Shown: in pieces, positions 1 to 64,000 of the stretch
Layout of the letters: the number at the start of each line of letters is the position of its first letter
Position numbering within the stretch: position 1 is the first letter of the stretch
Source: Mesorhizobium sp.
GTDB lineage: Bacteria > Pseudomonadota > Alphaproteobacteria > Rhizobiales > Rhizobiaceae
NCBI RefSeq assembly: GCF_017306545.1
Contig: NZ_JAFKID010000013.1
Span: forward strand, 112,675 to 176,674
DNA: 64,000 nucleotides
Direction of reading: 5' to 3'
Translations under genes and position numbers: made by a program
Notes under the pieces: generated by a model
Database searches by the model: none
What the model saw: only the letters and a program-made list of their open reading frames with translations
What the model was told of the DNA's origin: nothing

Positions 1-26
1 GGGCCGTCTCGTCGGCTGATCCGGTT

Positions 27-371
27 TCACGACAGGATCTGCACCAGCCATTTCACCGCGATCTGGGCGAAGGCGGCGAGTCACGGCCATAGGCTGGGTG
101 CCAGCGCCACCACCATCCACAGGCCGAGCGGCCGGATGCGGAACTCCAGCGTCCGTCGCCGGACCGTTTCAGCAACGCCGGCTCTGTATTGTGTCTCACA
201 TGCTTCCACGCCTGCGATGGCGGAATGCAGGGCAGGACGAGATTCGCGCTGCTTGCCCATGGCGCAACTCCTTCGATGTCGGATGCCCTGAGGGTAAGGC
301 CGCGCAAAGGACCGTGGATAAGTCCGGCGCAGGTTCCTGCCATTTCTCGCCAGCGGCTTGACCCGAGACAC
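27..371 (-). other. possible small interrupted hypothetical ORF
   Basis: On the minus strand an ORF ends at a TGA (81-83). The same frame continues for 17 further codons to a second TGA at 27-29. A likely internal start at about 257 gives a product with a hydrophobic stretch (PLGLWMVVALAPSLWP), and the readthrough part could form an amphipathic helix. If the first TGA were TGG, the product would be a small protein of about 77 residues with one membrane segment. I do not recognise the family. The first 418 bases hold no other convincing gene, and def, often found beside fmt in Rhizobiales, is not here. It may simply be non-coding. Confidence 0.2.
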
Positions 372-418
372 GGAAAGCCGTTCAAACCGTCCCCACCGGA
401 TCGAAGCCGGGGAGAAAA

Positions 419-1360
419 ATGCCGCTTCGCATCGTCTTCATGGGCACGCCCGATTTCTCGGTACCGACCTTGCGCGCGCTGGCCGGTGCCGGTCATGAGA
501 TCGCCGCCGTCTACACCCAGCCGCCGCGCGCCGCCGGCCGGCGCGGACTGGAACTGACGCCCTCGCCGGTGCAGCGCGAGGCCGAACGGCTGGGCGTGGA
601 AGTGCGCACGCCGACTTCGCTGAAAGGCGAGGCCGAACAACAGGCCTTCGCCGCGCTGCACGCCGACGTCGCGGTCGTCGTCGCCTACGGCCTTCTGTTG
701 CCCAGGCCGGTGCTGGAAGCGCCTCGTCTCGGTTGCCTCAACGGTCATGCCTCGCTCTTGCCGCGCTGGCGCGGCGCCGCCCCCATCCAGCGCGCCATCA
801 TGGCCGGCGACCATGAAACCGGCATGATGGTGATGAAGATGGGGGAGGGGTTGGATACCGGTTCGGTCGGGCTGGTTGAAAAAGTCGCTATTGGCCCCGA
901 TATGACCGCCGGCGACCTGCACGATCGCCTGATGGACGCAGGCGCCGCGCTGATGGTCGAGGCGCTTCGGCGGCTGGAAAGCGGCTCGCTTTCTTTTACC
1001 GAACAGTCAAAAGAAGGCGTGACCTACGCAAAAAAGATCGATAAAGGCGAGACCCGCATCGATTGGAGCCGGCCGGCGCCCGACGTCCACAACGCCATTC
1101 GCGGCCTGTCGCCGTTTCCCGGCGCATGGTGCGAGGCTCCTGTCGGCGGCAAGCCGGAGCGGCTGAAGCTGCTGCGCTCGACACTGACGGACGGGATGCA
1201 GGCCGGCGAGCCGGGCGAGATCCTGGACGGGCAATTGACGGTCGCCTGCGGCAACGACGCCGTGAGGCTCACCGAAGTGCAGAAGGCGGGTGGCAAGCCC
1301 GCGGCCGCCGACGATTTCCTGCGCGGCACGAGACTGGAAAAAGGAACGAGACTGTCATGA
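419..1360 (+). CDS. fmt: methionyl-tRNA formyltransferase
   Basis: Transfers a formyl group from 10-formyl-tetrahydrofolate to initiator Met-tRNA in the cytoplasm. The 313 residues match the usual length. The N-terminal formyltransferase fold (about 1-205) opens with [18 protein letters not shown]. It carries the catalytic triad Asn108, His110 and Asp146 around [12 protein letters not shown] (112-123). The C-terminal OB-like tRNA-binding domain follows. The start at 419 has a purine-rich region (GGGGAGAAAA) just upstream. The stop overlaps the next gene as ATGA (1357-1360), so translation of the acetyltransferase is probably coupled. Identification is secure. Confidence 0.97.
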
Positions 1361-1863
1361 GCATGATGTCGATCCGCGCGGCCACGCCGCGCGACCGCGA
1401 GGCGATCCGCCTCGTCGAGGAACATGCCTTCGGCCAGCAGGCGGAGGCGGGTCTTGTCGACGCGCTGGTCGGCGGTGGCGATACGGTGCTGGAACTGGTC
1501 GCGGTGGACGAGGGCCAGGTGGTCGGCCACATCCTGTTTTCGCGGCTCGCCGTCAGCAACGGCGGCAAGTCTTTCCCCGCCGTGGCGCTGGCGCCGCTGG
1601 CGGTCGAGCCCTCCTTCCACGGCACCGGCATCGGCGGCGCGCTGGTGCGCGAGGCGCATCTCAGGCTGAAGAATGCGGGTGAGAAGCTCGCCATCGTGCT
1701 CGGCGACCCGGCTTATTACGGCCGCTTCGGCTACGGCCATCAGCGCGCCGCCGGCTTCGACAGCGAATACCAGGGTGAAGCCTTGCAGGCGCTGGCCTGG
1801 AGCGAGGCGCCGGAAAGCGGACAACTGGTCTACGCGCCGGCTTTCTCGGCGCTGGCCGCCTGA
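1357..1863 (+). CDS. GNAT-family N-acetyltransferase
   Basis: A 168-residue single-domain acetyltransferase of the type often annotated YhbS-like. The acetyl-CoA pyrophosphate loop is visible as HGTGIG (88-93) after a beta-strand ([10 protein letters not shown]). A later [12 protein letters not shown] segment is typical of this subgroup. The substrate cannot be read from sequence. It starts within the fmt stop codon (ATGA) and is followed 13 bases later by truA, so the three form an operon. The family call is firm and the function is unknown. Confidence 0.88.
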
Positions 1864-1876
1864 CCTCTTTTCCGGG

Positions 1877-2620
1877 ATGCCGCGCTTCCGCCTCGACATC
1901 GAATATGACGGCGGCCCCTATGCCGGCTGGCAGCGGCAGGCCGATCAGCATTCGGTGCAGGCGGCCATAGAGCAGGCGCTGGAAAAATTCTGCGGCGAGA
2001 CGGTGACCTTGCGCGGCGCCGGCCGCACCGACGCCGGCGTCCACGCTACCGGCCAGGTTGCCCATATCGAGCTGGCGAAGGACTGGCGGCCGGATACCGT
2101 GCGCGACGCCGTCAACGCGCATCTGCAACAGGCCGGCGAGCGTGTCGCCGTTCTTGCCGCGACCGCCGTCGCGGACGATTTCGACGCCCGCTTCTCGGCC
2201 AGGGCTCGCCACTACGTCTACCGCATCGCCAACCGGCGCGCCCCGGCCGCACTCGACAAGGGCAAGGTCTGGTGGGTGCCGAGGCGCCTTGATGCCGAGG
2301 CGATGGATGCGGCGGCCAAGCAGCTTCTCGGGTGGCACGACTTCACCACCTTCCGCTCGGCGCAGTGTCAGGCCAACAGTCCGCTGCGCACGCTCGACCG
2401 GCTGGATGTGACGCGCAGCGGCGATACGATCGAGGTGTTCGCCTCGGCGCGGTCCTTCCTGCACAACCAGGTGCGTTCCATGGTTGGTTCACTGAAGAAG
2501 GTGGGCGAGGGGGCGTGGACGTCCGACGACCTGAAGGCCGCGCTCGAAGCCCGCGACCGCGCCGCCTGTGGCCAGGTCGCGCCGCCCGACGGGCTGTTTC
2601 TGGTTAGTGTGGATTATTAA
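1877..2620 (+). CDS. truA: tRNA pseudouridine(38-40) synthase TruA
   Basis: Isomerises uridines 38-40 in the anticodon arm of tRNAs. The 247-residue product has the family signature GRTDAGVHA with catalytic Asp52. The N-terminus [18 protein letters not shown] and the C-terminal [15 protein letters not shown] are also diagnostic. The ATG at 1877 was chosen because it begins at the conserved N-terminus. An upstream in-frame extension would run through the GNAT gene. Third gene of the fmt operon. Confidence 0.97.
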
Positions 2621-2651
2621 GGCAGTTTGCAGGGGCTTATCGCGTAGGGCT

Positions 2652-2801
2652 GCGTACACCCACCCCTAGCCCCTCCCCACACGGGGGAGGGGAACTTCGC
2701 GGCGCTGCTACGACCTGTCGATGTTGGCTTATTTGGGATGAACCGGTGGCGTCGGCGTCTCCCTCCCCCGTGTGGGGAGGGGACAGGGGTGGGGGTGCGC
2801 G
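2652..2801. repeat. palindromic intergenic repeat, family A, copy 1
   Basis: Two inverted arms of about 40 bases, built around CCTCCCCACACGGGGGAGG (left, 2652-2694) and CTCCCTCCCCCGTGTGGGG (right, 2758-2801), enclose a loop of about 65 bases. It lies between the convergent truA and acyl-CoA ligase genes. The right arm, with its lead-in GTCGGCGTCTCCCTCCCCC, recurs almost unchanged near 62597. Transcribed, it would fold into a long hairpin and may also act as a terminator for both genes. Confidence 0.8.
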
Positions 2802-2850
2802 ACGGCGGGAAGGAAAGAAAACCCCATCCGCGATAGCGCTTCCGCGATCC

Positions 2851-4752
2851 TCATCCTCGCAGCTGCCGCCGCAGGATCTTGCCGACATTGGTCTTCGGCA
2901 GTTCGGTGCGGAACTCGACGTGGCGCGGGCGCTTGTAGCCGGTCAGCCGCTCGCGGCAGAAGGCGAGCAGGTCGGCCTCGGTCAGCGCCGGGTCCTTCTT
3001 GACGACGAACAGCTTCGGCACCTCGCCGGACTTCTCGTCCGGCACGCCGATGGCCGCCACTTCCAGCACGCCGGGGTGCTGCGCCGCCACTTCCTCCAGT
3101 TCGTTCGGATAGACGTTGAAGCCGGAGACCAGGATCATGTCCTTCTTGCGGTCGACGATCTTGGTGTAGCCTTGGGGGTCCATGAAACCCATGTCGCCGG
3201 TCTTGAAGAAGCCGTCGGGCGTCATCACCTTGGCCGTCTCATCGGCCCGCTGCCAGTAGCCGGCCATCACCTGCGGCCCGCGGATGCAGATCTCGCCGAC
3301 TTCGCCGAGCGGCACCGGCTCGCCGTCGTCGTCGCGGATGGAAAGCTCGGTGGAAGGAAGCGGCAGGCCGATGGTGCCGGTGAAGGCATCGGCGTCGAAG
3401 CGGTTGGCGGTCGCCACCGGCGAGGTCTCCGACAGGCCGTAGCCCTCCGAGATCATGCAGCCGGTCAGTTCCTTCCAGCGGTCGGCGACGGACTTCTGCG
3501 CGGCCATGCCGCCGGCGAAGGTCAGCACCAGCGGCCTGAAGTCCAGCTTGCGGAAATCCTCGTTGTTGAGCAGCGCGTTGAACAGCGTGTTGAGGCCGGG
3601 GAAGATGTTGACCTTGTACTTCGCCAGTTCCTTGACGAAACCCGGAATGTCGCGCGGGTTGGTGATGAGCAGGTTCTGCGCGCCCTGCTGCATGCCCATC
3701 AGCGCGTTCACCGTCAGCGCGTAGATGTGATAGAGCGGCAGCGGGCAGACATAGACGAGGTTGGCCGGCCGCGGCCGCTTGATGAAGGCCGTTTCCACCC
3801 ACAGCGCGTTCTGCGCCACATTGGCCAGCACGTTGCGGTGGAGCAGTGTCGCGCCCTTGGAAACGCCCGTCGTGCCGCCGGTATATTGCAGGAAGGCGAC
3901 GTCGTCGGCCGACACCTCGGCCGGCTTGAAAGTGCCGGCGCGCCCGGTCCTGAGCGCGGCGGCGAATTTTATGTGGCCGGGCAGCGACCACGCAGGCACC
4001 AGCTTCTTCACCCGTCGCACGACGAAATTGACGATCGTCCCCTTCAGGCCGCCCAGCATTTCGCCGAGCGAGGCGACGACGACGTGCTTGACGGCGGTCT
4101 TCGCCACCACCGCCTGCAGGGTGGAGGCGAAATTCTCCAGGATGACGATGGCTTCGGCGCCGGAATCCTTCAACTGGTGTTCCAGTTCGCGCGGCGTGTA
4201 GAGCGGGTTGACGTTGACCACGACGTAGCCGGCCCTCAGCACCGCCATCATCGCCACCGGATATTGCAGCGTGTTCGGCATCATGATGGCGACGCGCGCG
4301 CCCTTCGCCAGACCGCGCGATTGCAGGAAGGCGCCGAAGTCGGCCGACAGCCGCTCCGTCTCGGCATAGCTGATGGTCTTGTCCATGCAGGTGAAGGCCG
4401 GGCGGCTGGCGAAACGCTGGCAGGCCTCCACCAGAAGCGCGCCGATGGAGGCCGCCGGCAGCGGGCCGATCTCGGCCGGGATGATATCGGGATAGCTGGC
4501 CAGCCACGGCTTTTCGACGGCCGGCGCAATATCGGCGTTCGCCTTCGGCAAGGTTTTCGGCGCCGGCCGGGAGGCCGGCTTGCGCGCCGCCGGGGCGGCT
4601 TTTGTCTTGGAGGAGGCGGGAGCGGCGGCCTTGGCCGTTTTCTTGCTCGCCGGTACGGCGGCCGGCTTCATATCCTTCGGCGGTTTGGCGTCGGCCTTCT
4701 TGGTCGTGCCCGCGGCTTTCTTGCTGGTTGCCGTGCCGGTTGACTTCGCCAC
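2851..4752 (-). CDS. fadD: long-chain fatty acid-CoA ligase with Lys/Ala/Pro-rich N-terminal tail
   Basis: Activates fatty acids to acyl-CoA with ATP in a two-step adenylate reaction. After residue about 83 the protein aligns to the FadD type: P-loop YTGGTTGVSKGAT (290-302), EGYGLSETSP (436-445), KTGDMGF and KIVDRKKDMILVSGFNVYP toward the C-terminus, and the hinge and catalytic lysine region LPKTNVGKILRRQLR. The total of 633 residues exceeds the usual 560 or so, because residues 1-75 form a low-complexity tail of Lys, Ala and Pro resembling histone H1. The tail is in the same frame with no better start downstream, and ATG at 4750-4752 is preceded by GAGGAGCAGG. Monocistronic here. The enzyme class is firm; chain-length preference is unknown. 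Confidence 0.93.
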   Translation of the reverse strand: MAKSTGTATSKKAAGTTKKADAKPPKDMKPAAVPASKKTAKAAAPASSKTKAAPAARKPASRPAPKTLPKANADIAPAVEKPWLASYPDIIPAEIGPLPAASIGALLVEACQRFASRPAFTCMDKTISYAETERLSADFGAFLQSRGLAKGARVAIMMPNTLQYPVAMMAVLRAGYVVVNVNPLYTPRELEHQLKDSGAEAIVILENFASTLQAVVAKTAVKHVVVASLGEMLGGLKGTIVNFVVRRVKKLVPAWSLPGHIKFAAALRTGRAGTFKPAEVSADDVAFLQYTGGTTGVSKGATLLHRNVLANVAQNALWVETAFIKRPRPANLVYVCPLPLYHIYALTVNALMGMQQGAQNLLITNPRDIPGFVKELAKYKVNIFPGLNTLFNALLNNEDFRKLDFRPLVLTFAGGMAAQKSVADRWKELTGCMISEGYGLSETSPVATANRFDADAFTGTIGLPLPSTELSIRDDDGEPVPLGEVGEICIRGPQVMAGYWQRADETAKVMTPDGFFKTGDMGFMDPQGYTKIVDRKKDMILVSGFNVYPNELEEVAAQHPGVLEVAAIGVPDEKSGEVPKLFVVKKDPALTEADLLAFCRERLTGYKRPRHVEFRTELPKTNVGKILRRQLRG

Positions 4753-5172
4753 CTGCTCCTCCCCGATGCGGTTCGATTGATGCAGGACCGATTTTGCCGG
4801 TGCCGCATCGTCTCCGGCTATCTATCGCGACAATCTCCGACCGGTGCAAGCCTTGCCCCAAGGGCATCCGGGCGTGGAATTTTTCATCCGGCATTTTTCG
4901 CTCGACCTTGCCGGTCATCTGACGGGCCGATCGGTGACGACATAACCCAATGGGTGGAGAAAATTTTGCTGATCACGGGAAAAAGACAGCGATGAAATGT
5001 GCGTGATATATCACGAAGTGGATATTTTTGCCAATAGGAAAGCCATTGTTGGAAAGTTGTTCCGCTTGCTGCCCGGTAGGCAAACAGGGAGTTCCAAACC
5101 ACTGAAAACGATGCTTATATGCGGCCTCCGCGAGCCTGAAGAGGGGCTTGGAAAAACATCAGGGAGTTCTCG
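4753..5172. promoter_or_regulatory. divergent intergenic region upstream of fadD and the dpp operon
   Basis: A 420-base gap between divergent genes must hold both promoters. It is clearly more AT-rich than the coding DNA, especially 4940-5060. A Shine-Dalgarno AGGGAG lies just before the dppA start. I cannot fix -35/-10 boxes with confidence, and I see no strong palindrome or RNA gene. Small ORFs in this gap look fortuitous. Confidence 0.4.
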
Positions 5173-6768
5173 ATGAAAAAGAAAATGGCTTTTGCGGCTG
5201 CGTTGCTGGCCGCAACGGTGCTGGGGGGCGTGGCCAACGCAAAGACGCTTGTCTACTGCTCGGAAGGGTCGCCGGAAGGCTTCGACCCCGGTCTTTATAC
5301 CGCCGGCACCACGTTCGATGCGTCCTCGCGCACCGTCTATAACCGCCTCGTCGAGTTCAAGCATGGCTCGACCGAACTCGAACCCGGCCTGGCCGAAAGC
5401 TGGACGATCTCCGACGATGGCCTGGAATACACCTTCAAGCTGCGCCAGGGCGTCAAGTTCCAGACCACCGATTTCTTCACGCCGACCCGCGACTTCGACG
5501 CAGACGACGTGATCTTCTCCTTCGAGCGCCAGCTCAAGGCCGACAATCCGTGGAACAAGTATGTCGCCGGCGCGTCCTGGGAATACTCGGCCGGCATGGG
5601 CTTCCCCGACCTCATCAAGTCGATCGAGAAGGTTGACGACCACACCGTCAAGTTCGTGCTGAACCACCCCGAAGCGCCGTTCATGGCCGACCTCGGCATG
5701 GACTTCGCCTCGATCCTGTCGAAGGAATACGCCGACAAGCTCCAGGCCGACGGCAAGCTCGAGCAGATGAACCAGAAGCCGCTCGGCACCGGTCCGTTCA
5801 CCTTCGTCGCCTACCAGCAGGACGCGGCGATCCGCTACAAGGCCAATGACAGCTACTGGAACGGCAAGCCGAAGATCGACGATCTCGTCTTCGCCATCAC
5901 CACCGACGCCTCCGTGCGCCGGCAGAAGCTGGAAGCCGGCGAATGCCAGATCTACCCGTATCCGAACGCCGCCGACGTGCAGGCGCTCAAGGATAACAAG
6001 GATCTGAACGTCGAAGAGCAGGCCGGCCTGAACGTCGCCTATCTCGCCTACAACACGCTGGTCGCGCCTTTCGACAAGGCCGAGGTCCGCCTTGCGCTGA
6101 ACGAGGCGATCAACAAGAAGGCGATCGTCGACGCGGTGTTCGAGGGCCAGGCGCAGGTCGCCAAGAACCCGATCCCGCCGACCATGTGGTCCTACGACGA
6201 CTCCATCAAGGACGACCCGTACGATCCGGAAGCCGCCAAGGCGGCGCTGGAAAAGGCCGGCGTCAAGGATCTCAAGATGAAGATCTGGGCGATGCCGGTG
6301 TCGCGTCCCTACATGCTGAACGCCCGCCGCGCGGCGGAGCTGATGCAGGCGGATCTGGCCAAGGTCGGCGTCACCGCCGAGATCGTCACCTATGAGTGGG
6401 CCGAGTATCTCAAGCGCTCGTCCGACAAGGACCGCGACGGTGCCGTCATCCTCGGCTGGACCGGCGACAACGGCGATCCGGACAACTTCCTCGACACGCT
6501 TCTGGGTTGCACCGCCGTCGGCGGCAACAACCGCGCCCAGTGGTGCAACAAGGAGTTCGACGATCTGGTGAAGAAGGCCAAGCAGACTTCCGACCAGGCC
6601 GAGCGCGCCAAGCTCTACGAGCAGGCGCAGGTGGTCTTCAAGAAGGAGGCGCCCTGGGCCACGCTCGACCACTCGAAGGTGTTCATGCCGATGTCGAAGA
6701 AGGTCGTCGGCTACACCCAGGACCCGCTCGGCATCCATCGCTTCGACAACGTCGACATCGCCGAATAA
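5173..6768 (+). CDS. dppA: dipeptide/oligopeptide ABC transporter substrate-binding protein
   Basis: Periplasmic solute-binding protein of family 5 (SBP_bac_5, DppA/OppA type), 531 residues. A Sec signal peptide is clear: MKKK, a hydrophobic core, then GGVANA|KT with cleavage near residue 23. The mature protein begins TLVYCSEGSPEGFDPG and has ELEPGLAESW early on, as usual for DppA. It heads a complete dppABCDF-order operon, so peptide import is the most likely role, although family 5 proteins also bind haem, nickel or opines. A stem-loop after the stop separates it from the permease genes. Confidence 0.93.
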   Translation: MKKKMAFAAALLAATVLGGVANAKTLVYCSEGSPEGFDPGLYTAGTTFDASSRTVYNRLVEFKHGSTELEPGLAESWTISDDGLEYTFKLRQGVKFQTTDFFTPTRDFDADDVIFSFERQLKADNPWNKYVAGASWEYSAGMGFPDLIKSIEKVDDHTVKFVLNHPEAPFMADLGMDFASILSKEYADKLQADGKLEQMNQKPLGTGPFTFVAYQQDAAIRYKANDSYWNGKPKIDDLVFAITTDASVRRQKLEAGECQIYPYPNAADVQALKDNKDLNVEEQAGLNVAYLAYNTLVAPFDKAEVRLALNEAINKKAIVDAVFEGQAQVAKNPIPPTMWSYDDSIKDDPYDPEAAKAALEKAGVKDLKMKIWAMPVSRPYMLNARRAAELMQADLAKVGVTAEIVTYEWAEYLKRSSDKDRDGAVILGWTGDNGDPDNFLDTLLGCTAVGGNNRAQWCNKEFDDLVKKAKQTSDQAERAKLYEQAQVVFKKEAPWATLDHSKVFMPMSKKVVGYTQDPLGIHRFDNVDIAE

Positions 6769-6779
6769 CATCCAAGACA

Positions 6780-6801
6780 GCGCCCGGCTCCGGCCGGGCG
6801 C
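6780..6801 (+). terminator. stem-loop between dppA and dppB
   Basis: A perfect 9-bp stem (GCGCCCGGC / GCCGGGCGC) with a 4-base loop, followed by CGCTTTT. It lies 12 bases after the dppA stop and about 55 bases before dppB. Such elements often stabilise the binding-protein mRNA and reduce readthrough, giving more binding protein than permease. That role is inferred from general knowledge of ABC operons. Confidence 0.6.
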
Positions 6802-6855
6802 CGCTTTTCGGCCTGGCCGCTGGACGCGACCGGGCCGGGATGCCATAGGATATCC

Positions 6856-7860
6856 ATGTTCAAATTCTTCATCGGCAGGCTTCTGGTCCTGATCCCCACC
6901 TTCATCGGGGTCTCGATCATCGCCTTCTCTTTCATCCGGCTTCTGCCGGGCGATCCGGTCATGCTGCTTTCGGGCGAGCGCGTCATGGACCCGGCGCGCC
7001 ATGCCCAGATCATGCACGAACTCGGCATGGACCGGCCGATGGTCATGCAGTACCTGTCCTACATCGGCGGCATCCTGCACGGCGACTTCGGCACTTCGAT
7101 CGTCACCAAGCAGCCGATCATCCAGCAGTTCTTCGCGCTGTTCCCGGCGACGCTGGAACTGTCGCTGTGCGCCATTCTCATCGCCATCGTGCTGGGCATT
7201 CCGGCCGGCGTGTTCGCGGCGATCAAGCGCGGCTCCTTCTTCGACCAGTCGGTGATGGGCGCGGCCCTCGTCGGCTATTCCATGCCGATCTTCTGGTGGG
7301 GCCTTTTGCTGATCATCCTGTTTTCCGGCATCCTGCGCTGGACGCCCGTCTCGGGCCGCATCGACCTGCTCTATTTCTTCCCCTCCGTCACCGGCTTCAT
7401 GCTGATCGACTCGCTGCTGTCGGGGCAGAAGGGCGCTTTCACCTCGGCGCTCAGCCATCTCATCCTGCCGGCCATCGTGCTGGGCACCATCCCGCTGGCG
7501 GTGATCGCGCGCCAGACGCGCTCGGCTATGCTGGAAGTGCTGTCGGAGGATTACGTCCGCACGGCGCGCGCCAAAGGCCTGTCGCCGTTCCGCGTCGTCG
7601 GCATCCACGCGCTGCGCAACGCCATGATCCCGGTCATCACCACCATCGGCCTGCAAGTCGGCGTGATGCTGGCCGGCGCGATCCTGACCGAGACGATCTT
7701 TTCCTGGCCGGGCATCGGCAAGTGGATGGTGGATTCGGTGTTCAAGCGCGACTATCCCGTCATCCAGGGCGGTCTGCTGCTCATCGCCGGCATCATCATG
7801 ATCGTGAACCTGATCGTCGACCTGCTCTACGGGCTGGTCAACCCGCGCATCCGGTATTGA
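6856..7860 (+). CDS. dppB: dipeptide ABC transporter permease DppB
   Basis: Inner-membrane permease, 334 residues, binding-protein-dependent transport family (BPD_transp_1). It starts MFKFFIGRLLVLIPTFIGVS with the first membrane helix. It has about six hydrophobic segments and the DppB N-terminal domain feature RLLPGDPVMLLSGERV. The cytoplasmic EAA loop that docks on the ATPases is EDYVRTARAKGLSPFRVVG. Seven bases separate its stop from dppC. Together with DppC it forms the translocation channel. Confidence 0.95.
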   Translation: MFKFFIGRLLVLIPTFIGVSIIAFSFIRLLPGDPVMLLSGERVMDPARHAQIMHELGMDRPMVMQYLSYIGGILHGDFGTSIVTKQPIIQQFFALFPATLELSLCAILIAIVLGIPAGVFAAIKRGSFFDQSVMGAALVGYSMPIFWWGLLLIILFSGILRWTPVSGRIDLLYFFPSVTGFMLIDSLLSGQKGAFTSALSHLILPAIVLGTIPLAVIARQTRSAMLEVLSEDYVRTARAKGLSPFRVVGIHALRNAMIPVITTIGLQVGVMLAGAILTETIFSWPGIGKWMVDSVFKRDYPVIQGGLLLIAGIIMIVNLIVDLLYGLVNPRIRY

Positions 7861-7867
7861 GGGCGCC

Positions 7868-8782
7868 ATGACCGACGCCACCGCAAAGACCGCCCCCTCC
7901 CTCGACGAAATGTCGCCGCGCCGGCGCCAACTTGCCGAGTTCTGGTTCTATTTTTCGGAAAACAAGGGCGCCGTCATCGGCCTGTGGTTTGTCCTTGCCC
8001 TCATCATCGTGGCGGTGCTGGCGCCGCTGATCGCGCCGCACGAACCCTACCAGCAATACCGCGACGCCGTGCTGGTGCCGCCGGTGTGGCAGGAAGGCGG
8101 GCGCTGGGAGTTCCTGCTCGGCACCGACGCGGTCGGCCGCGACATCCTTTCGCGCCTCCTGTTCGGCGCGCGTTATTCGCTGTTCATCGGCATTGTCGTC
8201 ACCGCCATCGCGCTGGTCGCCGGCATCCTGCTCGGCGTCATCGCCGGCTATTTCCGCGGCTGGATCGACACCGTCATCATGCGGCTGATGGACATCATCC
8301 TCGCCTTTCCGTCGCTGCTCCTGGCGCTGACCTTGGTGGCGGTGCTGGGGCCTGGCCTCGACAACGCTATGATCGCCATCGCGCTGGTCTACCAGCCGCA
8401 TTTCGTGCGCCTGACGCGCGCCGCGGTGATGTCGGAAAAGGCGCGCGACTATGTCGTGGCCGCCCGCGTCGCCGGCGCCGGGCCGCTGAGGCTGATGTTC
8501 AAGACCATCCTGCCGAACTGCATGGCGCCCCTGATCGTGCAGGCGACGCTGTCCTTCTCCAATGCCATTCTCGATGCCGCGGCCCTCGGCTTCCTCGGCA
8601 TGGGCGCGCAGCCGCCGACGCCAGAATGGGGCACGATGCTGGCCGAAGCGCGCGAATTCATTCTGCGCGCCTGGTGGGTGGTGACGCTGCCGGGCATCGC
8701 CATCCTGATTACCGTTCTGGCCATCAACCTGATGGGCGACGGCCTGCGCGACGCGCTCGACCCGAAGATGAAGAGGTCGTGA
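7868..8782 (+). CDS. dppC: dipeptide ABC transporter permease DppC
   Basis: Second permease, 304 residues. The N-terminal cytoplasmic stretch (MTDATAKTAPSLDEMSPRRR) leads into the OppC-type N-terminal helix. A periplasmic segment carries the family marker LLGTDAVGRDILSRLLFGAR. The EAA-type loop is EKARDYVVAARVAGAGPLR, and the C-terminus MGDGLRDALDPKMKRS is typical of DppC. The dppD start follows two bases after the stop codon. Confidence 0.95.
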   Translation: MTDATAKTAPSLDEMSPRRRQLAEFWFYFSENKGAVIGLWFVLALIIVAVLAPLIAPHEPYQQYRDAVLVPPVWQEGGRWEFLLGTDAVGRDILSRLLFGARYSLFIGIVVTAIALVAGILLGVIAGYFRGWIDTVIMRLMDIILAFPSLLLALTLVAVLGPGLDNAMIAIALVYQPHFVRLTRAAVMSEKARDYVVAARVAGAGPLRLMFKTILPNCMAPLIVQATLSFSNAILDAAALGFLGMGAQPPTPEWGTMLAEAREFILRAWWVVTLPGIAILITVLAINLMGDGLRDALDPKMKRS

Positions 8783-8784
8783 CG

Positions 8785-9635
8785 ATGGCCCTGCTCGAGA
8801 TCGAAAACCTCGTCGTCGAATTCGACACGGCCTCCGGTCCGTTCCGGGCGGTGGACGGCGTCTCGCTCAAGGTTCATGAGCGCGAGGTGCTGGCGATCGT
8901 CGGCGAATCCGGCTCCGGCAAGTCGGTGTCGATGCTGGCGATCATGGGGCTTCTGCCGTGGACGGCGAAGGTGTCCGCCGACAAGGCGCTGTTCAACGGC
9001 AAGGACATGCTCGGCATGAGCCCGTCCGAGCGCCGCCGCATCGTCGGCCGCGACGTCGCCATGATCTTCCAGGAGCCGATGGCGAGCCTCAACCCGTGTT
9101 TCACCGTCGGCTACCAGATCGAGGAAGTGCTGCGCTTCCATCTCGGCCTGGACAAGCGCAAACGCCACGCCCGCGCCGTCGAGCTGTTTTCGCTGGTCGG
9201 CATTCCGAACCCAGAAGAGCGGCTTGCCTCGTATCCGCACCAGATGTCGGGCGGCCAGTGCCAGCGTGTCATGATCGCCATGGCGATCGCCTGCAACCCG
9301 AAGCTTTTGATCGCCGACGAACCGACAACGGCGCTCGACGTCACCATCCAGAAGCAGATCCTCGACCTGTTGATGAACCTTCAGACCGAGCACGGCATGG
9401 GCATGATCATGATCACCCACAATATGGGCGTGGTGGCAGAGACGGCCGACCGCGTCATCGTTCAGTACAAGGGGCGCAAGATGGAGGAGGCGGACGTGCT
9501 GTCGCTGTTCGAGGCGCCGAAGAACGCCTACACGCGCGCGCTGCTGGCCGCCCTGCCGGACAACGCCACCGGCGACCGGCTGCCGACCATCGCCGGCCTG
9601 ATGCTGGAAGGCAACGCATCCGTGGCGGCCTCGCA

Positions 9636-9639
<4 letters not shown>
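8785..9639 (+). CDS. dppD: dipeptide ABC transporter ATP-binding protein DppD
   Basis: ATPase subunit, 284 residues. Walker A is GESGSGKS (40-47), the Q-loop region is [10 protein letters not shown], and Walker B is [14 protein letters not shown]. The H-loop is [11 protein letters not shown]. The signature reads MSGGQCQR, with Cys where most family members have Gln, a mild change that does not suggest loss of function. The OppD/DppD C-terminal extension, which often has iron-sulfur cysteines in the longer homologues, is short here. ATG at 8785 fits the conserved [13 protein letters not shown] start. The stop overlaps dppF as ATGA. Confidence 0.94.
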
Positions 9640-10475
<836 letters not shown>

Positions 10476-10514
10476 GGGGCCGAAGGCGGCACCTTGCATT
10501 TTCGGACAACGAAA

Positions 10515-10531
10515 CGAACCCGCAGGGTTCG
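10515..10531. terminator. candidate stem-loop between dppF and tRNA-Thr
   Basis: A perfect 7-bp stem (CGAACCC / GGGTTCG) with a 3-base loop lies 40 bases after dppF and about 95 bases beyond the tRNA 3' end on the other strand. There is no U-tract, so it is only a candidate for ending either convergent transcript. Confidence 0.35.
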
Positions 10532-10624
10532 CAAGCCCGACCGGGCGTCGCGCGTCCAGCGCGCCCCATCGGAGCCGTGAACGAAGCGAACTGGCGTGAG
10601 ATAGAGAAACCTAAGATCGAAAAA

Positions 10625-10700
10625 TGGTGCCGCTTAGGTGACTCGAACACCTGACCCTCGCATTACGAATGCGATGCTCTACCAACTGAGCTAAAGCGGC
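10625..10700 (-). tRNA. tRNA-Thr, anticodon CGU
   Basis: On the minus strand the 76-base gene has the acceptor pair GCCGCTT / AAGCGGC and discriminator A, with CCA encoded in the DNA (TGG at 10625-10627). The D-arm reads AGCTCAGTTGGTAGAGC, and the anticodon stem TCGCA / TGCGA encloses TTCGTAA, giving anticodon CGT for codon ACG. The T-arm is CAGGTGTTCGAGTCACCTA-like. All arms pair. No integrase or att-like duplication is visible beside it. Confidence 0.96.
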
Positions 10701-10898
10701 CCGCGAAGCTTGACGCTCCGAGAATGCGGCGGTGATAGCCGCAAGCGTCGGCAAATTCAAGATGCGTCGTCGGCTATTATGCAGGGTGGGAAACGGTGCC
10801 CCGGCACGCTGGTTTGTCGGTATCCGGCCCGCCCCCGTTGATTGATCGCGCGGCTGCGTTTAACCATCATGTTCTGACGCCGCGTAAAGGATTGGTGC

Positions 10899-12197
10899 TT
10901 GGACCCGATCGAAAAAGCCATCCGCAATGCCTTCGAGAAAGGCAACGCCGACGACAGGGCGTTCCGCGAGAGAGTCTATCGCTCGGCCTTCGCCGCGCTC
11001 GACCGCGCCTTGCAGGCCAATCCGGGCGTGACGGTCGAGGCCGCCATCCGGCGCCGCAAGGCGATGCAGGCCAAGATTTCCGAGATCGAATCCGAGTTCC
11101 TGCCGGCCGTCGACAGCGTTGCGCCGACTTCGGACGGCGGCTCCGCCGCGCCTGCGGTGGACATCGGCGGGGCAGGTCAGCCATCGGGACCCGCTGCCGC
11201 ACCCGCCGTAGACGCTCCCGGCGCCGCGACGGGGCGGCAGGTCCCTGCGGTTGAGGTGCCGTCGGCTGGCGTGGCTTCCGCAATCCATGCATCGGGCGCC
11301 CAAGCCCCGGTCGGGACGGCCCCGTCCGTGGACATGGATCAGGCCGCGTCGTCCGGCCGCGTCGAACCGACGATCGGAGCACTGGATCCGCAGGCGGGGG
11401 CCTCGTCCGGGCCGTCTGTCGATATGCCGAGACTGGAACGGGAATCGCGCTCGGAGGCGGCCCCGGCCGACACCGAGATGGAGCCGGCCTTGACCGGCAG
11501 CCGGCCTGCTCGCGCCGCCGCGGAAGTGACACCCGACCGCGACGAGCGGCGGGCGCGGCGCCGCTTCCCCACCGGTTTGGTGCTGGGCATTCTTCTGCTT
11601 GTGATCATCGCCGCGGCGGCATGGTGGGCGCTGCGGTCCGGCCTGTTGCGTATGCCGGAAGGCGGTATCCAGTCGCCGCCGGCCGCCGCCGACGACAGCG
11701 GCGAGATGGCCCCTGCCGGCGAGGCGGGGCCGCAAAAGCCGGGCGCGGCCGACCAATCGCGCAACTGGATCGTCGTGTTTTCGCCGAGCGATCCCACGCA
11801 CGTTTCCACGCCTTCGGACGCGAGGGCCGAAGTGATGCAGGACGAAAGCGGCTCCTTCCTGCGCATCCGCTCCGGCGGTTCCGGTTCGGCCGTCAGCTTC
11901 GACGTCGGCCAGGGCGTTCTGGAACGGCTCGCCGGCAAGCATGCCGTCTTCGATATCGTCGCCCGTGCCGAGGAGGGCAAGGACACGCAGATGTCTATCG
12001 ACTGCAATTTCGGCGAACTGGGCGATTGCGGCCGCAAGCGCTACGCGGTCGGCCATGACCGCAACGACTATCTCTTCGAAGTCCAGTTTCCCGACAAGCA
12101 GCCGGGCGCGGCGGGCGCCATCGCCGTCAATTCCGATTTCGACAGGCAGGGCAAGGCTGTCGACGTCTATGAGATCAAGGTTTCGATCGACGAGTGA
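10899..12197 (+). CDS. single-span membrane protein of unknown function
   Basis: The 432-residue product starts at TTG (10899) after AAAGG. No in-frame ATG lies nearby, and the N-terminus MDPIEKAIRNAFEKGNADDRA looks like a true start. An N-terminal helical region (1-65) is followed by a Pro/Ala-rich linker with about five spaced copies of a [A/G/V]P[A/S]V[D/E] motif (roughly 84-175). A membrane helix lies at about 223-248 (GLVLGILLLVIIAAAAWWAL). A C-terminal periplasmic domain (about 285-432) has the two-cysteine segment DCNFGELGDCGRKRYAVG. I do not recognise a named family. The domain may be carbohydrate-binding-like, but that is a guess. Confidence 0.8.
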   Translation: MDPIEKAIRNAFEKGNADDRAFRERVYRSAFAALDRALQANPGVTVEAAIRRRKAMQAKISEIESEFLPAVDSVAPTSDGGSAAPAVDIGGAGQPSGPAAAPAVDAPGAATGRQVPAVEVPSAGVASAIHASGAQAPVGTAPSVDMDQAASSGRVEPTIGALDPQAGASSGPSVDMPRLERESRSEAAPADTEMEPALTGSRPARAAAEVTPDRDERRARRRFPTGLVLGILLLVIIAAAAWWALRSGLLRMPEGGIQSPPAAADDSGEMAPAGEAGPQKPGAADQSRNWIVVFSPSDPTHVSTPSDARAEVMQDESGSFLRIRSGGSGSAVSFDVGQGVLERLAGKHAVFDIVARAEEGKDTQMSIDCNFGELGDCGRKRYAVGHDRNDYLFEVQFPDKQPGAAGAIAVNSDFDRQGKAVDVYEIKVSIDE

Positions 12198-12212
12198 GGT
12201 CGGCGGCTGCGT

Positions 12213-13811
12213 TCAGTCGAGCAGCGCTTGCAGCGTCTCGAGACGGTCGGCTTCGGCCGCCGGCTTGTCCCAGCGCAGCCGTGAAATGCGCGGAAAGCGC
12301 ATCGCCACCCCCGATTTGTGGCGGGTTGAGCGGGCCAGCCCTTCGAACGCCACTTCCAGTACCAGCCCGTTTTTCCGGTCGGCGCGCACCGAACGTACCG
12401 GGCCGAAGCGCTCGGTGGTGTTGTCGCGGACATATTTGTCGATCTGTCTCAGTTCCTCGTCGGTGAAGCCGAAATAGGCCTTGCCGACCGGCACCAGTTC
12501 TTCCTCGCCCTCCGGTCCCGTCCAGACGCCGAACGTATAGTCGGAATAGAAGGATGAGCGCTTGCCGTGCCCGCGTTGGGCATACATCAGCACGGCGTCG
12601 ATCGTGTGCGGGTCGCGCTTCCACTTGAACCACGGCCCTTTCGGCCGCCCGGCCAGATAGGGCGAATCCCAGCGTTTCAGCATTACGCCCTCGATGATGG
12701 GATGCGGCGGCGCCGCGCGGGTGCGTTCCAGTTCGGCCCAGTCGCGGAAGGAAACGAACGGGGAAAGGTCGAAGCGCGCCGGATCGGGTTCCCGGATGAA
12801 GGCTTCCAGCCGCGCCCGCCGCTCGGCGAAGGGCAAGGCGCGCAAGTCTTCCTCGCCGTGCTGGAGGATGTCGTAGCAGCGCATGAAGGCCGGGTAGCGC
12901 TCGCGGAGCTTCGGCGACACGGTCTTGCGGTTCAGCCGCTGTTGCAGGTCGGAGAAGGTGCCGGTGGCAGACGGTGTGCCGACCAGCAGTTCGCCGTCCA
13001 GGACCGCCTCAAAATCGATCGCCTCGGCGAGGTCGGGGAAGGCGCCGGCGATATCGTCGCCGGTACGGGAGTAGAGCCGGATGACGCCGCCTTCGGCCAC
13101 GGCCTGCACGCGGATGCCGTCCCATTTCCATTCGACGGCATAGTCGGCCGGGTCGAGCTTTTCGAGGTCGCTGTCCTCGATGGCGTGGGCGAGCATGACC
13201 GGCCGGAACAGACCCTTCGCCGCCTTCTCGGGCTTCGGCGCCTTGCCCTCCAGCCAGGCGAACAGCGCCGTGTAGGGCGGTTCGAGCCCGTGCCACAACT
13301 CCTCGATTTCGGCGACGTCGACCTTGCCGAACTGAGCCAGTGCCTGCTTGGCGAGACGGGCGGACACGCCGATGCGCAGCCCGCCCGTCACCAGCTTGAT
13401 GATGGCGAAGCGCTCCGACGTGCCAGCATTGTCGAGCAGGCGGGCAAGCACGCGCGGCCCGTCCGAGCGGCTGGCCGATTGCAGGGCTGAGACGACGTCG
13501 GCGAGCGTCGGACGACGATCTGGGGCGGGCGACGTATCGGGTTCCGGCCAGACCAGCGAAACGGTCTCGGCGAGATCGCCGACATAATCATAGGAATAGG
13601 AAAACAGCACCGGGTCCATGCGCTCTTCCACGAGCGCCCGCAGCATGGCGGGTTTTACGGACGCAATGGTGAGATCGCCGGTGATGGCGGCCAGCGCCAG
13701 CCCGCGGTCGGGGTCTTCCACCGAGCGGAAATAGTCGGTCAGCAAGGTGAGCTTGCCGTTACGCGACGGCGTCAGCACCAGCCGGTCGAGAAGTTCGGCG
13801 AAGCGGTTCAT
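12213..13811 (-). CDS. ATP-dependent DNA ligase, ligase-associated repair system (TIGR04120 type)
   Basis: Seals DNA nicks with ATP. The 532 residues have an N-terminal DNA-binding domain (1-200), the adenylation domain with motif I VEWKWDGIR (Lys is the adenylated residue), and motif III-like FEAVLDGELLVG. Motif V-like EGVMLKRWDSPY and a C-terminal OB domain ending MRFPRISRLRWDKPAAEADR follow. This is the bacterial ligase usually clustered with an MBL-fold exonuclease, a DEXH helicase and PdeM, all found within the next 6 kb. Its 3' end faces the 432-residue membrane protein gene, with 15 bases between stops. Confidence 0.94.
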   Translation of the reverse strand: MNRFAELLDRLVLTPSRNGKLTLLTDYFRSVEDPDRGLALAAITGDLTIASVKPAMLRALVEERMDPVLFSYSYDYVGDLAETVSLVWPEPDTSPAPDRRPTLADVVSALQSASRSDGPRVLARLLDNAGTSERFAIIKLVTGGLRIGVSARLAKQALAQFGKVDVAEIEELWHGLEPPYTALFAWLEGKAPKPEKAAKGLFRPVMLAHAIEDSDLEKLDPADYAVEWKWDGIRVQAVAEGGVIRLYSRTGDDIAGAFPDLAEAIDFEAVLDGELLVGTPSATGTFSDLQQRLNRKTVSPKLRERYPAFMRCYDILQHGEEDLRALPFAERRARLEAFIREPDPARFDLSPFVSFRDWAELERTRAAPPHPIIEGVMLKRWDSPYLAGRPKGPWFKWKRDPHTIDAVLMYAQRGHGKRSSFYSDYTFGVWTGPEGEEELVPVGKAYFGFTDEELRQIDKYVRDNTTERFGPVRSVRADRKNGLVLEVAFEGLARSTRHKSGVAMRFPRISRLRWDKPAAEADRLETLQALLD

Positions 13812-13888
13812 TTCGGCTGGCCGATGCTTGAAATGCCGGCGTGCTGCAACACCTTCTCCCTCAGCCCTTGGGTTCTGGAGGCAGGCCG

Positions 13889-14287
13889 ATGAACCTCGAA
13901 ATCCTGCGTGTCGTACTGTTGCCGATCGCCATGGCCGTTTCGACAGCCTCGGCGGCGGATTTCTCGATCGGCTTCGACTGGAGCAACCTCAAGATATGCA
14001 CCAGCGGAAATCCGAACATCGTCCCCAGCCCCCGGTTCAGGCTGCGCGGCGTGCCGGCCGGCACGGCGGCGATCCAGTTCAGGATGACGGACCTCGCGGT
14101 GCCGGACTATCACCACGGCGGCGGCAAGGTCGCCTACAAGGGAGGCTCCGTCGTTGCACCGGGCGCATTCACCTACCGCAGCCCGTGCCCGCCGGACGGG
14201 CGGCACACCTATCGGTGGACGGCGACCGCCTTCGATGCCGCCGGCAAGAAGCTCGGCGAGGCGGAAGCGCGCAAGCCCTATCCCTGA
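13889..14287 (+). CDS. secreted PEBP-like (YbhB/YbcL family) protein
   Basis: The 132-residue product has a signal peptide (MNLEILRVVLLPIAMAVSTASA|AD). The mature part carries phosphatidylethanolamine-binding-protein marks: PRFRLRGVPAGTAAIQFRMTD, and YRSPCPPDGRHTYRWTATAF, matching the GPCPP-x-G-x-HRY ligand-site strand. It is shorter than the usual 150-180 residues, and the DxDAP-type motif is altered to DLAVPDYHHGG. It lies head-to-head with the ligase gene and tail-to-tail with the exonuclease gene, so it interrupts the repair cluster without an obvious functional link. Confidence 0.7.
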   Translation: MNLEILRVVLLPIAMAVSTASAADFSIGFDWSNLKICTSGNPNIVPSPRFRLRGVPAGTAAIQFRMTDLAVPDYHHGGGKVAYKGGSVVAPGAFTYRSPCPPDGRHTYRWTATAFDAAGKKLGEAEARKPYP

Positions 14288-14310
14288 GGGTGCAACCTCT
14301 AAGAACGGCA

Positions 14311-15360
14311 TCACTCTCCCTCATCCTCGTAGCCGACGAGATTGAGCGGTCGCGCGGCGATCCCCTGCAATTCGCACCAGCGCACCAGCGCCTCCTCGCG
14401 GCCATGCGTGACCCAGACCTCCCGCGCGCCGGTGTCGCGGATGGTGGCGGTCAGTTCGTCCCAGTCGGAATGGTCGGAGATGATCAGCGGCAATTCCACG
14501 CCGCCCTGCTTGGCGCGCTGGCGGATGCTCATCCAGCCTGAGGCGAAGCAGGACAGCGGATCGGGAAAGCGCCGTGCCCAGCGGTCCTGGAAGGCCGAGG
14601 GCGGGCAAACGACGATGGCGCCGGCGAAGTCGCCTTTCGAGCCGCCCTCGACGGTGGCGGGTTCGAGCCGGCCGAGGTCGATGCCGCGGCTCTGGTAATA
14701 ATCCGAAATGGTCGCCAGCGCGCCGTGGATGTAGAGCGGCCTGTCGTAGCCGGCGTCGCGCAGGAGCCGCATGACGCGCTGCGCCTTGCCGAGCGCATAG
14801 GCGCCGACCAGATGCGCGCGCTCCGGAAACTGCGCCACCGATTTCAGCAGCCGGCCGATCTGGTGCTGGGCCGGGGGGTGGCGGAACACCGGCAGGCCGA
14901 AGGTCGCCTCGGTGATGAAGACGTCGCAGGCGACGACTTCGAACGGCTCGCTGGTGGCGTCGGGAATGCGCTTGTAGTCGCCGGAGGCGACGATGCGCAG
15001 CCCGCCGTGCTCGACCGCGATCTGCGCCGAGCCCAGCACATGACCCGCCGGATGGAAGGTGACGGAAACGCCGCCGATAAGGATCGTCTCGCCGAACCTG
15101 GCCGCCTGTGTCGAGCCGGCGAAATCCTCGCCGTAGCGCAGCGCCATGATGTCGAGCGTTTCGCGTGTGGCGAGCACCGAGCTGTGGCCGGAACGGGCGT
15201 GGTCCGAATGGCCGTGGGTGACGAGCGCCCGCGCCACCGGCCGGCCCGGATCGATGAAGAAATCGCCGGGCGGGCAATAAAGGCCTTCGGGACGGGAACA
15301 GAGCAGATCGCTGGCGCGCATGCGATCAAGATAGGCTTTTATGCGTGGCTGCAAAGGCAT
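14311..15360 (-). CDS. ligase-associated DNA exonuclease, metallo-beta-lactamase fold (TIGR04122 type)
   Basis: The 349-residue MBL/beta-CASP-type nuclease has a metal motif THGHSDHARSG, a second metal ligand in HPAGHVLGSAQI, and SGDYK supplying the Asp. C-terminal IISDHSDWDEL and WVTHGREEALV complete the site. The sequence RPEGLYCPPGDFFIDPGRP near the N-terminus is characteristic of the ligase-associated branch. The ATG at 15360 is the longest sensible start; a second ATG 13 codons later is possible. It is divergent from the methyltransferase gene, with 90 bases between starts. Expected to process DNA ends for the ligase at 12213-13811. Confidence 0.92.
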   Translation of the reverse strand: MPLQPRIKAYLDRMRASDLLCSRPEGLYCPPGDFFIDPGRPVARALVTHGHSDHARSGHSSVLATRETLDIMALRYGEDFAGSTQAARFGETILIGGVSVTFHPAGHVLGSAQIAVEHGGLRIVASGDYKRIPDATSEPFEVVACDVFITEATFGLPVFRHPPAQHQIGRLLKSVAQFPERAHLVGAYALGKAQRVMRLLRDAGYDRPLYIHGALATISDYYQSRGIDLGRLEPATVEGGSKGDFAGAIVVCPPSAFQDRWARRFPDPLSCFASGWMSIRQRAKQGGVELPLIISDHSDWDELTATIRDTGAREVWVTHGREEALVRWCELQGIAARPLNLVGYEDEGE

Positions 15361-15450
15361 GCGGCAGAGACTGCTGACTCCATCTTGCAACTTTGCCGCG
15401 GCTGGATCATAGCAGCGCACCGGCGATCTCCGCCGGCGGAATCCTACACC

Positions 15451-16365
15451 ATGAAACCGCTTCAGGCTTCGTCCGGTGACGTGCTTGCCGATCGTCGTGC
15501 CGGCTATGCGGAAATGCTGTTCTCGTCCGGCGACCATGCCGCCGCCGCCGACCTGATGCGCGACGCGCTGGACCTTTCGCCCGGCTGGGCGCTGGGCTGG
15601 TTCAGGCTGGGCGAGATGCGCGAAGCCGCCGGCGCGCTCGACGCCGCCGCCGAAGCCTGGACGACGGTGTTGGAACTCGATCCGCGCGACCGGCCGGGCG
15701 CCGCGCTGAAGCTGGCGCTGATCGGACGCGCGCCGCAGGCCGAAACATCGCCCAGCGCTTTCGCAGAGGCGTTGTTCGACCAGTACGCCGACACTTTCGA
15801 TGCCGCCCTGGTCGAGAAACTGGCCTACCGCGTGCCGGCTCTGCTTGCCGATGCGATCCACATGCAGGGCGGGCGCCTGTTTCGGCTGGCGCTCGACCTC
15901 GGCTGCGGCACCGGCCTGATGGGTGAGGTTTTGCGGCCTTACGTGCAGCGGCTGGAGGGTTTCGACATTTCCGCCCGGATGCTGGCCAAGGCGCGGGCGC
16001 GCGCCGTCTACGACCGGCTGGAAAAGGCCGACTTGCTGGACTTCCGCTATGAAGGGGGCCGGCCGGACCTGATCGCCGCCGCCGACGTCTTCCTTTACCT
16101 CGGTGCGCTGGAGCGCGTTGCGAAGACCGTCGCGGGCCTGCTTGCGCCGGACGGGCTTTTCGCCTTCTCGGTCGAATTGCTGGCGGGAGATGGCGATTTC
16201 GCGCTCCAGCCGTCCCGCCGCTATGCACATTCGGAGCCGTATATACGCCGTATTCTGGCGGAAGCCGGGCTGGACGTGCGGTGGCTGGAAGAACAGGTCA
16301 TCCGGCAGGATCGCGGCCAGCCGGTGATCGGGCTGATCGTGCTGGCGGGCCACGCGACCGCGTGA
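15451..16365 (+). CDS. TPR-containing SAM-dependent methyltransferase
   Basis: The 304-residue protein begins with a short TPR-like helical part (about 18-90, AGYAEMLFSSGDHAAAADLM and ALGWFRLGEMREAAGALDAA). A class I methyltransferase domain follows, with motif I LALDLGCGTGLMGEVL and the acidic loop RLEGFDISARMLAKARAR. Motif II is ADVFLYLGALE. The substrate is unknown. Its place between the exonuclease and the helicase, on the helicase strand and 58 bases upstream, suggests co-transcription with the repair genes. It is not one of the four defining ligase-associated families. Confidence 0.85.
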   Translation: MKPLQASSGDVLADRRAGYAEMLFSSGDHAAAADLMRDALDLSPGWALGWFRLGEMREAAGALDAAAEAWTTVLELDPRDRPGAALKLALIGRAPQAETSPSAFAEALFDQYADTFDAALVEKLAYRVPALLADAIHMQGGRLFRLALDLGCGTGLMGEVLRPYVQRLEGFDISARMLAKARARAVYDRLEKADLLDFRYEGGRPDLIAAADVFLYLGALERVAKTVAGLLAPDGLFAFSVELLAGDGDFALQPSRRYAHSEPYIRRILAEAGLDVRWLEEQVIRQDRGQPVIGLIVLAGHATA

Positions 16366-16423
16366 TCCCTTTTTGTTCCAATTTTCGCTTGGCCTTTGAC
16401 CGGCCTCGCGCTACCTGTGTCGC

Positions 16424-19201
16424 GTGACCGCCGAGCCTCGCCCGACCGACGTCAATGCAGCCGCCCACCTGCCCGAACCCTTCGTCAGATGGTTCGCCAC
16501 CAAGGGCTGGGCGCCGCGCGCGCACCAGCTGGAACTCCTGGCACGCAGCCAGGCGGGCTGTTCGACGTTGCTGATCGCGCCGACCGGCGCCGGCAAGACG
16601 CTGGCCGGTTTCCTGCCCTCGCTGACGGAACTGGCGGTGCTGCCGAAGCGGAAACCCGGCGAGCGGCATCGCGGCATCCACACGCTCTATATCTCGCCAC
16701 TCAAGGCGCTTGCCGTCGACATCGAGCGCAACCTCGGCAAGCCGGTCGAGGAGATCGGGCTGCCGATTTCCATCGAGACGCGCACCGGCGATACGCCCGC
16801 CCACAAGCGCCAGCGTCAGAAACTCAGTCCCCCGGACATTCTGCTCACCACGCCCGAACAACTGGCGCTGCTGATCGCCGGCAGCGATGCGAAGCGGTTT
16901 TTCGAGGATTTGCGCTATGTGATCTTCGACGAGTTGCATTCGCTGGTGACGTCCAAGCGCGGCCATCTCTTGTCGCTTGGGCTGGCGCGATTGCGGACGT
17001 TCAAGCCGGACCTGAGGGCGATCGGCCTCTCGGCAACGGTGGCCGAACCGGACGAGTTGCGACGGTGGCTGGTGGGACAGCGTATCTCCCTCCTTGAGGG
17101 GGAGATGCCCGGCAGGGCAGAGAGGGTTGCCTCAGAAGGCACAACCAGAAAGAGGCCGGGCACTCCCGCATTGACCTCCGCCGCCGCCTTCGGCGGCGCC
17201 TCCCCCTCAAGGGGGGAGGGTAACTTGGCGGGCCTCGTCACCGTCGCCGGCGGCGCGAAGCCTGACATCTCCATCCTCGATTCCGAGCAGCGCGTGCCGT
17301 GGGCCGGCCATTCCGCGCGTTATGCCGTTCCCGAAATCTACGACCAGATCAGCCGTCACCGGACGACGCTTCTGTTCGTCAACACCCGCAGCCAGGCCGA
17401 GCTTCTGTTCCAGGAACTGTGGCGCGTGAACGAGGAGTCGCTGCCCATTGCCCTCCATCACGGCTCGCTCGACGTCGGCCAGCGCCGCCGCGTCGAGAAG
17501 GCGATGGCCGACAACGCGCTTCGCGCCATCGTCGCCACTTCGACGCTCGACCTCGGCATCGACTGGGGCGATGTCGATCTCGTCGTCCATGTCGGCGCGC
17601 CGAAGGGGGCGAGCCGGCTGGCGCAGCGCATCGGCCGCGCCAACCACCGCATGGACGAGCCGTCCAAGGCGATCCTCATCCCGGCAAACCGCTTCGAGGT
17701 GCTGGAGTGCCGCGCCGCGCTCGACGCCAACTATCTCGGCGCGCAGGACACGCCGCCGCTGCTCGCCGGTTCGCTTGACGTGCTGGTCCAGCATGTATTG
17801 GGCACCGCCTGCGCCGCTCCCTTCAATGCCGATCAACTCTATGAGGAAGTGACCGGCGCGGCCCCCTATGCCGGGCTCGACCGCGCCAGCTTCGACCGCG
17901 TCGTCGATTTCGTCGCCACCGGCGGTTATGCGCTGAAAAGCTACGAGCGCTACGCCCGTATCCGCAAGACGAAGGAAGGACTGTGGCGCGTCACCCACCC
18001 GCGCATTGCCCAGCAATACCGGCTGAACATCGGCACCATCGTCGAAATGCCGGAACTCAACGTGCGCTATGTGCGCTCGGGCCGGGTGGCCGGCTATGGC
18101 GGCAGGGTGCTCGGCAAGGTCGAGGAATATTTCGCCGAGACGCTGCGGCCCGGCGACAATTTCCTCTTCGCCGGCAAGGTGCTGCGCTTTGAGGGTATCC
18201 GCGAAAACGAGTGTATCGTCTCCTCGGGCGGCACCTCCGCGCAGATCATCGTGCCGTCCTATGCCGGCGGGAAGTTTCCACTGTCGACCTATCTGGCCGA
18301 CCAGGTGCGCGGTATGTTGGCCGATCCCGGCCGCTGGCAGGCGCTGCCGGAGCAGGTGGCCGACTGGCTGCGGCTGCAAAAGGAAAAGTCCATGCTGCCG
18401 AAGCGCGGCGACCTTCTGGTCGAGACATTTCCGCGCAACGACCGCCACTTCATGGTCTGCTACCCCTTCGAGGGCAGGCTGGCGCACCAGACGCTCGGCA
18501 TGCTCCTGACGCGCCGGTTGGAGCGGGTCGGCGCCCGCCCGCTTGGCTTCGTCGCCACCGACTATTCGCTGGCCGTGTGGGCGCTGGACGACATGGGCGC
18601 GTTGTTTTCGGCGGGAAAGCCGTCGCTCGGGCAACTGTTCGACGAGGACATGCTGGGCGACGACCTCGAGGAATGGCTGAATGACAGCTGGATGCTGAAG
18701 CGCATGTTCCGCAACTGCGCCGTCATCTCCGGCCTGATCGAGAAAAAATTTCCGGGACAGGAGAAGACCGGCCGGCAGGTCACGGTTTCGGCCGACCTGA
18801 TCTACGACGTGCTGCGCAGCCATGAGCCGGACCATATTCTCTTGCAGGCGACGCGCGCCGACGCTTCCGCCGGCCTGCTCGATGTCGGCAGGCTCGCCGA
18901 CATGCTCTCGCGCATCAAGGGGCGAATCGTGCATAAGCCGCTGGAGCATATCTCGCCGCTCGCCGTGCCGGTGATGCTGGAGATCGGGCGCGAAACGGTG
19001 AACGGCGGCGCCAATGAGAGCCTTTTGATGGAAGCCTCCGACCTGATCGCCGAGGCGATGGGCAAAGCTGCCGGCGACGAGACGCCGGCGCGCAACGGAC
19101 CGGTGGTGGCTTTGCACGGCACCGCGCCGAAAGCCGGCCGCGGCGAGCGAAAAGGGATCGGGACCGCGGACTATGGCCGCCGCAGCGTGAGATCGAAATG
19201 A
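16424..19201 (+). CDS. ligase-associated DEXH-box DNA helicase (Lhr-like, TIGR04121 type) with in-frame repeat insertion
   Basis: ATP-dependent helicase of 925 residues, starting at GTG. Q-motif region APRAHQLELLA, motif I APTGAGKTLAG, motif II FDELHSL, motif III LSATVAEPDEL, motif IV LFVNTRSQAELLFQELW and motif VI QRIGRANHRMD are all present. A long C-terminal DEAD-associated domain follows. Between LVGQ and LAGLVTVAGG lie about 47 residues (220-266) encoded by palindromic repeat DNA (17085-17220); this part is Gly/Arg/Ser-rich and unlike the rest. The frame stays open, so the protein is probably made with an extra loop between the two RecA folds. The stop overlaps the PdeM gene as ATGA. Confidence 0.93.
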   Translation: MTAEPRPTDVNAAAHLPEPFVRWFATKGWAPRAHQLELLARSQAGCSTLLIAPTGAGKTLAGFLPSLTELAVLPKRKPGERHRGIHTLYISPLKALAVDIERNLGKPVEEIGLPISIETRTGDTPAHKRQRQKLSPPDILLTTPEQLALLIAGSDAKRFFEDLRYVIFDELHSLVTSKRGHLLSLGLARLRTFKPDLRAIGLSATVAEPDELRRWLVGQRISLLEGEMPGRAERVASEGTTRKRPGTPALTSAAAFGGASPSRGEGNLAGLVTVAGGAKPDISILDSEQRVPWAGHSARYAVPEIYDQISRHRTTLLFVNTRSQAELLFQELWRVNEESLPIALHHGSLDVGQRRRVEKAMADNALRAIVATSTLDLGIDWGDVDLVVHVGAPKGASRLAQRIGRANHRMDEPSKAILIPANRFEVLECRAALDANYLGAQDTPPLLAGSLDVLVQHVLGTACAAPFNADQLYEEVTGAAPYAGLDRASFDRVVDFVATGGYALKSYERYARIRKTKEGLWRVTHPRIAQQYRLNIGTIVEMPELNVRYVRSGRVAGYGGRVLGKVEEYFAETLRPGDNFLFAGKVLRFEGIRENECIVSSGGTSAQIIVPSYAGGKFPLSTYLADQVRGMLADPGRWQALPEQVADWLRLQKEKSMLPKRGDLLVETFPRNDRHFMVCYPFEGRLAHQTLGMLLTRRLERVGARPLGFVATDYSLAVWALDDMGALFSAGKPSLGQLFDEDMLGDDLEEWLNDSWMLKRMFRNCAVISGLIEKKFPGQEKTGRQVTVSADLIYDVLRSHEPDHILLQATRADASAGLLDVGRLADMLSRIKGRIVHKPLEHISPLAVPVMLEIGRETVNGGANESLLMEASDLIAEAMGKAAGDETPARNGPVVALHGTAPKAGRGERKGIGTADYGRRSVRSK
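17085..17220. repeat. palindromic repeat, family B, copy inside the helicase gene
   Basis: Left arm CTCCCTCCTTGAGGGGGAG and right arm CCTCCCCCTCAAGGGGGGAGG are inverted relative to each other, with a second small hairpin (GCCGCCTTCGGCGGC) beside the right arm. The same arms appear at 29127-29176, 29598-29644, 34553-34698 and 62668-62814, always intergenic or at a gene edge. Here it adds about 47 codons without breaking the reading frame. Confidence 0.85.
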
Positions 19202-19911
19202 CCGCAGCCCTTCGCGCCAACGCCATCGCCGCTGCCGGCCTTGTCGGTGTGGCCGGCGAGTGCGCGCTGTGCGATCCGCGCGGGGTGCTTTATTTCCCGG
19301 ATATCGGCCTGCTCTGCGTTTCCGACCTGCATCTGGAAAAGGGTTCTTCCATAGCCCGCCGCGGCGCGCTGATCCCGCCTTACGACACGGCGGCGACGCT
19401 GGCGCGGCTGGCCGAGGCGGTTGCCGCCTATCAGCCGAAGATCGTCGTCAGCCTCGGCGATTCCTTCCATGACGGCTGGGGCGCCGAGCGCCTGCCTGTG
19501 CCGTTCCGCGATACGTTGGAAGCCTTGATGGCCGGCCGCGACTGGTTCTGGGTGACGGGCAACCACGATCCGGACGCGCCCGCCGACCTGCCGGGCGAGA
19601 CGGTCGGGGAACTGGCCGTCGGCGCGCTGCGCTTTCGCCATGAGCCGTCGCGCGACGGGGCCGAGGGCGAGGTGGCGGGGCACCTGCATCCCTGCGCCCG
19701 CATCGTCCAGCGCGGCCGTTCGGTCAGGCGCCGTTGCTTCGCCGGCGACGGCGCCCGCATGATCATGCCGGCCTTCGGCGCCTATACCGGCTCTCTCAAT
19801 GTCCTCGACCGCGCCTATCACGGCCTGTTCGACCGTGCGAGGCTGATGGCCTACATGCTCGGCGCCGACCGCGTTTTCGCCATGCCCGGCTCGATGCTCA
19901 GGCCGGGGTGA
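19198..19911 (+). CDS. pdeM: ligase-associated DNA damage response endonuclease PdeM
   Basis: Metallophosphoesterase-fold nuclease, 237 residues. All metal motifs are visible: VSDLHLEKGSS, SLGDSFHDGWG, WVTGNHDPDAP, and EVAGHLHPC near residue 160. The EKG after the first motif and PAFGAYTGSLNVLD near the end are typical of PdeM. It is translationally coupled to the helicase by ATGA. With ligase, exonuclease and helicase it completes the four-member set presumed to act in DNA damage repair; the exact pathway is not established by sequence. Confidence 0.94.
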   Translation: MTAALRANAIAAAGLVGVAGECALCDPRGVLYFPDIGLLCVSDLHLEKGSSIARRGALIPPYDTAATLARLAEAVAAYQPKIVVSLGDSFHDGWGAERLPVPFRDTLEALMAGRDWFWVTGNHDPDAPADLPGETVGELAVGALRFRHEPSRDGAEGEVAGHLHPCARIVQRGRSVRRRCFAGDGARMIMPAFGAYTGSLNVLDRAYHGLFDRARLMAYMLGADRVFAMPGSMLRPG

Positions 19912-19980
19912 TTTCCCTCGAGACCGTTTCTTGCGCTTTGTGCGTCGAGCGCTCGCAGAGGGGCCCCTGTGCGATAATCC

Positions 19981-20769
19981 TCAATCCTTGCGGAAGACGA
20001 TGCGGCCCATCCAGCCGGTCAACATGGCCAGCGACACCGACAGGAAGCCGTAGAAGAAGCCGTGGTTGTGGGCCAGCCGGAACACCGCCTGCTCGAAGCC
20101 GGACTTGCGGATTTCGAGCTGCGCCGAGCTTTCCTTCACGAACACGCCGTTCTTGAACAGGAAGGCGCGTGCCTTGTGCGTGCCCACCGGCACGTCCGGT
20201 GCCAGTCTGACCGTGGCGCGGAAGAGGTTCTGCGACAGGAATTGCACGCCGCCGACGTTCTCGCTGTAGAGGCCCGTCGCCGCTTTGCGCTGGCGCAGCG
20301 CCTTGGTGAACTCGGCGATGGTCGCCGGCGGCGATTCCGGGTCGGCCGGTTGCATGTAGATGTTGCCGGCGCCGAGCGAGAGCTGCTTGTAGCTGTCGGG
20401 CTGGGTGATGTCCTGGAAGGGCCGCGTGGAGGCCACCGAATAGGAGACGGGGACGTTGTCGAACTGCTCGGATTCGAGGTTGATCCAGACGCCGAGCACC
20501 CGGTCCTTGCGCCGCACCACGACGGGCCTCGCGGGTCCTTCCAGCACGACGATGACGTCGTAGCGTCCCTGCCGGGCGATCTGCGGGTCGGCGTCCTCGA
20601 GCGAGCCGAAGATGGTGAGGTCGGCGCCGGAGAAACCGGCCGTGATGGAGACGGCGTCGGTGGACAGTCCGATCTGGATGCCTTCGTCGTGCGTCGCCTG
20701 GGCATGCGCGGCCGCCGCCGGAAGCGAAATCGCCAGGGCAAGCAGGGTCGCCATCGCCGCCGTGCGCAT
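19981..20769 (-). CDS. TIGR02186 family transmembrane protein
   Basis: The 262-residue product has a signal peptide (ATLLALAISLPAAAAHAQ|ATHD), a long periplasmic domain, and one C-terminal membrane helix (GFFYGFLSVSLAMLTGWMGRIVF). Family members are alphaproteobacterial and almost always sit next to a TSUP exporter, as here: the two reading frames overlap as TGATG at 20767-20771. The domain strand pattern (ITAGFSGADLTIFGSLE) is typical. Probably an accessory subunit of that transporter, which is inference from context. Confidence 0.85.
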   Translation of the reverse strand: MRTAAMATLLALAISLPAAAAHAQATHDEGIQIGLSTDAVSITAGFSGADLTIFGSLEDADPQIARQGRYDVIVVLEGPARPVVVRRKDRVLGVWINLESEQFDNVPVSYSVASTRPFQDITQPDSYKQLSLGAGNIYMQPADPESPPATIAEFTKALRQRKAATGLYSENVGGVQFLSQNLFRATVRLAPDVPVGTHKARAFLFKNGVFVKESSAQLEIRKSGFEQAVFRLAHNHGFFYGFLSVSLAMLTGWMGRIVFRKD

Positions 20770-21692
20770 CAGCCGGCCCCCGGCACGGACAGCGAATAGA
20801 TGTTCGGCGGCGTGACGAAGAGGTCGATGGCGAGGCGGATCGCGACGGCGAGCACGAGCATGGCGAGCAGCGCGCGCAGCTGTTCGCCGCGCAGCCGCTG
20901 ACCGGCCTTGACGCCGTATTGCGCGCCGGCGACGCCGCCGACCATCAACAGGAAGGCCAGCATTGCGTCCACCGTCTGGTTGGTGGTGGCGTGCACCAGC
21001 GTCGTATAGGCGGAGGTGAAGATGATCTGGAACAGCGAGGTGCCGATGACGACGTTGGTCGGCACGCGCAGCAGGTAGATCAGCGCCGGCACCATGATGA
21101 AGCCGCCTCCGACGCCCATGATCGAAGACAGAAAACCGATTGCCGCACCCAGTGCGATGATCGGAATGACGCTGACGAACAGCTTCGAGGCGCGGAAGCG
21201 CATCTTCAGCGGCAGGCGGTGAATCCAGTTATGCTGGCCGGATTTCTTCAGCGTCGGCGCCGCTCCCGAGCGCGTGGCGCGGATGGCGTTGACGCTTTCA
21301 TAGAACATCAGCCCGCCGACGGTGCCCAGCATGACGACGTAGAGCAGCGAGATGAACAGGTCCAGCTGGCCGATCGAACGCAGCAGCGAGAACACCCATA
21401 TGCCGACGGTTGAGCCGACGACGCCGCCGGCAAGCAGCACCCCGCCCAGCTTGAAGTCGAGCGTGCCGCGCTTCATGTGCGACAGCGCGCCGGAGAAGGA
21501 GGAGGCGATGACCTGGTTGGCGCCGGTGGCGACCGCGATCGCCGGCGGGATGTTGTAGAAGATCAGCAGCGGCGTGATGAGGAAGCCGCCGCCGACGCCG
21601 AACATGCCCGACAGGAAGCCGACCGCTGCGCCCATGGCGAGCAGCACGAAAACGTTGACCGAAATTTCCGCGATCGGGAGATAGATGCTCAC
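20769..21692 (-). CDS. sulfite/organosulfonate exporter, TauE/SafE (TSUP) family
   Basis: The 307-residue multi-span membrane protein has about eight helices in two repeats. Each repeat carries the family motif: GFLSGMFGVGGGFLITPLLI in the first half and GFLSSIMGVGGGFIMVPALI in the second. Its substrate is likely a small sulfur compound or organic acid; the sequence does not decide. First gene of a two-gene unit with TIGR02186. Confidence 0.9.
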   Translation of the reverse strand: MSIYLPIAEISVNVFVLLAMGAAVGFLSGMFGVGGGFLITPLLIFYNIPPAIAVATGANQVIASSFSGALSHMKRGTLDFKLGGVLLAGGVVGSTVGIWVFSLLRSIGQLDLFISLLYVVMLGTVGGLMFYESVNAIRATRSGAAPTLKKSGQHNWIHRLPLKMRFRASKLFVSVIPIIALGAAIGFLSSIMGVGGGFIMVPALIYLLRVPTNVVIGTSLFQIIFTSAYTTLVHATTNQTVDAMLAFLLMVGGVAGAQYGVKAGQRLRGEQLRALLAMLVLAVAIRLAIDLFVTPPNIYSLSVPGAG

Positions 21693-21772
21693 CCGTCAGT
21701 CTCGACCCGTTTGTCCTCGGGCCGGTAAAGCCCAGGTCGGTATAACACCGAAAAGCTAATCTGTTCTTGCAC

Positions 21773-21808
21773 CGGCAGCGCGGCGGGACAAATCCCGCCG
21801 CGCTGCCG
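21773..21808. terminator. perfect 16-bp stem-loop between podJ-like gene and TSUP gene
   Basis: A perfect 16-bp stem, loop CAAA, of which one arm core is CAGCGCGGCGGGA. It lies 72 bases after the podJ-like stop (minus strand) and 80 bases before the TSUP start. No U-tract follows on either strand. It may be a strong RNA-stabilising terminator for the podJ-like mRNA or may shield the TSUP transcript. Confidence 0.55.
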
Positions 21809-21879
21809 AAACGAAAACCATCTCAACTGTTTAACAGGCGAAACTGTGGCCGGGCGTCACGTCAGCGACGCCATCCGCC

Positions 21880-24800
21880 TCATTTGCGCGCCAAAAGCGC
21901 CTTCACCAGCTTCTCATCCACCGTGCCGGTCGCCTGCATGCCGTTGTCGGTCTGGAAGGCCATGATCGCCTTCTTGGTCTTGCCGCCCATGACGCCGTCT
22001 GTGCCGCCGGCGTCGTAACCGTTCTTGTTGAGGATCTTCTGGATGTTCTGCACCGCCTTCTTCATGTCGATGCTGGCGGTGACTGTCGGCGCTTCCTGCC
22101 AAGCGTCGGGAATGTCGACGCTGTTGGCGGCCGGATCGAGCGGCTTGGCCTTCCACAATTCGACCGCCGCGCGCGCCTTCTCGAGCTGCTCGGGGCGAAG
22201 CGCGTTGGCGATCTCGTCGCGTTTGGTGGCGGCGTCCTTGTCGCCGGTCTTGGCGACCAGAGCGAACCACTTGTAGGATTCCTCCAGGTTCTGCTTCATG
22301 CCGGCGCCCTTGGCGGCAAGAATGCCGAGATTGAACTGGCTGTCCTTGACGCCGAGGTCGGCCGCCTCCTGGAACCAGTGCGCCGCCGACTGGTTGTCGG
22401 TGGTGCCGTCCGCGGCCATGGCATAGAGAACGGCCAGGTTGTGCATGGCGCTGGCGTTGCCCTGCTGGGCCGCCAGCTGATACCAGGTCTTCGACTTGGC
22501 GATGTCGCGCGTCAGGCCGATGCCCTTCTCGTAGAAATTACCGATGCGGTATTCCGCCGGCGCGAAACCGAGATCGGCCGCCTTCTGGTACCATTTCGCC
22601 GCCTCGGCCATGTCTTCCTTGACGCCGCGCGCCTCGGCATAGCGCGAGCCGATCTCGAACAGCGCCTTGGGGTCGTCCTTGGCCGCGGCTTCGCGCAATG
22701 CCGGCGGATTGATGCTGTCCGGAACCGTGAGGCCGGCATCGGTGGCGGAGGCCGCCGGAGGGACGGCGCCGGTGGTTTCCTTCGACGGGGTTGCGGCCTG
22801 CGCGGGCGCATTGTCGACCGCAGGCGCTGCCTCGGCCGCCATGGGCGCGGCACCGGCCGTGCTGTCGATTGCCTTCGCGGCTGCCTCGGCCGCGCCGATA
22901 TCCTCGGCATCCGACCCGACCTTGGCGTCCGCAGGCTCGATTGCCGCGCTTGCGCTTTCGGCCGGCGGGGCGGCATCCTGTCCGATCATGCGGACCGGCG
23001 GCTCGTTTCCTGTCGCGGCGGTTTCGGCGGGCTTGGCATCCACGGCCTTCGCGGCCGGCACCTGCGCCATCGCCACGGAAGCGGTTGCGGGCTTGGCGTC
23101 GGCCGCCACCGAACCCTGGCTGTCCACGATCGGCGCCGGCTGGTTCGCCGCCGTCCGCTGCGGGTCGGAAAGGAAGGCCTTGCCCAGTTGCAGGCCGGCC
23201 AGTGCCAGCATGATGGCCGCCGCCGCCATCAGGATCGGCTTGCGTCGCGCCTTGATGAGATCGCCGATGCGCAGCGCCTTGACCGGCCCGGCAAGCGTGG
23301 ACTGGCGTTTCAGCGCCTCTGCCTCGGCCGCCGCTGCCTGGGCGGCGCGGCGGGCTGCGGCGATGAAGTCGGATTTGGCGGCGTCGCCGTCGCCGGGCCT
23401 GGCATGCTGGCCGCGCTCGTCGCGCACCCGCTTCATGATGGCGCTGAGGTCGGGCGCGCCCGAGCCGGGTTCGAGCGGCCGGTTGACCAGCTTCGGCTCC
23501 AGCGGCTCGTCGATGTCGATCGTCGGCGCCTCGGCCGTGGTTGCGGCCGTTGCGACGGCTTCGGGCTGCTCGGCTGCGCGGCGCAATTTCAGGGCGCGCG
23601 TCAGGCCGCCCAGCATCGACTTGCGCGGTTCGCTTTGCTCGGCCTTGTCCTTGTCGTCACCCAGCGCGGCGCGCGCGGCCTCGGCCGCCGCCTCTGCCGG
23701 CGTGCGTGCGGCCGGCCTTGCGACGGGAGCTGGAACCTCCCCTTCTGCCTCGTTCGCCAGCGCCAGGGTTTCGCCGATATCGAGCGCCGGCGCCTCGCGC
23801 ACGGAGATTTTGCCGCGCGGCTGCTCCGTCGCAGCGAGGGGACCGTCGCTTTCCAGCGAACCCAGCCGGTCGACGATCTTGAGCAGCGTGTCGTGGATCG
23901 CCTCGAAGGTCTTGGCGTTGCGCTCGTCGGAACGGCGCGTCAGGCCCTCCAGCGTCTTGAGGTCTTGCGCCAGACCGGAAACGGCGGCGGTGTCGGGGTT
24001 GGCGTTGCCCAGCGCGCGCACCGCGTTCTCGGCCGCCTCGCGCGCCGTTTCCAGGATGGTGTCGCGATTGGAGGCCAGCGCCGTTTCGATCCGTTCGATG
24101 CGCGGGGCGATGTCTTCGAACTCAGGCAGCGGGCTGCCCGGCCGGGAAAGATGCGCCGAAAGGCCGGCCACCTGCGCTTCCAGCGAGCGGATCAGGTCGG
24201 GATCGACCGCGGCGACCTGCGCGGCGGAGGAATCGAGCCGGCTCGAAATGCTTTCCAGCCGACTTTCGAGGGCGCGGATGGCGTCCTGGCCGCCCAGATC
24301 GGCTGGCCGGGTTTCCAGCCGCTTGGCAAGCGCGGTGAAACGGGCGTCGATCGCCTCCATGATGCCGCTGGTTTCGAAGGCGGCGTCCGGGGTGCGCCGG
24401 TCCAGCCGCTCGGCGACTTCGCTCAGGCGGTTTTCGAGATCGTTGAAAAGCAGGTTGCCGTGCTCGATGGCGTCGCCCTGGCGGCGCTCGATCATGTCGG
24501 CGATGGCGTCGAAGCGCTGCTCGATGCCTTGCAGGAGACTGTCGGCATGGGGAAGGGCAGGGGCCTGCCCGACGCGCTCGGCGATGGCGGCGATCTGCTG
24601 GCCGAGCCGCTCCATCGCCTGCTCGGGCAGGCTGGCGCGGGCGGCGAGGGTGTCGACGCGGTTCGAAAGCAGGGCGAGGCGGTCTATCATCTCGCCGGCG
24701 GGACGGTCGGCGGCGACCTCATCGATCTGGGCGGCGAGCGAATCGATGCGTCGCTCGATGCGCTCGAACGAGGCGGGGTCGAAGGCGTTGGATTGGGCTG

Positions 24801-25728
24801 CGACGGTCGAGGCGACGATGGCGCGCGAGATTTCGTCGAGCCGCTCGTCGATCATGCCGAACGTGTCGTTGCCGCTGCCTTGCTGGTTGACGAAATGATC
24901 GACGGCGCCGGCCAGCGTGCGCACCTTTTCCTCCAGCGAGCGCAGCGACAGCGTTTCGGGCAGGTTGGAAACGGCCGAGCCGATCTGCTCCAGCCGTTCG
25001 GTCAGCGCGGCGATGCCGGCATCGCCCTGCGCAGCGCGTCCGCTGGCGCCGAAGCGGTCCTCGAAGGCGCTCCAGCGGCGGTCGAACTCGTCCCAGCGAC
25101 GGTCCAGCCCGCGCACGCTTTCCTCGCGCGCCAGCGTGTCGAGCGCCGCCTTGACCTGCTCCAGTTCGAGCCGGAGCAGGTTGACGCTCCTGTCGTCGCT
25201 CTTTTCGGCCAGCGTCTGAATGGCGCCTGAAAGCCGCTCGAACTCCAGCCCGAGTTCGGCGCTGCCCTTGGCCGACGACGACCCGGAGCGATAGGCGCGC
25301 TCGATGTCCTCGCGCAAGGTCTGGAATTCGCGGCGCACGCCGACCGTCATCTGCTGGCGCAACTCGTCGCGCAGGCCGCGCAGCTCGCCGGCGATCTTGC
25401 CGACCGCCGCCACGCTGTCTTCCTGGCCGCGCACGCGGTCGATGTCGCGGGCGATGGCCTGGTAGCTCCGCTCGGTCGGCGCCCCCGGCCTGCGCGGCGG
25501 CTGGGCGGGGCGCTGTTCATGGGCGCGGACCGCCTCTGGCGCGCGGGGTTCGCCGTAGGGCCGGCTGTGGCCGTAGCGCGGCTCGCCGTAGCCGGCGGCG
25601 CTGTCGCGCGGCCGTTCCAGCCGCTGCTCCAGCGTCTCCAGCGACCGGTTCAGCTCTTCCAGCGTGGTGTACGACCTGCGCTGCCTGCCGGCATTGACCG
25701 TATCGAGATAGGACCGCCTGCTGTTCAT
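21880..25728 (-). CDS. PodJ-like polar localisation factor with Sel1 repeats and peptidoglycan-binding domain
   Basis: The 1282-residue product starts MNSRRSYLDTVNAGRQRRSY, matching the conserved PodJ N-terminus, so I reject a longer frame upstream. Residues about 30-600 are a long coiled coil (many ERLEQI / RRIDSLAAQID blocks), and about 600-800 are a charged linker. A membrane helix lies at about 830-850 (PILMAAAAIMLALAGLQLG). An acidic Ala/Pro-rich stretch follows, then Sel1-like TPRs (about 1010-1180, e.g. EIGSRYAEARGVKEDMAEAA). A C-terminal peptidoglycan-binding domain closes it (about 1226-1282). PodJ organises the old or new pole in Caulobacter and rhizobia. The cytoplasmic coiled coil and periplasmic wall-binding ends fit that topology. 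Confidence 0.88.
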   Translation of the reverse strand: MNSRRSYLDTVNAGRQRRSYTTLEELNRSLETLEQRLERPRDSAAGYGEPRYGHSRPYGEPRAPEAVRAHEQRPAQPPRRPGAPTERSYQAIARDIDRVRGQEDSVAAVGKIAGELRGLRDELRQQMTVGVRREFQTLREDIERAYRSGSSSAKGSAELGLEFERLSGAIQTLAEKSDDRSVNLLRLELEQVKAALDTLAREESVRGLDRRWDEFDRRWSAFEDRFGASGRAAQGDAGIAALTERLEQIGSAVSNLPETLSLRSLEEKVRTLAGAVDHFVNQQGSGNDTFGMIDERLDEISRAIVASTVAAQSNAFDPASFERIERRIDSLAAQIDEVAADRPAGEMIDRLALLSNRVDTLAARASLPEQAMERLGQQIAAIAERVGQAPALPHADSLLQGIEQRFDAIADMIERRQGDAIEHGNLLFNDLENRLSEVAERLDRRTPDAAFETSGIMEAIDARFTALAKRLETRPADLGGQDAIRALESRLESISSRLDSSAAQVAAVDPDLIRSLEAQVAGLSAHLSRPGSPLPEFEDIAPRIERIETALASNRDTILETAREAAENAVRALGNANPDTAAVSGLAQDLKTLEGLTRRSDERNAKTFEAIHDTLLKIVDRLGSLESDGPLAATEQPRGKISVREAPALDIGETLALANEAEGEVPAPVARPAARTPAEAAAEAARAALGDDKDKAEQSEPRKSMLGGLTRALKLRRAAEQPEAVATAATTAEAPTIDIDEPLEPKLVNRPLEPGSGAPDLSAIMKRVRDERGQHARPGDGDAAKSDFIAAARRAAQAAAAEAEALKRQSTLAGPVKALRIGDLIKARRKPILMAAAAIMLALAGLQLGKAFLSDPQRTAANQPAPIVDSQGSVAADAKPATASVAMAQVPAAKAVDAKPAETAATGNEPPVRMIGQDAAPPAESASAAIEPADAKVGSDAEDIGAAEAAAKAIDSTAGAAPMAAEAAPAVDNAPAQAATPSKETTGAVPPAASATDAGLTVPDSINPPALREAAAKDDPKALFEIGSRYAEARGVKEDMAEAAKWYQKAADLGFAPAEYRIGNFYEKGIGLTRDIAKSKTWYQLAAQQGNASAMHNLAVLYAMAADGTTDNQSAAHWFQEAADLGVKDSQFNLGILAAKGAGMKQNLEESYKWFALVAKTGDKDAATKRDEIANALRPEQLEKARAAVELWKAKPLDPAANSVDIPDAWQEAPTVTASIDMKKAVQNIQKILNKNGYDAGGTDGVMGGKTKKAIMAFQTDNGMQATGTVDEKLVKALLARK

Positions 25729-26192
25729 CGAAACGTCCGCTTCCGAAATGGCCGGCAAAGCCGGCATTCTGTCCCCGTCGGGAACCGAAACCGCGAACGG
25801 CGGGAGCCAACGAAAAGCAGGCGTCCCGGTCTTCGACCGCGCTCCGAGAAACCGTGAACAATGCAAGACAGGATAGACACGGATGACCGACATCCGCACA
25901 TTTCGCCCAACGTGGTAAACAAGCCGTTAACCAAGCTTAAGAAGACGCGCAGTTTGGCCGGCGGGATTTCGGCGGAAAGTCCGGTTTGCAGGCAGTGCAT
26001 AGCCGGTTTGCAGGAAATGCTGTTGCATGGCGCGTTAACCACCGCTATGTCCTTACGTAAACGTAAGAGGCGTGCGAGGGCGCGCGCTTGCGGACTTTCG
26101 TGCAACCGACTGGAAGCCAACACCCCGACTGCTTCCGCCAGGCGACGGCAGGTGCATCACCGCCGCGCCGCATCCGGGGAAAGTCTAGATCC
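25729..26192. promoter_or_regulatory. divergent control region between podJ-like and merR genes
   Basis: A 464-base gap, more AT-rich than the genes. It holds a TTAA-N6-TTAA arrangement (25927-25940) and a separate GTTAACC (26034-26040), resembling but not matching the CtrA consensus TTAA-N7-TTAA. It also holds the palindrome at 26052-26067. The podJ-like gene and the merR gene must both be transcribed from here. I see no coding potential. Confidence 0.45.
26052..26067. promoter_or_regulatory. candidate operator upstream of the MerR gene
   Basis: CTTACGTAAACGTAAG has 7-bp arms CTTACGT / ACGTAAG around a 2-base centre. It lies 126 bases before the merR start. A related site precedes the acyl-CoA dehydrogenase gene at 27213-27234. 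MerR regulators of the LiuR kind (branched-chain or fatty acid catabolism) are known to bind TACGT-type inverted repeats, so autoregulation is likely. Confidence 0.6.
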
Positions 26193-26654
26193 ATGACCAT
26201 GATGACGGCCGGCGAAGCCCTGGCCAATACAAACGGCATTCCCAACGATCATATGGACGATTTCGTGCGTATCGGCGAAATGGCCAAGCAGTACGGCGTG
26301 ACGCTGCGCACGCTGCGCTTCTACGAGGACAAGGGCCTGCTGAACCCGAAGCGCGACGGCGCCACCCGCCTTTATACGCGCCGCGACCGGGCGAGGCTCA
26401 AGCTGATCCTGCTCGGCCGCAAGGTCGGCTTCTCGCTGCGCGAGGTCAAGCAGATGATCGATCTCTACGACCCGACCGGCTCCAACACCAGGCAGCTTCG
26501 CCTGACGCTCGACAAGTCGGAAAAGCAGCTCGCCCGCCTCCAGAAGCAGCGGACGCTGATCGACGACGCCATCGCCGAATTGACGGCCATGACGGACACG
26601 GTGCGCCAGTTGCTGGCGGAGCGCGCCCCGGCCCAGTCCAGCGCGGCCAACTGA
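26193..26654 (+). CDS. MerR-family transcriptional regulator of the adjacent acyl-CoA catabolic operon
   Basis: The 153-residue product has a MerR helix-turn-helix and wing at about 23-92 (FVRIGEMAKQYGVTLRTLRFYEDKGLL, RLYTRRDRARLKLI). A coiled-coil dimer helix follows (LDKSEKQLARLQKQRTLIDDAIAEL). No metal-binding cysteines are present, so it is not a metal sensor. ATG at 26193 starts MTMMTAGEALANTNG. The first beta-oxidation gene begins 660 bases downstream on the same strand, and matching palindromes precede both. It probably senses an acyl-CoA. Confidence 0.87.
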   Translation: MTMMTAGEALANTNGIPNDHMDDFVRIGEMAKQYGVTLRTLRFYEDKGLLNPKRDGATRLYTRRDRARLKLILLGRKVGFSLREVKQMIDLYDPTGSNTRQLRLTLDKSEKQLARLQKQRTLIDDAIAELTAMTDTVRQLLAERAPAQSSAAN

Positions 26655-26722
26655 GGCCGGTCGGTCCTCGTCTCGCCTGCTGAATTAACCGGTTCGGAAG
26701 CCTACGCTGCTATCGGTCGGCC

Positions 26723-27178
26723 ATGTACTGGGGCTGGATGATTGTTAGCGTCATTCTGGGCGCCGTTTTTTTGCCATCGCACGTTGCTGCTGCGAATCGC
26801 AAAACCGGCGCAGAGGCGATTTTCAACAAGCCCGGATTGATCTTGTTTTTGGCAGCTCTCGGTGCGTGTGGCGGTTGGGGCATACTTTATTATGCGCCGT
26901 TGGCGTTTTATCGCGCCGGAGTTGCTTTCGTAACTCTGTACAACGATCCTAGGAATCCCCTGCTTCTCCTGGTTCCTCGGCTCGTCGGCTTCGCGGTTGC
27001 CCTCGCGTTCGCATACGCAGGCATCCGCGCTTGGCGTTCAAGTGTGCGTGCACAAAAGGAAAAGCTCCATCGGTTGAGCACCGCCGCCTTGTTCTTGTCT
27101 TTGGCTCTCTGGCTTGCCGCGTTTTGCATTTTGATGGCTGGACTATACGTTTCATTGGAAATGCAGCGAAATCTATAG
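26723..27178 (+). CDS. hypothetical four-span membrane protein, low GC
   Basis: The 151-residue product has four hydrophobic segments (MYWGWMIVSVILGAVFL; GLILFLAALGACGGWGILYY; LLLLVPRLVGFAVALAFAYA; ALFLSLALWLAAFCILMAG). I recognise no family. Base composition is unlike the neighbours: 28 of 60 bases are G or C at 26881-26940. It lies between the MerR gene and its presumed target operon, which suggests insertion by transfer. There is no clear Shine-Dalgarno; coding is supported mainly by the coherent hydropathy. Confidence 0.6.
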   Translation: MYWGWMIVSVILGAVFLPSHVAAANRKTGAEAIFNKPGLILFLAALGACGGWGILYYAPLAFYRAGVAFVTLYNDPRNPLLLLVPRLVGFAVALAFAYAGIRAWRSSVRAQKEKLHRLSTAALFLSLALWLAAFCILMAGLYVSLEMQRNL

Positions 27179-27212
27179 GTCCGATCCGATCAAAATTTGG
27201 CTCGTTTCAAAA

Positions 27213-27234
27213 TTGACGTTTACGCAAACGTCAA
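27213..27234. promoter_or_regulatory. candidate MerR operator upstream of the beta-oxidation operon
   Basis: Inverted repeat TTGACGTTT, four bases, AAACGTCAA: a perfect 9-bp pair of arms, 80 bases before the acyl-CoA dehydrogenase start. Its TTGAC could double as a -35 box, as in MerR-type promoters where the regulator binds between -35 and -10; TATTTG a few bases further is a weak -10 candidate. It shares ACGT-N4-ACGT spacing with the site upstream of merR. Confidence 0.65.
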
Positions 27235-27313
27235 TATTTGCTATGCGCCTGTCAAGATCGATCCGCCCCGCGCTTCGGGCCGCGCGGGGCGGCCATTGAG
27301 GGTGGAGGAAATC

Positions 27314-29110
27314 ATGCCGATTTATCAGGCGCCGGTGCGCGATACGCTGTTCGTGCTGAACGAAGTGCTCGGCATCGAGCGTCATTCTAACCTGCCGGGC
27401 TTCGCCGACGCCACGCCGGACATGATCGAGGCGATCCTCACCGAAGGCGCTCGTCTGGCCGAGGAAGTCATCCAGCCGACCAACCGCGCCGGCGATCTCG
27501 AAGGCTGCACACGCCATGACGACGGCACGGTCGCCACGCCAAAGGGGTTCAAAGAGGCCTATCGGCAGTATTGCGAAGGCGGCTGGATGGGGCTGGCGGT
27601 GCCGGAAGAGCATGGCGGGCAGGGCCTGCCCTACGTGCTGCACAACGCCGTCGGCGAATATGTGGCGGCCGCCAACATGGCGCTGCTGATGTATCCGGGC
27701 CTGACTCAAGGCGCCATCGCGGCCATCATCGCCCATGGCAATGACGAGCAGAAGAAGCGCTTCCTGCCGAAGATGGTCGAGGGTGTTTGGACCGGCACCA
27801 TGAACCTGACGGAGCCGCATTGCGGCACCGACCTCGGCCTCTTGCGCACCAAGGCCGTGCCGAACGGCGACGGCACGTATAAAATTTCCGGTCAGAAGAT
27901 ATTCATCTCGGCCGGCGAGCACGACATGGCCGACAACATCGTCCATCTGGTGCTGGCCCGCATCGAGGGCGCGCCGGAAGGCACCAAGGGCATCTCGCTG
28001 TTCATCGTGCCGAAGTTCAAGCTCGACAAGGAAGGTAAGCCGGGCGCCCGCAACGCCGTCTCCTGTGGCTCCGTCGAGGAGAAGATGGGCATCCACGGCA
28101 ACGCCACCTGCGTCATGAATTACGACGAGGCGGAAGGCACGCTGCTGGGCGCCGAGAACGGCGGCCTCAAGGCCATGTTCGTGATGATGAACGAGGCGCG
28201 CCTCGGCGTCGGCCTGCAAGGCCTATCGCAGTCGGTGGTCGCCAGCCAGAACGCCGTTGCCTATGCCAAAGAGCGTTTGCAGGGCCGCTCCCTGACCGGC
28301 CCGAAGGCGCCCGACAAAAAGGCCGATCCGATCATCGTCCATCCCGATATCCGCCGCATCCTGATGACGATGAAGGCCTGGAACGAGGCCGGCCGCGCCT
28401 TCATGCTGTGGACGGCGCTGAAGTCGGACATCGCCCACCGCTCGCCCGACGCGAAGGACGCCGAGGCGGCCGACGACATGCTCGGCCTGATGACGCCGGT
28501 GCTGAAGGGCGTCCTGACCGACAAGGGCTTCGAGCATGCCGCCATGGCCCAGCAGGTGTTCGGCGGCCACGGCTATATAGAAGAGCACGGCATGAGCCAG
28601 TTCGTGCGCGATGCCCGCATCGCCATGATCTATGAAGGCGCCAACGGCATCCAGGCGCTCGACCTTGTCGGCCGCAAGCTGGCGATGAACGGCGGCCGCG
28701 CCATCCAGGCCTTCTTCAAGGAAGTCGGCGACTTCTGCGAGCAGAACCGCGCCGACGAGAAGATGGCGCCCTTCACCAAGGCGCTGAAGAAGGGCCTCAA
28801 CGACCTGCAGGCCGCGACCATGTGGCTGATGCAGAACGGCATGAAGAACCCCGACAATGCCGGTGCCGCTTCCACCGACTACATGCATCTCACCGGCCTG
28901 GTGGTACTGGGCTACATGTGGGGCCTGATGGCGAAGACCGCGCAGGCCGCACTTGCCCACGGCGCCGGCGATGCCGCCGCCTTCTACGACAACAAGCTGG
29001 TGACGGCGCGTTACTTCATGGAGCGCGAGATGCCGCAGACCGGCGCGCACCTCGCCCGCCTTTCGTCCGGAGCCGACGCCATGATGGCGCTGCCGGCGGA
29101 GGCGTTTTAA
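27314..29110 (+). CDS. acyl-CoA dehydrogenase, large C-terminal-domain type (DmdC/FadE-like)
   Basis: FAD-dependent alpha,beta-dehydrogenation of acyl-CoA. The 598 residues belong to the larger bacterial branch with an extra C-terminal domain (about 470-598). [19 protein letters not shown] gives the FAD/substrate strand, and the catalytic Glu lies in [13 protein letters not shown]. The N-terminus [20 protein letters not shown] is very characteristic and fixes the start at 27314, after GGAGGAAATC. Some members are annotated as 3-methylmercaptopropionyl-CoA dehydrogenase (DmdC); without other dmd genes, a general fatty acyl role is more likely. First gene of the operon. Confidence 0.92.
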
Positions 29111-29126
29111 GGTGAGCCGTGCCGCC

Positions 29127-29644
29127 GTCCCCCTCTCCCTTGAGGGGAGGGTGGCCCGAACGGCCGGGAGGGGTCCGAGCGGCCGTGCGCCGTCGTTTCA
29201 CTTCGACCCGCGCTCAGGGAGGATCGTAGGAATGCCTCGTACCCATATCAGCTTCGAAATGAGGCAGAAGGCTCGTGCGCTTCGTCTGCGTTCGACGAAG
29301 GCTGAATCCCTGCTTTGGTACGAACTGCGCTTGTTCAGATCTGAAGGTTTGATCTTTCGTCGTCAACAGCCGATCGGCCCCTATATCGTGGACTTCGTTT
29401 GCTCATCAGCCCGGTTAGTCGTCGAGGTCGATGGTGATTTTCATGAAACCGATGCCGGAAAGCGTCACGACGCCAATCGGGATTCCTACCTGCACTCTCT
29501 TGGCTACTCCATCCTCCGGATCGATGAGCCGGATGTGATGAACAATGCGTGGCACGTCGGCCAGTTGGTGAAGGACGAGGTCGAGGCTGTCGCCACCGAC
29601 CCCTCCCGACCGCTGCGCGGCCACCCTCCCCTCAAGGGGGAGGG
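29127..29644. mobile_element. candidate inverted-repeat cassette carrying a DUF559 gene (family B ends)
   Basis: The left end (29127-29176: CTCTCCCTTGAGGGGAGGG, then TGGCCCGAACGGCCGGGAGG) and right end (29598-29644: CCCTCCCGACCGCTGCGCGG, then CCACCCTCCCCTCAAGGGGG) are inverted near-copies of about 47 bases. Between them lies a single DUF559 nuclease gene at about 50 percent GC. It has the general shape of an insertion sequence but no known transposase. No target duplication is evident. It sits between two acyl-CoA dehydrogenase genes. Confidence 0.45.
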
Positions 29645-29666
29645 AAACGACGGAGCAACTCTATGA
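29232..29666 (+). CDS. DUF559 endonuclease-domain protein
   Basis: The 144-residue protein has a restriction-endonuclease-like fold, related to Vsr. Visible core: AESLLWYELRLFRSEGLIFR, RQQPIGPYIVDFVCSSARLV and VEVDGDFHETDAGKRHDANR, with the V-E-x-D-G-x-x-H motif holding the likely metal ligands, then LGYSILRIDEPDV. ATG at 29232 begins MPRTHISFEMRQKARALR, close to the usual start; a longer frame upstream only translates repeat DNA. The last 20 or so residues (RPLRGHPPLKGEG) are encoded by the right-hand repeat, and the stop overlaps the next gene as ATGA. GC is lower than its neighbours (30 of 60 at 29341-29400). The function is unproven. Confidence 0.85.
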   Translation: MPRTHISFEMRQKARALRLRSTKAESLLWYELRLFRSEGLIFRRQQPIGPYIVDFVCSSARLVVEVDGDFHETDAGKRHDANRDSYLHSLGYSILRIDEPDVMNNAWHVGQLVKDEVEAVATDPSRPLRGHPPLKGEGNDGATL

Positions 29667-30832
29667 CCAATCCCGCAGAAGTGCTCGCCCTGCCGAAACC
29701 TGCATGGATAACCGAAGACGTCGCCATGCTTTACGATATGGCGCACCGTTTCCTGTCGGACGAGATCGCGCCGCATTACGACGCCTACGAGAAGAACGAG
29801 ATTGTCGACCGTTCGGCGTGGGGGAAGGCGGGCGCGGCGGGCCTCCTATGCGCCTCCATGCCGGAGGAATACGGCGGTGCCGGCGGCAGCTTTGCCCATG
29901 AGAGCGCCATCATAGAGGCGATCGGCCATGTCGGCGTCGACGGCTTCGGCATCGGCCTGCACAACGCCATTGTCGCGCCCTACATCCTCCACTACGGCTC
30001 GGAAGAGCAGAAGAAGAAGTGGCTGCCGAAAATGGCGAGCGGCGAACTGATCGGTGCCATCGCCATGACCGAGCCCGGCGCGGGATCGGACCTGCAAGGC
30101 GTCAAGACGCGCGCCGAAAAGGGGGGCAACCAGTACCGCATCAGCGGCTCCAAGACCTTCATCACCAACGGCCAGAACGCCAACCTGATCGTCGTCGTCA
30201 CCAAGACCGATCCTGCCAGGGGCGCCAAGGGCACCTCGCTGATCGTCGTCGAGACAGACGAGGTCGAGGGTTTCGAGCGCGGCCGCAACCTCGACAAGAT
30301 CGGCTTGAAGGCCAACGACACGTCCGAACTGTTCTTCAATGACGTTCGCGTGCCGACCGCGAACCTGCTCGGCGCCGAGGAAGGACAGGGCTTCGTCCAG
30401 CTCATGCAGCAATTGCCGCAGGAGCGACTGATGATCGGCACCGGCGCCATCGCCATGGCCGAGCGGGCGCTGGCCGCCACCATCGACTATGTCAAGGAGC
30501 GGCAGGCCTTCGGCCAAAAAATCATCGATTTCCAGAACACCCAGTTCAAGCTGGCCGAACTGAAGACCGAGATCACCATCGGTCGCACCTTCTACAACGA
30601 TTGCGTGGCGCGCCACCTCGCCGGCGGCCTCGATCCCGTCACGGCCTCGATGGCGAAATACTGGCTGTCGGATTTGCAGGGCAGGGTGGTCGACGAATGC
30701 CTGCAACTGTTCGGCGGCTATGGCTATATGAATGAATATCCGATCGCCCGCATGTACCGCGACGCCCGCGTGCAGCGCATCTACGGCGGCACCAACGAGA
30801 TCATGAAGTTGCTGATCGCGCGCTCGCTCTGA
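29663..30832 (+). CDS. acyl-CoA dehydrogenase, long-chain (ACADL-like) type
   Basis: The 389-residue homotetrameric-type dehydrogenase has [17 protein letters not shown] (substrate/FAD strand), [37 protein letters not shown] and [16 protein letters not shown]. At the last motif the usual catalytic Glu region reads GGTNEI. The Glu in LPQERLMI, on the helix used by long-chain and isovaleryl enzymes, is probably the base. The C-terminal half closely resembles mammalian ACADL. It starts inside the DUF559 stop (ATGA), so its translation now depends on that inserted gene or on readthrough. Confidence 0.92.
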
Positions 30833-30860
30833 CGCGCCTTCGCTATCCGAGGAGAAGACC

Positions 30861-32069
30861 ATGGCCGAAGCTTACGTTTACGACGCCGTGCGCACGCCGC
30901 GCGGCAGAGGCAAGAAGGACGGATCGCTGCACGAGGTGCCGACGCCGCGGCTGGCGGCCAAGACGTTGGAAGCGCTGCGCGACCGCAACGGGCTCGACAC
31001 CTCGGCCGTCGACGACATCATCTTCGGTTGCGTCGATCCGGTCGGCGAGGCCGGTGCGGTCATCCCGCGCTCGGCCGCCTTCGAGGCGGGCTACGACACG
31101 AAGGCTCCCGGCATCCAGATCTCGCGTTTCTGCGCCTCCGGCCTTGATGCCATCAACCTCGGCGCCGCCAAGGTCGCGCAGGGCGCCGACGACATCGTCA
31201 TCGCCGGCGGCGTGGAATCCATGTCGCGCGTCGGCATGGGCATGTCGGGCGGCTCCTGGTACATGGACCCGTCGGTCGGCCTGCCGGGCTGGTTCGTACC
31301 ACAAGGCATCTCGGCCGACCTGATCGCTACCAAATACGGCTTTTCGCGCGACGACGTCGACGCCTATGCGGTGGAAAGCCAGAAGCGCGCGGCGCACGCC
31401 TGGGAAAAGGGCTGGTTCAAGAACTCGGTGATCCCGATCAGGGACCAGAACGGGCTGGTGATCCTCGACCATGACGAGCATATGCGCCCGTCCACCGACA
31501 TGCAGTCGCTGGCAGCCCTCAACCCCTCCTTCGTCATACCGGGCGAAATGGGCGGTTTCGACGCGGTGGCCGTGCAGAAGCACCCCGAGATCGAGGAAGT
31601 GAACCACGTCCACCACGCCGGCAATTCGTCCGGCATCGTCGACGGCGCGGCCGCTGTGCTGCTCGGCTCGAAAAAGGCCGGCAAGGCGATGGGGCTGAAG
31701 CCCCGCGCCCGCATCCGCGCCTTCGCCAACATCGGTTCGGAGCCGGTGCTGATGCTGACCGGCCCGGTCGACGTGACGGAAAAGTTGTTGAAGCGCGCCA
31801 AGATGAAAACGTCCGACATCGACCTGTTCGAGCTCAACGAGGCCTTCGCGTCGGTCGTGCTGCGCTACATGCAGGCCTTCGACATTCCGCACGACAAGAT
31901 CAACGTCAACGGCGGGGCGATTGCCATGGGCCATCCGCTCGGCGCCACCGGCGCGATGATCCTCGGCACCGTGCTCGACGAACTGGAACGGCGCGACCTC
32001 AACACCGCGCTGGTGACGCTGTGCATCGGCGCCGGCATGGGCACCGCTACGATTATCGAACGGGTGTGA
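30861..32069 (+). CDS. fadA: acetyl-CoA C-acyltransferase (thiolase)
   Basis: Cleaves 3-ketoacyl-CoA in beta-oxidation. In the 402 residues the nucleophile Cys is in [14 protein letters not shown], with NEAFASV, the His in [15 protein letters not shown], and the second Cys in [17 protein letters not shown]. The start follows GAGGAGAAGACC, a strong ribosome site, 28 bases after the dehydrogenase stop. As it pairs with the FadB-type protein downstream, a degradative thiolase is more likely than a biosynthetic one. Confidence 0.93.
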
Positions 32070-32076
32070 TTATCGC

Positions 32077-32281
32077 CCTTCTCCCCGTTTACGGGGGTGA
32101 GGAGCGGTCCACGTAGTGGACGAAAAGCCCCTGAATGGGCTTTTCGAGTGACGAACGCCCGAAGCGATAGCGGAGGGCGGTGGCCCGAAGGGCCGGATGA
32201 GGGGCAGAGCCAGCGTTCCAAGGTTCGCGCCGCCTCTCACCTGCCTGCCGGCATCCTCTCCCCGTAAACGGGGAGAGGCGA
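32077..32281. repeat. palindromic intergenic repeat, family C
   Basis: Outer arms CTTCTCCCCGTTTACGGGG (32079-32097) and CTCTCCCCGTAAACGGGGAG (32257-32276) face each other. Inside are two small hairpins, GTCCACGTAGTGGAC (32107-32121) and AAAGCCCCTGAATGGGCTTTT-like (about 32124-32144). It fills nearly all of the gap between thiolase and FadB genes. A different sequence family from A, B and D but the same architecture. Confidence 0.75.
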
Positions 32282-32336
32282 GCAGCTTCAACGCGGCGCT
32301 CATCGCCGCAACCAATTTCAAGGAGGAACCGCTCCA

Positions 32337-34544
32337 ATGACCGCCTACAAGAACTTCTCCGTCGAAACCGACGCCGACGGCATCGCGCTCGTCACCTGGG
32401 ACATGCCGGACCGGTCCATGAACGTCTTCACCGAGGAGGTGATGGACGAACTGGACGTCATCATCGACCAGGTCGTGGCGGATGCCGGCGTCAAGGGTGC
32501 CGTCATCACCTCCGGCAAGGAAACCTTTTCCGGCGGCGCGGACCTGACCATGCTGAAAAGCCAGCTCGAGCGCTTCCATGCGGCGAAGGCGAAGGACCCG
32601 CAGGCGGCGACGAAAATGCTGTTCGACGGCGCCGGCCGCATGACCTGGCTGTGGCGCAAGCTGGAAACCTGCGGCAAGCCGTGGGTGTCGGCCATCAACG
32701 GCACCTGCATGGGCGGCGCGTTCGAGCTGTCGCTGGCCTGCCACGCCCGCGTCGCGGCCGATTCCGACAAGGTCAAGATGGCGCTGCCCGAGGTCAAGGT
32801 CGGCATTTTCCCCGGCGCCGGCGGCACCCAGCGCGTGCCGCGCCTGACGGACCAGCAGCAGGCCTTGCAGATGCTCACCTCCGGCCAGAATCTTTCGCCG
32901 CAGAAGGCGAAGGCCATGGGCCTTATCACTGAAATCGCGCCGCCTAAGAAGCTGGTCGAGGCGGCCAAGGCGCTGATCAAGGGCGGCCTGTCGCCGGTCG
33001 CGCCGTGGGACCAGAAGGGCTTCAAGCTGCCTGGCGGCCCGGTCTATTCGGCCGCCGGCGCGAACCTTTGGCCGCCGGCCATCGCCATCCTGCGCCGCGA
33101 GACATACGGCAATTATCCGGCCGCCACGGCGATCCTGAAATGCGTCTACGAGGGCCTGCTGGTGCCGTTCGACACGGCCTTGCGGATCGAGCAGCGCTAT
33201 TTCACCGAGATCATGCAGTCGAAGGAAGCCGCTGCCATGATCCGCTCGCTGTTCGTCTCGCTTCAGGAGCTGAACAAGGGCGCGCGCCGCCCCGAGGGTG
33301 TGCCGCAGACCAAGTTTAAAAAGATCGGCGTGCTCGGCGCCGGTTTCATGGGCGCAGGCATCGCCTATGTCACGGCAAAGGCCGGCATTCCCGTCGTGCT
33401 GCTCGACCGGGACGTGGAGTCTGCCGAGAAGGGCAAGGCGCATTCGGCCGGCATCATGGACGGGCTGATCAAGAAGGGCCGCGCCAAGCCGGAGGACAAG
33501 GACAGGCTCCTGTCGCTGATTACGCCGACCGCCGACTATGCCGACCTCGACGGCTGCGACCTCGTCATCGAGGCCGTGTTCGAGGATTCGGCGGTGAAGA
33601 AGGCCGCGACCGAGCAGGCCGAGGCAGTGCTGAAGTCCTCCGCCGTCTTCGCCTCCAACACCTCGACCATTCCGATCACCGCGCTGGCGAAGAATTCGGC
33701 GCGGCCGAAGAATTTTGTCGGCATCCACTTCTTCTCGCCGGTCGACAAGATGATGCTGGTCGAGATCATCCTCGGCAAGAAGACCGGCGACAAGGCGCTG
33801 GCCCGCGCCATCGACTATGTGCGCGCCATCAAGAAGACGCCGATCGTCGTCAACGACACGCGAGGCTTCTACGTCAACCGCTGCGTGCTGCGCTACATGT
33901 CGGAAGCCTACAAGATGCTGATCGAGGGCGTGCCGGCGCCGATGATCGAGAACGCCGCCAAGGCCGCCGGCATGCCGGTCGGGCCGCTGGCGCTGACCGA
34001 CGAGACGGCCGTCGACCTTGCCCAGAAGATCATGAAGCAGACCGTCCGCGATCTTGGCGAGAAGGCCGTCGACCCGCGCCAGATGGCGCTGATCGACACC
34101 ATGGTCGACAAGTTCGACCGCAGGGGTCGCAAGAACGGCAAGGGTTTTTACGACTATCCCGCAAAGCCCGCGAAGAAGAAGCTGTGGCCGGGCTTGAAGG
34201 ACCTTTTCCCGCAGAAGAAGCCGGAAGAGGTGGACTTCGAGGAACTGAAGCAGCGGCTGCTCGCCGTCATCGCGCTGGAGGCGGCGCGCGTGATGGAGGA
34301 GAAGATCGTCACCGATCCGCGCGAGGCCGACGTCGGCTCGATCCTCGCCTTCGGCTTCGCGCCCTATACCGGCGGCACGCTGTCCTACATCGACGGCATC
34401 GGCGCCAAGAAGTTCGTCAAGCTGGCCAAGGACTTGCAGAAGAAATACGGCGCCGAATTCAAGGCGCCGAAGCTGCTCGCCGACATGGCCGAGAAAGGCG
34501 ACAGCTTCTACCGGCGGTTCGATCCGTATGGGAAAGCGGCGTAG
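32337..34544 (+). CDS. fadB: multifunctional enoyl-CoA hydratase / 3-hydroxyacyl-CoA dehydrogenase
   Basis: The 735-residue fusion has a crotonase domain (about 1-200) with GTCMGGAFELSLACH and PEVKVGIFPGAGGTQR carrying the two catalytic Glu. An NAD-binding domain (about 325-505) opens KIGVLGAGFMGAGIAYV and has the catalytic His in VGIHFFSPVDKMMLVEI. C-terminal domains follow (NRCVLRYMSEA, KNGKGFYDYP). It performs steps two and three of beta-oxidation and partners the thiolase upstream, as in trifunctional-type complexes. The start follows AAGGAGGAACC. Confidence 0.94.
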   Translation: MTAYKNFSVETDADGIALVTWDMPDRSMNVFTEEVMDELDVIIDQVVADAGVKGAVITSGKETFSGGADLTMLKSQLERFHAAKAKDPQAATKMLFDGAGRMTWLWRKLETCGKPWVSAINGTCMGGAFELSLACHARVAADSDKVKMALPEVKVGIFPGAGGTQRVPRLTDQQQALQMLTSGQNLSPQKAKAMGLITEIAPPKKLVEAAKALIKGGLSPVAPWDQKGFKLPGGPVYSAAGANLWPPAIAILRRETYGNYPAATAILKCVYEGLLVPFDTALRIEQRYFTEIMQSKEAAAMIRSLFVSLQELNKGARRPEGVPQTKFKKIGVLGAGFMGAGIAYVTAKAGIPVVLLDRDVESAEKGKAHSAGIMDGLIKKGRAKPEDKDRLLSLITPTADYADLDGCDLVIEAVFEDSAVKKAATEQAEAVLKSSAVFASNTSTIPITALAKNSARPKNFVGIHFFSPVDKMMLVEIILGKKTGDKALARAIDYVRAIKKTPIVVNDTRGFYVNRCVLRYMSEAYKMLIEGVPAPMIENAAKAAGMPVGPLALTDETAVDLAQKIMKQTVRDLGEKAVDPRQMALIDTMVDKFDRRGRKNGKGFYDYPAKPAKKKLWPGLKDLFPQKKPEEVDFEELKQRLLAVIALEAARVMEEKIVTDPREADVGSILAFGFAPYTGGTLSYIDGIGAKKFVKLAKDLQKKYGAEFKAPKLLADMAEKGDSFYRRFDPYGKAA

Positions 34545-34552
34545 CACCGGCT

Positions 34553-34698
34553 GTCCCTCCCCCTTGAGGGGAGGGTGCCGCCCGAAGGGCGGTGGGAGGG
34601 GGCCTTGCGGCAGTACGCCGACCCCTTTTGCGTCGGAGCAGTTGAGGTGACCCCTCCCGGCTCGCTCCGCTCGCCACCCTCCCCTCAAGGGGGAGGGG
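34553..34698. repeat. palindromic repeat, family B, empty copy
   Basis: Left arm (34553-34602: CTCCCCCTTGAGGGGAGGG, then GCCGCCCGAAGGGCGG) and right arm (34649-34698: CCCTCCCGGCTCGCTCCGCT, then CCACCCTCCCCTCAAGGGGG) are the same ends as the DUF559 cassette at 29127-29644. They enclose only about 46 bases with no gene. It lies between the FadB and thioesterase genes. Confidence 0.8.
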
Positions 34699-34713
34699 AA
34701 ACGGAGCATCCCC

Positions 34714-35286
34714 ATGTACGTCTGGTTCCGTCTCGCCCGCATGGCACTCACCGCGAAAGCGCGCGGCCCGTATCGCATGGGCGGGGAGAGCCGGCTTGCC
34801 TTTCGCTGCCTGCCGACCGACATCGACGCCAACCTGCACCTCAACAACGCTCGCTACATGATGCTGGCCGATGTCGGCCGCATCGACATCTTCCTGCGCG
34901 CCGGCTTGCTGAAACTGGCGCGCGAGCGCGGCTGGGCGCCGATGCTGGGCGGCCTGCAGACGGTGTTCGTGCGCGAGATTCGGCTGTGGCAGCGCTTCGA
35001 GGTCGTCTCGACCGTCGAGACATGGCACGGCACGCAGGTGATCGGCGGTCATCGCTTCGTGCTGGAGGACGGCCGCACCGCCGCGCAGGTGCTGACCACC
35101 GCGGGCATCTACGACCGTCGTGGCAAGCGCTTCGTCGAGATTGACGAGGCGCTCGCCGCCCTTGGCCACCATGTCGTGCCGCGTCCGCCGACCGAGGCCG
35201 AACAGGTGTTCATGACCTCCCACACCCGCCTGCGCGATCTGGCCAAGAACGCGGAAACCGGCAATGGCTCGGTCAACAACCGGTGA
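34714..35286 (+). CDS. hotdog-fold thioesterase family protein
   Basis: The 190-residue protein has the acyl-CoA thioesterase (4HBT/THEM6-like) pattern: RCLPTDIDANLHLNNARYMMLADVGRID with the catalytic-type Asp, and a long strand VVSTVETWHGTQVIGGHRF. The position after the beta-oxidation genes suggests it releases CoA from stalled acyl-CoA intermediates. The start has GGGGAGGGGAAACGGAGC upstream, partly supplied by the repeat's right arm, so the repeat may provide its ribosome site. Confidence 0.82.
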   Translation: MYVWFRLARMALTAKARGPYRMGGESRLAFRCLPTDIDANLHLNNARYMMLADVGRIDIFLRAGLLKLARERGWAPMLGGLQTVFVREIRLWQRFEVVSTVETWHGTQVIGGHRFVLEDGRTAAQVLTTAGIYDRRGKRFVEIDEALAALGHHVVPRPPTEAEQVFMTSHTRLRDLAKNAETGNGSVNNR

Positions 35287-35347
35287 AAGCCGGCCGGCGC
35301 GGCTGGACAAGCCGCGTCGCGCTGCCTAAAACGGACAGGTATTTTTT

Positions 35348-35359
35348 CCTTTCGAAAGG
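35348..35359. promoter_or_regulatory. palindrome overlapping the S24 repressor ribosome site
   Basis: CCTTTCGAAAGG is a perfect 12-base palindrome 5 bases before the ATG at 35365. Its right half GAAAGG doubles as the Shine-Dalgarno. A run of six T (35342-35347) precedes it. It could be an autoregulatory operator for the gene it precedes. Candidate only. Confidence 0.4.
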
Positions 35360-35364
35360 CAGCC

Positions 35365-36081
35365 ATGCTTTCGCACGACCGCGTCTGGGCGGCCATCGAC
35401 GCGCTGGCCGAGCGCTATTCGCTCTCGGCTTCGGGCCTCGCCAAGCTGGCGGGGCTGGATTCGACCGCCTTCAATAAGTCCAAGCGCCTGTCGGCCGACG
35501 GGCGGCCGCGCTGGCCGTCCACCGAATCGCTGGCCAAGGTCATGGAGGCCACCGGCGCCTCGCTGGACGAATTCGTCGCGCTGGTCGAGGCTGGCGTTGC
35601 CGGCCGTACCGGCCGCCGGACGTCCGGGCGCGGGGCGCCGGTGCCGTCCTCCTTTTTCGGCCATCCCCCTTTTGACAGGCCCTTGCCGCAGCAGCGGCCG
35701 ACGATTCCGCTTGTCGGCTTCGCGCAGGCCGGCGCCGGCGGCTTCTACGAGGATGCCGGCTTTCCCGCCGGGCACGGGCTCGATCTGATCGAACTGCCGG
35801 CGCAATCCAGCGAGACCTCCTATGCGCTGAAGGTGCAGGGCGATTCCATGCTGCCGCTCTACCGTGACGGCGACGTGCTGATCGTCCAGCCCGGCGCCAC
35901 GGTGCGCAAGGGCGACCGCGTCGTCGTCAAGACGACCGGCGGCGAGGTGATGGCCAAGGTGCTGGAGCGGCAGACGCCGCAGGCCATCGCGCTTCTCTCG
36001 CTCAACCCCGCGCATGCGAACCGCGAATTGCCCATAGTCGAGATCGAATGGGTGGCGCGCATCGTCTGGGCGAGCCAGTAG
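35365..36081 (+). CDS. S24-family (LexA/CI-like) transcriptional repressor
   Basis: The 238-residue protein has an N-terminal helix-turn-helix (about 5-75, LSASGLAKLAGLDSTAFNKS) and a C-terminal S24 self-cleaving domain. The Ser/Lys dyad is Ser161 (KVQGDSMLPLYRDGD) and Lys198 (GGEVMAKVLE), 37 residues apart as in LexA. A candidate Ala-Gly cleavage bond lies at 124-125 in GFAQAGAGGFY. No other phage genes are near, so it is a chromosomal regulator of unknown regulon. The thermonuclease-like gene follows after 3 bases. Confidence 0.88.
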   Translation: MLSHDRVWAAIDALAERYSLSASGLAKLAGLDSTAFNKSKRLSADGRPRWPSTESLAKVMEATGASLDEFVALVEAGVAGRTGRRTSGRGAPVPSSFFGHPPFDRPLPQQRPTIPLVGFAQAGAGGFYEDAGFPAGHGLDLIELPAQSSETSYALKVQGDSMLPLYRDGDVLIVQPGATVRKGDRVVVKTTGGEVMAKVLERQTPQAIALLSLNPAHANRELPIVEIEWVARIVWASQ

Positions 36082-36084
36082 GCG

Positions 36085-36972
36085 ATGCGTCCCGCCCACG
36101 CCGCCGCTGCCGCGGCGATCCTCGTGGCCATGTCCGGGGCTATCCTCGCCGGCGGTCATCGCTTGGCCTCGCCTCAGGATGAGATCGTCATCGCGCCGGA
36201 GGATGTTCCGGACATGCCGCCCGAACCGGGAGCTGGGCTTGAAGACGGGCAGGCCGGGGACGAAGCCTCAACCGAAGCGATCGAACCGCAACAGCCTGAC
36301 GAAGCCTTGATCCGGTCTCGCGCCATCGATCCCGAATTCGTCGCCCCGCCGTCGACGGGCGCCGCGCCGCTGGAGCGAGCCGATCCGCGCCCGCCGCTTA
36401 GCAAGCTGTCGCTGGCGCTGCCGCCCAAGCCGAAGATGCCGGACGAATGGAAAGGCAAGCCCCTGTTCCAACCGCTGGCGACCGCCGCCGGCGTCTTCCA
36501 GGCGATGGGCTACACCGTCGCCATTTCCGGCGTCGATGCCGTCAAGCCGGACGAGAGCTGCACCGACGAGGCGGGAAAGACGTGGAACTGCGGAGTGAGG
36601 GCGCGTGGCGCGTTCCGCGCCTTTCTGCGCGGGCGCGCGCCGGTCTGCACCGTGCCGCCCGAGGGCGGCCGCGACACCATTTCCGCCACCTGCCGCATCG
36701 GCAAGCAGGATATCGGCGCCTGGCTGGTGGCGAACGGCTGGGCGCGGGCGGCCAGGGGCGGCCCCTACGCCGAGGCCGAGGAGGTTGCGCGCAAGGAGCG
36801 CATGGGCATCTTCGGCGCGGCTCCGGGCCTGTCGAACCTGCCGCCTGAGCCGCCGCCGGTCGAGGCGCCTGTCGAACCCTCGCCGTCGATCCTCGACCTG
36901 TCGGGCGAGCCGCCGCCCCCGTCCACAGCGCCGGCGGCTACGCCAGATTTCCCGCCAGCGCCCGCTCAATGA
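36085..36972 (+). CDS. thermonuclease-family-like secreted protein, degenerate active site
   Basis: The 295 residues begin with a signal/anchor sequence ([19 protein letters not shown]), followed by an acidic Pro-rich linker to about 125. An SNase-like fold follows ([67 protein letters not shown]). A Pro-rich tail ends the protein. The active-site Asp/Arg/Glu set of staphylococcal nuclease is not recognisable, so it is likely non-catalytic or very divergent. It is co-transcribed with the S24 repressor. Its last 35 bases overlap the convergent lysS gene. Confidence 0.75.
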
Positions 36973-38587
36973 GCGCCCGCGTTTCGCCGATGCCGTAAAG
37001 CGCCGCGAACGAACCGAAGCGCGGGCCGCGTTCCTGGCCGATCAGCACCTCGTAGATCATCTGGAAGAAGGCGACCGAAACGCCGGGGCCGCCCTCGGGC
37101 GCCTGCTTGGAATGGTCCTGGTAGCGCTCGATCTTGCGCGCCACGTTGAGCGCGGCGTTCTGGATCGCCTGGCTGTCGGCATTGGCGGGCAGCGTCGCCA
37201 GCGCAGCAGACAGCTTCTCCAGCGCGTCTTGCTCGACCTCGTCCGGCGCGCGGTACTTTTTCTGCGGCTTCACGAAATCGTCGAAGTAGCGGATCGCATA
37301 GCCGACCAGCCGGTCGAGTTCGGGATTGGTGGCCGCCGTCACGCCCGGCGCGTAGCGCGAGATGAAGCCCCACAGCACGTCGCTGTTCTGCGCGTTGGAG
37401 GCGCTGACGAGGTTGAGCAGCAGCGCGAAACTCACCGGCAGGTCGATGGCCGGCGGCTGGCCGTCGTGCATGTGCCACACCGGATTGCCGAGCCGGTTCT
37501 TCCAATCCTGCTTCGGATAGGCCGACAGGAAGGAATAATACTCGTCCACCGCCTTCGGGATGACGTCGAAATAGAGCTTTTTCGCCTGCCTTGGCCGCTG
37601 GAACATATAGAGGCCGAGGCTCTCGGTCGGCGCATAGGTCAGCCATTCGTCGATGGTCAGCCCGTTGCCCTTCGACTTCGAGATCTTCTGGCCGTTCTCG
37701 TCGAGGAACAGTTCGTAGACGAAGTGCTCGGGGGCGCGGCCGCCGAGGATGACGCAGATCCTGTCGTAGATCGCCTGGTTGGTCTGATGGTCCTTGCCGA
37801 ACATCTCGAAATCGACGCCGAGCGCCGCCCAGCGCATGCCGAAATCCGGCTTCCACTGCATCTTCACCGCGCCGCCGGTGACCGGCAGCGTGGTTTCTGT
37901 GCCGTCCTCGTCGTCGAAGGTGATGGTGCCGGCCTTGGCGTCTACCTTCTTCATCGGCACGTAGAGAACACGCCCGCTCTTCGGCGAGATCGGCAGGAAG
38001 GGGCTGTAGGTCGCCTGCCGCTCCGGCCCGAGTGTCGGCAGCATCACTTTCATGATGGCGTCGTATTTTTCCACCGCGCGCAGCAGCATCGCGTCGAAGC
38101 GGCCCGACTTGTAGTAGTCGGTGGCGCTGGCGAATTCGTAGTCGAAGCCGAACGTGTCGAGGAAGCGCCTCAGCATAGCGTTGTTGTGGTGGCCGAAGCT
38201 CTCGTAGTCGCCGCCGAACGGGTTCGGCACGACGGTGAGCGGCATGTGCAGGTAAGGCTCGAGCGCCGCGCGGTCCGGCACGTTGTCGGGGATCTTGCGC
38301 ATGCCGTCCATGTCGTCGGAGAAGCACAGCAGCCGCGTCTTCACCTTGTCCTGCGTCAGCACCCGGAAGGCGTGCCGCACCATGGTGGTGCGCGCCACCT
38401 CGCCGAAGGTGCCGATATGCGGCAGGCCGGACGGGCCGTAGCCCGTCTCGAACAGCACGGTTTCGGGAAAGCCCGTCTTCTCGTAGCGTTTGACGATCTT
38501 TTTCGCTTCCTCGAACGGCCAGGCCTTGCTCTCTGCTGCCGAGCCAAGGATTTCGGGCGAAAGGTCGATCATGTTGGATCGCGTCAT
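36938..38587 (-). CDS. lysS: lysine-tRNA ligase, class I
   Basis: The 549-residue class I enzyme is of archaeal/alphaproteobacterial type, unrelated to class II LysRS. The HIGH motif is in [15 protein letters not shown] and the KMSKS-type motif is [16 protein letters not shown]. The C-terminal anticodon-binding helical domain starts near residue 380. ATG at 38585-38587 begins [15 protein letters not shown]; an ATG five codons later is also possible. Its 3' end overlaps the thermonuclease-like gene by 35 bases. Confidence 0.95.
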
Positions 38588-38751
38588 GAAGCTGGGTCCT
38601 ACGGGGAAGAGGCCGCGGGTGGCGGCATGCCGAATGCTCTATGCGCGCCGGCCGCGAGCGTCAACGGCAGCCGGCTTTTTCCTTGCGGCCGCACCGGTCC
38701 CTTCCTACCTTGCGGCAGGCCGCCGCGAGTGGCCGCAGCGAGGGGAAAGCC

Positions 38752-39165
38752 ATGTCGAAACCGTCCGTCCACGAAGCTCTGATCTACCTGATGGTGATCG
38801 CTTCGGCCTCCGACCGCGACATGTCCGATCCCGAACTCGGGCGCATCGGCGCGGTGGTGCGCGGCTGGCCCGTCTTCGAGGATTTCAACGCCGACCGTAT
38901 CGTCGAAGTGGCGCAGGACTGCCAGAAGAGGTTGAACGGCGCGGAAGGACTGGAAGGCGTGCTCGGCCTCGTCGCCGGCGTGTTGCCGGAACGGTTGCGG
39001 GACACCGCCTATGCCGCCGCTTTCGAAGTGGCCGCGGCCGATCTCGAAATCCGGCTGGAGGAGATGCGGGTGCTTCAGTTGATCCGCCGCAGCCTCGATC
39101 TCGACACGCTGACGGCAGCGGCGATCGCGCAAGGCGCCAAGGCCCGCCATCGCACGCTCACATGA
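38752..39165 (+). CDS. TerB-family (tellurite resistance TerB-like) protein
   Basis: The 137-residue all-helical protein begins MSKPSVHEALIYLMVIASAS, followed by an acidic metal-site-like pattern RDMSDPELGRIGAVV. The second half repeats the pattern (DTAYAAAFEVAAADLEIRLEE). It matches the TerB fold, whose members occur widely outside tellurite operons. No ter genes are nearby, so resistance should not be inferred. The start follows GAGGGGAAAGCC. Confidence 0.75.
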   Translation: MSKPSVHEALIYLMVIASASDRDMSDPELGRIGAVVRGWPVFEDFNADRIVEVAQDCQKRLNGAEGLEGVLGLVAGVLPERLRDTAYAAAFEVAAADLEIRLEEMRVLQLIRRSLDLDTLTAAAIAQGAKARHRTLT

Positions 39166-39171
39166 GCCGCT

Positions 39172-40017
39172 TCAGTAAAAGCTGATCGGGAAATAGCGCA
39201 GGTAGAGTTCGGCGAAGGTGCCCTTCACCGAAATCTGCTGGAGCGCATAGTCGAAGGCGGCGGCAAGCGCCGGATTGTCGGCCTTGACGGCGATCGAAAG
39301 CCCGGTGCCGAAGTATTCGGGCGCGATATAGGGGCCGCCGGCAAAGCGGCAGCAATCGGCGGCGTCCGCGCCGCCGAGCCAGAAGGAAAGGCGCATGCCG
39401 TCGCCGAAGGCGGCGTCGAGCTTGCCGGCCTTGAGGGCGGCGTGGAGATCTTCCGGTTTCGGGTAGGTAACGATTTCGACCTTGCCGAAGTCGTCGCGCA
39501 GCATGTGTTCGTGGCCGGTGCCGGCCACCACGCCGACCTTCTTGCCTTGCAGCGCCTGGTAGACGGGTTCGGTGATCGGCTTGGTCCTGGGCACGACGAA
39601 GCGCGCCGGGAATTGCAGGTAAGCGCGCGAAAAGGCATAGGTTTCGCGCGCCTGGGCCGTCACCGCTATGCCGGCGATGATCGCCTCGCCCTCGCCTTTT
39701 TGCAGCGCCGTTTCGAGTTCGTCCCACGGCAGGGCCTGGATCTCGCATTTGCCGGCGAGTTCGAGTTCGGCGCAGATGGCGCGCGCCAGGTCGATGTGGA
39801 AGCCCGACAGCCGGCCGCTGCCGTCGAGGAAATTGAACGGTGCAAAATCCGTGGTCGTGAGAAAGCGCAGGCGCGGCATGGCGGCAAGGTCGGGCTTGGC
39901 AAGCCGTTCCTGGGTGTCCCACAGGATCGGCGCCTGCGGCCCGGCGGCAGGCGCCCGCGTCGCCGAAACGACGGCGCCGAGGCAGATCAATGCGGCGGCA
40001 AGGCGGCGTAGAGCCAC
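39172..40017 (-). CDS. periplasmic amino-acid-type substrate-binding protein, orphan
   Basis: The 281 residues have a signal peptide (RRLAAALICLGAVVSATRAPA|AG) and an SBP_bac_3 domain: LRFLTTTDFAPFNFLDGSGRLSGFHIDLARAI, DELETALQKGEGEAIIAG, GKKVGVVAGTGHEHML, LDAAFGDGM. There is no permease or ATPase beside it, so it either serves a transporter elsewhere or has a sensory or signalling role. Its stop lies 6 bases from the convergent TerB-like gene. Confidence 0.85.
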   Translation of the reverse strand: MALRRLAAALICLGAVVSATRAPAAGPQAPILWDTQERLAKPDLAAMPRLRFLTTTDFAPFNFLDGSGRLSGFHIDLARAICAELELAGKCEIQALPWDELETALQKGEGEAIIAGIAVTAQARETYAFSRAYLQFPARFVVPRTKPITEPVYQALQGKKVGVVAGTGHEHMLRDDFGKVEIVTYPKPEDLHAALKAGKLDAAFGDGMRLSFWLGGADAADCCRFAGGPYIAPEYFGTGLSIAVKADNPALAAAFDYALQQISVKGTFAELYLRYFPISFY

Positions 40018-40151
40018 GCGGGGTCCTCCATCATTGCCTCTCGATCAGGCATCGGCTTGTCGTATGAAATCAGCATGACCGCAACGGATTTCGATGCCTT
40101 CGGGGGAAATAACGGCTATGCTCGCCAAATCCGATGCCGCGCTGAAAGGGG

Positions 40152-42185
40152 ATGACGGGCGGCGGTGCGGCCGTTGGCCTGAGGAGGAGAAACGCCGCGT
40201 CTCGTGACGGCGGCCGGAGCGGGGGACGACGAGCCATCATGGGCTCTTTTGGATTCCGTGGCGGGGAGGGGTTTCCGCGCGGAACGAGCGGCGGTGTTCC
40301 GCCGGAGCGGATCGACACGCAGGAGCAGGATTACGGGATTCTGCTCGCGGAGGTGTTTTTTCCCGAGCTGGTCGAATGGCGCGGCGTGTTGGCGCGGCTC
40401 GACGTGCCGCCGCAGGAGGCGTTCGAGATTGCCGCCCGGTCGCACGTCGAAGGCGGCGATTTCGCCACCGGTCTCGTCGGTTTCGGTGTCCATCCCGATC
40501 GTCTCGTCAAGGCGATCGCCGCCGATCTCGGCATTGCCGTGGCCGGGCCGATAGAGCCCGATCGGCTGGTGGTCGACCAGCAGCATGCGCTGGCGCTGCT
40601 GCGCCGCCGCGGCGGCCACGTTCCCGTCAAGTTCCTGGAGCGCGGCGGCGAGGTCTCCTTCCTGATCACGCCCGAGCGCATCCAACTCGGCCTGGTGCGC
40701 CGGCACATCGGTGCCAGCCCAGCCCTGGCGGCGCGGCTGCGGCTGGTGCCGGCGGCGGTCTTGCGTGCGGCGGTCCTGCACCGTTCCCAACCCTTCCTGC
40801 TCCGTCGCGCGGTGAGCGGGCTTTTCGAGCGCTTTCCGCAGATGTCCGCCCGCATCGTCGTTCATGCCTGGCAAGGCATCGTCGTCGGTTTCGCCATCGC
40901 CGCGGTGCCGGTCGGCTTCCTGTTGGCGCCGCTGGCGATGCTGGCGGTCCTGCACGGGCTGGCGACCTTCTTCTTCCTTGCCTGCGTGGCGCTTCGCTTC
41001 GCTGTCGTTGCCTCGCCCAGACCGCCTGCAATGCGGCCGCGATTGAGCTTGCCGCCGCCGGACGCGCCGCGCTTTTCCGTGCTGGTCGCGCTCTACCGGG
41101 AGGCCGCTATGGTGCCGCATCTGCTGGCGGCGCTCGACCGGCTCGTCTGGCCGCGCGAGCGGCTGGAGATCAGGCTTGTCTGCGAGGCCGACGATGCGGC
41201 GACGCTCGCGGCCATCCGCGCGCATCCCCTGCCGCCGCACATGGAGATCGTCGAGGTGCCGCCGGGCGAGCCGCGCACCAAGCCGAAGGCGCTCGCCTAT
41301 GCGCTGCCGATGACGGGCGGCGAGTTCGTCACCCTCTACGACGCCGAGGATCGCCCCGATCCGATGCAGCTTGTCGAGGCGTGGCAGCGCTTCCGCACCG
41401 GCGGACCGGACCTTGGCGTCGTGCAGGCGCCGCTGGAAATTTCCAACAGCGAGGCCGGCGTGATCGCGCGCATGTTCGCTTTCGAATATGCGGGGCTTTT
41501 CAGGGGCCTGCTGCCCTGGCTGTCGCGTCGGAAGCTGGTGCTGCCGCTGGGCGGCACCTCCAACCATTTCCGCCGATCCGCTTTGGAAGAGGTTGGCGGC
41601 TGGGACCCTTTCAACGTCACCGAAGATGCCGACCTCGGCGTCCGGCTCGCCCGCTTCGGCTATCGTGCCGAGACGATCGCCTGTCCGACCCGCGAGCCGG
41701 CGCCCAGGCGCCTCGGCGTCTGGCTGCCGCAGCGTACGCGCTGGTTCAAGGGCTGGGCGCAGACATGGCTGGTGCACATGCGAGCGCCGCGCCGTCTCGC
41801 CGCCGATCTCGGCTGGCCCTCCTTTCTGGTGGCGCAGGTGCTTTTCGCCGGCATGCTGGCCTCGGTGCTGCTGCACCCGCTGCTTTTGCTCACCTTTGTC
41901 CTGCTCGCCGCGGAACTCCTGTCGCACGGGCCGATCGGCGCGGCCCGCTCGCTGCTGCTCCTGGTCGACATCGTCAACATCGCCTGCGGCTACCTGTCCT
42001 TCCTGCTGCTCGGCTGGCAGACATTGGCGAGGCGGGAGCGCAAGGGCTTCTGGAAGGTGGTGCTGGCGACGCCGCTCTATTGGGCGATGATGTCGGTTGC
42101 CGGATGGCGCGCGGTCTGGCAGCTCTGGCGGCAGCCTCATAAATGGGAAAAGACGCCGCACGACGATGTGGCCGCCGGGTCGTGA
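40152..42185 (+). CDS. membrane glycosyltransferase family 2 with N-terminal GspE/MshEN-like domain
   Basis: Up to 677 residues; an ATG at 40239 (MGSFGFRGG) is an equally good start. An N-terminal soluble domain of about 150 residues resembles the GspE/MshE N-terminal domain (VHPDRLVKAIAADLGI, FLITPERIQLGLV). Two membrane helices follow (about 230-280), then a processive GT2 catalytic domain with DAEDRPD (about 397-403), TEDADLGVRLA (about 490) and QRTRWFKGW (about 525). C-terminal membrane helices end the protein. The QxxRW-type motif suggests synthesis of a polysaccharide. No other exopolysaccharide genes are adjacent. The sugar is unknown. Confidence 0.85.
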   Translation: MTGGGAAVGLRRRNAASRDGGRSGGRRAIMGSFGFRGGEGFPRGTSGGVPPERIDTQEQDYGILLAEVFFPELVEWRGVLARLDVPPQEAFEIAARSHVEGGDFATGLVGFGVHPDRLVKAIAADLGIAVAGPIEPDRLVVDQQHALALLRRRGGHVPVKFLERGGEVSFLITPERIQLGLVRRHIGASPALAARLRLVPAAVLRAAVLHRSQPFLLRRAVSGLFERFPQMSARIVVHAWQGIVVGFAIAAVPVGFLLAPLAMLAVLHGLATFFFLACVALRFAVVASPRPPAMRPRLSLPPPDAPRFSVLVALYREAAMVPHLLAALDRLVWPRERLEIRLVCEADDAATLAAIRAHPLPPHMEIVEVPPGEPRTKPKALAYALPMTGGEFVTLYDAEDRPDPMQLVEAWQRFRTGGPDLGVVQAPLEISNSEAGVIARMFAFEYAGLFRGLLPWLSRRKLVLPLGGTSNHFRRSALEEVGGWDPFNVTEDADLGVRLARFGYRAETIACPTREPAPRRLGVWLPQRTRWFKGWAQTWLVHMRAPRRLAADLGWPSFLVAQVLFAGMLASVLLHPLLLLTFVLLAAELLSHGPIGAARSLLLLVDIVNIACGYLSFLLLGWQTLARRERKGFWKVVLATPLYWAMMSVAGWRAVWQLWRQPHKWEKTPHDDVAAGS

Positions 42186-42210
42186 GCGGTTCCGTGCGAC
42201 GGATATGGAG

Positions 42211-42243
42211 AAAGGCCCGCTGTTGAGGGGACAGCGGACCTTT
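42211..42243. terminator. bidirectional terminator-like stem-loop
   Basis: Arms AAAGGCCCGCTGT / ACAGCGGACCTTT (one mismatch in 13) enclose a 7-base loop. The A and T tracts at the ends suit both strands. It lies between the convergent glycosyltransferase and DUF937 genes. Confidence 0.65.
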
Positions 42244-42355
42244 CAAAGAGGGGTGGCGTTCCCTCTGGCCGCAATACGCGGCCATCTCAAAAACTTGCGA
42301 CGGCGCGGAAAGTTCCCGTCGAAAATGCCTCTGTCGCCATGCGTGGCGGCGGCGC

Positions 42356-43276
42356 TCAGCGGTCCATGCCGCGCAGGAACTGGTCGAACACCGAGCCCAT
42401 GTTCTTCTCATAGTCGTCGCGCTGCTGCCTTCCCGTTTCGAACATCTTGCCGAAGATGTCGTCGTAAGGGTTGCGCGGCTTGTCGCCGGTGTTTCCCGAA
42501 CCTGGTTCGGGCTGCGGCGTGCGCTGCGGCCGTGCGCTTCCCGCCTGCTGGCCGCCGCCCAGCATGTCCTGAAGGATCTTGCCCCAGGGATTGTCGCCGA
42601 GCGGGTTCTGGGCTTGCTGCGGCTCTCTTTGCGGCTGCGCCTGACCGGCAGCGCCGCCGAACATGTCCTGAAGCACCTTGCCGAACGGGTTGTTGCCGAG
42701 CGGGTCGAAAGGATTCTGCCCTTGCGGGGCTTGCCGCTGCTGCGGCGCCGGCTGGCCGCCCATCATGGAGCCGCCTTGCTTCATCATCTCCTCGATGATC
42801 TGGCCGAGTGGATTGTTGGCGCCGCCGAAGCCGCCCGCCTGTGCGCTCTGCGCCTGGCCGGTCGATTGCTTGAACAGGCCGCCCATCACCATCGAGGCGA
42901 TGACCGGAAGCATCTGCTGCAACACCTGCTGGCCGATGCCGGTCGCCTGCGCGGCCTGCGCCGCGACCGCCCGCGACAGGTCCTTGGAGCCGAAAAGCTG
43001 GCCGAGCACGTCGTTGCCTTGATCGACGCCCTGCTGCGAAAAGGCCTGGCCGGCGTTGTCGAAATAGCGGCCGTACTGTCCGCTCGCCAGCGCGTTGAGG
43101 AAGCCGCCGAGACCGTAGGGATCGGAGGTCGTGCGTTTCAGGCCCTGGCTGAAGGCGGGCAGCAGCGCCTCGACGGCCAGCTGCGCCTGTTGCTGCGACA
43201 GGTTGAACTGCCGGGCCAGGAGTTCCATGCCGCGCCCGTTCTGCGCCTGCGATAGCATGTCGAACAAGGGAAGCAT
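42356..43276 (-). CDS. DUF937 domain protein with Gly/Gln/Asn-rich repeats
   Basis: The 306 residues start MLPLFDMLSQAQNGRGMELL. The DUF937 domain (about 1-160) contains LSQQQAQLAVEALLPAFSQGL and TGIGQQVLQQMLPVIASMVMGGLF. The C-terminal part carries four degenerate repeats built on NP[FLWY]G/D...[IV]-x-[QDK]-M-x-GG, separated by Gln-rich linkers. Function is unknown; it is probably cytoplasmic. A longer upstream frame lacks similarity, and the ATG at 43274-43276 follows GGAGGACAGAC. Confidence 0.85.
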   Translation of the reverse strand: MLPLFDMLSQAQNGRGMELLARQFNLSQQQAQLAVEALLPAFSQGLKRTTSDPYGLGGFLNALASGQYGRYFDNAGQAFSQQGVDQGNDVLGQLFGSKDLSRAVAAQAAQATGIGQQVLQQMLPVIASMVMGGLFKQSTGQAQSAQAGGFGGANNPLGQIIEEMMKQGGSMMGGQPAPQQRQAPQGQNPFDPLGNNPFGKVLQDMFGGAAGQAQPQREPQQAQNPLGDNPWGKILQDMLGGGQQAGSARPQRTPQPEPGSGNTGDKPRNPYDDIFGKMFETGRQQRDDYEKNMGSVFDQFLRGMDR

Positions 43277-43691
43277 GTCTGTCCTCCGGATGGATGCCGT
43301 TCGACGGAGCCTAACGCATGTTTCCCGCAAGAGGGAACCGGTTTCGGAGCGAAACATGCGTAAAATCAAAACCCTGAAGCGCTCCGGATAAAACCGGGGA
43401 TCGGCGTGGGGTCGGGGGCTCTCGCTGGAAGCAGCGGCGCCGTCGCGGCTCTCGTTACGGTCCGGATGGGTGGACGCGACGGAATGTCGCCTGAGGCCTC
43501 CGCCCGCGCAATGCATGGGTCGGCCACCGCCGCGTCCTGGCAAAGCCTTAGGTCAGGCAAATCGGCAAGGATAATGACGTTTTGTTTCAATCTGAACGAA
43601 AGCGTTTTGAATCAATTCGCCCCCCGTTCCTTCGCTTTTCGGTGAGAAGCCCGTGCTAGACCAAACCCGGCGGCGGAATCCAGGAGGCAAG
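43277..43691. promoter_or_regulatory. divergent intergenic region, no recognisable gene
   Basis: A 415-base gap between the DUF937 gene and a small gene on the opposite strand. The part near 43560-43620 is AT-richer and probably holds the promoter of the small gene. ORFs here translate to Arg/Ala-rich nonsense. I see no palindrome, RNA gene or repeat. Confidence 0.35.
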
Positions 43692-43886
43692 ATGCAGACC
43701 GATTACGCCGCTGTGCGGCAATATCTCGAGGGTGCGTGGCTTCACGTGCAAGGTGAAGACGACTTGGCGCATCAGTTGCGCGAGGCGCTCGACTACCTGA
43801 TAGAGACGGTGGCCACGGCCGAGTGCAGCCGCCCCCGCCGGCCGGCGGAAATCCTGCACTTTCCCAAGCGGGCCAGCGGCTCCTGA
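43692..43886 (+). CDS. small hypothetical protein
   Basis: The 64-residue product has a near-ideal Shine-Dalgarno AGGAGG six bases before ATG. Its first 45 residues (MQTDYAAVRQYLEGAWLHVQ...) look like two amphipathic helices with acidic faces; the tail is basic (RPRRPAEILHFPKRASGS). There is no known family. It is convergent with gshA, with 18 bases between ends. The ribosome site makes it likely to be real. Confidence 0.65.
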   Translation: MQTDYAAVRQYLEGAWLHVQGEDDLAHQLREALDYLIETVATAECSRPRRPAEILHFPKRASGS

Positions 43887-43904
43887 GCGGAGCGCGGCAG
43901 CGCG

Positions 43905-45278
43905 TCAGTAGGCGTATTCCAGGAAAACCGGTTCGATCGAGCCGCCCCAGCGCGTGTGGTAGGCGTTGAGCATTTCCTCGGCACTGGTGGTGCCGCGCGC
44001 CACCACCTCGTCCAGCGTCGACAGGAAGGATGTCTCGTCGTAGCCGTCGCGGTTCAGCCTGCCGCGCCGGGCCAGCCCGTCGCGGGAAATGGCGAGCACG
44101 TCGCGCGCCACCTCGCGCAGCGTCGTGTTGCGGAAGGGCGCCGCGATCCCCTGCTCGGGCACGGCGTCGCGCATGGCGAGCGCTTCGGTATAGGTCCAGT
44201 CGGCCGTCAGCGCCTCGGCGGCGTCGAGCGCGGCCTCGTCGTAGAGCAGGCCGACCCAGAAGGCGGGTAGGGCGCAGATGCGGCGCCATGGTCCGCCGTC
44301 GGCGCCGCGCATTTCGAGGAAACGCTTCAGCCGCACGTCGGGGAACAGGGTCGAGAGATGGTTCGCCCAGTCGCCCATGGTCGGCATGCCGTCCGGCACT
44401 TCCTTGCGTGCCGCGCCCGCCATGAACTGGCGGAAGGTCATGTGGGTCATGTCGTAATAGCGGCCGTTGCGGATGACGAAATACATCGGCACGTCGAGCG
44501 CCCATTCGACATAGTCGGCGAAGCCGAAATCGGGCGAGAAGCAGAATTCCAGCATGCCGGAGCGCTGGTTGTCGGTGTCGCGCCAGATGTCGCCGCGCCA
44601 CGAGACGAAGCCGTTGGGCCGGCTGTCGGTGAAGGGCGAATTAGCGAACAGCGCCGTCGACAGAGGCTGGAGTTTCAGCGACACCTGCATCTTGCGGCGC
44701 ATGTCGCGCTCGCTCTCGAAGTCGAGGTTCACCTGGATGGTGCAGGTCCGATACATCATGTCGAGGCCCTTGGTGCCGACCTTGGGCATGTAGCGCGTCA
44801 TGATCTCGTAGCGCGATTTCGGCATTTTCGGCGTTTCGGCAAGCGTCCATTTCGGGCTGCCGCCGAGGCCGAGGAAGCGGATGCCGAGCGGTTCGGCGAT
44901 CTCGCGCAACTGGGCGAGGTGCGCGTTGCCTTCGCGGCAGGTCTGGTGGATCGTCTCCAGCGGCGCGCCGGAAAGCTCGAACTGGCCGCCGGGCTCGAGG
45001 CTGATGGCGCCCTGGCCGGTCGGCTCGACCAGGCCGATGATGCGGCCTTCGTCGAGGATCGGGTCCCAGCCGAGCTTTTCCTGCATGCCTTCGAGGATGG
45101 CGCGGATGCCGCGCTCGCCGCCATAGGGCACCGGCGCGTTGCCGTCGGTGTAGAAGGGGAATTTCTCGTGCTCGGTGCCGATGCGCCACTTGTCGCGCGG
45201 CTTGTTGCCGGCGGCGAGGTAGGAGACAAGCTCGTCGAGGCCTTCAATGGGCCGGAAATCCGTCGTGTCGCGCGCCAT
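43905..45278 (-). CDS. gshA: glutamate-cysteine ligase
   Basis: First step of glutathione synthesis (ATP-dependent gamma-glutamylcysteine formation). The 457 residues are of the alphaproteobacterial/plant-type family: KWRIGTEHEKFPFY, PTGQGAISLEPGGQFELSG, RTCTIQVNLDFESERDM, and the C-terminal WGGSIEPVFLEYAY. ATG at 45276-45278 begins MARDTTDFRPIEGLDELV; the frame continues upstream without similarity. rsmE lies upstream on the same strand, 183 bases away. Confidence 0.95.
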   Translation of the reverse strand: MARDTTDFRPIEGLDELVSYLAAGNKPRDKWRIGTEHEKFPFYTDGNAPVPYGGERGIRAILEGMQEKLGWDPILDEGRIIGLVEPTGQGAISLEPGGQFELSGAPLETIHQTCREGNAHLAQLREIAEPLGIRFLGLGGSPKWTLAETPKMPKSRYEIMTRYMPKVGTKGLDMMYRTCTIQVNLDFESERDMRRKMQVSLKLQPLSTALFANSPFTDSRPNGFVSWRGDIWRDTDNQRSGMLEFCFSPDFGFADYVEWALDVPMYFVIRNGRYYDMTHMTFRQFMAGAARKEVPDGMPTMGDWANHLSTLFPDVRLKRFLEMRGADGGPWRRICALPAFWVGLLYDEAALDAAEALTADWTYTEALAMRDAVPEQGIAAPFRNTTLREVARDVLAISRDGLARRGRLNRDGYDETSFLSTLDEVVARGTTSAEEMLNAYHTRWGGSIEPVFLEYAY

Positions 45279-45461
45279 GTACCCTCTTCCGGCGCCCCTG
45301 TCGACCGCGCCACGCTTGCAGCGGCCTCGGGCCGCGGCGGTTTGATGGACGATAGCAGGCCGCGCGATCAAGCAAAATTTGCTGAGCCATGCGTCAACGG
45401 AGTTGAATGTTTGTTCCCGCGCAAACGCGGCGGCGACAAGAACCTGTCGTCGGCACGGAAC

Positions 45462-46196
45462 CTACCAGTCTCCGGCGGTCGCCTGGATGACGGCAAGGGC
45501 CGCCACCGCCGCCGTATCGGCGCGCAGGATGCGCGGCCCGAGCGGAATGGCGGTGACGAAAGACAGCGCCCTGAGCATCTTTCTTTCTTCGTCGGAAAAC
45601 CCGCCCTCCGGCCCGACCAGCAGGCCGAGCTTTTTCTCCTCGATCTTTTTCAGCGCCGGCAGGGGATTGTTGGTCGAAGCGTCTTCGTCGCAGAAGATCA
45701 ATCGTCGTTCCTTGTCCCAGCCGGCCAGCAGCCGGTCGAGCTTTTCCGACTCGCGCACTTCCGGCACCGCCAGGATGCCGCATTGCTCGGCCGCCTCGAT
45801 GACGTTGGCGCGCAGCCGCTCGATGCCGGGCTTCACCACCTGCGTATGCTGGGTCGCGACCGGCTGCAAAATGCCGGCGCCCATTTCCACCGCCTTCTGC
45901 ACCAGATAGTCGAGCCGCCCCTGTTTCAGCGGCGCGAAGCAGTAGACGAGGTCCGGCAGCGGCGGTTGCGGCCGCTGTTCCGTCAGCACTGTCAGCCGCA
46001 CCGCCTTTTTGGTCCGGCCGGAAATCGCCGCCGACCATTCGCCGTCGCGGCCGTTGAACAGGAGGACTTCGGCGCCTTCGGCCAACCTCAGCACGTTGAG
46101 AAGATAATGGCTCTGCTGCTGATCGGCTTCGACCTCGGCCCCGGTGGAAAGGGCGTGCGGCACGAACAGCCGCTGCATTTTGTAATTGGCGCGCAT
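45462..46196 (-). CDS. rsmE: 16S rRNA m3U1498 methyltransferase RsmE
   Basis: The 244-residue SPOUT-class methyltransferase has an N-terminal PUA-like part ([22 protein letters not shown]). The knotted SAM site is [17 protein letters not shown] and [38 protein letters not shown], a core family motif, is also present. Upstream of gshA on the same strand. Confidence 0.95.
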
Positions 46197-46238
46197 CGCC
46201 GATCCATGCGGCAGGCGACGGGCGCGGTCAAGGCTGGG

Positions 46239-46880
46239 TCAGGTTGGCCGCCTGAACGCCTTGCGCTCCGCCTCGACCTTGGCGCGGCAGGTACAGCCTT
46301 CGAGATGGTCGTTCACCAGCCCCATCGCCTGCATGAAGGCGTAGACCGTGGTCGGGCCGACGAAGCTCCAGCCGCGCTTCTTCAACTCCTTGGAGATGCG
46401 CACCGACACCGCCGTGGTCGGATTGGCGCGGATATGAGCGAGGTCCACCACCGCCGGCCGCTCGTCCGGCCCCGGTTCGAAGCGCCAGAAAAAGGCCGCC
46501 AGCGAGCCCGCCTCGTCGGCCAGTTCGCGCGCCCGCTTGGCGTTGTTGATGGTGGAGACGATCTTGCCGCGATGACGGACGATGCCGGCATTGGTCAGCA
46601 GGCGCTCGACGTCCGCTTCGGTGAATTTCGCCACCCGGTCGATGTCGAAGCCGTCGAAGGCCTCGCGAAAATTCTCGCGCTTGCGCAGGATGGTGAGCCA
46701 GGAAAGGCCGGACTGGAAGCCTTCCAGGCAGATCTTCTCGAACAGCCGCCGGTCGTCGGCCACCGGCCGGCCCCACTCGGTGTCGTGATAGGCAAGATAG
46801 TCCGGCAGGTTGCCGTGCCAGGCGCAGCGCATCGCGCCGTCGGGGCCGGCCGTCAGTCCAGTCTTGTCGTCCATCGCCAT
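46239..46880 (-). CDS. tag: DNA-3-methyladenine glycosylase I
   Basis: Removes 3-methyladenine from DNA. The 213 residues begin MAMDDKTGLTAGPDGAMRC. Active-site and family motifs are MRCAWHG, YHDTEWGRPVADDRRLFEKI, FQSGLSWLTILRKRENFREAF, and the zinc-site Cys/His pattern ending HLEGCTC. Alternative ATGs lie at 46901 and 46874; the latter loses only two residues. It is followed on the same strand by rsmE after 42 bases. Confidence 0.94.
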   Translation of the reverse strand: MAMDDKTGLTAGPDGAMRCAWHGNLPDYLAYHDTEWGRPVADDRRLFEKICLEGFQSGLSWLTILRKRENFREAFDGFDIDRVAKFTEADVERLLTNAGIVRHRGKIVSTINNAKRARELADEAGSLAAFFWRFEPGPDERPAVVDLAHIRANPTTAVSVRISKELKKRGWSFVGPTTVYAFMQAMGLVNDHLEGCTCRAKVEAERKAFRRPT

Positions 46881-47094
46881 CCCAATCGTTAAGCGGCGCA
46901 AGCGTGCCTTTACGCGCGCTTTACCAGATTCTTGAACCGGCCAGTAACCGTACCGAAAGGTTTACTGACAAAGCGGCATTTTACTGAATTCGATTCACTT
47001 TTCGGTTTCTCTCACGCGCCACCATGGCGTCAGGCGAAGCAACGGGACACCCGTTTTGCGCCGCCAAGACGATCGAGTTCGAGAGTGCGTCCCG

Positions 47095-47862
47095 ATGATC
47101 AAGTTTCTTCTGCCGCTCGCCGGTGCTGTGGCGCTGTTGGCCGCGCCGGCCAACGCCAACGACCGCTATGCCGAGCGTCCGCCCGTGGTGGTGAGCCCCG
47201 ACCTGTCGGCGCCGTGGGTGCTGCAACTTCAGGGCGCGCCGCGCGTCATGCGCCAGAGCCCGCAGGCGGCCGGACAGCCGCGTCTGTTCCAGCGCCGGCA
47301 GGTTTTGCGCCAGGTCGAGCCCGACCAGACGCGCACGGCGGCCGTGCCGCGCCCCGCTGCCGGCCAGGCCCAGCCGCGCCGCACCATCATGGTGCCGAAG
47401 CAGATGAACCCGATCTATCTGCCGCAGGAAGTCGCCTATGACGGCAAGGAGAAGCCCGGCACCATCGTCATCGATACGCACCAGAATTTCCTCTACCTTG
47501 TCCAGAAGGACGGCAAGGCGCGGCGCTACGGCGTCGGCACCGGCAAGCCGGGCTTCGAGTGGGCCGGCACGCACAAGATCACCAACAAGCGCGAATGGCC
47601 GGACTGGCGTCCGCCGGCGGCGATGATCAAGCGCGAGGCCGCCAAGGGCCGCTACCTGCCGACTTTCCTGGCCGGCGGCATCGAAAATCCGCTCGGCGCC
47701 CGTGCGCTCTATATCGGCAGCACCGAATACCGCATCCACGGCACCAACCAGCCCTGGACCATCGGCGGCGCCGTCTCTTCCGGCTGCATCCGCATGCGCA
47801 ACCAAGACGTCGTCGATCTTTACGAGCGGGTGCCGGTTGGCACGACGGTCGTCGTCATGTAG
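47095..47862 (+). CDS. L,D-transpeptidase (YkuD/ErfK family)
   Basis: The 255-residue periplasmic enzyme that cross-links peptidoglycan or attaches proteins to it. Signal peptide MIKFLLPLAGAVALLAAPANA|ND. A Gln/Arg/Pro-rich linker runs to about 110. The YkuD domain (about 118-255) opens GTIVIDTHQNFLYLVQKDG and has the catalytic HGTNQPWTIGGAVSSGCIRM, with His and Cys in place. The start at 47095 places the signal peptide at the N-terminus. Confidence 0.92.
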   Translation: MIKFLLPLAGAVALLAAPANANDRYAERPPVVVSPDLSAPWVLQLQGAPRVMRQSPQAAGQPRLFQRRQVLRQVEPDQTRTAAVPRPAAGQAQPRRTIMVPKQMNPIYLPQEVAYDGKEKPGTIVIDTHQNFLYLVQKDGKARRYGVGTGKPGFEWAGTHKITNKREWPDWRPPAAMIKREAAKGRYLPTFLAGGIENPLGARALYIGSTEYRIHGTNQPWTIGGAVSSGCIRMRNQDVVDLYERVPVGTTVVVM

Positions 47863-48075
47863 ATTCGACTCGATAACGGGGGACGGGCCGTGTGGGGACA
47901 TGGCCGGTCACGGAAGGGCAGCCGGGAAACCGTGCTGCCCTTTCTGTTTTTCGCCACAGCGAGCGTGGCTTCGAAGCAACAGGTTTTGCGCTGCCGCCTA
48001 CATCACCTGATTTGTGATTGGACAGCGCCGCGGAGCGATGGAACGCCACGTGCATTGATCCTGGAGGGGATTTCG

Positions 48076-48759
48076 ATGACGATTCGGCACGGTGTACTCT
48101 CGGTTCTGGCGCTGGCTGTGGCCATGGCTGCGGGAACATCGGCAAGTCGGGCCGAGGTCGCGATCTCCCTCTACAGCGGCTATCAGGGCGCGTTGAATTC
48201 CAACGTCTCCGGCAGCGATCCGGCCGGCGTCGGCGCGTTCAATTTCGATCAGCGATGGGACGGCCGCTCGTTCAGCCAGAATCCGATCTACTGGGGCGCG
48301 CGCGGCACGCTGTGGCTGGACGGCTTCGACCTGCCGAACTGGGGCATCGAACTCGACTATACCCACGCCAAGGTTTACGCCGATCCGCTGCCGGCCGGCT
48401 GGAAGACTTTCGAATTCACCGACGGCCTCAACCTCTTCACCGCCAATGCGATGTACCGCTTCCAGGACCCCGACCGTGCCTGGACGCCCTATGTCGGCGT
48501 CGGCGCCGGCATTTCCATGCCGCATGTCGAGGTGCAGACAACCGCCACGTCGCCGAAAACCTTCCGCTACGAGATCGCCGGACCGGCGATCCAGGCGCAG
48601 GCCGGCATCGACTACGCCCTGACCGACTGGGCCTCGATCTTCGTCGAGTACAAGTTCGACTATGCCTGGAACGATACCGACCTCGAAGGCGGCGGCTCGC
48701 TCAAGACCAACATCGCCACCAATGCGGTGGACGTCGGCCTGACCTTCAAGTGGAAATGA
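48076..48759 (+). CDS. outer-membrane beta-barrel protein
   Basis: The 227 residues start after GGAGGGGAT. Signal peptide MTIRHGVLSVLALAVAMAAG...ASRA|EV. Alternating aromatic strands follow (VAISLYSGYQGALNS, YWGARGTLWLDG, WGIELDYTHAKVYA, ANAMYRFQ, WTPYVGVGAGISMP, SIFVEYKFDYAWND). It ends in a C-terminal aromatic-rich strand VDVGLTFKWK. Most like small OmpA/Omp25-type or lipid A-modifying barrels; function is undecided. The 3' end overlaps the convergent glcF by 14 bases. Confidence 0.82.
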   Translation: MTIRHGVLSVLALAVAMAAGTSASRAEVAISLYSGYQGALNSNVSGSDPAGVGAFNFDQRWDGRSFSQNPIYWGARGTLWLDGFDLPNWGIELDYTHAKVYADPLPAGWKTFEFTDGLNLFTANAMYRFQDPDRAWTPYVGVGAGISMPHVEVQTTATSPKTFRYEIAGPAIQAQAGIDYALTDWASIFVEYKFDYAWNDTDLEGGGSLKTNIATNAVDVGLTFKWK

Positions 48760-50050
48760 CGCCGGCCGGCTTTTGCCCGCCATAGGCCCAGTCGAGCAGC
48801 TGCACCGTGTGCACCACCGGCATCTTCGCCGCCGAGGCGATCTGGGTGATGCAGCCGATGTTGCCGGTGGCGACCAGTGCCGCCCCCGTCGCCTCGATGT
48901 TCTTCACCTTGCGGTCGCGCAGCCGCGCCGAAATCTCGGGTTGCAGCATGTTGTAGGTGCCGGCCGAGCCGCAGCATAGATGCCCCTCGCGCGGCTCCCT
49001 GACCGTGAAGCCGGCCCGCGCCAGAAGTTCCTTCGGCTGGCGCGTGATCTTCTGGCCGTGCTGCATGGAGCAGGCCGAATGATAGGCCACCGCGATTCCC
49101 GGCTTCCTCGCCGGTTCCGGCAGGTCCAGCGTGGCGAGATATTCCGTCACGTCCTTGGCCAGTGCCGAGACTTTCGCCGCCTTCGCCGCATAGGCCGGGT
49201 CGAGCCGCAGCATGAAGCCGTAGTCCTTGATCGTCGTGCCGCAGCCGGACGCGGTAATCACGATGGCGTCCAGACCGCCCGACTCGACCTCGCGCGTCCA
49301 GGCATCGACATTGCGGCGCGCGTCGGCCAGCGCTGCGTCTTCCTTGCCCATGTGATGCACCAGCGCGCCGCAGCAGCCTTCGCCGCGCGGCACCACCACC
49401 TCGACGCCGAGGCGCGTGAGAAGCGAAACCGTCGCCTCGTTGATGGCCGGGTCGAGGACCGACTGGGCGCAGCCGGTGAGCAGCGCAACGCGCCCGCGCC
49501 GGGCACCCTTTGGCGCGTGGCTTCCGGGCCGCGACACAGGCGATGCGGCCGGCACCGTCTTCGGCGCCAGTTTCAGCATGGCGGCGAGCGGCTTCAGCGC
49601 CGTGCGCTCGAACAGGCCGGCAAACGGCCGGCCGAACTTCGCCAGTTTCAGCGCGGCGCGGAAGCGGGCGGGGTAGGGCAGCACGAAGGCGAGCAGCGCC
49701 CGCACCAGCCGGTCGGGCAGGGGCCGCTTGTAGGTCTTTTCGATATGGGCGCGGGCATGGTCGACCAGATGCATGTAGTTCACGCCCGACGGGCAGGTCG
49801 TCATGCAGGCGAGGCAGGAGAGGCAGCGGTCGATATGGGTGATGATTTCCTTGTCAGCCGGCCTCCCGGCCTCCAGCATGTCCTTGATGAGGTAGATGCG
49901 GCCGCGCGGGCTGTCGAGTTCGTTGCCCAGCGTCACATAGGTCGGGCAGGTGGCGGTGCAGAAGCCGCAATGCACGCATTTGCGCAGGATCTTTTCCGAT
50001 TCCGCCACATGCGGATCGGCGAGTTGCTCGGGCGAGAAAGTCGTCTGCAT
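48746..50050 (-). CDS. glcF: glycolate oxidase iron-sulfur subunit GlcF
   Basis: The 434-residue electron-transfer subunit has two 4Fe-4S motifs near the N-terminus (CVHCGFCTATCPTY and CLSCLACMTTCPSG). Two cysteine-rich CCG domains follow (GEGCCGALVHHMG, YHSACSMQHGQK, LCCGSAGTYN). With GlcD and GlcE it forms the glycolate dehydrogenase that oxidises glycolate or D-lactate to feed electrons to the respiratory chain. It lies 9 bases after glcE on the same strand. Confidence 0.95.
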   Translation of the reverse strand: MQTTFSPEQLADPHVAESEKILRKCVHCGFCTATCPTYVTLGNELDSPRGRIYLIKDMLEAGRPADKEIITHIDRCLSCLACMTTCPSGVNYMHLVDHARAHIEKTYKRPLPDRLVRALLAFVLPYPARFRAALKLAKFGRPFAGLFERTALKPLAAMLKLAPKTVPAASPVSRPGSHAPKGARRGRVALLTGCAQSVLDPAINEATVSLLTRLGVEVVVPRGEGCCGALVHHMGKEDAALADARRNVDAWTREVESGGLDAIVITASGCGTTIKDYGFMLRLDPAYAAKAAKVSALAKDVTEYLATLDLPEPARKPGIAVAYHSACSMQHGQKITRQPKELLARAGFTVREPREGHLCCGSAGTYNMLQPEISARLRDRKVKNIEATGAALVATGNIGCITQIASAAKMPVVHTVQLLDWAYGGQKPAGVIST

Positions 50051-50059
50051 GATACCTGC

Positions 50060-51265
50060 CTAGGCCATGCGGCCGGGGTTGAGGATAGCCTTCGGGTCGA
50101 ACTGTTCTTTCAGCCGTGCCGAAAGGGCGGCGAGCGCCGGCGGCTGCGGCTGGAACACTGGCAGCGCCGCGCGATCCGCCGCGCTGGCGCGCACCAGCGT
50201 CGCATGGCCGCCGCCGTGTTTTCGCACGAAGGCCCGCAACAATTCGGCTTCCGGGTCGCCGCTTTCCATACGCAGCCAGACGAGTCCGCCCTGCCAGTCG
50301 TAAAAGGCATCGACGGCTGTCTGCCGGCGCAATGCCATGACCATGACGTGACATTCGGACGGCGCCATCGAGACGCGCCAGACCGGCCGGTCGTCGGCCC
50401 CGGCGAAGGGGGCGCAGTCGCGCACGTCCCGCCATAGCGATTTCGACGCCTCGGCGGCAATCTCCTCCAGCGGCCCGGCGTTCTTGAGCAGCGCCGTCAG
50501 CATGGCGAGCCTTGCGGTGACGGACGGCGCGAAGCCTTCGACGCGCAGCAGGGTCGCGGCGTCGCTGCCGAAGCGCCCGCCGTTGATACGCGCGACGGCC
50601 GGATAGGGCAGGTGCGCCGCACTTGAGACTTCCGCGCTGGAGCCCATGGCGAGCGCCATGGCGGCCGCCGCCTGCTCGTCATAGAGGCCGCGCACGGCCA
50701 GCGTCGTCTCCGTTTCGGCGGCGGGCAGCACCTTGAAGGTAACGTCGGTGACGACCGCCAGCGTTCCCCATGAACCGGCGAGCCCTTTGGAGAGATCGTA
50801 GCCGGTGACGTTCTTGACGACGCGCCCGCCCGACTTGAACGCCTCTCCACGCCCCGACACGGCATGGATGCCGAGGATATGGTCGCGCGCTGCGCCCGCC
50901 TTGAGCCGGCGCGGGCCGGAAAGGTTCGCCGCCAGCACGCCGCCGATGGTGCCGCGCCCCGGTGCCTCTCCGAGCAGCGGCCCGTAATCCATCGGCTCGA
51001 ACGCAAGCTGCTGGCCGTTTCCGGCCAGCAGGGCTTCGATTTCGGCAAGCGGCGTGCCGGCTTTCGCCGACAACACCAGTTCGGCGGGTTCGTAGAGCGT
51101 GACGCCTGTCAGCTTTGACAGGTCCAGCACATGCTCGACCTGCACCGGCCGACCAATGCCGCGCTTGGAGCCATGGCCGACGATTTCCAGCGGCGCTTCT
51201 TCCGACAGCGCCCATTGGGCGGCGGAAAGCATTTCGGCGGCGGTGGTAGGGGTGAAGGTGGTCAT
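50060..51265 (-). CDS. glcE: glycolate oxidase FAD-binding subunit GlcE
   Basis: The 401-residue FAD_binding_4 subunit has LEIVGHGSKRGIGRP, GRGTIGGVLAANLSGPRRL, the phosphate-binding AARDHILGIHAVSGRGE, and VVKNVTGYDLSKGLAGSWGT. The C-terminal QFDPKAILNPGRM is typical. The ATG at 51263-51265 matches the GlcE start MTTFTPTTAAEML. Upstream, instead of the usual direct glcD junction, lie a palindromic repeat unit and a DUF559 gene, so the operon is spaced out by about 680 bases. Confidence 0.94.
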   Translation of the reverse strand: MTTFTPTTAAEMLSAAQWALSEEAPLEIVGHGSKRGIGRPVQVEHVLDLSKLTGVTLYEPAELVLSAKAGTPLAEIEALLAGNGQQLAFEPMDYGPLLGEAPGRGTIGGVLAANLSGPRRLKAGAARDHILGIHAVSGRGEAFKSGGRVVKNVTGYDLSKGLAGSWGTLAVVTDVTFKVLPAAETETTLAVRGLYDEQAAAAMALAMGSSAEVSSAAHLPYPAVARINGGRFGSDAATLLRVEGFAPSVTARLAMLTALLKNAGPLEEIAAEASKSLWRDVRDCAPFAGADDRPVWRVSMAPSECHVMVMALRRQTAVDAFYDWQGGLVWLRMESGDPEAELLRAFVRKHGGGHATLVRASAADRAALPVFQPQPPALAALSARLKEQFDPKAILNPGRMA

Positions 51266-51274
51266 GGGTGTGCC

Positions 51275-51418
51275 AACCCCCTCTCCGTCGCAGGCTCCGC
51301 CCGCGCCACCTCTCCCCCGCTTCGCGGGGGCGAGGAACTGCCAATCGCGAACGCCTCGGTTCCTCGCCCCCATGGAGTGGGGGAGAGGTGGCGCGCGAAG
51401 CGCGACGGAGAGGGGGCC
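51275..51418. repeat. palindromic repeat, family D, paired inverted copies without a gene
   Basis: Forward copy 51275-51341 (CCCCCTCTCCGTCGC, then GCGCCACCTCTCCCCCGC, TTCGCGGGGGCGAGGAA) and inverted copy 51358-51418 (GGTTCCTCGCCCCC, then GGGGGAGAGGTGGCGC, GCGACGGAGAGGGGG). They are separated by about 16 bases and lie between glcE and DUF559. A third forward copy is at 51852-51919. Confidence 0.85.
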
Positions 51419-51919
51419 GCGGCCGTCACGATGCGCGATCTTTGCCAGCTTTGGCCATGACGAAGCGCAAATCGGCGGAGATGATGTCCTCGGCCAACCG
51501 CCCCTCAACCGCGGCCAATATCGTTTCGCAAACGCCTGGCATGTGCTTCAACGCATCGGCGCTCCAGAAGCGCAGCACAGAATAGCCTTTCGCTCGCATG
51601 AATTCGTCACGTTGTCGGTCATAGTCGTTGTCAGCATGCTGACTGCCGTCCAATTCCACCACAAGCTTGTGCTCGCGACAGACGAAATCAGCGAAGTAAG
51701 GACCGATTGGCACCTGACGTGCGAATTTATAGCCGCCGAGCCGCTTGGCCTTTAATTCGTTCCAGAGAATTGCTTCGGCCATGTTGTCGCCATGGCGAAG
51801 TCGGCGGGCACGGGCGATTCTTTCCGGTGAGCGACGGCTTCGCTGATCGGGAGCCCCCCTCTCCGTCGCGGGCTTCGCCCGCGCCACCTCTCCCCCGCTT
51901 CGCGGGGGCGAGGAACCCA
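51358..51919. mobile_element. candidate inverted-repeat cassette carrying a DUF559 gene (family D ends)
   Basis: The inverted copy at 51358-51418 and the forward copy at 51852-51919 flank a DUF559 nuclease gene, repeating the design at 29127-29644 but with a different repeat sequence. The cassette sits between glcD and glcE. The DUF559 N-terminal residues are encoded by the right-hand repeat. I see no transposase and no clear target duplication. Confidence 0.45.
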
Positions 51920-51941
51920 GGTCGTGTGATGCCCTCGCCAT
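51426..51941 (-). CDS. DUF559 endonuclease-domain protein, inserted in the glc operon
   Basis: The 171 residues. The ATG at 51939-51941 shares a base with the glcD stop (TGATG arrangement), giving coupled translation; residues about 8-30 are translated repeat DNA (SSPPRSGGEVARAKPATERG). The domain proper begins at RIARARRLRHGDNMAEAILW, followed by KFARQVPIGPYFADFVCREH. LVVELDGSQHADNDYDRQRD holds the E-x-D-G-x-x-H nuclease motif, and GYSVLRFWSADAL follows. Same family as the gene at 29232. GC is 31 of 60 at 51601-51660, lower than glcD and glcE. Nuclease activity is inferred from the fold family only. Confidence 0.85.
   Translation of the reverse strand: MARASHDLGSSPPRSGGEVARAKPATERGAPDQRSRRSPERIARARRLRHGDNMAEAILWNELKAKRLGGYKFARQVPIGPYFADFVCREHKLVVELDGSQHADNDYDRQRDEFMRAKGYSVLRFWSADALKHMPGVCETILAAVEGRLAEDIISADLRFVMAKAGKDRAS
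51852..51919. repeat. palindromic repeat, family D, third copy
   Basis: GCCCCCCTCTCCGTCGCGGG, then CTTCGCCCGCGCCACCTCTC and CCCCGCTTCGCGGGGGCG: a direct copy of 51275-51341. It begins 22 bases from the glcD stop and is translated as part of the DUF559 N-terminus. Confidence 0.85.
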
Positions 51942-53437
51942 CAAAACCTCGGAATGTCCGGAAACGCCACCTGTCCGCGATGGACGTGCATCCGTCCCAG
52001 CTCGGCGCATCGCCGCAACTGCGGGAACACCTTGCCGGGGTTGAGCAGGTGGCCGGGGTCGAAGGCGCATTTCACTCGTATCTGCTGGTCGAGGTCAGTT
52101 TCGTTGAACATTTCCGGCATCAGGTCGCGCTTTTCGACGCCGACGCCATGTTCGCCGGTCAAGACGCCGCCGACTTCGACGCACAGGCGCAATATGTCGG
52201 CGCCGAAGGCCTCGGCAGCCTCCAGTTCGCCCGGCTTGTTGGCGTCGTAGAGGATCAGCGGATGCAGGTTGCCGTCACCCGCATGGAACACGTTGGCGAC
52301 GCCAAGCCCGTATTTCTCCGAAAGCTCTCTCATACCGTGCAGAACGCGCGGCAGTTCCTTGCGCGGGATGGTGCCGTCCATGCAATAGTAGTCCGGCGAG
52401 ATGCGCCCGACGGCCGGGAAGGCCGCCTTGCGGCCGGCCCAGAAGGCCAGTCGCTCGTCTTCGGATTGCGAAATCCGACAGGTGGTTGAGCCGTTCCGTA
52501 TGGCGATCGCCTCGACGGCGCCGATCAGGTGGTCGACCTCGACCGCCGGCCCGTCCAGTTCGACGATCAGCAGCGCCTCGCAGTCGAGCGGATAGCCGAC
52601 CTGGACGAAATCCTCCGCCGCGCGGATGGCCGGAGCGTCCATCATCTCCATGCCGCCGGGAATGATGCCGGCGCCGATGATGTCGGCGACACACTGGCCG
52701 CCCTGCTCGCTGGTCGGGAAGCCGATCAACAGCGCGCGCGCCGTGTCCGGCTTTTTCAGGATGCGCACCGTCACCTCGGTGACGACGCCGAGCAGCCCTT
52801 CCGAGCCGGTCATGAGCCCTAAAAGATCATAGCCTTCGGCGTCGAGGTGCCGGCCGCCGAGGCGAACCACCTCGCCGTCCATCAGCACCATTTCGATGCC
52901 CAGCACGTTGTTGGCGGTGAGCCCGTATTTCAGGCAGTGCACGCCGCCGGAATTCTCCGCCACGTTGCCGCCGATGGAGCAGGCGATCTGCGAGGAGGGG
53001 TCGGGGGCGTAGTAAAAGCCCTCTTCCTCCACCGCGCGCGTGATGCCGAGATTGGTGACGCCGGGCTGGGCGACGACGACGCGGTTCGGGTAGTCGATCG
53101 AGAGAATGTGGTTGAAGCGGCTCATCACCAGAAGCACGGCGTCCTCCAGCGGCAGCGCGCCGCCCGACAGCGAGGTGCCGGAACCGCGCGGCACCACGCG
53201 GATTTTATGTTCGTTGCAGTATTTCAGCACCCGCGACACCTGCGCCACCGTCTCCGGCAGTACGACGACCAGCGGAAGCTGGCGGTAGGCGGTCAGCCCG
53301 TCGCTCTCGAAGGCGCGCATCTCGTTGACCGTCTCGACCACGCCTTCGCCGGGCACGATGGCGCTGAGATCGGCGACGATGGTAGCACGGCGGGCCAGCG
53401 TCTCGCTGTCTGCCTTCGGCATGGCAAGGCCGGACAT
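51941..53437 (-). CDS. glcD: glycolate oxidase catalytic FAD subunit GlcD
   Basis: The 498-residue FAD-linked oxidase has the FAD-binding domain VRVVPRGSGTSLSGGALPLED, QIACSIGGNVAENSGGVHCLKYG and GLMTGSEGLLGVVTEVTV. The C-terminal catalytic/cap region contains VFHAGDGNLHPLILYD and GGVLTGEHGVGVEKRDLM. Catalyses glycolate or D-lactate oxidation with GlcE and GlcF. A GntR-type palindrome lies 21 bases upstream of the start. The C-terminal 30 residues (RCAELGRMHVHRGQVAFPDIPRF) match the usual end, so the insertion after the stop did not truncate it. Confidence 0.95.
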   Translation of the reverse strand: MSGLAMPKADSETLARRATIVADLSAIVPGEGVVETVNEMRAFESDGLTAYRQLPLVVVLPETVAQVSRVLKYCNEHKIRVVPRGSGTSLSGGALPLEDAVLLVMSRFNHILSIDYPNRVVVAQPGVTNLGITRAVEEEGFYYAPDPSSQIACSIGGNVAENSGGVHCLKYGLTANNVLGIEMVLMDGEVVRLGGRHLDAEGYDLLGLMTGSEGLLGVVTEVTVRILKKPDTARALLIGFPTSEQGGQCVADIIGAGIIPGGMEMMDAPAIRAAEDFVQVGYPLDCEALLIVELDGPAVEVDHLIGAVEAIAIRNGSTTCRISQSEDERLAFWAGRKAAFPAVGRISPDYYCMDGTIPRKELPRVLHGMRELSEKYGLGVANVFHAGDGNLHPLILYDANKPGELEAAEAFGADILRLCVEVGGVLTGEHGVGVEKRDLMPEMFNETDLDQQIRVKCAFDPGHLLNPGKVFPQLRRCAELGRMHVHRGQVAFPDIPRF

Positions 53438-53457
53438 GGGATATCCTTCCGTCGAAC

Positions 53458-53476
53458 TGGTAAAAAGCTTTTACCA
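53458..53476. promoter_or_regulatory. candidate GntR (FadR-subfamily) operator of the glc operon
   Basis: TGGTAAAAAGCTTTTACCA is a 19-base palindrome with perfect 8-bp arms TGGTAAAA / TTTTACCA, 21 bases before the glcD start. TGGT-Nx-ACCA is the core recognised by FadR-subfamily regulators such as PdhR, GlcC and LldR. A related 19-base site precedes the GntR gene at 55721-55739. Confidence 0.7.
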
Positions 53477-53610
53477 ATCCGTGCAGCTGCATGCAAATGC
53501 TGCTTTCGGTGAATTCGGAAGCGGCGCAGCGCGTCGCATTCCGCAGCGGCAATTGGCCGCTGGCAATAATTGTATTCGAACTCTAATCTCGAAAACTTGG
53601 GGAGGGGAAT

Positions 53611-54258
53611 ATGAAGTTTTTTCTCGTATATCATGGGCTTTTACCGGGATCAGGAAATAAACCCAAACCAGATGTTGTCCGCGACATCCGCGACAAATTT
53701 CATCCCCAACTCGACCATCTATGGAAGGTCAACGCGACGCTTAGGCGGCTAAGGCAAGCGGCGATTGTTCCAAAGGGAGACAATGTCGGCTTGGCTGTAT
53801 CTGACACGCCTTTTTATGAAGGTCGAGATGTAGATGCCTATCCCGCCAGAGAAGATGAAGTTGATCTGTGCGCTCCAATTGATCAGAGCGGTAAATTATA
53901 TATTCCTCTAGTAAGGGGGTCGCTTCAGCTAAATTGCCATCTCTCAATCACATTTTTAAGACAGGAAGATCCTGGATCCTTGGTCCTTCAAGGCGGTGAC
54001 CTAGACAATAGAATTAAAACACTCTTTGACGCTCTACGGATGCCCGATCCGTTTGTCCAAACGTCCTACCCTCAAGCCCAAAATCCTACTTATTGCCTCT
54101 TGGAAAGTGATTCACTCATTTCCGGTTTCGACATCAGAACAGGTAGGCTTCTTTTCCCCTCCTCAGACAATCATCATCACGAGGTTCATTTGTCGATAGA
54201 GGTGGCCATTGATGTGCTTAAGGTCGGTGAATGGAACATTCCCTTGATAGGAAACTAA
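53611..54258 (+). CDS. low-GC orphan with RusA-like resolvase motif
   Basis: The 215 residues start after GGGGAGGGGAAT. The segment GGDLDNRIKTLFDALRMPD closely matches the active-site stretch of the Holliday-junction resolvase RusA (RDLDNLQKAAFDAL), keeping both Asp and the Lys; a later SDSLI could supply the next acidic residue. The N-terminal part (MKFFLVYHGLLPGSGNK) and the His-rich end (SSDNHHHEVHLSIEV) are unlike RusA, which is only 120 residues. GC is low (26 of 60 at 54001-54060), so transfer is likely. No phage genes are adjacent. The fold assignment is tentative. Confidence 0.7.
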   Translation: MKFFLVYHGLLPGSGNKPKPDVVRDIRDKFHPQLDHLWKVNATLRRLRQAAIVPKGDNVGLAVSDTPFYEGRDVDAYPAREDEVDLCAPIDQSGKLYIPLVRGSLQLNCHLSITFLRQEDPGSLVLQGGDLDNRIKTLFDALRMPDPFVQTSYPQAQNPTYCLLESDSLISGFDIRTGRLLFPSSDNHHHEVHLSIEVAIDVLKVGEWNIPLIGN

Positions 54259-54264
54259 GCCCTC

Positions 54265-55590
54265 TTATTCCTCCGCTGCCTTGCCGGTCTCCGGATGCGA
54301 ATGGCGGATGCGCCTGACACCCCACCACACCGCAAGCACCACGACCGGAACGGCGGCCGCCGTCACCGCCTCCGGCGCGATGGCATGACCGAAGACCGAG
54401 GCGCCGCCCTTGGCGAGATAACCGATCAGGCCGACGACGTAGTAGGAGACGGCCGCCACCGACAGGCCCTCCACCGTCTGTTGCAGGCGCAGTTGCAGGC
54501 GGGCGCGGTTGTTCATGGAGGCGAGCAGGTCGCGGTTCTGCTTCTCCACCTCGACGTCGACCCAGGTGCGCAGCAGCGTCGTGGCGCGGGTGAGTTTCCT
54601 CGACAGGTTCGCCTGCCGTTCCTCGACCGAGCGGCAGGTCCGCATGGCCGGCGCCACGCGCCGTTTCAGGAAGCCCGCCCAGGTGTCGTGGCCGGGCACG
54701 GGTTCCTCGTCCAGCGCCTCCAGCCGCTCGCGCACGATGCCGTCATAGGCGCGGCTGGCGCCGAAACGGTAGAGGCTGGCGGCGGCGTCGGCTTCGAGTT
54801 CGGCCGCCAGTCCGGTGAGGTCGGCCAGAAGCGTCTGGCTGTCGCGCGTCTCGACCGCCTTCATCTCGCGCGTGATCGTCGTCAGCCGGTCCTCGATGCG
54901 CCGCACGCGCCCCGACAGCGGCAGCGCCATCGGCAGGCCGAGCATCGCCAGCGTGCGGTACGTCTCGATGTCGATCAGCCGCTGCGACAGCGCGCCGGTC
55001 GAGGCCGGCGTCAGCCCGCGGTCGAGCACCAGCATGCGCGTCAGCCCGTCGCCGTCCTGCCGGAAATCGGTGACGATGGCCGCCTTGCCGTGCTCGACAA
55101 GGGAATAGCACAGGCTGGTCGGATCGAAGGAAGCGATGCGTTTTTCCGCCGAGGGCGTCCACTTGCGAATTTCGAGCCGTATGCCGGAAATCACTGTGCC
55201 CGGCGGCGAGAAGCCGTTGCCGAAGGGCGTGCCGGACTGCCGGGTGCCGGCGGTTTCGGGCAGGCCGTCCCACAGATAGGTGGAGAACTCGGTGTGCCGC
55301 TCCCAGGTCAGCGTCCCCTTGCCCCACTTCATGGCATGGTGACGCGCCTGCCGGTCGGGCGCCGCGAGGCCGAGCCGCCGCGACAGTTCCGACAGCACCG
55401 CCTGGTCGACGCCGGCGCCGGCTTCGGTCATGAAGGAAAGCTGCACCAAAACGCGCGGCGTCGTGACCAGCGGGTGAGGCCGGGCATGCACCTCGCCCAG
55501 CGCGCCGGACCTGCCCTCATGCGCGGGAAACCCCACCACCGCGCCGCCGGCACGCGGCCTGAACTCGAGATCGGACGGTTCGTCGGACAC
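54265..55590 (-). CDS. DUF3422 family membrane protein
   Basis: The 441 residues. A conserved N-terminal region (HARPHPLVTTPRVLVQLSF, ARHHAMKWGKGTLTWERHTEF) is followed by a central helical region. The C-terminus has two membrane helices (SVAAVSYYVVGLIGYLA; AVTAAAVPVVVLAVWWGVRRIRHSHPE). A coiled-coil-like segment (LLASMNNRARLQLRLQQTVEGLS) precedes the first helix. The family is widespread in proteobacteria without an assigned function. Convergent with the RusA-like orphan, 6 bases apart. Confidence 0.88.
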   Translation of the reverse strand: MSDEPSDLEFRPRAGGAVVGFPAHEGRSGALGEVHARPHPLVTTPRVLVQLSFMTEAGAGVDQAVLSELSRRLGLAAPDRQARHHAMKWGKGTLTWERHTEFSTYLWDGLPETAGTRQSGTPFGNGFSPPGTVISGIRLEIRKWTPSAEKRIASFDPTSLCYSLVEHGKAAIVTDFRQDGDGLTRMLVLDRGLTPASTGALSQRLIDIETYRTLAMLGLPMALPLSGRVRRIEDRLTTITREMKAVETRDSQTLLADLTGLAAELEADAAASLYRFGASRAYDGIVRERLEALDEEPVPGHDTWAGFLKRRVAPAMRTCRSVEERQANLSRKLTRATTLLRTWVDVEVEKQNRDLLASMNNRARLQLRLQQTVEGLSVAAVSYYVVGLIGYLAKGGASVFGHAIAPEAVTAAAVPVVVLAVWWGVRRIRHSHPETGKAAEE

Positions 55591-55720
55591 CGCTGCTTCC
55601 CCGGTTTGGCCCTTGCGGGCGACGGTTGGCCTCTACGCCAGTCTGCGGCGGAGGCAAATACGGAATTGGGCGAGCTTCGCACCGGTCACTGTATAACCCA
55701 TCTCAGGGATGTTGAGAAAT

Positions 55721-55739
55721 TGGATAAATTAATTGACCA
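55721..55739. promoter_or_regulatory. candidate GntR operator upstream of its own gene
   Basis: TGGATAAATTAATTGACCA keeps TGG and CCA at the same 19-base spacing as the glcD site, with three mismatched pairs inside. It lies 36 bases before the regulator start and fits autoregulation. It is weaker than the glcD site. Confidence 0.5.
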
Positions 55740-55775
55740 GTTGGCGGCATTGCCTTTATCTTCGGCAGCGGACCA

Positions 55776-56588
55776 TTGGCGGCATTTCCGTTGAGCGACA
55801 TCTTTTCCCGCATCGAGCATTCGCGTACCGCGGACGAGGTGGTGGCGCAGATCGAGACGCTTATCCTCGAAGGCGTGCTCTCGACCGGCGACCGCCTGCC
55901 CGGCGAGCGCGACCTCGCCCAGCGTTTCGAGGTATCGCGGCCGATCCTGCGCGACGCGCTGAAGGTGCTGGAATTGCGCGGCCTGCTGGTTACGCGCCAT
56001 GGCGGCGGCACTTATGTGGCGGACGTCATCGGCCAGGTCTTTTCCCGGCCGGTGGTGGACCTCATCTCGACCCACCGCAAGGCGGCGGCCGATTATCTCG
56101 AATACCGCCGCGAGATCGAGGGCGTCGCGGCCGAATACGCCGCCCGCCGCGCCACGTCCGACGACATCGCCCTGCTCGACGCCATCATGGCGCGGATGGA
56201 CGAGGCCTACGACAGCGGCGACTTCGAGGGCGAGGCCGGGATCGACGTCGAGTTCCACCATGCCGTCGGCGAATGCGCCCACAATATCATCCTGCTCCAC
56301 ACGCTGCGCTCGTGCTACCGGCTGCTGTCGGAGGGCGTCTTTCGCCACCGCCTGCTGGTCTTCACGCTGCCCGGCGCGCGCGAGGAACTGCTTTCCCAGC
56401 ACCGCGCCATCTACACGGCCGTCAAGGCGGGCGATCCCGCCGCCGCGCGCAAGGCGGCGATGGAACACATCACCTATGTCGAACGCTCCATGGCGGAAGC
56501 CGAGCGTACCGGCGACTGGCAGCGCGTGTCGCGGCTTCGCCTGAAGCAGCGCGGCGGCGACCAGGAATTGCAACGCAAACGATCCTGA
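55776..56588 (+). CDS. GntR-family (FadR/LldR subfamily) transcriptional regulator
   Basis: Up to 270 residues from a TTG at 55776. A second in-frame TTG at 55791 gives MSDIFSRIEHSRTADEVVAQ and may be the true start. The winged helix (about 20-85) contains GDRLPGERDLAQRFEVSRPILRDALKVLELRGLL and RHGGGTYV. The FCD ligand domain (about 100-250) has the metal-binding pattern Asp/His (GIDVEFHHAVGECAHN), then a later His pair (QHRAIYTAV). The downstream lldD and the glc operon 2 kb away suggest a hydroxyacid such as L-lactate or glycolate as effector. Confidence 0.88.
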   Translation: MAAFPLSDIFSRIEHSRTADEVVAQIETLILEGVLSTGDRLPGERDLAQRFEVSRPILRDALKVLELRGLLVTRHGGGTYVADVIGQVFSRPVVDLISTHRKAAADYLEYRREIEGVAAEYAARRATSDDIALLDAIMARMDEAYDSGDFEGEAGIDVEFHHAVGECAHNIILLHTLRSCYRLLSEGVFRHRLLVFTLPGAREELLSQHRAIYTAVKAGDPAAARKAAMEHITYVERSMAEAERTGDWQRVSRLRLKQRGGDQELQRKRS

Positions 56589-56602
56589 ACGGGACTTTTT
56601 AG

Positions 56603-57757
56603 ATGAGCCTTCATCTCACCATCGACGACCTCAAGCAGCAGGCCCGCCGGCGCGTGCCGACGATGTTCTTCGATTATGCCGATTCCGGCGGCTGGACGGA
56701 GAGCACCTATCGCGCCAACGAGGAGGATTTTAAGAGGATAAAGTTCCGCCAGCGCGTGCTGGTCGACATGGACAACCGCACGCTGGAAACGACGATGATC
56801 GGCGAGAAGGTGTCGATGCCGGTGGCGCTGGCGCCGACCGGCTCGACCGGCATGCAGCACGCCGACGGCGAGATGCTGGCGGCCCAGGCGGCCGAGGAAT
56901 TCGGCGTGCCGTTCACGCTCTCCACCATGGCGATCTGTTCCATCGAGGACGTCGCTTCGGTGACGAAGAAGCCGTTCTGGTTCCAGCTCTACGTCATGCG
57001 CGACAAGGACTTCGTCTACAATCTCATCGACCGCGCCAAGGCGGCGAACTGCTCGGCGCTGGTGCTGACGCTGGATTTGCAGATCCTGGCACAGCGCCAC
57101 AAGGACCTGCGCAACGGCCTCTCCGCCCCGCCGAAGATGACGCCGTCCAACATCCTCGATATGGCGATCCGGCCGCGCTGGGTGATGAACATGTTGCGGA
57201 CGCCGCGCCGCACCTTCCGCAACATCGTCGGCCATGCCAAGGGTGTCACCGACCTCTCTTCGCTCAAGGCCTGGACCGACGAGCAGTTCGACCCGTCGCT
57301 GTCGTGGAGCGACGTGGAATGGATACGCCAGCGCTGGGGCGGCAAGCTGATCCTGAAGGGCATTCTCGACAAGGAGGATGCCGAGATGGCGGCGAAGACC
57401 GGCGCCGACGCCATCATCGTCTCCAACCACGGCGGCCGCCAGCTCGACGGCGCGCCGTCCTCCATCTCTGTACTGGAAGAAATCGTCGACCAGGTCGGCG
57501 ACCGCATCGAGGTGCACATGGACGGCGGCATCCGCTCGGGCCAGGACGTGCTCAAGGCGCTCTGCCTTGGCGCCAAGGGCACCTACATCGGCCGCCCGTT
57601 CCTTTATGGGCTCGGCGCCGACGGCAAGCGCGGCGTCACCAAGGCGCTGGAGATCATCCGCAAGGAACTCGACATGACGCTGGCGCTGTGCGGCCGGCGC
57701 GACATCAAGACTGTCGGCAGAGACATGCTCTATCGCCGGATCGGCGATCGAACCTGA
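56603..57757 (+). CDS. lldD: L-lactate dehydrogenase (FMN alpha-hydroxyacid oxidase family)
   Basis: The 384-residue FMN enzyme is membrane-associated. Features of the family: MFFDYADSGGWTE, PVALAPTGSTGMQHADGE, FWFQLYVMRD (active-site Tyr), LILKGILDKEDAEMA (Lys), and VSNHGGRQLDGAPSS with the catalytic His and Arg. The FMN phosphate site is MDGGIRSGQDVLKAL then GRPFLYGLGADG. L-lactate to pyruvate is most likely; glycolate or mandelate are alternatives. Fourteen bases after the GntR gene, so co-transcribed. Confidence 0.92.
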   Translation: MSLHLTIDDLKQQARRRVPTMFFDYADSGGWTESTYRANEEDFKRIKFRQRVLVDMDNRTLETTMIGEKVSMPVALAPTGSTGMQHADGEMLAAQAAEEFGVPFTLSTMAICSIEDVASVTKKPFWFQLYVMRDKDFVYNLIDRAKAANCSALVLTLDLQILAQRHKDLRNGLSAPPKMTPSNILDMAIRPRWVMNMLRTPRRTFRNIVGHAKGVTDLSSLKAWTDEQFDPSLSWSDVEWIRQRWGGKLILKGILDKEDAEMAAKTGADAIIVSNHGGRQLDGAPSSISVLEEIVDQVGDRIEVHMDGGIRSGQDVLKALCLGAKGTYIGRPFLYGLGADGKRGVTKALEIIRKELDMTLALCGRRDIKTVGRDMLYRRIGDRT

Positions 57758-57772
57758 AACGGCAGACTGTCG

Positions 57773-58537
57773 ATGCCGGCAATCCATTTGGACGAGGCGC
57801 GCGCCCCTGAAGGCATGCGCCTCTACGCCATCGGCGACGTTCACGGCCGCCTGGACCTGCTCACCGCCATGCACCGCGCCATCGCTGCCGAGATCGGCCG
57901 CGACAGGCCGGCCGACTGGCGCATCGTCCATCTCGGCGACTACATTGACCGCGGCCCTCAATCGAAGGGCGTGCTGGATTTCCTGATCGCGGCGCGCGAG
58001 CGCGATCCACGCAACGTCGTGCTTGCCGGCAACCATGAACTCGGACTGCTGGAGTTTCTCGCGGCGCCGAGCGCCTCGGGGCTGTTCGCCCGCTACGGCG
58101 GCGTCGAGACGGCGCGTTCCTACGGTGTCGATCTGCTGTCAGGTGCGATTGAGGAGGGCCACCGCGCCCTTGCGGCGGCGCTGCCGCAAAGCCACGTCGC
58201 CTTCCTGAAGTCGCTCGCTTTCTCGTTCGCCGCCGGCGACTTCTTCTTCTGCCACGCCGGCATCCGCCCCGGCCTGCCGCTGGACAGGCAAGAGCCGCGC
58301 GATCTCGTCTGGATACGCGACGAATTCCTGGCGCATGCCGGCCTCTACGAGAAGGTGGTCGTGCACGGCCACACGCCCGGCGAGAAGGCCGACGTGCGGC
58401 CGAACCGGATCAATCTCGACAGCTATGCCTGCGGCACGGGCCGGTTGAGCGCGCTGGCGGCCGACGGCGGCGCCAAGCGCATCCTGGAGGCGACGGTCGA
58501 TGCCGTCGCTCAGCGGATCGCCGCGACGACGCCGTAG
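57773..58537 (+). CDS. PP2A-like serine/threonine metallophosphatase
   Basis: The 254 residues of a bacterial bis(5'-nucleosyl)-tetraphosphatase/PrpA-type fold carry metal motifs YAIGDVHGRLDLL, HLGDYIDRGPQSK, VVLAGNHELGLLEF, FCHAGIRPGLPL and VVHGHTPGE. All metal ligands are present, so it should be active; the substrate is unknown. Fifteen bases after lldD on the same strand, probably the last gene of that operon. Confidence 0.88.
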   Translation: MPAIHLDEARAPEGMRLYAIGDVHGRLDLLTAMHRAIAAEIGRDRPADWRIVHLGDYIDRGPQSKGVLDFLIAARERDPRNVVLAGNHELGLLEFLAAPSASGLFARYGGVETARSYGVDLLSGAIEEGHRALAAALPQSHVAFLKSLAFSFAAGDFFFCHAGIRPGLPLDRQEPRDLVWIRDEFLAHAGLYEKVVVHGHTPGEKADVRPNRINLDSYACGTGRLSALAADGGAKRILEATVDAVAQRIAATTP

Positions 58538-58674
58538 CCGTCCACGGCATTGTGGTTGTTGGCGGCGTCCGCCGCATAGATACCGACGCCGCACACGATG
58601 ATGGCGGCCAGCATGGCGAAGGACAGGAGAGCTGCTTTCACGGAGGTGATCCCAGGTTTTGGAGCCGTTCTCAT
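58510..58674 (-). CDS. small single-span membrane protein, hypothetical
   Basis: A 54-residue ORF starting MRTAPKPGITSVKAALLSF, with one membrane helix (AALLSFAMLAAIIVCGVGIYA) and a short tail. It overlaps the 3' end of the convergent phosphatase gene by 28 bases. There is no family match that I know. A ribosome site is not obvious, so coding is uncertain. Confidence 0.4.
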   Translation of the reverse strand: MRTAPKPGITSVKAALLSFAMLAAIIVCGVGIYAADAANNHNAVDGYGVVAAIR

Positions 58675-58929
58675 CGCTGCATGGACACAGTTACCAATGC
58701 GTTGAAAACGCGGCCTTTGCTTCAAGGTTTCGACAATTGCGCACTTCTGGAGCTGTTCTGTTTCGGCACTGTGTCGCGCCGGCAACAGCCGAAGGCACCG
58801 CCGGTTGCCAATGTCGTTACGGAGCGGCCGGGCTGTTAGGCTATCGGCCGGCCACAGGCCAAGCGCGAAATCGGCTGTCCACAGCACATTTCCGGCGCCG
58901 TGGCCTATATGTCACGCCTGCCGCTTGTT

Positions 58930-59634
58930 TCAGATCGCCGCCACCCAGGCGCGCGCGATCATCATGCCGGCGGCGTCGGCCTGCGGCGCGTTGGCGGCGA
59001 TTTCGGCGGCCAGCCGGCCGGACCAGCCGGGGTGCCGCGCCGCGATGAGATCCGCGAAGGCCTCGCTCCATTCGCTCACCAGCCGCGTATCGGCCTCGAA
59101 ATGGAACTGGAAGCCGTAGACGGCGCGGCCGATGCGGTAGGCCTGGTTCCCGGCCGCGGCGTTGCCGGCAAGCCGGGTGGCGCCCGCCGGCAGCGAAAAA
59201 TGGTCGTCATGCCATTCGAAGATCGGAAACGTTTCCGGCAGGCCGGACAGCACCGCGTCCGTTTTCGCTTCCGGCGTCAACGAAACGCCGTGCCAGCCGA
59301 ATTCCTCGAAGCCGCCGATGTGGTTGTCGCCGCCGAAGGCGCGCGCGATCAACTGGCTGCCAAGGCAGATGCCGAGCACCGCCCGGTCGCGCGCGGCGAA
59401 ATCGCGCGTCAGGTCGAGCAAGGCGGGGAAGTAGGGATGCTCCTCGTCGGCCAGCGCATTCTGCCCGCCGCCCAGAACCACCATGGCATCGTGGCCGGCC
59501 GCGTCGGCAGGCAGCGCTTCGCCCTCAAAGGGCCGGCGCAGGTCGATCTCCGCGCCCGCTTCCTCAAGCGCCGCCCCCACCAGTCCGAGCCCGGTCTTGT
59601 CGTAATTCTGGACGATCAGTACGCGCATGGTCAT
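58930..59634 (-). CDS. class I glutamine amidotransferase-like protein
   Basis: The 234 residues have the GATase-1 fold: RVLIVQNYDKTGLG, VVLGGGQNALADEEHPYF, and the nucleophile elbow VLGICLGSQLIARAFGG with Cys. The catalytic His is in YGFQFHFEADTRLV, followed by Glu. It resembles stand-alone GMP synthase-like or gamma-glutamyl-hydrolase-like proteins. The ATG could be 59634 (MTMRV) or 59628 (MRV). It is divergent from the next gene, whose first possible codon is 11 bases away. Confidence 0.87.
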   Translation of the reverse strand: MTMRVLIVQNYDKTGLGLVGAALEEAGAEIDLRRPFEGEALPADAAGHDAMVVLGGGQNALADEEHPYFPALLDLTRDFAARDRAVLGICLGSQLIARAFGGDNHIGGFEEFGWHGVSLTPEAKTDAVLSGLPETFPIFEWHDDHFSLPAGATRLAGNAAAGNQAYRIGRAVYGFQFHFEADTRLVSEWSEAFADLIAARHPGWSGRLAAEIAANAPQADAAGMMIARAWVAAI

Positions 59635-59720
59635 CCTTACATGAATTGGAACGTGCGAGCGTTATCATGCCGGCTGTGGACGGGCCAGAAGCGCGTGTCC
59701 GACAAGCAAAGGAAAGTCCT

Positions 59721-60380
59721 GTGCCACTGCAAAACCGCGTCGATCCCTTTGGAGCCATCCATGCCGTGCCGGAGCGCGGCCTGTTCACCGGCAACCGCGG
59801 CATCATCCACGATCCGGAGACGAAGACGCTGCTCAGGAAGCGCTGGGCGCTGCCGGCCTGGATCATCTGCGAATGCACCTTCCGCGACGTGCGCCGCGAG
59901 CCGATGGGCCGCAACCGCAAGGGAAAACCCGGCGAACCGGACAAGGCCGGCTGGACCGAACTGTTCTTTCTCGACGAAGTGACGGCGCTGGCGGCGGGGC
60001 ATCGCCCCTGCTTCTATTGCCGGCGCGAACGGGCGTCCGATTTCCTGGCGCGTTTCGGCACGGCCTTCGGCATTCAGGAGCCGCGCGCGCCCATGCTGGA
60101 CAAGCGCCTGCATCGCGAGCGCCTGGCGTCAGGCGGCGTCCCGGTTGCTGTCGAAGCAGGGGCGCTCGCCGCCCTGCCGGACGGCGCCGTCGTGACGGAG
60201 GGCGCGCGCGCCTATGCGCTGCGCGGCGGCGCGGCTCTGCCGTGGAGCTTCGCCGGCTACGGCGAGCGGGTCGGTTTCAATTCGTTGAAGAACGGGCTGA
60301 AACTACTGACGCCGGCCACGACGCTCGCCGTGCTGCGGCAGGGGTATCGTCCGGTCTGGCACCAGGGGCAGCGTCCCTGA
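59721..60380 (+). CDS. conserved hypothetical protein with CxxC motif
   Basis: 219 residues from GTG at 59721, chosen because the conserved family start is PLQNRVDPFG, with AAAGGAAAG upstream; a longer frame begins at 59646. Features: RGLFTGNRGIIHDPETKTLL, WTELFFLDEVTALAAGHRPC and FYCRRERASDF. The paired Cys (HRPCFYCRR) could bind metal. The protein is conserved in alphaproteobacteria but has no assigned function that I know. Confidence 0.75.
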   Translation: MPLQNRVDPFGAIHAVPERGLFTGNRGIIHDPETKTLLRKRWALPAWIICECTFRDVRREPMGRNRKGKPGEPDKAGWTELFFLDEVTALAAGHRPCFYCRRERASDFLARFGTAFGIQEPRAPMLDKRLHRERLASGGVPVAVEAGALAALPDGAVVTEGARAYALRGGAALPWSFAGYGERVGFNSLKNGLKLLTPATTLAVLRQGYRPVWHQGQRP

Positions 60381-60384
60381 AAGA

Positions 60385-60624
60385 TCAGGCACCGCCGCCC
60401 GAGAGCATGAAGCCGACGACGACGGCGGCGACCGTCGCGAAGGTCGGGTAGACGATCAGCAGCCCGGTGACGAGCGCCTGCCCCAGCATCGAGCTTTTGG
60501 GGTGTGGCGCGGCCGGCTCGAACGGTCCGGCCGGGCTGCCGGGCGATGCACGCAGGCTTGCCGCCGCCGGCCTCAGCCTTGCCGCACTCTTGCCGATGCT
60601 TCCGATTTCGCCGGTTGCCGCCAT
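60385..60624 (-). CDS. small single-span membrane protein, hypothetical
   Basis: The 79 residues. Residues 1-45 are Pro/Ala/Ser-rich. A C-terminal membrane helix follows ([29 protein letters not shown]), ending SGGGA. It is convergent with the preceding gene (4 bases between stops) and divergent from hisS. Plausible as a real small gene, but without a family or clear ribosome site. Confidence 0.5.
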
Positions 60625-60850
60625 GGCCGAACCCCAATGCCTTGGCTGCCCTTATGAGCGCCGATTGTGTCGCCACCATGCCGCGAAAACGGCGAAATTG
60701 TTTCAAAACATGTGCTTTTTCTTTCGCCGCGAGGGAAGGCAACCGGCCATCGCCTGCTTGCCGCTGCAAACGCCATCGGCTAGGACGCTCTCGCCCGCCC
60801 GAACCTGTCACCGGGGCGCGGCGATCAAGCTGAGACAGCGGGGACCGACC

Positions 60851-62437
60851 ATGGCCGACAAATCGCAGAAGATGCTGGCACGCCTGCCGCGCGGCTTCGT
60901 CGACCGCCATGCCGACGACATCCGCGCCGTCGAGTTGATGATGGGCAAGATCAAGGCCGTCTACGAGCTCTACGGCTTCGAGCCGGCCGACCAGCCGCTG
61001 ATCGAATACACCGACGCGCTGGGCAAATTCCTGCCCGACCAGGATCGGCCGAACGAAGGCGTTTTTTCCTTCCAGGACGACGACGAGCAATGGCTGTCGC
61101 TGCGCTACGACCTGACCGCGCCGATGGCGCGTTTCGTCGCGGAAAATTACGACCGCCTGCCGAAGCCTTTCCGCAGCTACCGCGCCGGCTGGGTCTTCCG
61201 CAACGAGAAGCCGGGGCCGGGACGCTTCCGCCAGTTCATGCAATTCGACGCCGATACGGTCGGTACGCCCAATGGGACGCAGGGCGTCGCCGCGGACGCC
61301 GAAATGGCGATGATGATGGCCGACGTGATGGAGGCGCTGGGGTTGAAGGGCCAATATCTGATCCGCGTCAACAACCGCAAGGTGCTGGACGGCGTGTTGG
61401 AGGGTATTGGGGTCACGGAGGAATGGCAGAAACTGGCGGTCCTGCGAGCCATCGACAAGGCTGACAAGTTTCCAATCGCTGACGTAAAAAAGCTCTTAGG
61501 CGGTGGTCGTTGGAGCGAAGAAAACGAAGAAGGAGATTTTACCAAGGGAGCCGGCCTGAATGCCGATCAAATAGAGGTAGTAATTGGCATGACAAACTCT
61601 TTGTCGGCTGCTTCCGGTGAACTGGGAGAAGAGCAATTTCAGCGTCGCGCTGTATTGCGAACGGAAGGCCGGGCCGGACAGTTTGCATGGTCGATTAGGA
61701 GTTTTCCCGAGCACAACGTTATGGAAAATCCAACATTTGTGCAGGGCGAAGATCAATTAGCGCAAATACAGGAGCTTTGTGTGCGTGCCGGCTATGGCCC
61801 CGACCGCATCCGCATCGATCCCTCCGTCGTGCGCGGCCTCGAATACTACACCGGCCCTGTTTACGAGGCCGAACTGCTGGCGGAAATCCCCAACGACGAG
61901 GGAAAAATCGTGCGCTTCGGCTCCGTCGGCGGTGGCGGGCGCTATGACGGGCTGGTGTCGCGTTTTCGCGGCGAGCCGGTGCCGGCGACGGGCTTTTCCA
62001 TCGGCGTGTCGCGGCTGATGACGGCGCTGAAGAACCTCGGCAAGCTCGACACGTCCGACTTGATTGCGCCGGTGGTGGTGCTGGTGATGGACCGCGACAC
62101 GACAAGCCTCGGCCGCTACCAGAAGATGGTGTCGGAGCTGCGCAAGGCCGGCATCCGCGCCGAAATGTATCTCGGCGGCGCCGGCATGAAGGCGCAGTTG
62201 AAGTACGCCGACAGGCGCGGCTCGCCCGTCGCCGTCATCCAGGGCGGCAACGAGCGTGAGGCCGGCCAGGTGCAACTGAAGGACCTGATCGAAGGCGCCA
62301 GGCAGGCGGCGGCCATTGCCGACCACGCCGAATACAAGGAAGCGCGGCCGGGCCAGGCGACGGTCGCCGAGGCCGATCTGGTGGCCGAGGTGCGCAAAAT
62401 CCTCGACGCGCAGGCCGCGGAGCGGGACCGTGGGTAA
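60851..62437 (+). CDS. hisS: histidine-tRNA ligase with an internal low-GC patch
   Basis: The 528-residue class II synthetase has motif 1 region [16 protein letters not shown], motif 2 [20 protein letters not shown], the histidine-binding loop [17 protein letters not shown] and motif 3 [12 protein letters not shown]-terminal anticodon domain follows ([19 protein letters not shown]). Residues about 197-310, the variable insertion domain before the HisA loop, are encoded by DNA of clearly lower GC (28/60 at 61561-61620, 25/60 at 61681-61740, against 40/60 at 61801-61860). The frame is intact. Adjacent to hisZ as in other Rhizobiales. Confidence 0.95.
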
Positions 62438-62492
62438 AGCTGCGCCTGCACTTTCCCTCCCACTCGATCGCAGGGTAATCGGACATGGCGGA

Positions 62493-62641
62493 GCGCCCCC
62501 ACCCCTAACCCCTCCCCACTGGGGGGAGGGGGATTTGGTGGCATTGCCACGATGCACCAAGCTTGGCGACTTTGGGCGAAAAGGCGGTGTCGGCGTCTCC
62601 CTCCCCCGTGTGGGGAGGGAACAAGGGTGGGGGTGTGCGCC
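62493..62641. repeat. palindromic intergenic repeat, family A, copy 2
   Basis: The left arm 62493-62532 (GCCCCCACCCCTAACCCCTC) and right arm 62597-62641 (CTCCCTCCCCCGTGTGGGG, then GGGAACAAGGGTGGGGGTG) are inverted. The right arm and its GTCGGCGT lead-in match 2752-2801. It occupies the first half of the hisS-hisZ gap. Confidence 0.8.
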
Positions 62642-62667
62642 CATCGAAAATTCCATAGGCGATGGCC

Positions 62668-62814
62668 CTTCCCTCGAGGGGGGCCGAAGGCCGGCAGCGA
62701 AGCGGTCGGGAGGGGTTTCCGCGGCCGTGCTCGATGTTCTTTGGGGCCCTCGTGCTGCGGCGAAGACCCCCTCTGGCCGCTTTGCGGCCATCTCCCCCTC
62801 AAGGGGGGAGAGTG
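62668..62814. repeat. palindromic repeat, family B, copy 4
   Basis: Left arm 62668-62718 (CTTCCCTCGAGGGGGGCCGA, then GCGGTCGGGAGGGGTTTCC) and right arm 62766-62814 (CCCCCTCTGGCCGCTTTGCG, then TCTCCCCCTCAAGGGGGGAG). Degenerate but of the same design as 17085-17220 and 34553-34698. It ends 13 bases before the hisZ start. The A and B elements together fill the 390-base gap. Confidence 0.75.
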
Positions 62815-62827
62815 GGTGGTGCGCACC

Positions 62828-64000
62828 ATGACGGCCCTGCCGTCCTTCGCCGCCGATATCGCCATGCTGCTTTCGGAGCGCGGCGCCGGTATCGCCGACG
62901 TGCCGGTCTTGCAGCCGGCCAACCCGTTCCTCGATATGGCCGGCGAAGACCTGCGCCGCCGCATTTTTCTCACCGAGAGCGAAACGGGCGAGACGCTGTG
63001 CCTGCGGCCCGAATTCACCATTCCCGTCTGCCGCGACCACATCGCCTCGCAGGCCGGCACGCCGCGCCGCTACGGCTATATCGGCGAGGTCTTCCGCCAG
63101 CGCCGCGACGGCCCGGCCGAGTTCTTCCAGGCCGGCATCGAGGACCTCGGCGAGCGCGACACGCCGGCCGCCGACGCCCGCTCGGTGGCCGATGCTCATG
63201 CGCTGCTGGCGCGCGTGCTGCCCGGCACGCCGCTGGCCGTCACGCTCGGCGACCAGACGCTGTTCGAGGCGGTGCTGGCCGCGCTCGGCCTGCCGCGTGG
63301 CTGGCGCATGCGCCTTGCCCGCGCCTTCGGCTCCAAGCCGCTGCTGGAGTCGGCCCTTGCCGATCTCGCCGACCCGCCGCGCAACGGAGCCCTGCCGGCT
63401 CCGGTGGCGCTGCTGGCGCTGGACGGCGATGCCGAGGCGCTTGCCGCCCATGTCGCCGAAGGCATGGAGAAAGCGGGCCTGCCGGCGACCGCCGGCCGCG
63501 CGCCGGCCGACATTGCCCGCCGCCTGATCGAGAAGGCACAACTGCGCTCGATCCGCCTGTCCGGCGAAGCCTTCGCCGCCCTCAAGGGCTTTCTGGCCAT
63601 CGAGGCGCCGCTGGCTGATGCCGCGGCGGCGCTGAAAACCTTCGCCGCCGATGCCGGCCTGCTGCTCGGCCCGGCGCTGGAGAATTTTACCCGCCGCGCC
63701 GAGGCGCTCGCCGGCCATGGCCTGCCGGTCGAGACGATCCGCTACGACGCCGCCTTCGGCCGCCCGCTGGATTACTACACCGGCCTCGTCTTCGAGATCG
63801 GCATGGCAGGCGGCCAGCGCCCGCTGGTCGGCGGCGGCCGTTACGACCGGCTGTTGACGCTGCTCGGCGCCAAGGCGCCCATCCCCGGCGTCGGCTTCTC
63901 GGTCTGGCTGGACCGCATCGCGGCGGTGCGGGAGGACTGGCGGAAGCTCTCCGCGATGCCCGGATCCGGTTCCGGCGCGCGGCCGGCGTCGATGTCCGCG
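62828..64000 (+). CDS. hisZ: ATP phosphoribosyltransferase regulatory subunit HisZ (partial)
   Basis: A HisRS-like protein without synthetase activity that pairs with short-form HisG in the first step of histidine synthesis. 391 codons are visible and the frame runs off the window end. Motifs: LFLRPEFTIPVCRDHI-like TLCLRPEFTIPVCRDHIA, YGYIGEVFRQRRDGPAEFFQ (motif 2 analogue), IRYDAAFGRPLDYYTGLVFE, and GGRYDRLL. Motif residues for tRNA aminoacylation are not expected. hisG is likely next, outside the window. The repeat block before it lengthens the usual short hisS-hisZ gap. Confidence 0.93.
   Translation, partial: MTALPSFAADIAMLLSERGAGIADVPVLQPANPFLDMAGEDLRRRIFLTESETGETLCLRPEFTIPVCRDHIASQAGTPRRYGYIGEVFRQRRDGPAEFFQAGIEDLGERDTPAADARSVADAHALLARVLPGTPLAVTLGDQTLFEAVLAALGLPRGWRMRLARAFGSKPLLESALADLADPPRNGALPAPVALLALDGDAEALAAHVAEGMEKAGLPATAGRAPADIARRLIEKAQLRSIRLSGEAFAALKGFLAIEAPLADAAAALKTFAADAGLLLGPALENFTRRAEALAGHGLPVETIRYDAAFGRPLDYYTGLVFEIGMAGGQRPLVGGGRYDRLLTLLGAKAPIPGVGFSVWLDRIAAVREDWRKLSAMPGSGSGARPASMSA

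Follow-up and report, generated by a model that had tools for sequence, protein, structure and literature searches.

A DUF559 gene enclosed by two inverted palindromes in a 64,000-nucleotide stretch of Mesorhizobium sp. DNA (hereafter, the window) exemplifies a two-sided association between palindromic repeats and genes of this family that extends across bacterial phyla. Within the genus, protein phylogeny and arm comparisons indicate that each nuclease lineage keeps its own repeat family even where the genomic site changes. The locus is probably one copy of a one-gene selfish unit, composed of a Vsr-like nuclease (DUF559/YcjD) and its inverted cognate palindromes, whose spread the nuclease would drive.

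The cassettes of the Mesorhizobium window

The gene in question (29232..29666, forward strand) is assigned a proposed ATG start in a frame that is open from a GTG at 29112, and a profile search identifies its product as PF04480 (DUF559) with an E-value of 7.6e-30. Its PF04480 score of 103.4 bits, as well as the 119.1 bits of a second such gene at 51 kb, lies above the gathering cut-off of 20.6. The family-A terminal palindromes on its 5′ side (29122..29175, forward) and 3′ side (29598..29653, reverse) align over 56 columns with 85.7% identity, rising to 89% within a 35-nt core. These are inverted copies, as the original prediction held, and the description there of near-identical ends was generous; the GC content, put at about 50 percent, measures 55.3% for the gene, against 65.9% for the window and 76-79% for the arms. 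The gene reads through the 3′ arm, which encodes its last ~22 residues, and its stop shares the tetramer ATGA (29663..29666, forward) with the start of the next gene of the operon, which encodes an acyl-CoA dehydrogenase. Both of these features had been described beforehand, and inspection of the sequences finds them again in genomes G054, G055 and G002. The 5′ palindrome has the form CCCTCTCC-loop-GGGGAGGG with one mismatch; this main hairpin is followed by a small second hairpin (GGCCCGAACGGCC) and then by GGGAGGGG, the mirror of GGGGAGGG, and its tail is directed toward the DUF559 gene.

Residues E25, D54, E65, D67 and H71 are invariant in two DUF559 alignments and fit what we take to be a Vsr/EDxHD-like active site. 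Profile matches among PDB entries include 3hrl (1.9e-34), the mobile-intron protein 3r3p, presumably I-Bth0305I (2.6e-5), PvuRts1I (1e-3) and Vsr itself (1cw0; 0.32). What the protein shares with Vsr and the EDxHD homing endonucleases such as I-Bth0305I is a distant profile similarity; it differs from them in falling below the Vsr family cut-off (TIGR00632; 17.4 bits for the first gene against 97.85) and in having palindromes as its flanks. EDxHD enzymes are described as homing endonucleases in PMC3943268.

The second DUF559 gene (51426..51941, reverse; domain 51504-51836) follows the same plan with different repeats, as had been claimed, and its family-B terminal palindromes at 51354..51416 (forward, on the 3′ side of the gene) and 51855..51921 (reverse, on the 5′ side) are 86.6% identical over 67 columns. 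An extra family-B repeat (51277..51338, reverse), 97% identical to the far arm, forms a gene-less inverted pair with 51354-51416. This pair, at 51277-51395, abuts the second cassette, so that a complete pair stands at one end of the cassette and a lone repeat at the other.

Gene-less pairs also occur elsewhere in the window. A family-A pair in cassette orientation occupies about 145 bp at 34555..34697, and two pairs of family-I-like repeats lie at 2652..2800, where the tails face outward, and at 62493..62639. The host genome carries three DUF559 genes, each with its own repeat family (the third being that of C14), and the family-A hairpin pattern, allowing at most three mismatches, matches it 142 times against 0 for the reversed pattern; part of these matches belong to family I, whose hairpin is common to family A. 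Thirteen miniature elements of the host, including that at 34555..34697, were considered as deletion products of cassettes, an origin that was rejected: two of the 13 exceeded the 99th percentile of control similarity to the cassette inner sequence, and the elements as a group did not differ from controls (Mann-Whitney p=.30).

Two-sided association of repeats with DUF559 across phyla

The arms of families A to I share a common order of pyrimidine tract, loop, purine tract, second loop and mirrored purine tract (in which A may be T), and the second loop often holds a hairpin of its own. Of the 98 genus arms, 96 contain this mirror motif; among controls it occurs in 8 of 448 random windows and survives shuffling in 1 of 98 arms. 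The tail is directed toward the gene in 123/128 genus cases and 117/135 named cases. Tails thus face inward in the genus cassettes and outward in many gene-less pairs, so that the gene does not simply sit inside a gene-less pair.

The genus set was composed of 20-kb regions around DUF559 matches from 20 genomes of the genus, each in one or two contigs, together with the host and five host control regions; its 82 matches are domain matches of at least 60 bits in a purpose-built profile, with broken genes included, one locus (L162) counted twice and weaker matches left out. Within 230 bp of these, a stricter form of the motif lies on neither side in 3, on one side in 30 and on both sides in 49, against 21566, 1256 and 29 of 22851 controls. 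The three matches that lack it carry family-G arms, with a second loop that exceeds the length admitted by the scan. Among cross-phylum named loci, which rank as the top 80 of 540 in similarity to the DUF559 alignment, the corresponding counts are 2, 19 and 58 of 79, against 4589, 275 and 5 of 4869 controls. A further sample of 150 genomes from the phylum, drawn separately, contained 46 with a match, and 41 of these lie beyond the genus. From that non-genus group 25 loci were scored, one per genome, and they divide as 0, 6 and 19 (control 395, 13 and 7); of the 16 left out, 15 have E-values above 1e-5, mostly in long frames, and one a value of 1.2e-14.

A stricter definition of arms, at least 30 bp long and at least 80% identical, leads to the same association. 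Such arms enclose 47 of the 82 genus domain matches (16/29,520 control windows) and 49/79 in the set of 80 named loci (7/6,263 control), and a looser scan finds 51 of 75 testable named loci enclosed. By their record titles, the enclosed loci include members of Alpha-, Beta-, Gamma- and Deltaproteobacteria, Chloroflexi, Nitrospirae, Melainabacteria and Pirellulaceae, many being metagenome-assembled; at least one is doubtful, since an arm of L206 is short and non-palindromic. Conversely, 49 of the 58 inverted-pair clusters spaced 200-1200 bp within 1.65 Mb enclose DUF559, in regions mostly chosen around DUF559 and with one locus, L095, contributing two clusters; the other nine do not enclose it. 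An initial flank test had found an inverted pair scoring at least 45 at 16 of 30 full-length loci, a sample biased toward top matches, and its cross-locus control was discarded because orthologous loci had compromised it.

Other genes are rarely bracketed on both sides, whether small (1/340 in one set and 0/60 in the other) or larger (8/706 and 0/68). The survey with controls therefore bears out the expectation that the repeats are commoner at DUF559 than near other genes, and by a wide margin in both the genus and the cross-phylum set. With crude, ORF-based gene ends, DUF559 itself is two-sided in just 16/79 and 25/69, a low count explained by ORFs that run through the repeats. As nearly all sampled relatives have a repeat beside the gene, the nuclease is suggested to help the repeats spread.

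The association is not uniform. At three syntenic DUF559 sites (0, 3 and 4) a full inverted pair is present at 1 of 29 matches, and all 33 unflanked genus matches have the motif on at least one side in the looser scan; these syntenic groups are possibly domesticated copies. Four loci (L196, L253, L119 and L242) each contain two DUF559 genes or pieces close together, with repeats between them. On two Sinorhizobium plasmids (L258 and L266) a complete gene-less pair stands on each side of DUF559, giving a pair-gene-pair order, and in S. meliloti Ak57 these flanking pairs are 114 bp long and 96% alike.

Nuclease lineages, repeat families and genomic sites

The DUF559 matches were grouped into 21 sites by shared flanks, and repeat families were labelled by eye and with purpose-written regular expressions after the arms had been viewed. 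A maximum-likelihood tree of the 67 full-length matches among the 82, 38 of them flanked, was built on few columns and leaves 19 forks open. Its clades track repeat family and not genomic site. Family A (7 rows; support 100/100) spans sites 2 and 11, family F (97/93) spans sites 5, 8 and 16, and family G (100/100) spans sites 13, 14 and 17. Rows of family E, from sites 5, 7, 12 and 19, belong to a single group of 13 (96/95), which includes G and two unflanked rows as well. Single sites likewise host several families, each with its own nuclease lineage (C and D at site 1; A, H and I at site 2; E and F at site 5). One exception, L133 at site 3, was labelled A by pattern and differs in both arms and protein; it is mislabelled and was kept.

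Pairwise identities agree with the tree. Proteins of the same family at different sites have a median identity of 0.75 (47 pairs), compared with 0.45 for those of different families at the same site (35 pairs), 0.86 for pairs alike in both respects (38) and 0.43 for pairs that differ in both (583). The nearest neighbour from a different site belongs to the same family in 22 of 38 rows, against a mean of 4.6 and a maximum of 13 in shuffles, a test in which families confined to one site are unable to score. At the level of sequence, then, nuclease clade and repeat family are shown to be coupled across sites, and the notion that the gene and its cognate repeats form a unit is strengthened. The gene is also under purifying selection, with median dN/dS values of 0.04-0.19 per flanked family, drawn from 1 to 18 usable pairs each (a single pair in three of eight families) after pairs with saturated dS or dS <0.05 were left out.

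Gene-less copies are dispersed in the genome, and their number follows the gene in some families. Dispersed copies were counted in 21 genomes, with cassette arms subtracted, for families A, C, D and G of the nine (B, E, F, H and I being set aside). Genomes with the cognate gene hold more of them for A (p=.013), C (p=.013) and G (p=.024, with three genomes carrying the gene), in one-sided tests that treat broken copies as presence and are uncorrected for phylogeny or for the four comparisons. Family D shows no such relation across the 21 genomes (p=.60), and its copies are present in genomes that lack the D gene. In E. coli, 37 sampled chromosomes with ycjD hold 15-31 matching places (median 22, counting the ycjD locus itself), whereas 22 chromosomes without it hold 2-23 (median 6; p=1.2e-8, uncorrected for phylogeny and with one plasmid row dropped). 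Three O157 rows without ycjD hold 15 places, and five other ycjD-less rows hold 16-23. Family-G repeats and cassettes cluster in G115:C23, G055:C31 and G005:C1 at 1.37-1.51 Mb (one contig or ~140 kb), as would be expected if copies landed nearby or if the host region could itself move.

The presence of cassettes differs between species, and DUF559 is not fixed at the window site among relatives, in keeping with the original prediction. The best 30 loci from 146 genus genomes comprise four full cassettes, three gutted cassettes in which both repeats and scraps of the gene are retained, four solo left repeats, one pair of another family (B) with scraps, and 18 loci without a recognisable repeat of these kinds. 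The gutted cassettes are those of G116, G008 and G097, to which a reading of L285 adds G033. The solo left repeats are those of L044, L051, L057 and L058, two of which keep the hairpin part only, and in all four the stretch behind the left repeat runs straight into the next acyl-CoA dehydrogenase gene. The record at this site is mostly one of decay by deletion. In L037 (G115), a family-B pair occupies the position at which relatives have the family-A cassette, with A-like scraps beside it, so that repeats of different families use the same spot. At the 51-kb site, four of 30 loci carry DUF559, and the others have B remnants or family-F gene-less pairs.

Loci that lack the cassette were thus found when relatives were aligned, and G042, the closest of the best 30 by two flank searches, is empty at the window site; a base-precise empty site for a DUF559 cassette was not obtained in the window-site, 51-kb or Sinorhizobium/Shinella comparisons. 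For a gene-less pair such a comparison is available, since G015 reads GTTCCTTCGCG|CGAAGGAACG and G059 has a family-F pair between the same letters, which indicates that gene-less pairs are discrete units. Shinella, compared with Sinorhizobium at ~82% identity and with a junction not resolved to the base, lacks the DUF559 block together with its flanking repeat pairs. E. coli was considered as a source of a clean empty site and was rejected, because the three ycjD-less strains compared carry next to sapF a multidrug efflux gene, of the eef operon according to PMC12817139. No movement, excision or target-site duplication of a DUF559 cassette was seen in the compared loci. The idea of a one-gene mobile cassette is strengthened as regards the unit, through the coupling of clade and repeat family, with no excision, new insertion or cleavage observed, and the earlier interpretation as a whole is partly supported.

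Known repeat systems and competing explanations

Recognition, cutting and copying may all be ascribed to the nuclease. It would recognise its cognate repeat when the latter is single-stranded and folded into a hairpin or triplex, for example at the replication fork, and would cut at or beside it. Repair by copying could then bring the pair of repeats, either together with the gene or by itself, to further sites, akin to the manner in which a homing enzyme or a RAYT transposase spreads its own flanks. Such homing-like cutting and copying at a folded repeat is preferred because the protein is akin to homing enzymes and no Y1 transposase was matched in the host. RAYT was itself considered as the driver of the repeats and ruled out, as PF01797 (Y1_Tnp/RAYT) has no match in the host genome, the sole genome examined.

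The unit is nonetheless laid out like the RAYT/REP elements, and is built from unrelated parts. In both, one gene lies between two inverted palindromes, gene-less copies are dispersed, and gene and repeat coevolve (as PMC2817692 describes for RAYT/REP/REPIN); copy number follows the gene in some families, here A, C, G and that of E. coli, and not D. The enzyme here is of the PD-(D/E)XK type, unlike the Y1 HUH transposase of RAYTs (PF01797), and the arms contain a third, mirrored purine tract and have a GTAG, GTGG or CGTC tetramer near their end in 17 of 98 cases, a count with no control run.

Several observations count against nuclease-driven spread: the predominance of decay at the window site, the behaviour of family D, the ycjD-less E. 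coli rows with 15-23 places, the match of only 2/13 miniature elements, the near absence of full pairs at sites 0, 3 and 4, the outward tails of many gene-less pairs, the fact that no cassette was seen to move, and the mismatch-repair role proposed for a Caulobacter DUF559 protein (PMC12907096). Some of these would suit an account in which another enzyme spreads the repeats and DUF559 is retained or inserted beside them, or is cargo inside their pairs. This account is unlikely, though it would accommodate the large excess of gene-less copies over cassettes (142 hairpin matches against three DUF559 genes in the host), the family-D copies in genomes without the D gene and the presence of up to 23 places in ycjD-less E. 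coli. It is harder to reconcile with nuclease clades and repeat families that stay coupled across changes of site, with a link that recurs across many phyla and that other genes seldom show, and with a host in which no Y1 transposase was matched.

Autoregulation or repair, in which a structure-specific or Vsr-type nuclease binds the flanking repeats to control expression or limit damage and the spread has another cause, is a doubtful alternative. Caulobacter VsrA, a DUF559 protein, is needed to drive the SOS response when the cytosine methylase is missing, according to the same article (PMC12907096), and both the low dN/dS and the one-sided motifs of the syntenic groups would be expected of such a role. 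The inverted copies on both sides, the several families per site and the single families at several sites look instead like mobility. That the repeats are no more than G+C-rich intergenic hairpins or terminators of the usual kind, found next to the gene by chance, is very improbable, since, common as they are (0.27 motifs per kb in the genus regions and 0.66 in the named loci), both sides are occupied in 49/82 and 58/79 cases against about 0.1% of control windows, and the motif survives in 1/98 shuffled arms.

Nuclease-driven spread may also bear upon the BoxC/PIT triplex repeats, whose presence in E. coli has been recognised since the 1990s. Like the genus arms, these repeats (TM-ECO) consist of a C-rich tract, a G-rich tract and a mirrored G-rich tract; the genus arms, which could likewise fold into a triplex, differ in that their second loop is longer and often contains a hairpin. 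The strict TM-ECO pattern with a 3-nt second loop matched at none of the 82 genus domain matches, even with two substitutions, and near named domains it occurs exactly in 10/84 and with up to two substitutions in 26/84. The genus arms are accordingly relatives of BoxC in design and not members of the same sequence family. In L254, the copy of BoxC next to E. coli ycjD (DUF559) has the same sequence as numbers 9, 16, 19 and 22 in Table 1 of PMC4666352. Only one flank of E. coli ycjD bears such a repeat. The gene is present in laboratory E. coli K-12. Judging from the map position of fabI, number 9 of the table, at 29 minutes, is presumably the ycjD/fabI copy.

The same 2015 survey reports 23 copies of the triplex motif in E. 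coli K-12 MG1655, one form occurring 3610 times in 262 proteobacterial genomes and a link to genome instability; the TM-ECO triplex formed in vitro and an in vivo footprint did not support it, and its authors found no transposase, integrase or mobility activity near the sites (PMC4666352). DUF559/YcjD proteins could be the missing mobility enzymes of these repeats, in which case they would constitute pan-bacterial one-gene selfish elements whose ends are recognised as a triplex or hairpin and not in the form of duplex inverted repeats, and gene-less copies would account for much rhizobial palindromic DNA as well as E. coli BoxC; this broader proposal is close to evenly balanced, tilting slightly against. 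Among the open-access matches listed, covered by title and the start of the abstract, none links DUF559 to palindromic or triplex repeats, and an earlier mention is possible. Under this proposal one nuclease family becomes the candidate agent behind the formation, spread and instability of BoxC/PIT repeats and of related palindromes in rhizobia and other phyla, and DUF559, a common family of unknown function, gains a role that can be tested. If true, it would define a class of element in which a restriction-type fold takes the role of the transposase.

The RIME/ABC mosaic elements of rhizobia are intergenic elements with two palindromes, and the arms of the S. meliloti cassette resemble the RIME/ABC type; we know of no link of RIME to DUF559. 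Phage records were also searched. The DUF559 query matched two of 50,697, so that the gene is not chiefly phage cargo, and a 41-base BoxC query matched three.
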